Shown: positions 1 through 64,000 of the stretch, piece after piece
How positions within the stretch are numbered: the stretch's first letter is position 1
Layout: each line of letters starts with the position of its first letter
Assembly: GCA_020091685.1 (NCBI GenBank)
Contig: CM034613.1
Coordinates: 18,741,240-18,805,239, forward strand
DNA: 64,000 bases
Direction: 5' to 3'
Source of the DNA: Lutjanus erythropterus
Lineage: Eukaryota > Chordata > Actinopteri > Lutjaniformes > Lutjanidae
Position numbers and translations under genes: made by a program
The notes under the pieces: generated by a model
What the model was told of the DNA's origin: nothing
Seen by the model: only the letters and a program-made list of their open reading frames with translations
Databases searched by the model: none

Positions 1-1430
1 TAAAGAAGAGCTTTTTATTAATTACTTCTGTAACACTGAAACATTATGAATGACCTGGTCTGCATAGCAGTGGAAGTGCTCTCTTCTACTCAATATATAT
101 CTCTGAATAGAATACAAACGTTTTGTGAGAGAGAGCAAAAGCTTTGCAAGGGAATGCAAAATATTTGCAAAAGAATGCAAAAGTTACATGAAAGATCGTG
201 GCATCTTTTAAGAGGGAACGCAACAATGTTGTTAAGTAATGCAAACATTTCTCTGGAGAATGCACTAGTATTTTTTTTTCCTGCCCTGAATAGTTTTTCA
301 CCCTTTTATTCATGTTTTTCCCACATATATTTTCTTATCCATCTATTTTTTTACTCCGCATTGTCCCCGCAGGGGCCCTATATGTTGCTCATAGATAGTA
401 AAAGTCTGATTAAGAATGAAGAACAGAAAAAAAACAAGGGGTTTTACCAGAGGTGTGCAGGGCCTTTCAGATGATTATCCTGTCATTTATTTATATCATT
501 GACAGTAATGTAAGATTCAGTAAGTTATGTGACCTTTCTTTTGTTATGAACCTTAAGTTACACTGCTGATTAAGATTAATATCTCAAGTAGAACCCCAGC
601 CCAAAGTCTTGAACAGTTTTGGCCCCAAAGTGGCAAACACTGACAAAATCCCCCCTCTATCTTAAATCAATGTTATCTTGACTAAAAAAGCCAGAGAGGT
701 ATTTTCTGTTATGTGCGAAGGCTGTCGAGTTGTCCCAATACACAAAGCTGGAGATGACATTGATTCACCTTTCATTTGGAATTCTGCCAGGCATTCGGCC
801 ATTGATTTTTCACTATGAGGTGAGATATGAAATGTGCCATTTTATGTATCACATCTGAGCTACTCATACATTGTTGTTCACGTGGCGAATAGCTGTTTCT
901 CTGGCCACCTGCTCTCATTTGCTCCCATATACACACATGCAGACTCACGTCCTCACATGCACCGTACGTGGACACACATATTCGCAGCTGCTCACAACCA
1001 CATGTGTGGACACGAATGGCAGACAATGGTTTTCCAATACCATCCCCTCGACCCGTCAGCTCACAAATGAACACCCGTCCTTATCAGCACATCCGCAGTG
1101 TCTTTACTCCATTTCCCCTCCTGTGCTAAACTGTTAAAAGGATCTTTCCTGTGTGACTGGATGTACCGGTCTTCAAACAAGGCAGGAAAATAGTGAAAAC
1201 TAGTGTTACACTCGAAGAAAAACCACCACATGGTTAAATTGGTCAGCTGTGCGGTAATATCAAAGGAACAAACTGAAGATCTGAAAAATGTTCATCAGGA
1301 GCTGAAAACAGCATTTTGTGACACTGGATGCAAATTAGCTTACACATACAACCTTTTATTTGAAGGGTTGTACATAAGACTGTCATTACACTGTCATAGC
1401 CATGTCAAGACATCAGTCATGAACATGAAG

Positions 1431-2037
1431 ACACCCATGAATGTTTATGAACGTTGTCAGTAAGTGCCATTTGGTCAATTAATGAAAAGCTGACATTGTC
1501 TTCATTATGACAGCTTGACCTTAATCAAACCAATGCTGTCTTTGTGCGACAATTTGACATGAAGACAAAAGTGTCTTTGTCATGACAACTTGACATTGTC
1601 AGACTTAAAGAAACTGTTTAGCTTTATGTTTTAACATTACACTACACTGTCATATGTGGTTGGTTTTGACACTGGCTGTTATAAGACCATTATAGATGTG
1701 TCATGAATATTTCCTTGACCTCAAGTAAAGTCATAAATATCGGGCCTTGTCATAAAGGTGTCATTGCATTTTATTACACTGTCAAATACTTTTGTAACCA
1801 TGTCATGAATAATTTCCTGGACTTCAACTCAATTTTGGACTTGTCATAAAGATGTCATTAAATGTTATAAGGCCAGTTTGACGGCATGTACAGCACAGAG
1901 GTGATTTACAGATTTACTTGATGGACAGACAGCAGTTAGCTAGTCAAGCTGTCATAACAAAGTCATTTCATTCAAAGTCAGCTTTGCATTAAAAATGACA
2001 CATTTGACCAAACTGACAGTCATAAACATTCATGAAG
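1431..2037. mobile_element. Inverted-repeat element rich in TGTCAT
   Basis: The left arm (about 1431-1517, with ATGAATGTTTATGA, TTTGGTCAA, AAGCTGAC and ATGACAGCTTGAC) is matched in inverse by the right arm (about 1943-2037). The interior is packed with TGTCAT and CTTGTCAT motifs in loose tandem order. It has no open frame and is probably a non-autonomous hairpin-type DNA transposon. The family is not identified. Confidence 0.5.
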
Positions 2038-4091
2038 AGTCGTTCATATTCGTGACAGATAGATACAGACAGCCGTTAGCTTGTTTACTTGTTGCTTAAG
2101 TCTGCTGTTAACTGTAACTGGCATTGGCTAGTTAGCTTTGTTAGCCACGGAGCTATCTGTCTAATTATCTGACTGATTTCCCACATTGATTTTACACAGG
2201 AAAGTACATGGGGTGAGTTTAATATTCAGTTCATACTCAAGATAAAACCAATTAAATCAGTCCCGGATTAGGACTGGAGGCCGGTTCAGAGCTGGAGGAG
2301 GGATGGTGGGGGAAGTTGACATTGTCCTTAACTGTCAGCACCAAGGATATCTCCAGTCTCACGGACTGTCGAATGGAACTGCTTGCCAGAGAGAGCTTCC
2401 TCCAGGGCTTTCTATCAAAAGCATCTGCTCCTTTGTCTTTTAAAGGGTTTCGCAAGGATAAATGGCCTAAATGTATGTTTGGCATGTTTTTTTTATCTAG
2501 TATTTAACATCCTATAATATCATTTAATCTCTACCAGAGCATCTTAAAAGTGTTACCAAAAAAATAAGCACAAATGTTGCACAAAAAACATAGAAATCAA
2601 CTAATCTGTTCTCATTTACTAAATATACAAGTTTTTTTTATTAGTTTGAGACAAAATATATGTTAAAAACTCACTGTGTGTCTGATACACTTTCATTCAA
2701 GTCATGGTTTCTTGTTTCTCATAAGTGAAAACACTGCATATCATGATGAAGTTTAGTATTGCATTTGTTAATTAAAAGTTAATAAACTGTAATAAATGTT
2801 AAATGAAAGGTTGTGGCTGAAGAGATGCTGGTTCAGCTTATTATATTATACTTATTGATCATGTTTACTGCAGTACAACAGAATTAATATTAAGTTTATT
2901 TGACTAGAAAAAAAGGACTTGTTTTGAATTTTATACAAAATACACTCAACTCATTTTTTTAAAATGTAGTAATTTTAAAATTATAAAGGAGCCCAGACAC
3001 TTGTTTAAAAAAAGTTATAACTAATAGTATAATTTTTACAGTGTAAATATTGATTTTTTTTCTTCAAAGTGGTTTACTTTAAGAGCATTGAGCACATGTC
3101 AACACTTACTTTGTGGTTAGGGAGGTAAGCAGAAAACCTTTAGCAATTAAGGTTCTCAGTCTAAAGTCTGATGGCCTGGCCTGTAAAATCAATACACACT
3201 TGTGCTAGTCAGAAAATATTCTCACTTGGGTAAACAGTATGAATAAAGGATGCCGCCTGACTTTAAAATATCATACACTGCCTGCAATCTGTATGTTTTT
3301 ATGTGCCAGTAAACATCTGAATGGCATTTTATGGCATGTATCCCCAGCCAATGGGAAGTGAGCTGCAGTGCTGCTTATTCACCGTGGCATTTTGTGCCAC
3401 GCAAGCATGTTCCTGGGCAGCTTCGGGGCCCGGGGTGGCTTATGAGCTTGCGTAACAACTCATTAATAAAGTGGATGGGGGCCAGAGTCACATCTTCAGC
3501 ACATTTCATGAACTCGCCCGGGTTTGCAAATGCCAGTCAAAATGATGCAGTGGTGACGGCCAGAGCCTCTTTCTGTCCACCCAAGTCATATCTCTAAGTG
3601 AAGATCCCTGCTTGAGCATATGGGCCGCAGAAAGCAGCCTCTCCAATTCATCGCTTGACGCAAGATCCAGACTGTAATAAGAGGAGCCAAGCATCTCTGG
3701 CAATTTTTCACAATGACTCAGCCATCAATCACAGTACCAGCTCTGTGAAAATGGACTGATTTCCTTTCTTCCTGCAATACCTGACATGCAGTAATATAGT
3801 AAAAATACAATAAGAAAACATGACAAGAGACAAGTACAGAAAGCCTCATCACACGATATTAAAATTTAAGATGTATTAATCTGCTGGGAAAGTCTTCCAC
3901 ACACACTGTCAATGCAGTCCCTTATCTGTATGTGGTTGAAATACTGGGCTTAGAAAAGTTACCCATTAAACATTTACATTGTTCATTTAATTTTTGCAAT
4001 ATACTGTGAAACCTGCCACAAACAAGGAGCATCCACTACCTGACCATCACAAAACAGCAGAGCTGAAGTAAATATGGTTCTAACATTTCTA

Positions 4092-5640
4092 ATGCTAAAG
4101 ACGCTGGTGTTTTTCTCGTGAGCTGATGGACTACGAAGACTAACATTCACCAGGTGAGTGGGAACAACTCCAGCGGGATGCTTGTGTTGCTCTGCGTCTG
4201 CTGGACGTTTAAGTCGGAAGGTTTGCTAATGCGCTAGCTATAAAAAATGTATAAGCTGTTTCTGCGGGATTGTTTTGGAGTCTCTCTTACACATCCTTTG
4301 ATTCATCTTTCTTTCATCTTTCCTAACACAAATATTCAGTTTCACTTTCATTTTTTTTCCTACAATGTGTGTTATATTTAAAGTTATATTGACTGAAGTT
4401 TGGACCACTTGGGGGCAGCAGAATAAACTGTATATATTATCACCTTAAACACTTGTTGTGGTGAACACTTTGGCAAATGGCTGTCCATTTACATATTCAG
4501 CAGACACAGAGCAACATGAGCACAGTTTGGAGTTTGCTTTTGATCCAACATTCACTCTCCTTTTAGCTCTGTCTTTGGTCACCAGCTCTTGAGAAAAATA
4601 TCTCACTCTTAAGCTGCAAAATGCTTCATTACACGCACTAGCTAGTCACCAACTTTGTGACTCATTTGTTAGTTTATCAGAGACTAAAAACAACCTCTTG
4701 TTGCAGCTGGAAACAGTATTGATGAGAGCTGTGGGACTCAACCAAAACATTAAACTTTTGTTCCATTATTCATGTAAAAAATATTGATCAGTACACCTTT
4801 AAAGCTGCTATAATCAGCTCTGGGGAAAGATAGGTGAACATTGAAGAAATGAACTTTGTGATATAAATGTGCACTGATTACTGCTGAGATAACTGAAAAG
4901 AAGAATTAAAGAATTAAAATCACCATATGCAAATAGCATTCAGTTTTTTTCCACTTGGGGGGGGGGGAGCAGAACAAACTATAAACACAATATTGACATA
5001 TTAACACCTTAAAAGCTCAATAAGGCAAGTAGGCATTGTTTCTGATCAAATATTCATACTTTTATCTCCCTTTTGGTCTCCACCAACTCCTGAGGGAAAT
5101 ACTGGGCTGTTTAGCTGCTAAATGCTTCATTATGTTCACTAGCTAGTTGCTAACTTTGCCTGTGTGTTGTGTTGAAAACAGTTAGTTTATCAGATCTGAA
5201 GAACAACTTCAGCTTGGGCTGAAAAATTAATTGAAATTTTACCAAAATCCCAATATGGCTTAGTGCACTTTAGGAATCACAGATGATGCAATGTTTGTTA
5301 AAGGCAAAATGCATTTTAAATTAAAAACTGTAATGCTGCAGAGATGTCCTGGCCTACAGAGACAGACTTAAGAAAACATCTGTTTGGTTCAAATTCAAGC
5401 AACACATATTTTTAATATGTTTTTCAATGAAAGTGAGAATAATGATGCTAATAACACAAATCATATTGAAATTGCAATACCAGTCAAAATAACTGCAATT
5501 AAGTATTTTTTCAAAATCATTCAACCCTGTTTCTTGCTGCAGCTGGAAATGATGCTGATGAAAGCGGTGGAGCTGATCCGAAACATTCAACCAAAACAAC
5601 GAGCTGAAAGTTACTAAAATGCTGAGTAAAGCTGAAGAGT
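4092..5640. repeat. Two direct copies of a dispersed repeat
   Basis: The text around 4405-4755 (CACTTGGGGGCAGCAGAA, then AGCTGCAAAATGCTTCATTA, GTTAGTTTATCAGA and TTGCAGCTGGAAAC) recurs in the same order and strand at about 4952-5215. It continues at 5528-5640 after an interruption. The copies have diverged substantially. No coding capacity was seen. This type of sequence is common in fish genomes by recollection, but I cannot name the family. Confidence 0.5.
5216..5527. mobile_element. Small element nested in the second repeat copy
   Basis: About 310 bp beginning GGGCTGAAAAATTAATTGAA and ending near TCAACCC interrupts the second copy of the surrounding repeat. It separates GAACAACTTCAGCTT from TTTCTTGCTGCAGCTGG, which are nearly adjacent in the first copy. 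That interruption is the main evidence for a separate insertion. The interior is A/T-rich with no open frame. Confidence 0.45.
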
Positions 5641-6172
5641 CAGGTGATTATTTTCTTTCAGTTTGTTACAATGAATGACACTTTTCACATTACACACAGT
5701 CATTTCATCCATAATTCATATAAATATATTACTTGGTGCAACTTTAAAGACAAACATTGAATGCAATTTCATTTCTTTCTCCATAAACTAAAAAAAATAC
5801 ACACTGATTATATTGTGATCATAACCATCAGAACATGTCTGCACTTTATGTTTCTTTTCCTGCAGCATGAATCAAAACCATGATTGTAAAGTTACCTTAC
5901 CTCTCGTCACGTCTTCTGCCAGGTGAGTCGTTCAGGTGACTTTCATGTCTCCTGCTTAGCTTATCATGTCACGTCATGTAAAACACACAGTATCTGTAAA
6001 GAATTCATTGGTTACACCGGCAATGATATTGAAATATTTATTACAGCTTATGAAATCACTGCTTCTATTGTAAAGCAGACCAGAGCATACAGAGCACATC
6101 CACTGTTGCTGGGCCAAAATTTTATTTGGCACTAAAATGGACAGAGGGCTAATGAGGGATATTAACTGATAA

Positions 6173-6196
6173 TTTAAAAAAAAAAAAAAAAAAAAG
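6173..6196. repeat. Poly-A run
   Basis: A run of about 22 A residues on the plus strand. It could be a retroelement tail or simple slippage. No element body was recognised beside it. Confidence 0.7.
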
Positions 6197-6469
6197 GATT
6201 GATCGTTCCATCATTTGGAGGTCCTTCGCTGTCATCCATATAAAAGTGTTCCAAGACCCAGACAAAACACCAGAACTTTTGTCATAGCTAAGTGATAAAT
6301 CTTGATCAGTAATTTATTTGTTGGCAAACAAGTTTCACTGTTACAACAAATATTAGTTATGAGGTCATTCACCTTGGAAACCGTTACAAAAAGGAATAAA
6401 TAAGAAGCCATGATCATAGCCAATAATAAAAACTTATCTGTGCCACTAAACTTACTTCCATCCTCCATT

Positions 6470-6485
6470 TTTATTACTGTTTATT
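6470..6485 (-). promoter_or_regulatory. Candidate poly(A) signals (two AATAAA hexamers)
   Basis: Two AATAAA hexamers on the minus strand sit at 6480-6485 and 6470-6475, about 1.35 kb after the stop codon. Other hexamers at 7681-7686, 7405-7410 and 6313-6318 are equally canonical, so the choice is uncertain. Confidence 0.3.
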
Positions 6486-7831
6486 TCAGCAAATAAATAA
6501 ATATATCTTCTCCTCGAGGAAGAAAAGAAAAACACTTCCAGTTTTTCTCACTCCAAAAGCTCTTTCTTTAATAAGTAAAACAACCATCTTTCTTTCTCGT
6601 ACAAGCGCCTGGTGCTCATCAATGTTCAATTTGTTCTCTCTCTGAGATGCACAAGCGTTTTCTGAATGCCAATAAGAGATGCAGAATGCACTATGAACCT
6701 TTCCGAGGGACACCTCCTGATTAACTTGGACTTATTCTGTCTCCTCTGTGAATCAGAACTCTGCCATCTACACAGTAAAGAAAAACAAGGGAAAAGAAAT
6801 CAAACAGAAACAGAAAACAGACCTGAAACAGATGAATATGTTGCACGAAAATGCCTGCACGATAAGTGTTTTGTTGTGATATTTTTTGTGTTATTTTGTT
6901 TCTATTTAGATGGTCATTTCTCTGAAAGTGATAAAAGAGAAAAAAAAAACGAAAAAAAAAACAGACTGGTACCAGAAACCCAGATAGGCCAGCACAACAG
7001 AACAAAATTGCTCCTAACCACTACATTTACAGAGACAAAGGGTTTGCTCGGGAACAAAAAAAGCATACTATTATGTGCAATGCTAGTTATCTGTACAATT
7101 ACATAGAAATATCTCATAATTCTCTTATTAGTTTTTTCTCCCTCTTTTTAACAACTGTTATTACAGTAAAATGAAAGAAAAAAAAGAACAGCTATGCTTG
7201 AAAGCATACGATCAATAATTCCTTCATGGTAATTGTTCAAAATGTTTTTTTTTGTTGTTTTTGTTTTTTTGTCTTTTTTTCATTGAAGGGACACTTCAGC
7301 AAACAAAATGTGCTGCAACTCACCAAAGAGGAAGAAAATCTTTCAAAAAGTCAATATAGATACAGAAGTATAATAAAATAGTCCTTTTTTTTTTAAATTT
7401 CCCATTTATTCTGGCGAAGTCTATAGTTTAGACTTGTATAGTTTGGGGCTATGCAGTTCCTTTTTGACTGATATCTCTGAGAGCTAAAAATTCTGTGTGG
7501 GTAATTGTCTCTTTTCACACCGAGACAAAACACGCCAAACCACACAGGGTTTGAGAGAGGGGGGAGGGGGAACACAACATCAACAGATTCCCGCAATGTC
7601 TAACCAAATATAGTCACATATTATTCCCCCGTACGTAGCAATTATTATCCTGTTTGTGGTCGGCAACAGCGAGAGTACAGTTTATTCGCTCCGCATCAAG
7701 TCTTTGGGACACAGAATAAAAAGAAAGGCTACCACTGCCAACGACTGATGGAACAAGGGGACACGGGGAAGAAGAGAGGAGGACTACGGTAATAGGAGGG
7801 ATACTGGAGGAGTGGGAGGGGGGTGTTGGGC
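6470..7831 (-). other. adgrl3: Probable adgrl3 3' untranslated region (end approximate)
   Basis: The transcript must continue downstream of the TAG at 7832. The sequence becomes AT-rich with long T/A runs and has no sustained coding frame. AATAAA hexamers on the minus strand occur at 7681-7686, 7405-7410, 6480-6485, 6470-6475 and 6313-6318, so several cleavage sites are possible. The 6470-6485 pair is used here only as a provisional end. Nothing in the sequence fixes the true end. Confidence 0.4.
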
Positions 7832-8781
7832 CTATAGGCTGGTGACCAGGTGCGAGGGCTCCTGCGGGGCCTCTTCTGGAGATAGATCCTCTTTGTTCGG
7901 GGGCACGATGAAGCCATCGCTGCTGCCTCGCCCTAGCTGGTAGTAGGAGTGCAGCTGATGGAGGTGGTTACGTGAGCCCAAGTTGGGCATGCTCTTGTAG
8001 TAAACGTCGTCCGAGCTGGCCTCTGGGCTCTTGGCGTCCCCGCCGTCCTTGGAGCCGTCGGCGGATTCAGCGGACACGTCGGGCAGGCCAGACAGCATGG
8101 GCATGCTGGTGTAAAGGGAGTCTCTCTGGTGGCTGTGGCTGGGCGACGAGCCCTCGTCCTCGGTGTGCTCGTTAGTGAGTAAGGGGAAGAAGCTCTCGCT
8201 GTTCTCCTGGGGGATCCTCCTCCGAGACGAGGAGGAGGTGGTGGCGGAGGAGAAGGGGTGGTGGGGCAGCGGGAGGGGTGGCGGCACCGGCTGGTGGAGG
8301 TGATTATGGAGGTTGTCCACCGCCTGCAGCGACGGGGGTGGTCTTTGAGGCAACAGCGGGGCGTTGGACTCCTCACGGATTAACTCCAGGCCGAGGCCTT
8401 CGTCGTGGTGCGGCCCAAAGGTGGAATGGTCGTCCAGGCCCAGCGCGACGTTCATGCCCATCCCCACCCCCAAGCCCATCCCGTAGCCGCTGTCCTTGCC
8501 ACCGTTGCTGACATTATTGACCAGCTTATTCATCAGGTTCCGGTTCTGCTCCGCGGAGCGCTCGTGGGAGTTGTTGAGGTAGGAGGGGATGTAGTTGGAG
8601 GTGAGCTCTTTCAGGATCTTCTTTTCCAGGGTGGTCTCTTTGTGATTGTAGCCCCGGTCGATGATCTGGACGCAGTCACTCATGTACTCGGCGCTGGCGA
8701 TGCTGTAGCTGTTGCCATGGTTACCATTCAGTGGTAGAGTATCCATGACACTTGTATCCCGGGCATTGTTCAGGATTCCCT
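7832..8781 (-). CDS. adgrl3: adgrl3 terminal exon: distal cytoplasmic tail ending in PDZ ligand VTSL
   Basis: Two bases plus 315 codons and a TAG stop at 7832-7834. The acceptor is tttgtcattccag. The main frame starts (E)[17 protein letters not shown] and carries [50 protein letters not shown] and [16 protein letters not shown]. It ends [13 protein letters not shown]...HLVTSL. The C-terminal VTSL is a class I PDZ ligand, which in this family binds SHANK-type scaffolds. Two low-complexity stretches look expanded relative to mammals: a Gly/Met-rich run at about 8420-8500 and a Pro/His/Ser-rich run at about 8225-8350. The first 61 nt are also read in a second frame in one isoform. Confidence 0.96.
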
Positions 8782-11700
8782 CTGGAATGACAAACATGGG
8801 TCGGGTTGGGGGGTAGAGTGGGCGAATGAGAAGGGTGAAATCTGATGGGATGTAATTGCCACAGCTAAATGTCAGCCATTTTTTTTTACAAACACACATT
8901 ACGACAATACTGTAGTGCTTTTATTCTGAAATATGACCCTTAAGTGCTCTCAACATATTCAGTGTCATTCTCAATTCAATAAAGTGCACTTTATGGAAGT
9001 GAAGACCCTACAGTGTTTGGAATAGGTGAGACCTAAAGCATAATATTTACATTAAAATCCTGTATACTGCTAATATGAACACATCATACACACTTACCTT
9101 GTTACAAAAGAACATTTTTTTAAGACTTAATTTCACTTTTCATTACAATTTACAGGTTTGTACGGAAGCCCTGAGAGGCAACTGAGAAAATGAAATTCTG
9201 GTGGTCCATTTTCTGTCTGATCTGAACACTTTTCTCTCTTGTGTCTATGACTTATGAACAAGTGAAAATAGAGGTTTTGCCAGGATAATCTTTCAAAGTA
9301 AGTTCTTTTTTCCATCTGTGAAAACAGGTGGTTTTTATTTTTGGTCATTTCTCAATGCAGTCTAAATAAATGGTGCATATATCGTGTGTTAGCATTTGGC
9401 TAGAATTGTATTTTAATCTGTGCCAAAGATCGGTAGTCAAAAGAAAAACACACACTAACACACAATATAAGTAGCTCGTGTTTAGAGTGCATGGAGAAAT
9501 TAAAACCCACATAGAGGAAATCATGAACACTTTTCATGTTATTTAGACAATTGGGTAGTAAAGTCAAAAAAAAAAAAAAAAAGTTAATTTTTAACTTTTT
9601 TCCCCCTTACAAAACTTTTTTTTTTTTTTTTTTTAAATACCACATACAACTACTTATAAAAATGCTAAACTTTTTCAGCTTTTTCTTTTTTTTTTAACCA
9701 GACTTTTTTTTTCCACAGGACAATTTTTCTTTCACCATAAACATGGGAGAGAAAACTGCTTAGATCAGACTCTGAAAACTGATCACCAGAACTTTGTTTT
9801 GTCACTTGCCTTCGGGGCTTTCATAGATTTTACCATGGAAGTGATGAAAACACTGATATATGTGTGACACACGACAACACGAAGCTCAAGCACAAGCACA
9901 AAACACAAAGCTTATGCACTAAATTCAAGCAGTACAAAAACACAGCCATGCATGTCATACTTAAGGTGAACACAAACCAGCACACCAGCTGTAAATTCAG
10001 ACCCCAGCCATATTGTCCCATATGAGCTTTACAATTGCACGGTGTAAAACTGGAAGAAAAAAATTTATTTGTTGATGTCTGCTTTGTCAGCGTGAACGTG
10101 AGACATCGCTGTACACATGGATTAGTAAAAAATCTCAGAATCAACCCACACTGGCAGGAATGAGACTTTCTGTTCTCTCTGTTGCATGAACATGTAAATT
10201 TCATTTTTTATCAGTCCGACCGTGTCCATGCTAACGACATCAAAGAAAATGTTTGACGATAATTCAAACTAGCCCAGACAAGGCCATCCACAGAGCCTGA
10301 CCTCTTGAAAATTTGACAAGACGCATTTCTGAAAAACCTTCAAAAAGCGTATTAGCTTGATCAAAGTGAATGGTAAAAAAAATAATAATAAAATAAAATA
10401 AGCGCACGTACAAAGGCACGGATACTCAATATCTGCTAAAACAGTACAGATCAATTTATATCGACGTGCCTTATGAAATGTTGAGGTGAGTCTGAATGTT
10501 GACTGTAATTGGATTAGCTTATTCAGAGTGTGGTAGCAAATGGGCCAATGCCTGAAGTCTTTTCTTACATCAAGTAGTGCAAACTACAGTAAGCAGTGGA
10601 ATCCAGGATGTGATTTAAACTGATTTTTACAGCTCTATTTGAAATGGTGAGGGCCTTTGTCATAAAAGAATGCTATTACTTCCAAAGGGAATGATGTTTT
10701 TTTTTCATTACCCCTTTGTCAGCACTGAGTGAAAAGAAAGTAAAGCCAAAGTCAATTACATTTGATAAGCAATGTTTAGTTTGACTCCCATACTTGTCTC
10801 TCTGTAGGGCTCTTTTAGGGACAGCATGAGGGAAAGGAAAGAAGAAAAGAAAACACAATAAGCATAACAGTGACAGGTAGAAGAGAAATGTGCACAAACA
10901 GTATGCTGATGACGCATCAAGAAAATGTTTCTGGGATGCAATTGTTTTCTGTCACCATGCAAATTTTGCAGAAAGAACCACACCATATCTATTTACAAAT
11001 ACAGAAGAGAATACTTTCTTTTTCTACGGCTTTCTTCATGATCCTTGGAGTAAAACACGGCAACGGTCCTTGTGCGTCAAATGCACCAGTAAATCTCTTG
11101 ATGCATTAGCATTTTCATCCTTTCAGATATTTCTTTTACATCTATGGCAATCTAAGTGAATTATAGCCCTCTGTCACGAGCTCCATCGCAGCACTTGTAT
11201 TGCATACATAAATTATCCACTGATCAAAGCTCTCTGTGAGTTTTTATCTCAGTTTTACACAAGTTTCTCAGTTTTACAGACTCAAAGTTACAGAAACCTC
11301 ATATTGACTTCTGAGAGTTGGAATGAAATAATAACAGCTCTGCACAGGGAAACATCACATTCAGATGGTGAGACTGATCCCACATAAAAGTGGATTTTTG
11401 TGATGATTTGTAATAGTCAGATCTAATATTTATATTGGTGTTACAGTCAAAGACCAATATGTTAAAAAAAAAAACACCCCTCCCATCAAATGAACAATAA
11501 CTTTTAGATTAAATTCACATTGACTTAATGACCCACATTTTGAAGTATTGAATTATTACAACTAATGGTTTCAAATAAAAGGGCAATTCAGTTTTTGTAA
11601 AGTTCAAAGTATTTATGCATTAAAATGGGAAATTTTATTAATGAATATACCCAAACACTAAAGCTGGGTTACGCCAACAAGGATTCATTTGTAAAGCAAA

Positions 11701-14700
11701 TTAAATTGAAGAATCAAAGAATCATCATATTTGCTCTTCAGACTATTCTTGTCTATGCAATAGAAATGAGTTGCATTTTAAATTTTAATATCAGCTTCAA
11801 TGACATTTATCGCACACAACAGAGTTTGACAATCCAACAGCAGCATAAGAAAGAAAGAAATGCTAAAACTAAAAACAGAGACACAGAAGACATGGCACAC
11901 AAGCTTCACTGACAACGTTAGAGCACATTTAAAATAAGTGGGGGTGTATCTGGATCACCACAGGCACCTGTTCTTGATCGTTTTTACATCTACGTCGGCC
12001 AAACAGCCGTGTCTGAGCGTGACTTATGTGACCGAATTGCATGCCCTGACGCGAAGCCAAGATACACCTCCAGTGAAAAACCCCACAGCAAAACAAACCT
12101 GTAGGGTTTTTGCGAGAAAGCTAAAGTTTGTTCAATGCTAACACACAAAATCTAGAGCAGTGTTTTTTGTTTTGTTTTGTTTTGTTTTTTTTAATCAAAG
12201 CCCTGTAAAAACCCTCAAGGGTGAATACTGGGATTCCAGCTTAGTGCAAGTCCATTACTTCTAACTCTCCAATCATAAAGTCGCTTTCTGTTTCTGGGGA
12301 AGGTACAAAGATGTGCAACTTCACAGTTTCTCCAGGACCAGACATGAATAAAAAAAAAACACTGCTCCAGCCACAATGTTAAAGAATGAAAAGAAGCTAG
12401 CACACCTTGTGTGTTGTACATGCCCAGAGGGTTGTTATAGACTGCCGATTCCCCAAGCAATGTATTATAGGGATTGTTAGTGCCATGAGGACGTAGGAGT
12501 GCATTAGGTATAAGATGGTTAGCCATAGCCCCTGGAGCAGCCAGAAAGAGACAGAGTGATACAGAAAGAAGAAACAGAAGAGAACAAGAGTGCAGAGACA
12601 GAAAAAGGTAGGTGGGCAGATAAATTGAGATATAGACAGAGAGAAAGAGAGAGAACATACATATCAGTTGGGCAGATGCAGCTGAGCAATGACAGCCATT
12701 AACATCCAAATGATCACATGATCATTAATGTGAGGGGTTGTTGCTACATGAAAGTGGCAGAGCTGAACTGACATGGCTAATGGGACCGATGGAAAGTGTG
12801 TTAATTGTATTGTTAATGCCGGCCATTAATGCTGAGCCTGTTTTTGTGCTCCACATACAGGCAGCATACTCATGTCAGCAGACATAAATTACATAGAAGC
12901 ACCGACACGGTCAAGACAAAACACGTACTGCTACATTTTTAGACTCAAACAGGACAGAATACAATCATCAAACCACCATTTGGTCGACAGCGCTCCAAAT
13001 TATTGTAAATGACTGTTTGCTGCACACCCTCTACAAGACTGCAACAATTAGCAAGGAACTGTCAAGCTCTGATGAAGTGGTGTGCAGGGGGCTGTGTCTC
13101 TTTCAAAGATAGAGAAGACACCAGCAAAACTCAAGAAGATTAAATCATGTAATGGTCTGCTCTAATGTAAGAGGAAACTGACCCTTCCTAAGTCCTGCCC
13201 CTTTTTGCTGCATGCTCCAATAACAGAGCAAGCCTCAACTTTCTCCTGTCTTGACTCCTGTACTTAGATATGCTATTTGCTACACCTGTCTATGCTGAGC
13301 TAGTTAACAATTGATGCAGACTGGCTAGCTATTTGCTAACATTAGCTATCAGATGTAACAAGCTAAAGACTGATGTAAATTAGCAAGCTAGTTAGCTAAT
13401 ATATGACTCTGTGTAGACAATATATGCCACTTTTTCCACAAACATCTTATAACCATTTTCAAAATTTGATTTGAAATTTGAATTTAAATTTCAATGTAGG
13501 TGAGCCTAGCACATTAACATACCTGAGTACAGGAAACACAAAAGGAGAAAGCTGGCCGAGGTTCTGCCAAGCTTTATACTGTTATTGGAGTACAGAGCAA
13601 AAAAGGGCAGAATTTAGGAAGGGTCAATTGTTAGCATATCTGGCTAACTAGCTTACTAGCTACAGTAATAACGAGTGTAATTTCAAAAGCCAAGGAGAAT
13701 ATTATGGTTTATTGCTTATTATTATACTATTACTATCTACTGTGTGTTATTTTCCAACTGTGTGGAAGCAGATCCTCAATGCTCTTAGTTTTAACATCAG
13801 CTAATATTAGCATTTCTTTAAAGAATAAAATGAGACAGCGTTACATATGACGCTGGTCTTTAAGTGCAAACACGCTGTTTAAAATATGACAAGTATGTAA
13901 GCTAAGCAGTCAAACAGGGTTAAGTTACCAGAATAATAAGTCTGACGTTGCATTTTTCCTCATTATTATTTTCAACTAGCTCGTGATGCTAATGTTGGCT
14001 TAATCAGCTTGCTAGCTACAGCTGATCAGCTGAAATTTCAACCTGCAAAATTACTTGCAGCTGCCTAGAAATGAGAGGCTTGCTTTTGTTTACTTCTTTC
14101 TGAAATCAAGGGCCCATTGTTTCAAAAATAACTAAGAATTTTCGAGTGGTAAATCTGCCATCATTATCACTGTAAACAGCATATGTGCAGAGCGAGAATG
14201 AACAGCTTTACAGACATAGTAACGGCCTAGCAAATGGCCACATACTGAACTATTATTATTGCTTGTGGCAAAGCCAATCTTGTGAGCTGAAGTGGTGTAA
14301 TATTTCCTTTTCTCCACAGAGCAAAGTTCACATTTGGTCTGATTCTCTTATGTGCCATTGCTGAAATAACCTCTGAATGAAGCGACACGTCCTCTCTTTA
14401 GTCAAGATGGTCATTACTTTTGCTCGAGCCTCGCCTCCTTCACACAAACAGAACAGAGGCTCATTTTCTATTTATGCGATGCTTGTCCTCACATACTTGC
14501 TGTCAGGATCTTGCCCGAATGACTCATCAGTTTCCCAACCACATACTACTACACCAAAGCAACCTTCACAGTCTGAGCCCCGTGATTAGCTGCAGATTTG
14601 AAGGCTGCAATCTTAAACATGAATGGTGCAGATTCCCTGATGTTTGTTTTTCTTTGCTGTTGATAAAAATAATTTATTTTCAAGTGCTTGAATACATTAT

Positions 14701-17700
14701 GCGGAATATCAAGTATGCTGAAAATATTTGTGACTTGCATTCATTTCCTGTTTACAAGATTTTTTTCCCCCCTGTCAATGTGATATGATGCTATTATTTT
14801 TAAAGCAGCCAAATTCAAGACTTATGAGGGCGAAACACGTGCGTGCCTCCACGATGCACTATGCCAGAGCGGGTAAACATCTTTTATCTGAGGTACGAGT
14901 ACACAGCAATTAGATTCTCTGGCAGAGTGTACTGTTCTTTTCTAATGCTCTGAATCTGTCACACCAATGGAGGAAGATTTTTATGTTACCTTGTGACTCC
15001 CCTCATGTTTTCAAAAGTTGGTCTCCTACTTTTTGACGCCGTTCTAATTGCAGAAGTATTTTCTTTCTCGGAAGTCTCTCCTTAATTAAATCTTAAAAGA
15101 GGCTGATTCTGACTAATCTTTCAGCATTTTAAACATTTTTTATATGAGTTTACTATTAATTAGACCTATTATAATTTTGTTTGGAAATCAGAAGGTTGTT
15201 TTGATTAAAAAAAACAGTAATTTGCTGTTGCTGCTTGCCCTAATTACAGTGTATTCCATAAGCGCTGCATTCTTCGAATGACAGTTCCCCCACTTATTGT
15301 GTCTGTGTTTGAGAAATTGGACAATTTCCAAAACCACACTGATTGTGTGGTGCAATAATCCTGAATGCTGGGATAAATTGAACATGCAAGGCTATCAAGA
15401 TGATTGCATGATGATTCCGCTCTTGAGAAGAGCGCAATGAGAGTGTCAGCTGCGAGCTCACACTCAGGTGCAAAGAGAGGGGGAGACGCCGGGGAGGGGA
15501 TGGTGGGCGGAGAATGAAAAGGACAAATCAGCAAGAAATACTCGCTCCTCGACACATAATTCCTTAATAACAACACAGGAACAGCCACGGATAAGTGCAA
15601 CTCTATTTGCATCTGTTCTGTATGATACTTGTGGTGGCTCTTGAGCTCCTCTGAGTGTTGTTTGTATCAGAACCAACCAGAAGCAACTGTCTTCACTAAA
15701 TTTTTGAGTTTTAAAGGAGAAATCTGTAAGATATGTATTGTAATAAATAATAAAATTATCATGATATGTTATCAGAGATCAAGGAAAAATGAGTTGAAAT
15801 ATTTTCTTCTCTTACATCAATGCTCCAGCTGTGATATCCAGCATTGAAATTTCTATTCCAGGCCAGAATAACTTGTTTTTGTTTGCCTGTTTCATGTTAA
15901 TTAGCATTAAAATTAATGCTGAATGTTCGCCAAACGAGTAAGCATCTGTTTATGAGTTGTAAGAAATTATTAATAATCTTTTAGAAAGAGTAGATGTTTA
16001 TAACTGTTAAATTGAGAAACATGTTAATGGAGTCTGGCAGGCAGTCACTGAACTCAAACTCCAGAGTGTGTATTTTCAGAGCAGTGCACACGTCCTGCGC
16101 TCCTGCAGAGCTTCTGCAGCCTGCAGAGCGACTCTGGGGAGTCTTTAGATAGACTTGAATCTTCAAATTTTAGAAATCCCAAAAAATCTATATTTCAGAA
16201 ATCTTTCTCGGTGAGCTTTGTATCCAATTTGCCATTATTTGGGTGCTTGAAAATTAAATGGTTGAATAAAATTTCAAAAATGCTAAACTCAGTTTAGAAA
16301 AGTAAACTATAAAAAGCAGAAGCTAGAGAGCTTATTTCAGGCGCACTTGCACCGAGCCAAGGATATAATTAAAAAGCCTTTATCAGTCCCACCAGAAAGT
16401 TGTGGTGTTGCAATCACAACAATTAACACAAATTCAACCAATACCTGTGAATTCTCAATGACCTTGAAATTTTGAAAAGAAACCAAGGTTTATCATTGTT
16501 ATTGACTTTTATCAATGCACTTTAACATTTTATAATTTAGAGCTCCACAAAGATCTGGTGGACTTTTTGGTAAGTTTACCTGGAACAGTCGGAGCAGAGT
16601 GTGGTTTTTTTTTCTTCTAGAACAAGCCGACTTTAAATTTTAATGAATTTTAATGAATTATACAAGAAAAAAAATGCAGTGTTTTTCACTCGCTCCCACA
16701 ATTTCATTGCAAAAAACACTGCAAAATGCATTTTAGAAAAGCTACCATGAAATCATGCATTTTGGGCCATAACAATCCCCCCCAAAAAGCCTGCTTTATT
16801 GGTTAGGGCATATCAAGGTTAAAAATACGATTGCAATTTTTTTTTTTTAGTTCATTTTAAAACCTGAGAGAGTGAGTTTGATTCAAAACTAAAAAACTGG
16901 CTGTAAATTACAAGTTTTCTCAACCTTTTTTTCCTGTAAGTTTGGACCTGAATGAGAAAACAGTTGCTCATGAGAGCTCAAGAGTGTTTCACCATCACAA
17001 GTATCATATGGAACAGATGTTTTGAATTTAAGAGTTTTCTCCACTTATTTTTTTTTTTTTTTACAGTGCTGGTAAGAAGCCAGGGGTGTAAAATTAATAA
17101 TCTCTCTCCGCCTTTTGCCTTTATGGAGGATCCATGTAGGCTTTTCCTCAACAGCCAACCTACCGCCCCGATTCAGCCTCTCTACAACGTATAAAGGCTG
17201 TGTCTGTTGATGGTGCTAAGCTGAGTGCCTAATTATTGAGATCCTGACACTTCCCCCCCCGTGTCGAACATTAATCCATCATTGTAACTATGCATTAGTG
17301 TCTACGCAAGCAGGCGCCCAGAGCGAATTTAGAGAGTGAGCAGTGTGGAACTCGAGCCCTCCATCAAGAGATGCGATGAGCGGGGAGAGTGTTAGGGAGC
17401 GTTGCCAGCCATTTGCTACTTGATGTCAGATGTAGTCTGCTATCTATTTTTCCTGTATAACCTGAGAGACCGCGAAGTTAACTCTATTCACCGCGCTGCT
17501 GTCAAATGCATTATGGTAAAATACTTTTTATTAACGTGTTTCGGAGAGGGGAATTCCACTGAATTGATTTTTTTGGTTGTTATTCAGCACTTTTTCCTGA
17601 GAGTATGCCCAGGTTTTTGCAGTCAGATGGAATGATGTTCTATTGCTTGACAGGGGGAGAAAAATAATGACGGAATTCTACCCACCTGAAACAAGAATTT

Positions 17701-20700
17701 TTCAGAAACAGTTTGAGTGAATGCATGATCTATCAAAATTACACTTTTTTTTTATTGTTCAGAGGAAATGAAATCCTTTCTGTGCACTCCTTTAAATTAC
17801 TTTACGGTAGAAATTATTTGCTGAGGCTTCAAAATAACAGACGTAATGAACAATTTTCTGCAGCAGCATGACACCAAAGCGGGATTTTATCCTTTCAAAT
17901 CAATGCCTTGTATTCACCGTCACGTTCTCTTTCATCCAGGCAAAATATGTTGACAAACACACCCAGATATTTGAGCGTTAGATGGCGACTGACAGCAGTT
18001 CTGACGCTTCTCATATTTAAGAACTTGATTGAGTATTTGGTGATAATTGGCAGGTTTGCTTTGAATTTTTATCATCTGATATTTCTAAGCAAATTTTCAT
18101 GAAATGACTTATTTGCCTTGACTTGAGATGTTGTGTCCCACCTTTACTTATAAAAAAAATACTCTGAAGAAGAAGTGACGTTAAATGGAAAACAGCCATA
18201 ACTCACTCAGTCTTGAGAACTGATACAAAACCGTATTTTGAAGGGGTTTTAATTTTTACCCTTCAATTATGCTGAGAAAATACATTTTTCCCAGTAGGAT
18301 ATGATTTGTCCCAGTTCTCAAGAATGAGTGAACTACAACTCCGGAAAATAGTGAGAACTAATGTGTTTTATTAGTCATGAAGTCTAAAGTGAAGACCGGT
18401 GTATTGAGGAGTCATTAAAGTAAATATCTGCTGCAGGACCAAGTACCTCTGTTGAGTGACGCAGAGCTGTTGATGTCACCGGTCATGAAGGAGGACTCAG
18501 ACTGTTTTCTGACCGTGTCGTTCCACATGCGACGGATGCGGCTCTGCGGAGACAAACAGCATGTCAAAACATGTCACAATATCCACTTTAACACAGCTAA
18601 AAGTATTTTCTTTTAAACACAATGAAGTCTAAGACATGAAGCACCATCAGCTTTTTAATCAAGTATTTAAACTCTAGTATATGAAACATGTCAGCTGAGG
18701 GGATAAGTAACCTCCAATTAAAGATGAGCATTAGTACTGGGATAGGTGGAGTCAATAATAAAGTCATCAGTCAAGCTCTCCAAATCAGCGTCTCGGGTTG
18801 CAAAGGCTCAATCCGAGAGGGTTCATCCTGGTTAATTATGATGGAGTCCCACGGGCTGTTGCACAAGCTAAGGGTCTGGATATCCAACCACGGAGCTGAC
18901 TACTCTGTCCTGTGCCAGAGGGGCTTGGCAGAAGATTTCAGATTAATATATAACAGGGTTTGGTGATGGTGGAAAGAAAATAACGTTTAAAATCATTTGT
19001 GATGAAATGCTTCACTTAAAGGAGACTTTCAGCTTATTGCAACAAAAGTCTTATTTTTGTGGTTTTGATCATAACTCCTGTTTTAATAAGAACACTGATC
19101 TTTAAACTGCTTTAACAAAATATTTATTGTACAACATAATAGTAGAGTCAAAGCTAAAAAGCACAGGTTTAAAGGGACATATTTTCTTTCTTACCTGTAG
19201 TGCTATTTATCCATATAGATTGTTCTGGTGCGAGTTGCACAGTTTTTGTCCAGTCTGCCTTGTTGCGCATATAATGGAACTAGGTCGCACTTGACTTGTC
19301 GTGCTCAAAACGCCAAAAAACACATTTGAAAGACTCGACAGCAATGTCTCTTTCTCATTAGCAGCAACCAGTCAGGCTAAAGACAATTAAAAACTGGGGT
19401 TTCAAATCTGTTTCAGAGCTGCGGGGCAGGAAGTGACGTGATGAATGTGATCAGATGATTGATCGTGTTTTCTTTTGGTTGCAAGTCGCCTCGAAGTTAG
19501 CTCCTAAGTATTAACACTAATTAGCTAGCTGTGCTGCTACATAAACACAATACATAAACGAGGACTTTTACTTCTTTTCTTTTACAGCAAATGCAACACA
19601 CAACTTTTCAGTAGCTATAATGCTACACCCAAGCTATTCTACACACTTCTTAAGTCGACTTAAACAGCCTCAGTAGCAGCGTCTATCTTGTCCATAGCAG
19701 TCACCGTTTTTGTCATTACTCCTTCTTGACAACAGCTCGACAAAGGCATTAATTCCACCCGGTAGAGCTGATCGTCTAATCAATAGTCCCCCTGTGGTGC
19801 TCGTTTGTCGTTTATTTTTCAATCGAGAAACTGCTGTTACATGTCACAATGCCAGACCAGAGAATCAGTCAGCACCGTGGAGTGGGCGGATCTGAAGGTC
19901 TGGACCCTGGCAAGTCATCTGTCTCACCACGCAGGAGGAAGTGAGCATCTACTCACGGACAAGAGGTTAAAGCTCAACCGAGGAGGATGCCGTTAAAACC
20001 TACATCCTGTGCTGTCCTAAGCAGGGGACTCTCATCCGTGAAAAGGTGCACGCTTCTTCTTACGCGGTGATACGGTTCTTTCCACTGAAAGAAGATATTT
20101 GAAACTGCTCGCAACAAGGGCTGTGGATTATCTTGAGTAACCAGGTCATTTTTTTGCCATCTTGTTCCATTATATTTGAGAGGAGGCAGACAGATATACA
20201 TAGCTTGACAGGTAAAAGGAAAAATATGCATTTTTGATTTTGGGGTGAACTGCCCCTTTAAGAGTAGAGTCAGGCATTGAGGCAGTGCTTTAAAGAATTG
20301 TTTTTCTGTGATTGCCTTCAACATCTCAGACAGTTTTAAGCTTAATTAAGTCATTGCCATCACTACATTTGTAGCAACCGCCGCAGCACCTCAGCTAATC
20401 TGTCCCCTAAACTCTCCATGAACGGCCGATGTTCAGGTTTTTGTTCATAAAAGCTTCATAAACGATGTGAAAAATTCCCCACGCACGGGATCAATACCGC
20501 ACGTCCCCTGTAGGCATTTCTGTGTCAACTCCAGGCGACACGCGGCAGCTCATATATTGTTCCAGCGACGTACGCTGACGCAGCTGATCTCATTAACATA
20601 TTGTACATCGTGCAGTCCCCGGCACCGGAGGCACAGATGGGTTGAAAATGACACTGCTGTTTCTTCTTGTTTTTTTGGACAGATAAAACCAGTTCATAGC

Positions 20701-23700
20701 CAACGGGTTCGAATGTACTTTGCTGATTACACATTCATTTCGAAGCCGCGGAGTTTGCAGCGAACAACCACGTCTTTCTGAGTGTTTCCATTCCTGTCTT
20801 GCTCATATGGAGCGACTGAGCATGAGGTTAGAGCCGTCTTGTCAAAGCACTGTGTATAATTAAACACTTTGATCTGTAGGCAGAATCCAGCTTGTATCGT
20901 GGGTTGCCACTGCATGCTCGACTCTGAGGACTATTTATAATTGAACACTGGAAGGAAATCACACTCTTTAGAATATGGATATGATGTTCAATTACAGTGT
21001 ATCACAGCAATACATCCTATCCTTCGTGTCAATGTGGGAGGAATGCATTAAAACAATTTCACTTTACAGGGAGACTCACCACTGACACACAGAATTCACA
21101 TATTTTGGCAGAGACGATCAAATCTGCATTCGTGAGCAATTCCTCTCAACGCCCGAGCCAATGCTTTAGTCAGCGTCGCTGTACCAACATGCAGGCTGCT
21201 CCGCTGAGAATGAATCGCAGCCTGACTTTTTGTACTTAACTCAACAAGCACTACATTTTCCCGCTATCGCTTCCAAACAAGAACATATGCTGTACATCCT
21301 TGAAATCTATCAGGCATACCTACACAGTCACCTTAATAATCTGTTCTTGTTTGCACTGTGAGGAGGTGCGCATCTGCGTAGTGTCACAGATTATTATCTA
21401 GGAATAAGTCGACCTGGCTTCAAGCTATGCGGGCCGACTGCCTAAAGATAGAATTCTGTGGTATTCCAAAATCACACTGTAAAAAAAAGTTGAGTTGAGA
21501 AAGCTTGAAAAGGTAAAGCGACCAGCTGAGTTCACTCAACTGAGGCAAATCTATCAAGTCAGCTTCACTCAAAGTGCTACCTTAAGTTTGTCAAACTTAA
21601 CACATAGTTTCCAGTTTTTCAAATGTAATAATTGCATTTTTCTTAACTTTTTCTTAACTTTAAGTGAACTTAAGCACGAGTAATGAGTAATGTTAACTTT
21701 GACTAACTTAAAATAGTACTTTGAGTGAACTTCTTAACCTAAATTGACACAAAAAATTTGCCCTTTGTTGAATGAACTCAAAAAGACTTTACAAGTAGCG
21801 TCTTACTTTTCCTTTACTTTCTACTTTAAAAGTTTTCTCAACTTTTTTAACAGTACAAACAAGCATTGATTTGTCCTGGTTTAAACAAAATTAAAACAAG
21901 AATCAAAAAAGTAAAAAAGGAAAAGAAAGGAGACCTGTGACCCTGTGGAGTAACGTCCGGGAGCGCGAGAGGCGGTGCCTTTTCCAGAGCCGATGGAGCT
22001 GTCCACACTTTTGCCACTGCAGCAGTGAGTGCGCAGACATTTTCCATACTCCTTACGCACCTGTGTGAAATTAAAGCACAGGTACATTATGTACAAGCTA
22101 ACGATTAGACCAAATCCAGGGATTACAGTCTCAGGGCTTTTCGTACATTTGGAGATGTTCTTCTGGTAAATTCACTGAAGCATGAAATGAATTTAAAGAT
22201 GCAGTCAACTGATGTCTGGTTATACAATTTCGCAAAAGAAGAGAATGAATCCATACCTTCTTCTGCAGCACACAGTGGAAGATGAAGATGAACATTCCCT
22301 GCAGGGAGTTGAAGATGGTGAACAGGTAGGCCATGACCACCGTGCTCTCGTTGACGTACATCAGGCCAAAGGCCCAGGTCAGACCCAGCAGACACAGCAA
22401 GGCAATGGCCCCGATCACCCACGATCTGGAAAATAAACAAACAGCCATCTCACCAACCTTTCCACGAGGTCATTATATTCAAAGTGTTTCAAAAACCGGC
22501 CGTGAACTCATGAGAAGCAGCTTTTTTGTACTAATTGAATATTTTGGAGGTATGGCTGAATTAAAAGCCACATCTTTAGCAGGAGCGTGTGCTCCCACTG
22601 AATAATGAAAAGAAATCAGTTCAAGGTCGTTTAATCCACAGCTGAAAATTCACGGTTTTGCTATGAGAGGGGAGAGATGGCACAAAACAAATGAGGAGGG
22701 AAAAGAAACTGATGAGAAATGACAATGGATTTAATCTTCATTCTAAGTTTCTGACAATACCTTTTCCTTCCCTTATTTGCCCTCTTTCAGGCGATGCCCC
22801 CGACGATTTGAAAAGCCACAGACGATCATAAAACTGCAGATTCATATATACGATAATGGAGGTCCGTATAAATGGGAGGGTAACAAATATGGCATTTTCA
22901 TTAGAAGACTATTTACATGAGTACATTACATGTTGGATTGTATTGCCCGGGGGTTGGGATAAGTGTCTTGTAAATTCTTACTCAAGCTGAAAGGTTGAAC
23001 TGAGATAAACGCCCTTGAGAATGCCGAGTCTATTAAGAATGAAGGGCTCTATCTTGGTGCGAGCACACTGCGCAGAGAAAGAAGTGGCTTTTTTTTTTTT
23101 TTCACCTGCACCCTTTTGGCATTTTGGTGACTCCCTGTGCGCCGCAGTGGGCGAGGCAGAGTTAAGATTAATATCTGATTCTTGCCGGCATCTGTCATCC
23201 ACAACAGCCTGCATGTATGAAGATCTTCCCTTTGAGCTGATTAAATCCTTTTACAGCCATCTGAAGGCGGCAGTTATGTTTTCACTCTGCAGGCTCTAAT
23301 GTGAGTGCCACGCTTTGTCAAAGCACAATTATACACACCAGAACGATCAAGCAATCTTGATTAAATATTGCGCAAAAACTACCTGATGGTCTACAGTTAA
23401 CTCCTCAGCTGTTGTGCACAGAGGTTTGTTATATCTCTGCTCCAAGCTTCCAAATTAGTTTATGGTATAATACCGAAAGGTGGAAGCCACGGGTCAAGTG
23501 ACAGCTGAGAACAACACATGGTGGATCAGAATGACGACTGCTCATATAACTTGGTTACATTTCATAAGAACGTCCCTGTGAACACGCCTTTAAGTGTAGA
23601 ACTCCTGCGGACTGTCTTACGACTGTTTTTCTCATGCAAAACTTCAGCCCAAACCTGATGTAGGCCTTCTTTGGGTGTGTACCTTCTTGTTCTTTGAGGA

Positions 23701-26700
23701 TGACAAAGGTATTTATAATTGTGCAGCATTATAAATTATTACTAACTTTATTATTATTTGCACCCGCGGCATGCTGCACGCTTCCAGACGCCGCGTGCGT
23801 CCTGCACCCATGATTCCGCTTTGTCAGCTTTACCACCGCGTCCCTGTCAGATGAACTCAAGTGCATCTTTATTCACACCAACTTTCATTCTGCTCATTTC
23901 AGTTAGCTTGAAATAGGATGACATTTCATGCTATTATATAACAGTGGATATTGTTCATGAATTTTATTCACTAGTTTTAGCTACTGTGACCATTTAACCT
24001 ACTTATCAATTATTTTTAGCTATCTATATCAACTATTTATCCATTACTTCTATCTAGGTTAACTCTTTCAACCACTGATGTATTACTTTTAGCTAACTGT
24101 GTCAACAGTTTAATTAATTTAAGCTAACTAGGCCAACCAACATTACTTTTACCTTAAAAAATGAAAATTGAATCCATTACTGTTAGCTTTCTATGCCAAA
24201 CATTTATCCATTACATTTAGATAGTAATTTCAACCATGCATCAATGCTTTTAACTATCTCTGTCAACCAAAATCCATTACTTTTAGCTACCTATGCGAAC
24301 CATTTATCCATATCCATCCGCTCTATCCTTTCATGCTCTCTCAATCCTAACATTTGGTGTTCAGACTCAAAAGGTAGATATGTATTGTTCAATCAAATCT
24401 TTCTTCTTGAGATCTTGAGCTGCTTTTCCAATTGTCAAGTGCTTCAAGTGCAGAAGTGCCCCCTGAGGTACGAGATGATTGCAACCACTGCCCAACACTT
24501 TGAGTCAGATTGGCTATAGATAGAACAAAAGAAAGGCAACCACAAGGCAAATGTGAGTGCTGAATCTACTTTATGTTACAGTACTAATATATATCGAGTG
24601 TGCACGGTGATGATACAGGTGCCATTTAAAACTAATCTTGCTTGTCACATCTGTAGGCTATGCATATCTAAGATGGGAGTGCTGTGTGCACACTAATGCA
24701 GCCTTCAACGTGACTGAGTACTCTACAATAAATCATGTTAATGATTCAGAGAGGCGGCGAGATGGATTTGGGTGTGGATTTGTTCATATGGAGAAGTAAA
24801 TGAAAGATGGCACTATGGGGAAAAAAAGGCCTCTCCAATTTTGGCTTACTTGATCTCAGGTTCATAATCCTGATAGCTGAGCAATATGACAAGAAGAAGA
24901 AGAAAATAACAAAAAGAAAACAGGCAAAAATAAATCAGATCACATAACAAAGAGATGGAGAGGTGTAATCCTGAATGTGTGGCCATAAATGCAGTGCACA
25001 AATTTAGACATTAAGAGGGAAACAATACACCAAGAAGGAACATTTTGGCAGTGGAGATCAAAGCTACATTCACAGCATCCACATCCAAACATCAAGGCCA
25101 GACATTCATACATTTTGGGAAGGGATTTGTTAGTGATTTACAGGTGATAACCATAATTATCTCGCTTCACAGAAGTATCTAGCTCCCCCCCATAAATGCT
25201 GGCAGACTTTCGCATTTAAGCTGTTATAAATGGGCCAGGTGTGCGGCAAAATAAATGATTTATGAATTCACCAAGGCAACCATTAAACATAATTTTCCCA
25301 GGGCTGTCTTAATGACCTGGTGGGAGAGGTACTTCATCAAGGCGATTGCCCCCGGAATGGACACAGAAACACAAGCGGTGGGCACAGAGAGAACAAAATA
25401 TTGTCCTCTAACCAGTGGCAGTTCTGCTCAAAGAATGGTGGATGATAGAGACACAAGAGGTCATAAGAAATGCGTCCAAGAGGACAGGATATGAAGAGGC
25501 TACGACTCATATCGCGCGAGGCTTATCTTCTTCTGGAGTTATCAGATAAATGTGGGGATGAATTTGAGAGCTGCACATGGAGAGAGCCTTGAGGCAAAAC
25601 TTCTGAGACTGCATAACAGTCACTGAGATGCATAACGGCTCCCTTACAAATGAAGAGGGAACATTTCAGCTGAGTTTTATCCTGTCAGGACTGTTGCATG
25701 CCTGAAAGCTAATATTAGTAATAAAATAGCAGTTACAGAACAACTCACTTCATATTTCTGGCATCATTAAGTTCAAAATTGTTTATGTAAAGTGAATTTG
25801 GCAAGTTATTTAGTAATAATTCTAATTAAATGTGTATTTTAAAGGGATAGTTTGTATTACTGGATATGGGGTTATTTGAGGTACTTGCTGACAGCTAGAA
25901 GAACTGCTGTGGACTGAGTCAGCAAGCAAGCATTTTAGCCACTTAAAAAAAAAAAAAATAATAATAATAATAACAGCATCAGTTTAAGTGTATGGCATAT
26001 TTAGAATATTTTCACTGCAATACTTTGCTATCAGACAGCCTTTTCTGATGGGAAACCATCATTTTAAGAGCCAAATAGCACTTTCTCCAAACCAACCAAA
26101 CTCCACAGATGAAATCAGTAATTTTATCTCATAGAGCACGGGAGTTGCTGGTCTACTGCTGCCTCGATTGTTTAGGTAGTTTGTGTTATCGTGTGACTTT
26201 GGTGTCTTAAAAGGACAGTTTGGATTCACCAAAGTCACACAATGACAAGAACAAACTAGCAGATCGAGGCAGGGGTGGACCAGCAACTCCTATCTTTTGC
26301 GAGGTAAAATTGCTGATTCCGCCAGTGCAATTTGGTTGTTTTGGAGGAAGTGATATTTTGCTGATGGAAACCCACCGTTGGTATTAGAAAAGGCTGCCTG
26401 ATGGCAAAGTAAAGTGTTGAAAATTTCTAAACATACCATACACAAACTGATATGGATTTTCTTCTTTTTTTAAGTGGACATTTTTTAACTGGCTAAAATA
26501 CCTTTTGTTGCTGACCTTGTCCACAGCAGTTCATTGCTTAGCTTCTGTGCTGGTGCTCCACTGCATCCACTGCAAGTAATACACTGACTATCAACAAGTA
26601 CCTCATACAGCCCTACATCAAATAATCCAAACTATCAAACTATCCCTTTAATCAAATTTTAGAATGCTGAACATGGCATCTAAGCAATATAAGTACTTAA

Positions 26701-29700
26701 GCTCAACTGTGCTTGTCACAAAACCATACATCCATCTGAATGGCTCTGCAATATATAGATATACTATCAATCCCCGAGGGCTGCAGCAGAGCACTTCTAG
26801 GCTTTCTAAGCACAAAAAAGTGAGAGAAGCTTTATTGTGCTAATCGTCGAGAAGAAACGCCAAAAATGAGCAATTTTAAGCAGAGAACTACTTCAGACTG
26901 TGGCGTCAAATTACTGCCAATTTCCTCAAAATGACTTAATTTGCAGAGGTGCCATTCATCGCTATGTCAGAGATCATTTATGTATGAGTCTGCGATAGGT
27001 CAATTCAGGTTTGTATAGAGTCATTTTATAGGCTGTTTCTGAAAAGGGAAGAGGAAGAGCTGTGATCAGCTCCGACAGGGTGTTAATTATTTAAGCAAAG
27101 GTATGCTCGAAATGCTAATCACCTCAAAGTGTTTAAGACATCAATAGTGCAAAGTTTTTGATGTTGGCAGAGACATTTTTATCTTTGACATCATCCTCGT
27201 TAGCATATTTTATTTGAAGTTTCTTATCTGCATAGGGAGGAAGCTATGCAAGTCACAAGTCAGACATTTTCTCTAAAAAATGTTCAGTCCTTCATGTTCT
27301 AAATATGGTGCATTGGTATTTGAAGTCACAATGGTGCAAAAGTCATATTGTAATCCATGAATCACAGGGCAGTGGCAGCCGCTGTCTCCATTACGGGGTG
27401 ATGAGGGGAAAAAAAACACGTCAAACACAATATCAATTTTATTCTACACCCTCTACTGAGAAATGTTGCGTCTTACCAGTGCCATTCTACAATAACACAT
27501 CCATCATAATAACGGTAGCTAAAACAAAGAGTGGGAGAAAGAAAAGAAAGGAAGATTGAAAAAAACAGAAAGATGTTAAAGATAAACACACAGCATAAGA
27601 TAAAAAGGCAGGATGTGAGTGCTAATCAAAAGAAGAAAAGCAGAGAAAGAGATACACAGTGAAAGAGAGATGAAACATTCATATTAAAACAAGGCAGCAT
27701 GATGAAATCTGAACAGAAAACGTGACATCAAACCATAAAGAGGAACCAAATGGCAGCGAGATAAGGAAAAAAGAAGACACACCTCATTAAACTAAGCTAA
27801 ATTGACTTAATTAACCTGCGGTATCATCATTATCAAACCAGTTCACCTTGATACCTCAAAGAAAAGCTTATACAGTATAAAAAGAAGGCAATAATTAATA
27901 CCATTTTATCATAATAAGAAAGGGCTAAATTGACTGCTACACCACAGTGGACAAACACATTTCTGTCTTTTGAATTCTCCAGTGAATTTCAGAATTTTAA
28001 ACTGTGCCTGATGCTCGGTGCGCATCCCCACACTAATATTACCATTACCAGGTAAGTATTATTAGCAGTAGATGTATCATTGAGGTTCATGGGCTGCAGC
28101 TGTTTATCACTGAGAGAGAGAGAGGGAGAGAGAGGAGGACAAAATGGCCGACATTAAAAATAGCTGCATGTGAGCAGGCATAGAATAATGTCAAACAACA
28201 TCTTGTGCTAATGTCACATCTAAAACTCACTACCCCCTCTCAAAATAGTTACTGTCTGGGGCTTTTATTTTGTAACCACAAACCCATCATGAGTTACCAG
28301 CGAAGATAAATTTACTGCATGGTTCTTTTATTTTGAAAAATGGTCTGTGGCTGCCATTCTGAAAACATACGGTGGCTGTTGGGGGCCAAAACAATCCTCA
28401 TCCTAAGCTTCCTGTTAAAACACAGTTACTGTCTGGGGCTTTCAGTTTGGAAGAAACAAAGGTCCATCCCTAGTTTTTCCATTAACACAGTGGCCATTGG
28501 GGGATTTTATTTTGGAAAAACAACCCTCATTCTGAGCTTTCTGTTAAAATACAGTTACTCTATAGAGCTTTTATCTAGAAAAAAAAACCAAGCCTCATCC
28601 TCAGATCCCTGTTGAGATACAGCTGCTGTCTTTGGCTTTTGTTTTGAAAGGAACTAGGTCTGCGCCTAGTTTCCTGTTTACACAGTGGTCATTTGGTGCT
28701 TTTATTTTGAAAAAGAGGCCTTATCCTGAGCTTCCTATTTAGATACAGTTACATAATGGAGTTTTTATTTTGAAAAAACAAAATCAAGAGAAACACAAGG
28801 AATAAATGAACATTATTTCAATTCATATTAGAAGAAACACAACTACCAGTTACTAGTTACGGCAGGATATATGTGGGTACGCACATACAATACTAAAGCC
28901 AGCTTTCTGAATGTGTTTGTGCAGCCGTGTGTTGAATAATGGGTCTTGACTTTAAAACTGTGTCAGATGAATGAGGGCTGACAAAAGCAGCGCGGCTCCA
29001 TACCATTTTCCAGTGGTCATCTGAAACGCCGCGGACTGTTTCGGGGTCAGGCGGTCAGTTCTTTGCTACATTATGGGAGGCCAGTGTAATAAATCATATG
29101 ACACTGAGAACTCCAGCAGTCAATATTTTGCTGCAGAACAAACCATGCAATGTATCTTGCGGTACCAAACATGGGTAACATACAGTATATACTCAGGGAG
29201 CGCTGAGCAAATATACAGCAGTTATTGTAAACTTTAGGTTAATTAAATGTATTAAAAAAATGCTAGAACAAGTGTTCTGCTTGCAGTGTTTTGGATCAAC
29301 AAAAGGCCACTCTAAAATGTGAAGACTGATCTTAAAATCTTTATTAGACAGTGAACCCTTGCTATTTCACACAGGGCTACCAGATACCATTTTTGCACCA
29401 GGAAGGTAAAGTTATCTGATATTCTTACACTCACCCTCAACAATCACTCCTCATGCCTAAATTTAAGCAGCCCAACGAACGAAGGCAACGAGTAACGGCC
29501 AATCAGAGACAGAGTCATGACTTCGCCCTCCTGGGAAGTGTGGTTTCTGTAGCCCTTTGTGAAATAGTCATAATTCAGCGCCTAATAAACGTCTTTTTTT
29601 TTTTTTCAAGATAAAACTGCACATTTTAATGTGGGCTTTTATTGTGGCCAGTCCGAGGCGCACCTGTGCAATAATCATGCTGTTTAATCAGCATCTCTAT

Positions 29701-32700
29701 ACGCCACAGCTGTCAGGTGGATGAATCATGTTGGCAAAGGAGAGGCGCTCACATGAATTTTAACAAATTTGTGAACAAAATTTGAGAGAAATAAAACTTG
29801 TGTGTTGACAGAATGAGTCTGAGGTCTTATACTTCCACTCCGGAAAAATGGGAGCAAAAACTAAAGCGCTGCATCTATATTTTTGTTGAGTATACATAGA
29901 TACTGAGTGTAAACAGTAAACACAGACGTGACATCCACACTTCGGCCTTTTGCACTGACATGGAACTGGCCCCGTGCCAATACATAGAAGGCTTCAAATA
30001 AAACCTGTGATTGGTGATCGGCGTTGGCTGATACTGCTTCTAAGAAATGGTGATCAGCCCCATAATCCTGATTGCTGCACCCCTCATTTTTTAACTGTAT
30101 ATATCATTTTGGTATATTTATATGTGCACAGATTGAAAATTGAGAGTTAGTAGTACTTATACAGCTTAGAATTAGTAGGAAAAACCCAAGCTTACTAACC
30201 TAGCTGATGCTATTTTGTCTTTTATATAACGTTAGCGGTAGTGTTTTGTAATTTAGGTTGTCTTATTTGGTGAAATGTGGTTCACAATCCCTCCAGTTTA
30301 CAGCCTTTTGTGTCAACCTCATTCCATATTTCTTCTACTCTTGATCTCTTCTCGTCTGGCTGCAAATCTTAAGTAAAAACTAATTTCATAAGAAAATAGT
30401 TTGTATGGTGCAAACTTTTTAATTTAGCAATATATAAATCTGTACTTACATTGTACTTACATATACACATACTTACTTACATCATAACTTGGGTTCGCTT
30501 GCACTCACAAAGAGCTGATGCAACCGGCAACTTGTTTGCCTCAGTTCACAGGAAGATAATAAAACTGAAAAATATACCAACTTCTGTGTTTCTCAGAAGT
30601 GACAAATCTAGCAAAAGCTAAACATCTTTGTCGCCCTCCTACTTCATGCCACCTCGAGGTGTCTGTAACGTAAGTACGGGTCACACTTTGGACCCGCAGC
30701 ACTTAAAATCCGTGGCTCGGCTCGGGAGCATCCCGCAGCGAATCGGTGATGGAAAAACACATCGGCACAGTACAGTCTGCCACGGCGGAGCTAAAGCAGG
30801 CTATGTCATGCTCGCAGAAGATTGTTTTTTTATGTGTGTATCACTGGGCTGAGAGGAGCGGGGCAGACAGGGCCACTGTGCTGAGACACAAGCAGTGATG
30901 TGATGCCACAAAAAACCGCCAGAACGCCGGCCATAAAGTAGACTAATGTGTCCAGAGTGGCTTCAAAAAAAACGAGGCAGACAGCAAAAACAGAGCAGAG
31001 ACCCTTATCCATCACGGCAAACAGGCGGCAAAACAACTTTATACCATCTGTAGAACGAGTCTGCCCTGACACCAGGTACTGTAGCTGCAGCTTACGTCAA
31101 AGACAAAGACCCAAAATGCTGTGTCATTCTACAGGGAAAAGGGACCTTTAAACCAACTTTTAAAACTATTTTTGTCATTTCCAGACAGACTTCTGGATCA
31201 AACTTTTAGCGGTGTAACTGAAACAAACACCTTATCATATTTAAAGGTGCACCAGTTGACAGTTTTATAGTAAACAAACCCACATATGTATGACAAACCC
31301 GCTCATTTTAGTGTCTTTCGGTTCATTGTTTTGGTTTTATGGTCTGCAGTTTTAGTGTTTGGTTCACTTTCACCGCTCTCATCAACCTTTTATTTATTTT
31401 CAGCAAAAAAGCTGACTGTATTGTACTTTAAAATATTGATAATTCAGTCTTTACTGATATTGAAGCAGTTTTAATGTGTAATCTTGTGCTTCTCAGACTT
31501 TTTCTGGCATTCCTCCCTTCAAATGCAAAAAAAAGTCTCCTCCCCCCCCCACGCACAGTTAGGGTTAATAACTGATAAAGAAGCGTCCAAGTTGAATGTT
31601 TGGTTATTTTCCCGACATTAATCATATTCACTGAACACAGTTTCACTCCACGTTTTTTCCACTGATCATCCACGCCCCCCCACCCCCGGCAGTGACTCTA
31701 TGCCCCACCAGGGTGGCCACCGCACCAGTGTAATCCATCACGGTGAACGTCAAGACTTCATTATTTTTTGTCAATATTGCATTACTATTTAATAGCAATG
31801 CTTTTCTTCAGACTGATTATTTTAAAAAGGCTGCTTTTGTTACCCCTCAACACTAATGTTACTTTCTAACTATGATGGATTACGCAACTGAAACAAGTTC
31901 CAAATATCAATTGCTACACTTTTGTATCATATGGAAATAAATGGAAATCTCGAGCAGTGCAGAGAATACATCCAAATTACATAAAAGGAAGCGGCTCTGC
32001 TCGCAATACATAATAGATGAGCAAAACTGCTCATATGGCCCTTTAAGGGGCAATTTTAAACAGCCTCGCTCATTATTCCACAAGGGTATGTACATTTCCA
32101 CTGAATGTACACAAACATATTGCACTTGCACATGTCTTGCCTTAAGTTAAGCGATTTTATCTGTCGCATTAAAAGAAATGTTTTACTAGCTGAAACTTGA
32201 CTTCTGTTGCTTAAGCAAAGCTGAATTCCTCCTGTACAGCACTTGTCTAGCGAGGTATTCAAACTTTTACCTTGAAAGTTTGGATCTGAGTTTTATAGTC
32301 GCTATTGTCCCTTAAGCTTTCATATTATCTGAAAGCAGCCAGGCATAGGAAGATAAACAGACTCCAACACACATAAAACACACACACACACAAACACACA
32401 CACACACGAGATATGAATATTCATCTGCGGCATGTTGACACCAAGATAACACCAGGTCAGCTCTGTCAGATTGTCTCCTGGCCTTTTGCCGTTCAGACAG
32501 CACTGTTGTCCTGATAATGATGGAGACACAACCTGTTTGATTTTAACCCCGCCTGACACAACCTTTCAGCATAATGGGAGGTGCTTACCTTGCAGCCTCA
32601 GACTTGCGGACCCTTGGGTTGAGGCGCTCGCAACCTTAAGTGCTTTTAATGAGGTTTCAAAATATCAAAGGGGGAGACGCGAGATGAAGCGAATTGCTTG

Positions 32701-35700
32701 AAGAACGCCGGCTTGAATACAAAACGTCACTTTTTAACCAGGCGGAAACAGGGGGGGAAAAGTCAGCTCAAACTGAGTCATACCAGATACGATTTCAGCC
32801 GGTTGCAGTTTGGCGGAAACAAACCTGTCACCTTCGCGCTGAAACATTCCTTCCATCTGTAACCAAACGTCTCGAGGAGCGCTATTTCTGGATGACTCTA
32901 ATGGATATCTGGGTGATCTGAGTGCTCTTACTTGATGTTGTCCAGGCAACCGGAGTCTGGCTTCAAGATGGCCGTGTGATGGAACATCTTGTAGAGTGCG
33001 ATGCCCAGGAAGATCACATTGAGCTGGGAGACAGACAGAGATTCACAGAGGCAGAGGGAGAGAGAGAGAGAGAGAGAAGTGGGGATGAAGCCTGTATGTT
33101 TCCTGTTTCAGTTCCATTCATTTTAAATCAGAGCACTTTGTAGCACAAAGCTGGAACGCCGCAGCCAGACTTGGTTTCCCACTTTGCCAAACAGAGCGCA
33201 AAATCCTGTGAAACCTCGATGGTGGCACAACAGACTAAACAGGGAACGGTGAGACAAGACAGCTGCATACTTGTATGAGGGAGCCTTTCCATCTGACTTA
33301 TTCACACTCGTCTCATCATATTCACACTTAGAGGCAACCACAGGGAATAACTGCCACTGCTGCTGCATTCGTTTTCTTTTTACAGTTCCTACAACTGGCA
33401 AAAAAAAAAAAAATTGGCATTGGTTGGTTTTTTTTTGTCAAATGCTTGAAAAACTTTCAGCATTTTTATGATCATGCTCACTGTGATATCACAAGCACAC
33501 AAGAGTTTGGATGATTTGAAGTGGGGTTGTAGATGCTGGGCTACATGCCCCTGGTTTAGAGAAGCAGAGAGTCGCACCAGCAGAACGCTATATTTAGAGC
33601 AGAATTTCCCCACTTTATTTTGCCGTCAGACAGCCTTTTCTACCGGGAAACCGCCGTAAATATAAGTTAACTATCGCTCACTCCAACCCAACCGAATTCC
33701 AAAGGTGAAATCGGTAATTTTACCTCACAGAGCAACAGAGCTGCTGGTCTCCCGCAACCTTGATCGGCTAGTTTGTGTGTGTTATTGTGTGACTTTGGTG
33801 AATCTGAACTGTCCTTTTTAAAACACCAAAGTCACACAATAACACACACAAACTCGAAGATCCAGCAACTTCTGTGTTCTGAAGAGAGCGACATTTGGCA
33901 GTGGTTTCTCGTTGGAGAAGGCTGTCTGATGGCAAGTTAAAGCAGTGAAAATATTCTAAATACATCATTCACTTAAAATGACCTTTACTTTATTGGGTAG
34001 GTGTTTTTTAGGTGTCTAAAATACATTTTGCTGCTGACCTTGTTCACTGCTGTGCTTGCTTACAGCATCATCCTACACTGGTGCTCCTGCTGCTTCTACA
34101 AACTGGGTAAAACACTGACTCTTGATAAGCACCTCATAAAACCCCAGTTCAGATAATCTGAACTATCCCTATATCATTTTATTTTAATGCGCCTTTTTTA
34201 CCATAAAACAGAACACTTTTTAATCTACCTTCCTGCTCCCCTCAAGTGTTCCTGGAGTATGTTGTTCTCTTTATATACCAGAGTTCTTATTCAAAAAAGA
34301 CATGCCTTACATAAACTTAACATCTAAAGTGTAAAAGAAAAGACAAGACAGAAAATGAAGATAATGACGGTAGCAAAAGAATCCTGTAAAATCAAAGGTA
34401 AGGAATAAAATAGAATCTAAATTAGGCAGGAGAAACATCATCTTAGAAAGTGCACATAATCACATCACTTTAAAAGTGCTTGAAAACTTATTTCATCTTA
34501 TTTATTTACTGTTCATTATTTATTAAAATGTGTCATCTTTGCCATATCTGGCAGGGAGCAAGGAGCAAATCAGTGATCACGTGTGGTCCTCTATAACCAG
34601 ATTTCTCATCACTTTGTGGAATATCTGACACAATAACGGTCCCCAGTAATGTGGTGAAAAGGCCCCAAATCTTTTCGAAGGTTTCGCCTTTCCTTTTCAG
34701 AATAGAAGTTATCTTCTCCGCAGCAAACGATCGCTCATTTCTCGGAGCCACTGGTCCACCTGTGGCCTCTGAATATTCATCCATAATGAGGCGACTGAAC
34801 GCTTTGCTTGGAGTAAACACATACTCACAAGAATTAGTTCTTGATGTGACTGCGGTGGCAGGATGTAACCCCAAAATTAACATTTGAGGATAAAGAGGTA
34901 GATTTACATCCAGCATTCTTTTATTATTTGTGAAATCTCACACCAAAAAGTCGCAACCTCTTTGCAATCTCACATGCAATCTCACTGTTTACGTTTAATG
35001 CAAATATCTGGAATATTATTATCAAAACTGACGTAATTTGGCTGTAGTTATGTAGGATTGCGTCAGCCAATTGTATTGCAGCAATCTTAAACTCGTATTG
35101 CCAGTTTATCTATGTGTCTCAGCACATCACACCCCAGACTGTGAAATAAAACTTAAAAACGAGTTGAATTTTTGCACCCACGTTTGCCACACATTGTAAA
35201 CAGTCAGAAAAATAAATTAATTTGTCTGCTGGATATCAAAAAAGCTTACATTTAACAGACCGACTCTGGTGTGTCTCATTACTTTCTTTCCTTCTTTTTC
35301 TCAGTAATCACAAAAATAGAAAAGTGAGTCAAATGTGGTTTTGGCACGGGGGGTCTTTTTTAAAACATTACAGCAATCATCAAGCTTTCACTTATTCTGC
35401 TGCTGGTTACAGGTGCCATTCAGCTCATATGAGGTGAGTATAAAAAAAAAAATTGCCATTTTTAACAGCTTACAACACATCTTTTCCCGAACAGTCACCA
35501 AATTCCCAGAGGCAGAACTGGATCTGTGCTCTAGTCCTCTTTCCAACATAGATATTCTTGTTTGGAAATCTAAGAAAGAAAAGGAGTGAGTCATGAGACA
35601 CGCAGAGATGCATTGTGAATGATTACACCAAACTGGAGCGTGAAAGTGCATTAAGCATGTTTTGGATTTAGCATCCAGCTGGGCAGTACGAGCTGCGTTG

Positions 35701-38700
35701 GAACACCACATTTTGGGTCCCGTGGGACGAGAATATTTACACTTTTTTAGTTGCGACGGATATTGAGCGAAGTTGATTTACTGATGGCACAGTATTTATT
35801 ATGACGGCTGATTGGTGTCTTGGAAAATCAGGAGCACATCTCATGTGCCAAAGTGATATTTACAGCTTGGCATTAGCTTAAATACTAAGATGAACAGCAG
35901 CCCGACACAAGATTTAAAGCAGTTGGATCGATAAATGAGCTTTTTTTTTAAAGAAAATTAGGGCTGTCCTAGTTGGGAAAGACACAGAAAGTGTGTGCGT
36001 CTTCCTTGCTTGTGTAGCTGTCCGTGCGCCCGCGAGGAGGAGATGGAAAAAGGTAGCGGAGTACGAGTTGGAACGGGAACAAAATCAATCATAATCGCAG
36101 TGCGGATTACTCCAACACTGCATACTGAGCAGAGTTCACTTCTCTCTGTCTCTCAGCCCCCCCTCTCACCCACCCAGCTCCTGCCATCCCCCCAAAAATT
36201 GTCTCAGCCGGTGACTGCAGCAGGGTGACAAACTGCAATATATTCTCTACACCCCTCATTCGTTTTTCTGGACGGCTCCGTGCCCGCCGGTGGCATATAT
36301 GCTCAACAGGGCAGAGAGAAGAGGGAGGATAGGAGCAGGAAAGAGGGATCTCGGCGGACCATTTAAGCGACGACCCGCAGGCTAAGTAGGGTTAATGAGC
36401 AAAAGGGGGTGGGGGGGAAGGAGTAGTCGGGGGTGTCACGCTTACCATAATTATCAAGGTTGCTGGTCCTATGAAACTCCAAATGAAGTAGGTGTCCAGG
36501 CGAAGCCAGCAACTGCAATGAAAGAGATAGAGTGAGATGAAAGGGGGGATATGAAGTAGGAGAGGGGATGGTGAATATGAGAGGAGAGGGAGGGGGGGCA
36601 GAGAGAGAGAAAAAGATTTGAGGTTACAGCTTTATACTCCTGCTCAGAGGATATATATCAAGTGGGTGGCTGGAGTGACACAGAGGAATAGGCACTTCAA
36701 AACACAGATCGCCGCCAGGGGTTTAAAGAGTTATGACCACCGGGAAGAAGTTGGAGGAAAAGGGGTTTTAGTGTCAATGACCGCAGTAATGACAGGCTTT
36801 CATAACAAAAACAGGTGTAATATCAAAAGTTATAGAAGAAACAAGGATGAGATGTAGCCATGGGCATATATTTCATTTAACTGTGACAACATCAATTATC
36901 AAGTATATTGTAGTGTATGCTACAAAAAGACAACAACAGCTTGAGTCTACACTATATTTAGAATATTTTCACTGCTTTACCTTGGCATCACGCAGCCTTT
37001 TCTGGTGGGAAACCGCTGTTACATGAGCCAAGCATCGTTCTCTCCAAACCAACCAAACTCTATAGGCAAAATCAATAATTTTATCTGGCAGAAAACGGAA
37101 GTTGCTGGTCTACCGCTGCCTCGATTGCTTGGCTTGTTTGTGTCACTGTTTGACTTCAAACTCATCAAAGTCACACAATAACACAAGGAAACTAACAGAC
37201 TGAGACAGTGGTAGACCAGCAAGTCCAATGTTGTGTGGGGTAAAATTACTGATTTTGCTTATGGAGTCTGGTTGGTTTGGAGAGAGACATATTTGGCTTA
37301 TATACTGTTGGTTTCCTGGCAGAAAAGTGATAAAAAATATTCTAAATATAGCATACACATTAGATGTATTGGCCAAAATTGATAAGAGTCATACCAGCAT
37401 GTTCAAACATTTTAAATAATCATATCAATAATTATAATAAAATAGCAGTTTCCTTATCCAATAGTCTATATAGGTTGTATCCAGCAATACCCAGAATGAC
37501 CAGTAGGTGGTGATGGGACCTAATTACAATGAGTATGGTTAAATAATTAAATAATATTACTTTTACCGTCTTCAAAACAAAGTATTTTGGTATTAAAAGC
37601 AGCAGTTTTAATTTAACCAAGTATCCTGTATCATAAATGAACATCTGACATTTGTAACAAAGCAAACTGCTTGAAAATCTATCAAAAAATTCAGTGAGTT
37701 ATGATTATTTTAATTAAAGATAGACCTCCTGCCTCCACAGGCCCGTACCAATACGGCAGCTGCTTTGGAGCAAACAAAATGCAAAACACCTGACAAATAC
37801 TTTGATTTAAGTTAAGAAATTTCCGCCCTTGGATGTAGCTGAAACTGTAAAGGATAGAAGCTGAGAGTGACCACTTTAATTCACTTCTGTTTCAATTTGT
37901 CTGGTTAAGGTAGCAAATTACCATTACAGATGATAATTTATGGATGATTCAATTAGTTCTCAATTGAATCCTGACTGTATCACTCCAAAGGAATTGGACT
38001 GACCTCGACCCTGACAGACATGGCCGCACGCAGTCCTAAAGCACTCAACAAAGTGTCTTAACACGTTCGCGTTAGCCGCGATGACACCGCAGGACTGCCA
38101 TAATTGCGTCAATAATTAAATATCGCGCTCTCCTGACCTCGCGCTTCATATCAAAACATTACAGATAGTCAGTTCTAGTCTCCGCCGAGTAAAACTAAAC
38201 ACAGAGTAGAAGTAACAGGGCTGGTGGTAGGTGACAGTGCTCCTTTGAAATGGCCATAAAAAAAAAAAAAAACTTGATTCATGACCTGTGGTTGAATTAT
38301 TAATCTTTTAATCTCCGCTGCTGCAGCGGATAGACGCCTCCATTTTTGGCCACTGGAAAATTACAGTTCATACAGCCGTGTTGTCATTCAGGCTGACAGA
38401 GAGGGGAAATGGAAGTGGCAGAGAATCAGCTGTAATTCAGGGGCATTTTAAGGCAAATTTAAGTGTATGGGGCACTTAATGACGTCTTCCCACCGCACAG
38501 CTCAAGTTGTGGACAGTACTTTTGCTGTGCTTCCTGTTTTTTTGGAATAATCTTGGTTGAGCTGAGTCGACACTAAAAGGTGGAGTGAAAACACTGCAGA
38601 CCTCCGACTGGTCAGAGAGAACTGTCGCTCACACAACACGGAGCAGCCGGAGTTGTTTCGTCGTCTGTGCTCTGATGCAGGATTTCCCAAACACCCCTTT

Positions 38701-41700
38701 TCTTTCAGCAGTCAATTTGTCTCGCTGCATTCAGCCTTTTCTAAAACAAAGTTTGTCTCTTTGCCAGGGCAGGCCCCCACAATTTGGCCTTATGCCATTC
38801 ACAAAAAAAAAAAAAAAAAAAGGTCTACCCTGTGGCCACAGTGGCCTTGATGTCCTGCCTGCGCTGCTCCAGCTGATTTCACCGTTTTCTCCTCTGCCTC
38901 TTTCCTGTCAATACGGTTTTCAGACCATGTCTTTTGTTGATTCTGATTGGGTAACATCGAGTGAAACGCTCAGCAAAGGTCCAGCAGAGGTTAGATTTCA
39001 AGCCTGGTATGAACCGCTGGAAAACCGGCCTATTTTAGTGTGAGGAAGACTCACAACAGAGAAAGTGCTAATGGACAGGAGCTAATAATGGACGTAAGTG
39101 TTAATGAGCCTCTACAATTCTCCGGTTTACACTGCAGACTACAGTCTCTGTTAACAATGACAAACAGACACACCCGCACTCTATATACTCTCCCACCTCA
39201 TCTCTATTGTGCTTCTGTTCATGGAAACCCATTTCTGCCAATTTTATGAAAAAAATAAGATCCTGTCAGTCATTATAATGAGAAAATCTTCTAAATAATG
39301 AGTTAGAGTCACAAAATAATGAGAAACTATGAGATAATAACTAAATATTTAGAGAGACTAAGTCCTTAAATTGACATAGGCTACTAATTCATTAGTCCTC
39401 CCGGCCATCCAAATTAATTCATCCAAAATTATGACATCATAATACAGTCTGACCACTCTGCACCCCCAACTGTGACTGACTAAAAATAAAATAATTCTTA
39501 ACCTTTAACTTAAATTATTTTTTTCTGTGGAATTGAAGTTATTGTGTTTTTTGGTGGCCTTGCTGCTCTGGCATTTATTCTTTGTGCTCACAAATAAAAA
39601 CCTGACAACACCAAGACCAAGTGACTTTGCCCCTAAAATGATGAAATTCCAGAACAGCTCTGTGCCGTGACAAAGAGCCGTCCCTTCGATATCCTCCACT
39701 GTTCATGTTTTTATGTGGTGGTGAAGATGATGCCATAGCAGTGTCACAACACGGCGCTGTTGAACAAAGAACCCCAGTACCGGCTTATAAAAATAGCTAT
39801 AGGAATGAGATCCCATATTATATTAGAACAATAACCTCTTATACATTTGAAACAGGAGTATAAAAGCTATCTGATGACACGACACACTTGCAACCACTGA
39901 CTTGACTTAAGTCTTTGCCTCTCTATGTGTTTTCTGCCACTGTTTTGTGATGTGATGTGCTGCAGAACAGGAACCTGCTGTAAACCAGTTTTAACCGAGT
40001 CAGGCCTGATTAATTGTAACTGGTTTTACTGTATTATGTCTTTTAATCTTTTCCTCTATAATAAATGGAATGAAATAAAATGAAATGAAATCCTCGTCCG
40101 CAGCGGAAAATGAAGTCGAGAAAAGTACCTGGTACTATAAGTGACTCGAGGGCTGTAGAGGAACACAACACTGGGCAATGATTGTTGTGTCAAGTGCTGA
40201 CATTCAAATACATATGTCTCAAAAATGTGGTACACTGCTTTAAATTGAGATTTCTGATTAAAACGTAGGTGTGTTTTTTCCATAAAACCCTATTGTGATT
40301 CTTGGCAGACACAATGTGATAGCAAAACAAAGCAAGACACAATGGTCCATGATATGATGAATGTTATTTTTGGTTCCATTCTCTTGGAGGGAAACCAAAA
40401 TGAGGCATCTCCAGTATTTACAGCAACGTAGCTTCCGAACTGAAAATTCAGACTGGAAAAAAAAAAACTCAAATCTGCGATGGACAAGTTTGTACATGTT
40501 TCACTTTTTGTCACCAAAGAACTCGCTGACAAACGCGAGATAATACTGTACAAGACGTTGACGGGACAGAAATTGACTGCTCCTTTGTTGTTCCTGGGAC
40601 TTGATACGTCTCCCCCTCGCTGATATCAATGGATGAGAGGAGGCAACACAGAAAAACACATATGGGTGCATAAAGAAGTGAAGAAGCGCAAACAAAAGAT
40701 GCACAACATGCACAGAACTCTGGCAGCTCATCAAAGCACGCGCTGTGCATGTCGCTGTTATAAATTATGCTGAAGGTTCTATTGTTTGTTTTTGCCTTCT
40801 TCTCCTTCAGATCATAGAAAGATTTAAAGACGTGGTGGGCGGTGGGAGCTACAGGCTTTCATTTCCCTCTGCCTCCTCTACCTTCCCCATCTACACTTGT
40901 GTCACGGTCGTGTTTGGCTTTTGGAGCACATCAAGTTTTATCTCTCCTCCTGGTACGCTACTTTGTGCACTGTTCCTTTAGCGACCAAGCAATGAAAAAC
41001 ACACACGTGTCAGTCAAAACACAAGCCATGCTCCTGCCAACAGCTTGTGCTGAGTATTCTGGCGTTCGTGCCACCAATCTGCAGTGATCTGACACAGGCT
41101 GTTCCTGCAGCCAAGGCGGCTTAATCTGCAAAGACGTCTTTGCAACAGAGAGAGTAATTTCACTGGCGTCACAGTGAACTGATGACCAAGTGAGTGAGTG
41201 AGGCGATGTGAAATATTTGGACCAAAGAGCCTGAAGCAGATTTTGCATTAAAGTACGATCTGTAAGACTTGTGCGTGTTTACACTGATTAAAAGATTAAA
41301 GGTGTTTACCCCAAAATTTAATGCCGAAATGGCTGCTGTTAAAAACGTCAGAGGTTTTAAACTAATGCACCAAGAAACGCAGCAGTGTGCCAGCGAAATC
41401 CATGACGGAGGACAAACAAAAATGCTGGCGAAAGCCAAATGCGTCAGTAGGCTACTTTTTGGCAGCCTTGTTAGCTTGTGTACTTGTACAGTAAGAAGCT
41501 AAGCAGAGAAGTGCATAACACAACTGCCCTTGAGAAAACCACGGTATAGTGTGCTTTGTTTTGTAAGTAATCAATGCAAAAGTCTAAAACACAATGATTA
41601 CGAGTGAATAGAATTACTATGACTAGGCTAATGACCTCTAAATGTTAAACTTGCTTCCAAAGTAACACATGCATGTTATGTTACTTTCCTATTTCTGTGT

Positions 41701-44700
41701 AACAGTTTAGTATTAGAAAAAATGTCTCTGAAATTATTTAATTTGTGGGTCTGTGTCAATCAGAAGATCCACTAACTCTGTTAAGAGACCAGAGACCAGA
41801 TGCTATTTTAGTAAAAAGACAACAGAATTTATTCAAATTAGTCAATTCCACTTGACCTGAATCCATTAAAAAATTAATAATAAATAAATAAAACTACAGA
41901 GTCAATCCCATAGCCAGTGTGGTTGTAAGATAACAATGGCCCACACAGCAAACTGGTCGACCAGCAGTAAACAAGCTAGCAGATTAGCTTGCTAGTTGTC
42001 GTGTAGCTTGACTTCTACCTCTGCCTGCCTTGCACCCTCTTTGAGAGTATCCTGAATGCTGCTAGCTGATGGAAAACACAAGTAAACAGAACAGTTTTCA
42101 ATGTTCCAAAACTAAATAAAAATGGCCTTTCAGTAGTAGAAAATGCATTCAACATGTTTAAACAAACTAAAAGGAGCAACCTTGCCTGCAGCAGTTAGAC
42201 ACAACTGAAAGATACAAAAGATGGAAAATTGCCTTTGGGGTTTATTTGGCGTGTCTCTGTGTGTTTTTGTGTCATGTATTGATGTTTTATGCCATTTTGT
42301 ATGTAAATGTACGGCTGTATTTGTAAATGTGCATGTATGAGCATGAATGTGTTGGTGCGTGTGTGTGTATATTGATATATGTATAGCTTTTATATCTTTT
42401 ATGACGTACATCAGGTATAAATATGTCTATTTTAAATGCAAATCCTGCTTTTATTCAGGTGTTAACTGTGAGCATGAATATAAATAAAGTTAAATCAACT
42501 TAATAGGCCTCAAGGATACAATGATATTGGTGAGAGACACTGAACGTAACTGTATTTATTTACAAGAAAACACCACAGGGAACCTTTGACAATCTCCACC
42601 ATTATTCTGCATGTTTAATGAAGACTGCACTACTATGACAGCAACTACATTAGTGAAACAAAAAGGCAATTCTACGTCCTGAGTTTACAGGTGGCGTGAT
42701 GTATTGCTTTCATTAAAGCGGAGAAATTACACAGCATCACATCCTTGTTTGCTGACCACAAAGCGCCTTCGCTTGACTCGGGAAAAGCAAAGTGCCTTGC
42801 TCAAGGGCGCGATTAGAGCAATCACGGAGAGTAATGGACCGGAAATCCAACTTTCAGAGATTCCCGTTTGATCTCTCGACTTTGAACAGGTGACTTCACA
42901 GGCTTGCCGACCTTCAGGCTGCCGCGGCCTGTTTTTTAATGTGCTCAGTTATTATGAGACATCGCTTCAGTCATCTACCAAACCTGGGTCACTTTTGACA
43001 ACTACTTGTTGGATGTGTCTGCTCAAAGTGAGACCACCCATGACAGCGCTGGCTGCTACGGCCCCAAAATCAATTTGCGGCGGGACTACGTGCCCTCCCC
43101 GAGCCTTCTGCTATTCACCACGTGTCACGCCTTGTCCCTTCCCTCATCCTTCAAAGGCTGCGTATAATTGTTCCACCGGTGGCAGGCTTTAATTATTCAC
43201 ATGATGCCAAGGCTCAGGCGGTGGCAGCTATCACCTCATCCATCACCAAGAACTATGGCTCCGCCAATCCACAAATGCACTGTCTACCAGTCACGTTTTG
43301 TGTGTGGCGATGTGTGTGCGTGTGCGCCATATATGATAAACATCTCGGAAGCAAACTGCTGATGCTGGTGTTCATTATTTTCAGATGGGTTTGAGATGAA
43401 CAGAGGGATGGAGGGCGATCCTCTGCTTGGCATTACACTGCTTTATAGCCCACTTTGTGTTTCAGAGGAGAGGGCTGGGGAATTATATCTTATGCAGCTT
43501 CTGTAGGGAATACAAAAAGGCAGCCTGTGTCGCTGCCCATCTTTTTGTTAATCTCCTGTCTCTTTCTCTCTCTTTCACTCTCCATCTCCCTGTTCATGCT
43601 CGCTCTCCCTCCTCCCCGCTTCCTCTAAATCTCTCCATTCCCCGCGCTGTAATTTGTGCATCCTAAAATGCCGTAGACATTAACCGCAGTCGCCCGACAT
43701 TCATCCGGCAATGCTATCTCCTGAAGTTAGCATTTTTCACTGTCAAAACAATGTCAATTCAGCAGTGGGGAAATGTACGCAGCTTGAGTAACCGTTCTGC
43801 TTCATTAAAAGTTGATGATAAGCAATAGCTATTGGAGCGTCATCTGCAAGATTGTTAAAGCCCCTCATACAAACACAAACACAGTTGTCAAGTTGTTAGC
43901 AGTGTCTCTGTGTAAGCAAGGAGCCATATTGGCCTTCTGGTTTCCTCATTTAAAACTGATATAACATACAAAGTGTCTTTTTTAATCATTTTAGATCACA
44001 TCAACAGTCATTATATACAACTATTTAACAATATACGCCAAAAATGCATAAAAAAAAAAAATCTTTGTATTCTTACTCTGAAAAAAATGTTGAGAAAATA
44101 AATAAAGGCAACTGCCTTCACTAGATTTTTGAGTTTTGAATCAAACTCAAACTGCATACGAAAATCATGTTTCTTCCTATAAAACAAAATATGACGTGCT
44201 TGTGTCGGCAACCAATAACATCATGACATCCACCCATCAATCGGTCTTTAACATTTAGCGGCACGGAGCTAAGATTCATTAGTTAGCTTATGAGCAACAG
44301 CGTAATACGTCAGGTTTTGAGACGCCTACGTTTCAATATTTAAATCAAATTACTCCTGATGTTATGTCTTCTAAATTGCGCCCCATGACTGTGTATGGGA
44401 AAAACATCAGACCCATTAAAATGCTTTGTAATGTGGGTAGAATACTGGAGTAGTAAGCATGTGTAGAAATGTGTTAAACCTGTATATATGAAAGGCTATT
44501 TGTGGAGAAACACTCCTGGAAGTGAAAAAGGAGGACTTTTTTGGGGACTGAGTAGTGGCTCAAAAGGACTGCAGCTTTTAAATACCTCTTTTTGTGCATG
44601 TGCTTCTATATATAAAACTGGAAAAGTGCTTTATCTAAAAATATCAAGGATTTTGTACACTTTGTTTTGTCTTTCAAAAAAAAAAAACAAAAAAAACCCA

Positions 44701-47700
44701 CACACGATAACTAAATATTTGAAGCAACATTTCCTTTCACTTTCAAAAAGATGAGGGACGACAAGAGACACATTCAGCCTTTTGTCCCTTGTATGGGTCA
44801 AGCTCCAAAAACCCTGAATCCTCCACTTCTGATAGACTCTCCCTGCCAGGACAACGAATAAATCAGGCTTTCTGGTTTAAAAACCTGACAAAATCAAGTG
44901 TTTTTTTCCGGGGTTTCGAAATGCTTATTCTCTCAGACTTGACAAATCTCATCCAGAGCAACAGGAGACATTTACAACTGTTTTCACAGGCTGAGTGGTG
45001 CTCAACACTCGTAAATGGATCTTGGTGTAAATTCAGATGCTCTGAAAGGATCCGCTGGTTAAGTGAACAAATGCACTTTTCTAGGAGGCTGTCCATGTAC
45101 TGAACAGTAATTCTTGGGTTTGAATTCTACTCATGCAAAAAAATAAATGTCAAATCAATTATTTTTTAAGCCGCCACTCTCAAAAATGTACCTTCATGTG
45201 ATCTTTTGTGTGTTACAGACAGAAAAAAGGCAGATTGCGAGGCCTAATGTCCTCAAAATGTACTCACACTCGGTCGGTGCCGTAGCTGCGGTAGTCCACT
45301 GCGGCGGACACCGCCACAATTAGCGCCGGGACTCCGTAACCCACCAGGTAGAAGTAGCGCCGGCGCGAGTGCTCGCTCTCAAACACCTCCACCAGCATGA
45401 TGTAGAGCTGCACGCCCTCCAGGAACATCCACGTGAACGCCGCCAGGAAGAAGAAGTGCAGCAGGGCAGCGAAGACAGCACAAGCAATCTGGGAAGGCAG
45501 GTAAGGAAAGAGGAAAAAGAAACAGAGGGAGGATGTGAGTATTCAAAGCATATTTTAATCATATCACTGAAAAAAAGTCTGATTTAGAGTGTTGGTATTT
45601 AAATTTTTTTGGTTAGGATGTGATTTCTCCCAGTTCTCAAGAACGAGTGTTAGCTGATTTCCTCAAGAATTAAACGCTGCGCTGAAGGGCAGAAAATGAC
45701 CAAGATAATAAGGCAAAGTATGTCATTCGAGTGGTTATAACAGAGCAGCATTTTCTGACCTCTGCGTGTTTGTGTCTTCCTGACAATTAGCATTGCTAAG
45801 CTTTGTTTGGCTGAAGTGATTGGATGTTTGCCTGTAGTGACTGGCAGAAGGACACCGCAGCTACTGAGCCCATGTGGTCTTGTTTGCTGTAGCTGGCATG
45901 GATGAAAGAGAGATATGAAGAAGTGAAGTCAACAGTCCAAGAGCCATTTGGAGGTCATTGCATTTTATACCGCGGCCAGGTGCGAGCACATAATGTAGTT
46001 ACACACTTCCTGGGCTGATAGAGATACCTGCAGGCGAGGCTGGACTAGAGCAGACTGTCATTATGCATGTATGCATGTGCCCACACACTTTCTAACAATA
46101 ATAAGATACAGTACTTACATGGATTGATCTAATTATTGGCGCAGTTGAACATAACTAGCGTATTTTGTCACTGAAATGGATTCAATTAAATAACTAAAAG
46201 GTTGAGTGGACATTAATTGCAGTCCAGGAGAGTGATCTTAGAGCCGGGCTGTGAATCACGACCATAAAATGTTATGGAAGGGAAAGGTGTAGGCCAAAGC
46301 ATTATCTTTTAACTTCACAGGGAAGCAGCTTTGCGGATAAACTATGGCGTGTGAGTTTTGGTTCTGATAGTTATAGTGGTATTTGAAGAGCAAAATATAC
46401 AGTAGATGTTTTGATAGCTTTAGATCAGGAGTGTCGAACGCAAGGCCTGCAGGCGAGAACCAGCCTCACAAAGGGTCCGATTCAGCTTTGACTTTGCAAA
46501 GTGTTATAAATAAAATTTAAAGCAGTCATTAATTCCAGACCAGAATACAGTTATCTAAAACACTCTATGAATACCAATTCTGGTCATATTTAAAGACACT
46601 GAACGTTGTGCAAAATATTGTCAATCAGCAGGTTCAGTACAAAAAAATCTGTCTCAGGCTTCTATCTTAAAACAATATTGGTGCTAAGGCACTGCCAAAA
46701 CCTTTGATTTGAAAATGGTTTGTAATGCAGGGGATAACTAACTCCTCCCTTTCCATTTAGTTGCTGTCATGTGGTGATGCCCAGTAAACTGCATTGTCGT
46801 CGAGTTCCAGAATACATAGATGTGTTGTAAATTTGTAAATCCTTTTCTCACCAGAAAAAAACAGCGTATAGGTCAAATGCGCATGCAGCTTATTCCGACT
46901 CATATATTTGTGAGGTGGCGACCTCTAGTGGGCGTAGTAAGTATGACAGGACAAGTCATAGAGGTTCAAGCCCTTTGTGAAGCAAAAATATAAAATAATA
47001 TAGAAGAATTTAAAGTCTTAAGTTACTTAGATGGTTAATTTAACTCCAACCACAATCTTTATCTAAACCTAAGTAGTTTTATTGCTTAAACCAAACCAAA
47101 CTGCAACTGTTTTACAATATAAGCCAAAGGTGTAATGTCATGTGACTTATGCAACGTAGTCAGGGCTCAGTGAACCCCGCTGCTGCCAGTACTCTCCACC
47201 GGTAACATACGTTGTTTTGGAAGTCATTGGCAATTGACCTGTGCTGTTATGTAGGTTTGAGAATGTGTTGGTTGAAATCTCAGACTGTTCATTAATTGTG
47301 AACGCTTTCAGGATGTACATCTTTATGCTAAAAATGGAAAAAAGTGGAAGCATTGTTATTTATTTTATTCTGGTCCACTATCAATCGAACTAAAATGTAT
47401 TTGACACGCCTTCTTCAGCTTAGATTTCTTTCTCTATGAATTTAGCATTTCTATTAATTATAATTCACCTGTACTCGGCTGTGAACTGTAGGTATACGTG
47501 GGATAATATGATCTAAATAATGACAATGAATCACTAAACAGGCTATTAGCAATAAGATGTATTCCAGTGTCTGACACCATCATAACACAGAGATCATTTC
47601 ATACTGTGTTCAGATGATCACTCTGGCTTTTTTTTTTTTTTACCCTCAGAGAGCAAAGCTAACTGTGTACTCTGCCTCATTAGTAAGCAAAAATGGCATG

Positions 47701-50700
47701 ATTGCGGGAAGCTGTAGGTGGAATAAAGCCCTCTGCCATCCTGTATACATGTAATGACTCCACATTTGTCAACAGTACGAGTGTTGAGCACACACACTCG
47801 AAGATGACTGCGCGGTGACAGCATGCCTCCACCTGCTAGCACAGCTGAGCTCTTACAGGAAAGTAATGCCATCCAAACTACAGTTATTATACCAGAGGAA
47901 GGTTCAGTGTATTGAACAGCTTAATCCAGATGAATCTCAAGTGTTTACAAATTGGAAAACTGCAGCGGGACGTGGTGGAGGAGGGGGTGAACGGATGAAT
48001 TCATGTCAGTGGGTTTGTACAGTATAATAATACTATGAGGAAGCGGTAGTGAGTTGGCAGTGTGTGTGTGTGCGTCTGTGTGTGTGGGAGCAAATTCAAG
48101 TGTATGTTTGCTTCAGTGTAACCGAGGGAAGGAGCATTTGTTGAATGAGAAACATCCAGTTCTTCTCTTTCAGTATGTCGTCGCAGTGAGCCAGGGACAA
48201 TGAAAAAAATTTCAGGGCCACTGTCGAGTACTCACTGAGAATGACCACTCGCAGCACAGCAGGACACTAAAGGTTACATTTTCTAAAAAAAAAAAACCCT
48301 ATTTTTTTTTTAAATCCAGAGAGAAGATGATGAACACTGTTCAATGGAGGTTAATACAAAGATTTCAGGGAGCCCTTCCAGCAGCCCCCAGGGACTATGT
48401 AATTGAAAAAAGGTTGTGATTCAAGTTTTTTGTGCAAGGGGCAAAGACAAGTCTTCATTTTCATGCTTGTAACGCAGCGCTTACTGGCTTATATAGTAAA
48501 AACACTGAGTTCCTTCTGCTCAAAATGCGGCGTGTCTATGTGGACTAAAAACAATGAAAATATCACATCTATATTGGCCATTTTTCTCAGGTTTTTGTAT
48601 TTTTTATGTTACTACATGTTGGCAACTTCAGACATGTCAGATTACCTCATGAAATTGGTATTTTGGGAAATACTTTTACTGGTTTTCTTGCTAAAAAGTT
48701 AAACGAAAAGCTCTCATGTCTGCACAGTAAATAGGCTTTTTTCCCCCACTGGATTACAAAGCGATGAGACACACTAATCTGATTCTGATTGGCTAGTTGA
48801 GTGGGTTAAGTTTAGTCATGAGAGGTGACACTGGTTTACAGTAAGTATATCAGGGTAACCCAAAAAGAGGCAGAGTAGGGCAGGTCATGCCTTCGCCATC
48901 CTGGGAACAAAATATTAAACACTTTATGTAGCTGGAGCTAGCAGGTTAACTTAGCATAAAAACTAGTAATGTCGGAAAAATCAATTTCCTAGCACCTCTA
49001 AAGCTCACTAATTAACATAATATTACCATGTTATATTTTGTTTGTATTTAGTGTCTAACAAGAGTTATGTGCCTGAATATTTCTTGGCTGGGAGTAGTAA
49101 GTAATTTTGTTAGCTCCAGACAGAACCATGCTAGCTTTTTACCTCCTGTTTCCAGTCTTCTGGCTAAGCTAACAGGGTGCAACATACAGCAAGATACAGT
49201 ATTTACTGCACAGACATGAGAGCGGCATATATTTTTCTGTCCAAGCCTTGGCAAGGAAGCAAATAAGCATATTTTTCAGAAATACCAAACTATTCCCTTG
49301 AATTTTTTTCTGTTTAACTTCTATTATATCAATGGATGACACTGTGTGGCCTTTCACAAGGACTACTTTTTTTTATTGTCCCTGAAATAATTGCAATAAA
49401 AGATATTATTGTCATTTCAATTTAATCAGACCCAACTGCAATGAACTTATAATTCAGAAGAATATTCAGACATTGGAATTTGAATGTGAAAAAATATTAA
49501 AATATCTGAAATAATTGAAACATTCATTTAAAATGCTTAAGTGCTGCTGTCTGATAACGGTGGGGAAAATCCCTGCTGTTTATTCCGGCATTATGTTGGA
49601 TAAAATGTTGGTGACATTATGATATAAACAAACACGCATGTATACACAAAGGGTAGTTGTGTTTTGAGGTAAGCGTGTTGAAATGAGCAAAAACAATTGA
49701 GGTCTTGTCCATATATTGTGCAATAACTCCATAACATAACTATTGCGGCAGGCCTGGATTCTGTTGATAGTTTCTTTTTTTAGTATCTCCTTTAATGGTT
49801 GTTATTCTCTGGAGTTCTTTGAGCAGTAAACGCAACGGTGTTAAATAAAATGATCCTTTACAGTAGCACAACTGTCAAGTGTGTACCATCAGCAGTCTTA
49901 CCGGCTGGTCACCCCGATTGATCCCCACCAGGAACAGGGACTCTGCGATGAACAGGCTGATGCAGAGGTTCTTGTGGATGGTGTTACGATCACTTTGGAG
50001 TCCGCGGAAGAAGCAGAAGGTGAAGAGGCTGATGAGGAGGCAGACCAGCGACAGGAGGATGCCAACCCAAGTAATGACGTCAAGAAGCATGTCGTGAACA
50101 GGGTCTGTGTTCTGGAAAAGAGGCAATGAGAGACATCCTGTCAGAATGAAAACATTTTTCTTTTTGTTTTATCGAGAACCACGTTTTGGCATTTGACAAG
50201 ACTAAAGGAAATATGTAAGTCGTGTTCAGGGATTCATTTGTAAAGCATAAAACAAAACAAAAAAAACAATCAATAGTGAAAATGAAAAAGACAGCCATAA
50301 AATCAAATCACCGCTCTATGCCATCAACAACCCTAAAACCTATAACTTCATTATTATTACTTTTTGGGGGTAAAGTGCACTCACTCAACCCTCCAATAAA
50401 CCACTACCAAGCGAGCCACAGGTGGCAGATATGAATCATGAATTAGTCAGCGTGAATCAATCTGAAATGCCCCCCTATTGTTTCATTTTGGACAGGCAAC
50501 AAAGTGAAACAAAGTGAGCAGTCCACAGGGCCGCAGGTGTCTAAGACCGGCACCGCAGGAATACAATCAAACCACAACATGGTCAATAACTTTCACTGTT
50601 GCTTTTAGATAATTTTCTCTTTTCAAATAGTAATTTGCCACCCCAGCCAGTTTTGGGCCCTAAAAAGCCTTTTGCTGACAATAAATTCGTGGCTTTATGT

Positions 50701-53700
50701 GAGAGATAAGGATCAACAGTGATTCCACCACAGCCATGAAAGAGAATTTACATCAGTCCATAAAAGCCAAGTGCACATAGGGATGCTTGGACAGAAGCGG
50801 GGAAAAGGCAACACGCCCTAAAACAGCAGAGTCTGCAGAATGAGTGACTTCTGTGGCCCCAAACAGATTAAAACAAACACATTAGGAGCAAGAGCCTGCC
50901 AAGAAGCTGCCATGGGTAAAAACTGGGGCCTGTTAGAACCGGACCCTAATTAGGAATGTGTTATAGGTGACATTTTGTCAATAAGTTCTGTACGAAATTT
51001 TGATGCCCCGTTCCTTTCTTGCTTGTTGAACAACCTTAATGGAAATTCTCTAAAACAGTGGTTCCCAACAAAGGGTTTTCCTCAGTCTTAGACTAGAGGA
51101 GTAGCTCAATTAATGTCATTACAATTTGATTAACAAATATATATCCACGTAAAGTGTGCGGCAGGAATGACTCCCAAAATCCAGAAATTAGTTAGAAAAT
51201 TAGAGCTGCCCCTTTCCTCATCTAAAAGTCAGAAGGTTTTCTGAAATTTGTGTTCATATATGAAGTTTACCTTGCTGACCTTTTCTGCAATAATCAAAAC
51301 TCTAATGAGAAACTCCTGTTGGCTTTTTGCAGTGGGAACCACAGCAATGCTAACTTCTGGGTTCGCCAACAAAAAATGTTAAATCTATTAAGTCGGCTGT
51401 AGTTTTTCAGCACAATATGACTAAGAAAAACTGGTTAGCATGTGAGCAGGTAAGTGATAGTTAGCTAAAAGAAATGCACAAATGGTTGAAAAAACTAAAG
51501 GTAGTGGATAAGGGGTTAAAAATGGTTAGCTATTTCAAAATAATGGATAAGAGGTTATAATAATTAGCTACAAGTAATGGATTAACAGTTGAAACAGCTT
51601 AAAGTATTGGCTACATACTGACACTAGTTAGCTAAAGTAATGTATAAATGGTCGAAATAGCATAAAAAGTAAAGGCAGACAGTTGAAACTGTTAAAAGTT
51701 AATGGTTAAAATATTTAAAAGCAATGGATAAACAGCTGAAACAGCTAAAAATAAAATGGTAAATGGTTACAATAGTTAGCTAAAGAAATGCTTGGACAGT
51801 ATTCTATTCTAACCTCTTAATGACTACTTTTAGATAACTATAACTCTTTATTACTTTTAGCCAGCTATTTTATCATCTTGCCATGACTTTTAGTTAGCTA
51901 TTTCAATCTCTTATCTTTCAACTTCTCTGCTCATGTCCTAACTAGTTTCCATGCAGTCATATGGTGCTAAATTACAATATCTGACTTAACAGACTGCTGC
52001 AGGATGTCATATTTGTAGGCCAACCCAGAAGTTAGCTCGTTGCCACGTCTGCTCCTCCTTGTCAGACTGCTTGAGTTGCCCAGAAACTTTATTTTGTGCT
52101 ACTTGCAAGAAGATCAGGGGCACAGCCAATCTCCTAAGGCATCCATCTGGAATGAAAAATATGTGTGTTTAAGAAATAAGAGAAAAATGTCGAAGATGGA
52201 AAGATTGGAGGACAAATCGAATGTGCACAAATGTGACTCGCCCCCGCTAAGTACTGTAACACGGATCCTGTATGACTTGGCCGCCCTTGCGACACAGCGA
52301 GTGAATTTCAGAGCAAATTACGTCTGCCCACTTTAGATTCCCCTATACTGATTCCCATCACGGAGGCCTGTTGGTGTGAGGTTAGGTGAGGAAGCTCTGC
52401 AGGCCACAGAGGTTGCCACTCTGCCTGGGCAGAGCCCCCCGGTGAAAGGAAACTTTTCAGCAGAGGCATTGTGGCTGGCGACGTCTCAGCCATCATCCAC
52501 CTCCCAGAACAAAGAAATCATTCCACAGTAAATCCATCACCCGGGTGTAGATACACTCCCTGCCCTTCTTTCTATAGCTTTGTCTCTTTTTCTCTCTTCG
52601 TCTGCTGCCTTCTCTTTCTCCTGACCCGGCTGCTCTCCAATTGAAGGTGAGATTGTGATGGATAGAGCTTGCAGCCACCGCGCAGCTCACTAGCCCAAGA
52701 GACCTTAGGGTCCCCTCACAATGCGCCACAGCTAGTACCACCCACCGCATCAATACCTCTGTAACGCAGCGGACTGAAAACAGACTTATGTGTCACATGC
52801 ACCACACACCTTACCGAGCACGCAAGCACAAACATCAACATCTGTTGCCACCCACTGCGTAGGCACCCCTTTAAAGTAAAGGGGCTGAAATCAGACTGAC
52901 ACACATACACACACACAGACGTCTGCGCCATGTAACATCTTGCCAGCCCCCCCACCACTCCCACTCTATCCCCACCCCTCCAACGTATACACAACGGCTC
53001 ATCAGGCAGGAAAATCAAAAGAGCGCTCTCCCCAGACTCAAGGAGCACTGCGGCTGTTATTGTACCAGAGCCCCTTAATGATCAGCATCTGTTCCCCTCT
53101 CTGCTAGCGTTAGCTGAGCTGCCACTAAACAAGGCTTTTGTTGCGATACTTCATCCCCCAAGTTTCCTCACTTTAACTTGACTGGGGGGGGAGGAAGGGG
53201 AAGAAAGGGGGAGAAAAAAAAAGAAAGAAAGAAAGAAAAACCACCCGTGGATGTTGATGGTCCCTCTCCCCCTGCCCCCGCGGAAAATACTGCTGACTGT
53301 GGTCGAAATATGATTTAAAGAGGTGCTTGTTTGAGAGACATATTAGACATATAGTATGCTTTTCCTGCGTTATTTCTCAACGTAAGCAAATATTTTCTTG
53401 GGTTTGTCCTAAGCCATAGCTCTGAGTCATACATTATTTGCTGGAGGCCTAGGCTGCGTACACAGCCTTTGATATCAAACATCCTTTACTCTTAAGTCTG
53501 GTGGTTAATATACAGTGTCAGTGTTTGATGTATACACAGTTTAGCTGAGTTTTGCTTAGCTTTTGCATGTGCTGATCTTAAACTGTCGATGCTAATTAGC
53601 TGTCTGCCTTTAAGTATTTGTAGCACTTAAGAATCTGTTGAAATAATGCCTGTTTGATGTTCATTAGCATTCAGACATAGTCGTCATGTCAAATCTCAAA

Positions 53701-56225
53701 AGTTCCACCCAGGTAGTCCTTAAGTCCCAAGAGGGATGACAGTCGGCTGTGAAGAGGTTGGCAGATTCCTTTAAAATAACCTTCCCCCCCAACCATCACT
53801 TTTTTCCTCCCTTTTTTTAAATCAATGCCCAGCATGCTGAAAATGAGGACTATCCCTCTGGGAAATTAGGAAGCCTCAGAAGCTCACCAAAATGTTTGGA
53901 TGCAGTAATTATGTTTAGTTAATAAATCAAGATGTCACTCTGTGATGCCTCGCCCGGTGTTTTACATATAGAAGACACTTATTTAATGGCTGTGTCATGT
54001 TTTGGCATCTATTTTGGCAGGTCTTTTCCTCCCCAATGGTAGCATGATACAAAACTGTCACAGAGCTGTTTCCAATACCAGATGTGAATCATTCAGGGAA
54101 CCTTCGCGTCTGCTTCAGTGACGTGTGCTTGTTAAATCTTTTATAGCAGTGATTTCTAACCTTTTTTTATGTCAGATGTGGGGGCACAGCTGTGGCAGAT
54201 GAACTCAAGAACATCATCAATCTGTCATTTTCAAAATGTGTTAATTGATTTTGAACATAATATTATTTAAATGGTTACCTAAAAGTAAGAGGTAAAAGTT
54301 TAAAAACAGTTAGCTTAACGTAAGACAACAGAGGTTAAAATAGCTAGCTAAAAGTAATTGATTGAAATGGTTGGGTACAAGTAACAGATAAAAGGTTTAA
54401 GTTGTTAACTAAAATTAATAGATAAGAGCTTATAAAAGTTGGCTAAAATAAATAGGTAAGAGTTCAAAACAGTTAGCTAAAAGTAATGGATAAGTAGTTA
54501 AAATAGTTAGCTAAAAGTGGTAAATAAGAGGCTAAATTAGCTAGCTAAAAGTAACAGATAGGTTGAAATAGTTTAAAGTAATGGATAAGCAGTCGAAACA
54601 ACTAAAAGAAGTGATTAAATATTGCCAGTAGTAAGCTAAAAGTAAAAAAGGTGACAATAGTGAGCTGAGACGTCGCCAGTCACAATGTCTATGAGGAAAG
54701 GTTTCCTTTTACTGGGGGCTCTGCCCGGGCAGGATGGCAAATGATGTGATCTGCGGAGCCTCAGCACCTAACCTCACACCAACAGGACTCCATGATAGGA
54801 ATCGGTATAGGGGACTCTAAAGTGGGCAGACGCAATTTGCTCTGAAATTCACTCGCTGTGTCGCAAGGCCGACCGAGTCATACGGCATCCATGTTACTTA
54901 GCGGGGGTGAAGCACATTTGTGCGCATTCGATTTGTCTTCCAATCTTTCTCTCCTACATTTTTCTCTTATTTCTTAAACACACATTTTTCATTCCAGACG
55001 GATGCCTTAGGAGATTGGCTGTGCCCCTGATCTGCTCACACGTAGCACAAAATAAGGTTTCTGGGCACTCGAGCAGTCTGACAAGGAGGGGCAGACGATG
55101 GCAGCGAGCCTTTTTGCCGCGTGCGCTGGTCACTCCGGCCAAGCCATCTGAACCCGACATCACATCATATGCACTTAATTACCATAACATCCAAAGCCAG
55201 AATCTCCTGAACCAGTCCTCTGAAATGCGTAAAGAGGGTGAAGTGGTGAAGAGAACAGAGCGTCAATCCTTTATACCTCAAAGAACCGCTCTGAGCAAGG
55301 GGCCATGAAGCCAATCCAATTAAAATGCATAAATCTCCCTATATGCCTCCAGAGCCGGGCTTTGACTCATGAAATACGGTCAGGCAGGGCAGACAGTTGC
55401 GCTAAGGGGTAGTGGCCCACTGCAGGGAGTCATGTGACAAGTTCACCTACAGTATGACCAAGGATTTATGATCTGCACAGGGATGAGGAACAGTTGCAGC
55501 GAGGACATATGAATCAGGGGTCCTGGCAAATTCGTCATGTTTAAAATGGCTGGGAGAGCTTTCAGCTTGCATGGCGGGAGCAGACATTCAGCTTCATTCG
55601 ACTGAAGGAACAGTGTCACTGACAGTAGCTAAAGATAATAAATCAACTGTAGCTTTAAATTATGATTTGAACTGTCTAGTTGTTTCAAAGAGTTCCTATT
55701 TCTCAGTTAACATTTCTTGGTTCAAGCCATTTTTCAGTACCTTTTTTTTTTTTTCAATTTCTCAGAAATTTGTGGTCGAAAAGCTGATGTTAAGCTTCAT
55801 TGCTACCATTAAAAGTTAGATAATACTAATTCTCTATGAAACGTGGAATATTTTAAGGACCACTGAAAAGCTGACGCTAAACTGAATTGCTGGCTTCGAA
55901 AGGTGACTAATATCAATAATCTATGAAAGTTCTGTTACAGCGTGATCAAGGATTTATTATCTGCACAGGGACGAGGAACAGTTGCAGCGAGGGCAAATGA
56001 ATCAGAGGTCCTGGCAAATTCGTCACATTTAAAAGGGCTGGGAGAGAGCTTCCAGCTCGCGTGGCGGGATCTGACATTCAGCACATGCATCTAATGTCAC
56101 ACTGTGTTCTAAAATACAATAACTATGATATAACGTCCAAGGCCGGACTTTTGGTTGCTATGGCAGTTAACATGGTCTCCATCTTCTCTGTCTGTGCCTT
56201 AAGCATATAAATAGATTTATTTTGA

Positions 56226-56256
<31 letters not shown>

Positions 56257-59200
56257 TGCTGTGTGTACAATGGCATGCTTATGTGTTGCATCATAAAACA
56301 CACAGCTAACCTTGACTGTCCTTTCTCATCATAGTTACTGTCTGATGGTGCCAGCGTGGAGATGTTCTGTAAGGACAGTGATGAATGTTACCCAAATATC
56401 ACCCTCTCCATCATGTAGTGAGATGTGCCATTGATTTATACTTACTGGTCTGTCGGGAATAGTGCCACTTACCAGTAGCTCAATGCTTCCCTGGGGCCTA
56501 TCTTAGCGCACTACGTAAATAATGGCCTGTAGGTGGAACCAGAGCAGGTCTATATTTCTTGAGCTGGGGCTTGTGCTTTTAGCCCGTATTTAAAAGAGTT
56601 TTTTTTTTTGTTTTTTTTTTTATCTCAATGCCCACTGGCTATCTTCACAAATGGTAGGCTTAAATTCAAAGGAAGGGGTTCAATAAAGAGCCTCAGGAGC
56701 TTGAATGAGCACGAGCCATTAGGGGATCTTTAAAAAAAAAAATGTTTAAAGCAGACCCTGATGAAATATCCACGGCGTGTTTTTGTGACAGTCATTGAGC
56801 TCCATCCATTGAAGCAACACCAACTGACCCAGAAAGGTTTATGCAACAAAGAGGCTAATTTGTTGCGATCAAACGGTTTCATTTCAAGTGTTCATGTGGT
56901 TTCCGAGTTCAAGACCACCAATTGAAAGGCTACATCCTGCCTTTCAATATGGAGTCAAGTGGAGTGAAATCATTCCCAATACATTTTAAGAATCTCTATT
57001 CGCAATAAACGTCTCGAGGCTCGGTAACAGGACATCTCGAGGTTAGAATCATCAGTGCTCTTCTTAGCAAAGTCACATGAAAGTACACACACTCTCATCA
57101 CTTGTTTGCAATCATACAAACAAACATACAAAAGAGACATATAATCTCTCACGCGCAGCTGCCATCTGTGAGGACGGTTTTAATTTGTTTGTGCGGCCAA
57201 CGGCGCTTCCTCAGCTCGCAATGCAGGATCAGTCAAAGGCATCAGCTCTCTGGCTAGAAACCTCAAAATCAGAAAACAAAACAAACAAAAAAAAAAGGGC
57301 TCGTGTGGTGACACAGGCAGTGGTGATCCCTGTGTCTGACAGATAACATGTGAGTGGGTGTATTCATGAAAACTAGAAGGCTTGCTTCAAATATCTGATA
57401 TTAAGGAAATAGTTTGGATTATTTGATGGAGGATTGTATGAGGTACTTATCGCTAGTCAATAGCAGTCAATATCAGTTTAAGTGAATGCTACATTCATAA
57501 TATTTTCACCATTTCACTTTGCAGTCAGACAGCCTTTTCCAATGGGGAACCACCATTATGTGAGCTCTCCAAACCAACCAAACTCCATAGCTGAAAACAG
57601 TGATTTTACCTCACAGAACACAGAACTTGCTTGACTACTGCTGCTTTAATCCTTTAGTTTTTTTGCATTACCATGTGACTTCAGTGCTTTAAAAGGATAG
57701 TTCTGGCTCATCGAAGCCACACAATAACACAAAAAATAATAGATCGAGGCAGCGGTAAATCAGCAACTCTCGTGTTCTCCAAATTGAAATTACTGATTTC
57801 GCCTATAGAATTTGGTTGGTTTGGAGACAGCAATATTTGGCTTTTATAAGGGATAAAAATAAATATAAAATAAAAATAGAATTGAATAAAAAATTCTAAT
57901 ATGTGTTTTTTTTAGGTGAGACTTTCTTTAAGTGACTAAAACATCTTTTGTTGCTGATCTCATCCACAGCAGTACATTGCTTTAACTTCCATGCTGGTTC
58001 TCCTCTCTGCTTCTCCAAACTGAGGACGTGCTGAAGGCCATCTACTGTAGGTAGACCGATGATCGATAAGTGCCTTGAAATAATTCAAACTACCCCTTTA
58101 ATGAGTTCTTGAGAGCCTGCAACTTGGAAAAAAAGATTTCACATTCGGTAATTTGGTTAAGGACATTGCATTAGAAACTGCAGAGGCTCTAAACATCTTT
58201 GGGTATTCACTTGCAATTTTTTTTTAACCATGTTCAAACTATATGAATTAGAAATTATTCTGAAAAACTAATTGACTTCAAACATAATTAATCCCGATGA
58301 GACACAGTGTGGAGTTTCTCCACTGCTGAATTCGTCTGATAATCATACAGTGCATTCTGGTTCAAGGGTTTCTTTTGCATATGAATGTGTGGGCAAAGTT
58401 TTCACCTTGCCCACACTCACAATCAATGTCAAGTGGAGCATGACTACAAGGCACTTATTGTTAAGGAGTGTATTAGTGCACATATATTACTTTAATAACA
58501 AATGTTTTGTCTCAAAGGAGCTAAAGTTTAGTCAGTAAGACCTTGGAAATCCTGAAGGTAACTGAGCTAAAGACTGTAGAACACGTTGGCTATGATTATA
58601 TATAATGAATGTGTAATGACTCCTATTTCCTGATGACAATGAATCAAATCCAGCTTGGAGAAAATCTAAGTCTACAAATCATCTTTAGAAATTGGCTGCT
58701 TTTTCTACCAGATGTGAGCTGAAATCAAGGGCATCACTTTGTGTTGAAAAGTAGAGAGGACATAAGGGCTCGAATGAAAAAAATATTTTCTAAAACATGC
58801 AATTACTAGGAAATGTAATGAGGTGACCATTATGAGGTCAAAGCAGATAATTACAGCAGGTTGGGGAAAAAACTGCATAACAGTGCATCAAAAGGGCATA
58901 GCCTACGGGCTACTACAGAGTCAATAACGTTAAAATAGTTAGCACAAAAAACAAAACAACATGGATACATAAATACACAAATCTACAGCTGATATCACAG
59001 CTAATGTGATAACAGCGATAACAATATGGAATATCACTGCCCTAAAATATGACAAATTGGGAATAATTTGTGAAAGATGTGGAATATTTTAAGGATAGCT
59101 GAAGAGCTGGTGCTAAACTGAATTGTTAGCTTAAATTTGTATAAAGAAGCAGGAGGAAGATGAACAGTTGAAAAGGGGATGAAGGACATAAAATGTACTA

Positions 59201-60186
59201 TAAGCAGGGAGCTAAACAGAAATCACTGTCAAGGACACAATGTCACATGTATGATCAGGAGCATTTTTAATTTGCGTGAAAAATGTGGCGCTTTAAAAGC
59301 AATCATAACTTGGCGCTAAGAAATGCAACGCTACGAGCACGCCACAGACGACAGCTCATTAAGCCCGACATAAAGATCCCTGAATGTAACACTATCATTA
59401 TTCCCAAACAGCGTGTATACGATCCATCGGCCAAAAATAAAAGACGAGATGAAAGATGACGGCGATACTGTAGTGAGCTTCTGTCCTCCAAAGGAAAATT
59501 GTAATTACAGCATGCCTATCTTTTTTTTTTTTCCGCTCTGAGATGCCACTGAGAAATAAACAAGGTTAGAATATAATCTGTTGCTCTGAGGGTAATGAGT
59601 AATAACAATGCAGAGATCAGCGGTGGTATGTTCGGTTACCATGGATACAAAAACAGATAGTCTCTTCAATTTATGACATTTTTTTTTTTCTCTCTGCCTC
59701 TCTCCAGCACACACAAACACACACTCTTCCCACTTTCCCTCCATTCACTGTGTTCCCAGATACAACACGATGACAGTTTGTCAAATAAAAAGCTTCCGTA
59801 TCTCCCATTCAGTGGCACCTTCCAACAAGCTGCCTTTTATAACATCCAAGTGGAAAAGATAAAGAATAAGGGAAGGTGAAAAAAAAAAAGAGAACGCTAT
59901 CGCTCAGAACTGGGGTGTAACTACTGTCCACTTTCCTCCCTCCGGTGAGGAATGTTTGGGATTGGCTTGACTGAAAGCGCTCCTTTCACGGCTTCCTTAT
60001 TTTTTTTCCTTTTGCTGCTTTGCTTTCATCGCGTGAAGGCTCCCATTCTTCGCGACTCCCTCTCTATTCCAGACTCGGCTTCGGCTCTGCGGAGAGCTTA
60101 GCGGGTCCAAAAGTCATGCTGCTCAGTGACAAACAGCGGCTCTCTCTAGCTAGAAGTAAACCACACCATCCCTGACTCCCCTGGGG

Positions 60187-60225
<39 letters not shown>

Positions 60226-62364
60226 AAAAAACCTTGAATTTTAGATTTCTGTGCATGATTTTGTACATGAATGTCGGGTTAGTACATTGTGTCTGTGTGA
60301 GAGAGATAGAGTAGGACTGGGGAATAGAGTGAGGTGAAGGAAGGTCTAGTGGTTTTATGGACAAGGGCCAACTGGGACGGTGCTCAGAGAGTTTTTTTTT
60401 TTTGCTATGGATTCAGAAGAGAGGCTCTGGAGAGACAGATGCCACACCAGATACCAAAAAGTAGTCTGCCCTGTCAGCAGCGAGCTCCTCAAACTTTCCT
60501 GTGACAGAAATAATTAAGCCGTCTGTCAGCATCAGAACTACGACACAACTTCTTCCCTGACCGCCAATATTCTCCGACCTTTTCCTTCTTCAACTTGCCA
60601 GGTTTTTTTTTTTCCACTTCCAACATCCTCTCTACACGTCTCCTCTGCCTTTTTCTATTTTTTTTTTCAGCGTCATAAGTGCTGCCTGCAATAATCGCTC
60701 TGCACAAATCTCACAGCCAAATTACAATTTCTTTAACAGGTTTTTTTTTTGTACAACAACTTCCATTAGCACCCTCCAATTAACTGCTCTCCAGCACTCC
60801 ACATCACACGTACTGTACTCATTTCATTTCACTTTGTGTTTCTGTGGCTAACCTACAGGCAAAAAAACAAACAACAAAAGAAAGGTACTGAGAGAACACC
60901 GCCATATGGGTATATACTGTAAATGTTCCGTTCACTCCCTCTGTTCTGTCTTTACATAAACAGATAAAAAAATAAATACATTCATGCATAAATAAAAGAA
61001 GCACGTGGGAATGGCTCAGACAGTTTGGGGTTTAATAGCATTAATCTTAATCATCCTTCAGCCCCTTCTTAATAAAAAATATTTAAGTATGGCTCTCAAT
61101 AATTTTAAGAAAGAAGAGGTAAATATGAAAACGGAGCTGAAGTCAGGCTGTTATCCTGGGTTAGCATACAACTTGACATTTAAATTTATGAATGGAGAAA
61201 ACAAACAAGACATAATGTGTTCATTAGGAGCTGGTCGGCTTATTGTTTAACTTTAAAAAAGAGTGGGGTTAGCTGTTTCTCTGTTTCCTGGCTGGTGATC
61301 ATGTTTTCATCTGACTCTTGGCAAGAAAGTACACCAAAATATTCCTAAGAGACTGACATTCAGAGAACTAAGAGTAAAACACTGCCAGGTAGATTAGTTA
61401 TTTGCTACTAGAATAAATGTTAGCTTACGTTATTTTTGGTTTGATCATTGCTGTCTGTTAGCATAAAGTAAGACATGGTATGGTACTGATACGAGACTTG
61501 TTACATTTAGATGAATCTGGAAATATTTTACAAACTTGGAATCAGAGCCAAACTTGAGCCCCCAAACTATCCCTTTAACTGTGCCACCATAAAGCAATGA
61601 ATGGCTTCCACATGTGGCCAGTCAAAGAGAGAGGCGGTTAAAGGTAAAGACATCTCCTTTTAGTACCTTCACTAAAGCCATGGAGTTTCAAAAAGGTCTG
61701 AATGCCAAAAGAAATCATTTATGAAAAGCAATTTTATAAGCAAGCATTGTTCACGCCACACAGTGGAGCAAATCATATATGTGGTACACACCACACACTG
61801 GAGGTTTAAGATGGCTGCGGTCAATACACACTTTACACTGACAGGGTCATTGTGCTATATGAATAGGGTGTGTATATTGGCACTTAAAATGTTAGTCTAC
61901 AAAGTGCTGTGAAGGTCAGAAAATTGTTGAGTCTCTTTTTACCCTCTGAACTAAAAAGCAAGGGAAATATAAAACATACACTGACAAACAGCGATGAAAG
62001 AGATGCTTTCTGCTTCACAATGTTTTGCACTGTCTGAACCTCACTTTTCCTGTCAACCAATCACCTCGGAATGGATTGGCTGTGTAAGCCGCGCACGATG
62101 GTTCGATGCGTTTTCATCTCTCTCAGCTGCGTTTGGCACATTTTTGAGGATAAACAGAAGCAAGAAAGGGACACGCAGACAGCCTACCTTTACATCCACA
62201 TGGGCCATGAGGACTGCAAAGTTGGTTAGGTGGGTACAGGAGCATGTGGTGTGTGTCCTGTTGGTGCCTAGCAAGCGGCAGTCCTGCGTCGACCAGTAGC
62301 CAGTCATGGTTCTCTTGGAGTAACTCCAGAACGAACAGTTGGGGTTGAAGTTCTCCTCAGATTG
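7832..62364 (-). CDS. adgrl3: Adhesion GPCR latrophilin-3, 3' part (GPS, 7TM and cytoplasmic tail), multi-exon, 5' end outside the window
   Basis: This is the 3' portion of a latrophilin: an autoproteolysed adhesion GPCR of the neuronal and synaptic plasma membrane that binds teneurins and FLRTs outside and couples to G proteins inside. The core join (minus strand) is 62364-62188, 50111-49902, 45488-45268, 36512-36446, 33023-32932, 22425-22257, 22060-21935, 18543-18447, 8781-7832. It totals 2109 nt, 702 codons plus TAG, with every junction GT-AG and in phase. Optional exons are 24876-24850, 12531-12406 and 10811-10794 or 10760. Seen in order: GPS with HL/T cleavage site, seven hydrophobic helices, the [13 protein letters not shown] tail motif, [11 protein letters not shown], and a terminal VTSL. 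The tail wording [11 protein letters not shown] fits LPHN3 better than LPHN1 or LPHN2 as I remember them. No start codon or promoter is present because the N-terminal exons lie upstream of 64000. A teleost paralogue suffix (for example adgrl3.1) cannot be assigned. Confidence 0.95.
8721..8781 (-). CDS. adgrl3: Alternative-frame tail of adgrl3 ([16 protein letters not shown])
   Basis: When the long EPYRET exon (donor at 10760) is joined here, the split codon AT plus A gives Ile. The exon is then read one base off the main frame: [19 protein letters not shown], followed by TAA at 8721-8723. The known mammalian LPHN3 alternative C-terminus, as I remember it, is [20 protein letters not shown], an almost identical tail of the same length. 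This isoform loses about 300 residues of tail, including VTSL. The stop lies in the last exon, so nonsense-mediated decay is not expected. Confidence 0.85.
8782..10759 (-). other. adgrl3 intron before the terminal exon
   Basis: About 2.0 kb, AT-rich, with A and T homopolymer tracts at 9567-9650 and 9680-9712. No further exon was seen. The in-frame stretch just upstream of the terminal exon (8784-8899) is open by chance and reads MCVCKKKW; it is intronic because the acceptor TTCCAG lies at its end. Confidence 0.7.
9557..9712. repeat. A-rich then T-rich homopolymer cluster
   Basis: Runs of A (about 9567-9583) and T (about 9619-9634 and 9686-9695) follow each other within 150 bp, making a low-complexity and potentially hairpin-forming patch inside the last intron. 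Confidence 0.6.
10760..10811 (-). CDS. adgrl3: adgrl3 micro-cassette EPYRET with two alternative donors (18 or 52 nt)
   Basis: The exon starts at 10811 after tgtccctaaaag. The near donor at 10794/10793 (ACAA/gtatgg) gives an 18-nt exon encoding EPYRET and keeps the main frame, continuing K-GILNNAR. The far donor at 10760/10759 (CAAAT/gtaatt) gives 52 nt, [18 protein letters not shown], and shifts the terminal exon into its second frame. Both forms match alternative human LPHN3 tails as I recall them (EPYRETKG... and [19 protein letters not shown]...). If neither donor is used, the frame reads AYQM and stops at once. The use of each donor in this species is inferred. Confidence 0.87.
10812..12405 (-). 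other. adgrl3 intron between the two tail cassettes
   Basis: About 1.6 kb, AT-rich. A (TTTTG)n simple repeat lies at about 12160-12190, near its 5' splice end. No further exon was recognised. Confidence 0.65.
12159..12192. repeat. (TTTTG)n simple repeat
   Basis: Four to five imperfect TTTTG units followed by a T run, seen directly. Confidence 0.7.
12406..12531 (-). CDS. adgrl3: adgrl3 cassette exon, 42 codons (GAMANHL...), optional
   Basis: Translation in the phase left by the previous exon gives [19 protein letters not shown], then [20 protein letters not shown] and NTQ. It is 126 nt with phase 1 at both ends, so it can be included or skipped without shifting the frame. The acceptor is tggctgctccag after a long C/T tract, and the donor is CAAG/gtgtgc. 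Mammalian LPHN3 and LPHN2 carry a closely similar alternative tail exon as I recall it, which supports a real cassette. Its role is unknown beyond lengthening the cytoplasmic tail. The Asn/Tyr-rich sequence offers possible phosphotyrosine sites (inference). Confidence 0.9.
13179..13626. mobile_element. 448-bp element with perfect 13-bp terminal inverted repeats
   Basis: It starts TGACCCTTCCTAA and ends TTAGGAAGGGTCA. Inverted similarity extends inward about 100 bp on each side (for example CTCCAATAACAG against CTGTTATTGGAG, and CTTTCTCCT against AGGAGAAAG). The centre is rich in GCTAGCTA and GTTAGCTA. There is no open frame and no clear target duplication. It is a likely non-autonomous DNA transposon. 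Confidence 0.65.
18204..18330. repeat. Short palindromic repeat
   Basis: CACTCAGTCTTGAGAACTG at the left is mirrored by CAGTTCTCAAGAATGAGTG at the right, about 90 bp apart. A related half (CCCAGTTCTCAAGAACGAGTG) is found at about 45629-45649, so this is a dispersed family. Confidence 0.55.
18447..18543 (-). CDS. adgrl3: adgrl3 exon: tail motif [13 protein letters not shown] (97 nt)
   Basis: It encodes [19 protein letters not shown], then [13 protein letters not shown], plus one base of the next codon. This is one of the most conserved cytoplasmic blocks in latrophilins. The acceptor is gtctccgcag and the donor AGAG/gtactt, ending in phase 1. From here the transcript can go straight to the terminal exon (giving NR-EGILNN), or through the 42-codon cassette and/or the EPYRET cassette. 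All of these use the same phase. Confidence 0.94.
19169..20261. mobile_element. TTAA-flanked inverted-terminus element, about 1.1 kb
   Basis: The left end is TTAA-AGGGACA and the right end TGCCCCT-TTAA. The inner sequences mirror each other (ACCTGTAGTGCTAT near the left, with GACAGGTAAAAGGAAAAATA near the right). Related sequence is, by recollection, abundant in percomorph fish. Only short open frames are present, so it is presumably non-autonomous. TTAA at both ends suggests piggyBac- or Kolobok-type insertion (inference). Confidence 0.55.
21475..21854. mobile_element. MITE-like element, CACTGTAAAAAAAAGTTGAG termini
   Basis: It begins CACTGTAAAAAAAAGTTGAG and ends CTCAACTTTTTTAACAGT, an imperfect terminal inverted repeat. 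The interior has many AACTTAA and GTTGAG repeats. It is about 380 bp with no coding capacity, close in form to small hAT-like elements of fish (by recollection). Confidence 0.6.
21935..22060 (-). CDS. adgrl3: adgrl3 exon: proximal cytoplasmic tail with Cys pair (42 codons)
   Basis: It begins [18 protein letters not shown] and ends GRYSTGSQ. This is the membrane-proximal tail with several cysteines (possible palmitoylation sites, by inference) and a Ser/Gly-rich stretch. Both boundaries are phase 0. The acceptor is tttcacacag. The donor is CAG/gtctcc, which has the obligatory GT but a poor match at +3 to +6, so this intron may be inefficiently removed. Reading through it would add about twelve mostly hydrophobic residues and more before a stop (see findings). 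Confidence 0.93.
22061..22256 (-). other. Short 196-nt adgrl3 intron
   Basis: Bounded by gtatgg and cacacag. It is the only short intron in the window; the others span 1.6-12 kb. It is close enough for intron-definition splicing. No other feature was seen in it. Confidence 0.85.
22257..22425 (-). CDS. adgrl3: adgrl3 exon: TM6, extracellular loop 3 and TM7 (169 nt)
   Basis: One base plus 56 codons. It starts [20 protein letters not shown] (TM6 with the conserved GLTWAFG motif of adhesion GPCRs), followed by a short extracellular loop VNEST. TM7 is [19 protein letters not shown] and the exon ends HCVLQKK. The acceptor is tattttccag and the donor AAG/gtatgg. NSLQGMFIF is the hallmark TM7 sequence of this receptor class. 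The next intron is only 196 nt long. Confidence 0.96.
22426..24849 (-). other. adgrl3 intron between the microexon and the TM6 exon
   Basis: About 2.4 kb. It holds an imperfect minisatellite at about 23985-24312. No further exon was recognised. Confidence 0.65.
23985..24312. repeat. Minisatellite of AGCTA/CCATTACTTTT units
   Basis: Degenerate units of about 35 bp of the form TTATCCATTACTTTTAGCTA-(C/A)TATGCCAACCA. The reverse complement of the same unit (TAGCTAAAAGTAATGGATAA) is found at 51424-51800 and 54268-54660, so three loci in this one gene share it. Confidence 0.65.
24850..24876 (-). CDS. adgrl3: adgrl3 27-nt microexon in intracellular loop 3 (optional)
   Basis: The sequence is bounded by ttgctcag and gtaagc. 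Splicing it in turns ...DNI-K-SWV... into ...[16 protein letters not shown]..., a nine-residue, frame-preserving insertion in intracellular loop 3. Mammalian LPHN3 has, as I recall, a nine-residue insert NYEDNRPFI at exactly this point. Length, phase and the pattern Y-x-D-x-x-P-x-I agree, though residues differ. Upstream is a long C/T tract with TTGC just before the AG, as in many neural microexons. The insert adds three acidic residues (D, E, E) to a G-protein-facing loop. No transcript evidence is available here. Confidence 0.85.
25839..26651. mobile_element. Foldback (palindromic) element, copy 1, TTAA at both ends
   Basis: The element reads TTAA-AGGGATAGTTTG at the left and AAACTATCCCT-TTAA at the right. 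It is an almost full-length palindrome of about 813 bp: AGACAGCCTTTTCTGATGGG, AACCAACCAAACTCCA and GTGTGACTTTGGTG each recur inverted in the other half. No open frame of note. Three further copies or fragments lie in this window. Confidence 0.7.
28243..28790. repeat. Tandem array, units of about 65-75 bp, alternating two types
   Basis: Repeated text of the form ACAGTTACTGTCTGGGGCTT, then TTATTTTGAAAAA, CCTCATCCTGAGCTTCCTG and TTAAAA. Every second unit is of the type CACAGTGGCCATTGGGGG, suggesting an older dimer unit of about 140 bp. The repeats are imperfect. Confidence 0.65.
32379..32408. repeat. (CA)n microsatellite
   Basis: About 15 CA dinucleotides with one interruption (CAAACA), intronic. 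Confidence 0.9.
32932..33023 (-). CDS. adgrl3: adgrl3 exon: end of TM5 and third intracellular loop (92 nt)
   Basis: It reads [19 protein letters not shown] then [11 protein letters not shown] plus AA of a split codon. It completes TM5 and gives most of intracellular loop 3. The acceptor is gtctcccag and the donor AA/gtaaga. The split codon is completed either by A in the TM6 exon (Lys) or by C in the 27-nt microexon at 24850-24876 (Asn), so loop 3 has two possible forms. Confidence 0.94.
33057..33077. repeat. (GA)n microsatellite
   Basis: An uninterrupted AG/GA run of about 20 bases, 34 bp upstream of the TM5-end exon in transcript orientation. On the transcript strand it is a CT run that also serves as polypyrimidine sequence for the acceptor. 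Confidence 0.85.
33611..34170. mobile_element. Foldback element, copy 2, truncated at one end
   Basis: It shares GTCAGACAGCCTTTTCTACC, GTGTGACTTTGGTG, ACCAAAGTCACACAATAACA and the end GAACTATCCCT with copy 1. The left outer arm is missing, so the palindrome is asymmetric. The right end runs into ATATC and lacks TTAA. Confidence 0.65.
36446..36512 (-). CDS. adgrl3: adgrl3 exon: end of extracellular loop 2 and start of TM5 (67 nt)
   Basis: A short exon of one base plus 22 codons reading [16 protein letters not shown] and then ATLIIM. The Cys is the conserved extracellular-loop-2 cysteine and the hydrophobic stretch opens TM5. The acceptor is ctttcattgcag and the donor ATG/gtaagc. The exon ends in phase 0, so it joins directly to LNVIFLG in the following exon. 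It is too short to appear as a free-standing open frame and is supported by family match, splice sites and phase together. Confidence 0.93.
36953..37351. mobile_element. Foldback element, copy 3 (core only)
   Basis: The ends TATATTTAGAATATTTTCAC and AATATTCTAAATATA mirror each other. The inner blocks CAACCAAACTCTATAGGCAA, GGTCTACCGCTGCCTCGATT and AAAGTCACACAATAACACAA match copies 1 and 2. The outer arms with AGGGATAG are absent. Confidence 0.65.
40056..40094. repeat. (GAAAT)n-like simple repeat
   Basis: Imperfect GAAAT/GAATG units in a row, intronic. Confidence 0.5.
45268..45488 (-). CDS. adgrl3: adgrl3 exon: TM3, second intracellular loop, TM4 and second extracellular loop
   Basis: It encodes 73 codons plus two bases. 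It starts [14 protein letters not shown] (TM3, with the Cys expected to pair with the extracellular-loop-2 Cys), then [15 protein letters not shown] (second intracellular loop), TM4 about codons 45-64, and DYRSYGTDR in extracellular loop 2. The last codon is split: GT here and T in the next exon give the Val of VCW. The acceptor is ccttcccag and the donor GT/gtgagt. GC content is clearly higher than in the flanking intron, as expected for a constrained exon. Confidence 0.95.
46428..47412. mobile_element. Possible hAT-like non-autonomous element, about 1 kb
   Basis: The left end GGAGTGTCGAACGCAAGGCC and the inverse of the right end (AAGGCGTGTCAAATACA) share the GTGTC-AA pattern typical of a large hAT-type repeat group in vertebrates (by recollection). 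Interior frames are short. Boundaries are approximate. Confidence 0.4.
48655..49303. mobile_element. Palindromic element with AGCTAGC-rich arms
   Basis: The left arm (GGTATTTTGGGAAATACTTT, then CTCATGTCTGCACAGTAAAT) is mirrored in the right arm (ATTTACTGCACAGACATGAG, then GAAATACCAAACTATTCCC). CACCTCTAAAGCTCACTAAT in the centre is a sequence I associate with dispersed fish repeats. Family not named. Confidence 0.55.
49902..50111 (-). CDS. adgrl3: adgrl3 exon: TM1, first intracellular loop and TM2 (70 codons)
   Basis: The exon starts [15 protein letters not shown] and ends [10 protein letters not shown]1 is roughly codons 11-35, the first intracellular loop contains [13 protein letters not shown], and TM2 is roughly codons 44-64. 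The loop is nearly invariant in latrophilins. The acceptor is ttttccag and the donor CCG/gtaaga, both phase 0, and 210 nt is exactly 70 codons. In the first extracellular loop this copy reads NRGDQP where I recall NRTDQP in mammals, a small lineage difference that removes a Thr. Confidence 0.96.
51424..51912. repeat. Minisatellite of TAGCTAAAAGTAATGGATAA units
   Basis: Degenerate units of about 34 bp on the plus strand up to about 51800. After that, units appear in the opposite orientation (CTTTTAGCCAGCTATTT), so the array folds back on itself. It abuts the block at 52035-52494. Confidence 0.6.
52035..52494. repeat. 460-bp dispersed block, first of an inverted pair
   Basis: It begins GCTCGTTGCCACGTCTGCTC and ends GGCTGGCGACGTCTCAGCC. 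It is the inverse of 54662-55111 across its whole length with scattered differences. There is no convincing open frame. Confidence 0.6.
53184..53240. repeat. Polypurine tract
   Basis: An almost pure G/A run of about 55 bases ending in (GAAA)n. On the transcript strand it is a C/T tract. Confidence 0.75.
54268..54660. repeat. Minisatellite of TAGCTAAAAGTAATGGATAA units, second array
   Basis: Degenerate units of about 34 bp in the same orientation as the main part of the array at 51424. It ends directly at the inverted block 54662-55111. Confidence 0.65.
54662..55111. repeat. Dispersed block, second of the inverted pair
   Basis: It begins GAGCTGAGACGTCGCCAGTC and ends at GGCAGCGAGC. It matches the reverse complement of 52035-52494, including GGGGGCTCTGCCCGGGCAG and CATTCCAGACGGATGCCTTA. 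The open frame crossing it is a by-product of the repeat. Confidence 0.6.
55449..55592. repeat. Direct duplication, copy A
   Basis: It shares AGGATTTATGATCTGCACAG, GAGGAACAGTTGCAGCGAGG, GTCCTGGCAAATTCGTCA and GACATTCAGC with copy B about 490 bp downstream. Divergence is roughly one base in ten by eye. Confidence 0.7.
55937..56082. repeat. Direct duplication, copy B
   Basis: The second copy of the block at 55449-55592, same orientation, slightly longer through small insertions (GAGAGAGCTTCC). Confidence 0.7.
56230..56257. repeat. (CT)n microsatellite
   Basis: About 13 uninterrupted CT units. Confidence 0.9.
57401..58101. mobile_element. Foldback element, copy 4, TTAA at both ends
   Basis: It starts TTAA-GGAAATAGTTTGGATTA and ends TTCAAACTACCCC-TTTAA. 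The interior repeats the family blocks (GTCAGACAGCCTTTTCCAAT, CTCCAAACCAACCAAACTCC, AGATCGAGGCAGCGGTAAA). Of the four copies, this one and copy 1 keep both ends. Confidence 0.7.
60189..60221. repeat. (GT)n microsatellite
   Basis: About 16 uninterrupted GT units. Confidence 0.92.
62188..62364 (-). CDS. adgrl3: adgrl3 exon: GPS motif and tethered agonist (59 codons)
   Basis: The exon begins [15 protein letters not shown] and ends AHVDVK. It encodes the end of the GAIN domain, with the four GPS cysteines at exon codons 10, 29, 41 and 43, the paired tryptophans, and the CTHLTNF cleavage site. In this family self-cleavage falls between His-Leu and Thr, leaving TNFAVLMAH as the tethered (Stachel) agonist at the N-terminus of the 7TM fragment. 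Two N-glycosylation sequons are visible (NCS and NRT). The acceptor lies after a long T-tract ending ttctaacag and the donor is AAG/gtaggc. Both boundaries are phase 0. It is the most 5' exon of the gene inside the window. Confidence 0.95.
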
Positions 62365-64000
62365 CTGTTAGAAGGCAAAAAAAAAACCCAGGATAAATAA
62401 GCAGACACATCAGGGGCCTGGAGTTAATCACACATTAGCTTTGTCCATGTCTACTTTCCTTTGAGTGCAGAACAAACATCCTCAAAACCGGCTAATTTTT
62501 TTTTCCCCCACTGCAGAACGTATCCCTTCTAAAGTGAGTAGCAGGTGGTTTTCCTGTCATACAGCATCAAGCAGCCCCATGCCTGTTTTTCATTGTGTTT
62601 TTTGACCTTTCTCTTTAACTTTCACTGCGTGAGAATGGACTGCCCTACTGTTTAATGGGCACAACCGCTGTCTGCACCGGGCTACGGCTCTAACGACAAG
62701 CACGCCTCCCTGCTATCTCGCTTGCCATTTTATAAAAGTAATCCATGACGCTGAGGTCGGCTAACACATGAGCACAACAAAACATAACTGCTGATAAATA
62801 GATGCCTTTCCCTCTTGAGCCCAATTTTGTTCTGTAGCCTCGGAAACAAAGGAGAGCACACTCACGGTCCTCTCCTTTGTGACTCACTGCTTCCAAGGTT
62901 AAACCTATCTGCTGTCTTACTATAAACACCACGCACGAGGAGCTGTAGTTTTTTCATAGTTTCACACTCGCTGTAGGGTAATTAGTCTAATAAGGTTTAT
63001 CCTCTGTGAATGTAAATTTGCTGCTGATTGAGTTTACCCTTCACACAGCCAAACCCTGTGTAAAATATTCCGCAGCAAGGAGATAGGATGACCCTCTGTC
63101 CCATTAATGACTTTAATTGGTCCCATTAAGTGGTGAGGCAAGGAAGCAAAACAATAACTAGAGGACACACCACCATCCCAGAAGACCAGTGATCCAAAAC
63201 CTCACAGTTGAAAGGGGGGCTTAACTGGGAGAGGCCAGAAAAATAGGAAACCACGTTTGGTAGCACAGTTGAGATATCTGTCATTTTTTCAAGGGTAAAG
63301 TTGAAGTCTGCTCAACTCAACAAGGTAATTAATTAATAATGTCTGGAAGCATAATCTAGCCTAAATTACTTGATGCATATAATTTTCTCTTACAGCAGTG
63401 GCTGCATAATCACGTTCAGTTCACCTAAGGCTGCATTATTAGGGCTTAGTAACGAGTTACTGTAAGTCCTGTAACAAGACAAGTTAGGTAATTACTTTTT
63501 CAAATGACAATGACTGAAATTCAAGTGGACTCATTACTTGTTACCTTTGTCTTACCTAAAAATAGTCTATAACTGCAGAGGATAGCAGACTAAAGCAACA
63601 TAATCCCCCATGTACGATCTCACAGTGGTGTAAGACAGTTAAGGCAATGTGAGCATCCTTTTCATCATAATATGATATAAACCATTCATCAGGTAATTAT
63701 TTATTAACTACTGTAGAAACACTTTGTAAACAGGTAAATCCAATGTCTGATCTTTTTCTACCGAATCCTACTATCCAAACCATAGGCAATAAAAGTGTAG
63801 CTTAGAGGTAAGGTAAGGTAAGAGGTAAGGCCACCTGGGGGGTATTACACAAAGAAGCAAAATTTTAATGGAGCTCAAACTAATTCAAAACAGCACAAAA
63901 TGATCAAATATAAAAGTGTACAGAGCATTGATAAATGTCAATAAAACTGACAAATGTTGTGTTCTCTGCAGTGATGAACTAAAAAAAAATATAAATGCAA
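62365..64000 (-). other. adgrl3 intron upstream of the GPS exon (runs off the window)
   Basis: No exon encoding more of the GAIN domain was found in these 1.6 kb. A short AGGTA tandem lies at 63805-63830. The rest is AT-rich and unremarkable. Confidence 0.65.
63805..63830. repeat. (AGGTA)n short tandem repeat
   Basis: Five imperfect units of AGGTA/AGGTAAG, intronic. Confidence 0.75.

Follow-up and report, generated by a model that had tools for sequence, protein, structure and literature searches.

In the fish Lutjanus erythropterus, the last exon of adgrl3 (latrophilin-3) raises a question with two sides: How do the same 61 nucleotides come to encode the beginning of a long cytoplasmic tail in one reading frame and the last residues of a short one in another, and has selection kept both frames? 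We have followed this question in the window, by which we mean the whole stretch of 64,000 nucleotides analysed, where the gene occupies the minus strand from E19 (62364) to the end of the E31 coding sequence (7832).

The adgrl3 locus

Fish exons were located by comparing with the window, blastn included, the mouse Adgrl3 exon sequences given in PMC13108381. E19–E23, E25–E27, E29, E30, and E31 form an ordered match to Adgrl3 on one strand, from 62364 to 7832. The encoded protein matches the latrophilin cytoplasmic domain of Pfam (PF02354, E = 3e-69 and 4e-54, the former in E31) and the family 2 transmembrane domain (PF00002, E = 3e-24), and fish and tetrapod L3 proteins are among its close named relatives in the protein database. 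Judged by its domains and exon order, the gene is the orthologue of ADGRL3. The exons of interest lie at its 3' end: E27 (18447..18543), which is constitutive in mouse and from which we joined the following ones; E29 (126 nt, 12406..12531), an optional in-frame exon in mouse; E30, starting at 10811; and the terminal exon E31, the coding part of which covers 7832..8781. The junctions of E29, E30, and E31 have AG/GT flanks.

Other mouse exons were sought in the same region. No counterpart of E28 was found at 12532–18446, either by blastn of the exon or by a scan for AG..GT intervals of the same length. For E32, the alternative last exon of the mouse, blastn with its first part as query showed no counterpart at positions 1–18446 of the window, and in an ungapped scan the best peptide match reached 8/25; a C terminus of the E32 type may be absent from L. 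erythropterus. A search of viral contigs returned 12 pattern matches and no relatives.

Donor choice in E30 and the short tail

According to Wang et al. (2024, PMC10830413), inclusion of exon 30b in mouse Lphn3/Adgrl3 puts exon 31 into another frame; this exon occurs in 20–25% of the mRNAs and moves coupling of the receptor from Gαs to Gα12/13. With the E31 frame shift thus in print, the switch is not new; what is new here is its fish counterpart and the selection test applied to the dual-frame stretch. In the open-licence literature, the same paper was the only one found to deal with ADGRL3 and E30b.

The fish E30 has a single acceptor, the exon starting at 10811 after ...CTAAAAG, and two donors 34 nt apart. 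The upstream donor at 10794/10793 (CAA/GTATGG) closes exon 30a (EPYRET.., 10794..10811), which has 18 nt, all 18 identical to mouse 30a, and keeps the frame. The downstream donor at 10760/10759 (CAAAT/GTAATT) closes exon 30b (10760..10811), which has 52 nt, 49 of them shared with mouse 30b, and moves the frame by one. The 34 nt that belong to 30b only (10760..10793, 31/34 as in mouse) are read in the tail frame alone. Measured against the donor consensus, the 30b donor fits 7/9 positions and the 30a donor 6/9. The first base of E31 is 8781, preceded by the acceptor CATTCCAG/AGGGAA.

When these exons were joined and translated, two outcomes appeared. If E30 is skipped or 30a is used, the first residue of E31 is E or K and the long tail runs in the canonical frame to HLVTSL-stop, a PDZ-binding end; if 30b is used, positions 8781–8721 supply the last base of a split Ile codon, 19 further codons and a TAA ending at 8721. 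As a source of a tail, the third frame of E31 was ruled out by a TGA at its fourth codon. The first-pass annotation of this DNA had stated that 8721..8781 appears to be coding in two frames and that joining the long E30 donor to E31 shifts the frame; this observation holds, and its coordinates are exact. It did not mention the second, upstream donor of E30, by virtue of which the switch involves selecting between two donors of a single exon. The sequences printed for mouse exons 30a, 30b, and 31 (PMC13108381) yield both outcomes on translation, and the alternative mammalian C terminus given in the annotation proved correct.

The mouse system (PMC10830413) and the fish gene have in common the exons, the two donors and the frame shift, with tails that agree to within 3/19 residues; the mouse switch comes with expression and G-protein data, that of the fish is described here from DNA. 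The fish sites and frames also fit the annotation's proposal that one splice choice replaces the long tail and its PDZ-binding end by a short tail, as has been published for mouse (PMC10830413). We consider it highly probable that the adgrl3 splice switch known from mouse is present in a fish.

The short tail also occurs in database proteins. A search for proteins bearing it returned 205 matches with E ≤ 1 among 206 candidates. The 120 listed were all tetrapod by name (1 newt, 4 turtle, 6 bird, and 4 squamate species, the rest mammals), and 119 of them were identical over the last 24 residues, the exception being a deer with P for S. The short ending is shared by human isoform 2, RefSeq isoforms 20–22, and bovine isoforms 4 and 8 of ADGRL3. 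Compared with these 120 proteins and with mouse, the fish tail has NP in place of AS and P in place of Q, so that 3/19 residues differ. Conservation from fish to mammals, as claimed in the first-pass annotation, is partly supported, by the DNA of this one fish compared with mouse and by tetrapod protein records, with these three residues differing. A search with the fish tail itself (262-aa query; candidates of about 144–458 aa) gave 1 candidate and no match; among solved structures, 32 sequences matched, none of which aligned past residue 185 of the 262-aa query, so that the tail was not reached.

Could the long donor of the fish be a relic, with 30b unused in L. erythropterus? The lack of any fish record of the tail, both among the 120 of 205 matches listed and in the fish-tail search, would agree with this, but donor, extension, and tail frame are all intact and 91–94% identical to mouse, and the long donor is the one closer to the consensus. 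A relic therefore seems most improbable to us, and 30b is presumably used in fish.

If the switch operates in the fish as in mouse, transcripts would pass from E27, with or without E29, through the short donor of E30 (30a), or past a skipped E30, into E31 in the usual frame, to yield the long cytoplasmic tail with its PDZ-binding -LVTSL end. Use of the long donor (30b) would instead add 34 bases to the mRNA relative to 30a and advance the frame by one, E31 then contributing 19 residues and a stop, and the resulting receptor would lack the -LVTSL end. A stop codon in the last exon, with no exon junction after it, is not expected to elicit nonsense-mediated decay; since the tail stop lies in the last exon, the 30b mRNA should escape this decay. 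The choice of isoform matters because in mouse it sets the G protein of a synapse-forming receptor, of which only the long form has the C-terminal end recognised by the postsynaptic scaffold. By analogy, binding to Shank/PSD is expected to be lost in the fish short form, with coupling biased towards Gα12/13. The two cysteines of the tail and its -TTEW end might possibly serve as lipid-attachment sites or as a weak PDZ ligand.

Three further observations concern the neighbourhood of the switch. At 10756–10761, were the 30b donor left unspliced, the tail frame would end at once (AYQM-stop), so that intron retention would produce an even shorter C terminus. The introns flanking E30 each contain one copy of TGCATG, which we take to be an RBFOX-like site, an unremarkable number. 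Positions 24850–24876 hold the likely counterpart of the mouse micro-exon E24 (27 nt, AG/GT flanks, 18/27 nt alike), with a putative peptide YQDYEPEIK versus YEDNRPFIK in mouse, where E24 also alters G-protein coupling.

Constraint on the overlapping frames

In evolutionary terms, the matter is whether the second frame has been selected for the peptide it encodes or has merely followed the fate of its surroundings. For the synonymous-rate comparison suggested in the first-pass annotation, degenerate codons that encode an identical amino acid in both members of this one fish–mouse pair were counted; residues unaligned in the protein alignment, Met and Trp codons, and codons whose amino acids differ between the two species had been dropped beforehand, and E24 was omitted. 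Synonymous differences amount to 2/18 in the dual region versus 283/551 elsewhere (Fisher p = 5e-4) and versus 82/171 in the remainder of E31 (p = 0.002), values of P that derive from a single fish–mouse comparison in which neighbouring codons are not independent. Excess synonymous conservation is therefore present in the overlap, within this pair.

The dual region is not the sole slow part of the gene, an idea that had to be rejected because E29 and E30a, both read in a single frame, are low as well, with 9/35 and 0/6 synonymous differences (jointly 9/41). Windows of 18 codons starting in E29 drop to 1 difference, under the 2 of the dual region. The second frame could be a by-product: everything between E29 and the beginning of E31 would be frozen at the nucleotide level by splicing signals that serve this heavily alternative portion of the mRNA, combined with a very conserved canonical protein, and 30b would matter only by removing the PDZ-binding tail, the exact short peptide being unselected. 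This explanation, to which we accord a little less than even probability, also draws support from the longest run of fish–mouse identity in the compared exons (52 nt, E31 22–73), which continues for 12 nt beyond the stop of the second frame (8709–8720) before the first difference occurs. With E29 and E30a low too and identity extending past the tail stop, a constraint on splicing or RNA may be at work. Within E29 (12406–12531) there is, moreover, a run of 33 nt identical to mouse, perhaps reflecting splicing signals.

Openness of the second frame is no evidence in itself and was set aside as such, given that 162/544 windows of 19 codons with the same shift are open in both species. Likeness of the shifted translation is more informative. 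The four windows holding the tail core score 16, 16, 17, and 18 of 19 and share the top of the ranking with windows past the stop, those running through the tail stop reaching up to 19/19; the mean of all 544 is 9.4, rising to 10.1 for windows with a canonical identity of 19/20 or more. Windows that are open in both species reach at most 16/19, a value shared by at least 12 overlapping ones starting at codons 423–434, all of which extend into the tail. In simulations, an open frame with a likeness no lower than the observed one had a probability of 0.0003 under model A and 0.0001 under model B, both using the codon identity of exons other than E29 and E30a (236/510). Under model C, which uses the codon identity of E29 plus E30a (32/41), tail preservation has P = 0.15, a value favouring the by-product explanation.

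The pattern of substitutions adds to this picture. The 61 nt of the dual region are the same as mouse at 57 positions, and the four differences all alter the tail peptide, none being silent in it, while two are silent in the canonical frame; thus conservation is lacking at the beginning of the tail and present in its 15-residue core. In the 30b-only extension, by contrast, all three fish–mouse differences fall at third codon positions and are synonymous in the tail frame. Only 20 of the 102 possible single changes there would be silent, which gives P of about 0.008 for 3/3, assuming equally likely changes. This is not what a mere by-product would lead one to expect, and neither is the sameness of the tail in 119/120 of the tetrapod proteins listed, although these are related sequences.

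The overlap is thus poor in synonymous differences; selection on both frames, proposed in the first-pass annotation, is not established as the cause, considering the low values of E29 and E30a, the identity past the stop and the outcome of model C. We nevertheless infer that selection may have acted on the tail peptide itself. If so, its 19 residues would have a function of their own, and in human ADGRL3, a variant within the initial 61 nt of exon 31 that looks silent would be a missense change for the second frame. This would bear on how variants are interpreted in a gene that has been linked to ADHD.

A similar situation appears in a class of non-triplet splicing described in worm and human, in which both frames are likewise open over about 60 nt; in the worm, wobble-site conservation is higher in this dual-coding class (PMC13247117). 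The main text of that paper contains neither Adgrl nor Lphn. No discussion of second-frame conservation was found in the accessible sections of PMC10830413, nor any paper linking latrophilin with dual coding among the open-licence literature.

The second frame in the paralogues

In the terminal exon of mouse Adgrl2, the second frame is also open and reads TFTEQCPGHKCHGYSTAKW-stop, ending at the same place. Between mouse Adgrl2 and Adgrl3, the overlap shows 4/16 synonymous differences versus 203/333 elsewhere (p = 0.005). Here the E29 counterpart, with 17/25, is not slow, a combination that argues against the by-product explanation. However, among the joins tried from the printed exon table, none enters the second frame of Adgrl2, so that this paralogue shares the open frame with Adgrl3 and differs in having no tried tabulated join that would use it, as would suit an unselected peptide. 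The Adgrl2 pattern could represent either an old double-coded exon fallen out of use or an old constraint at the nucleotide level, unrelated to the peptide.

On the former possibility, one may speculate that the second frame is older than the vertebrate duplication of latrophilins: A double-coded exon with a tail of the form EQC.G.KCHGYST..W would have been selected for that tail before the split of Adgrl2 and Adgrl3, would still be used by the Adgrl3 of fish and mammals alike, and would survive as an open frame in Adgrl2, where either an exon not yet recorded would use it or it would be decaying. We regard such an ancient origin as rather doubtful. In mouse Adgrl1, the same frame gives APLGRPGSLWHGHPAT-stop, which is largely unlike the others.
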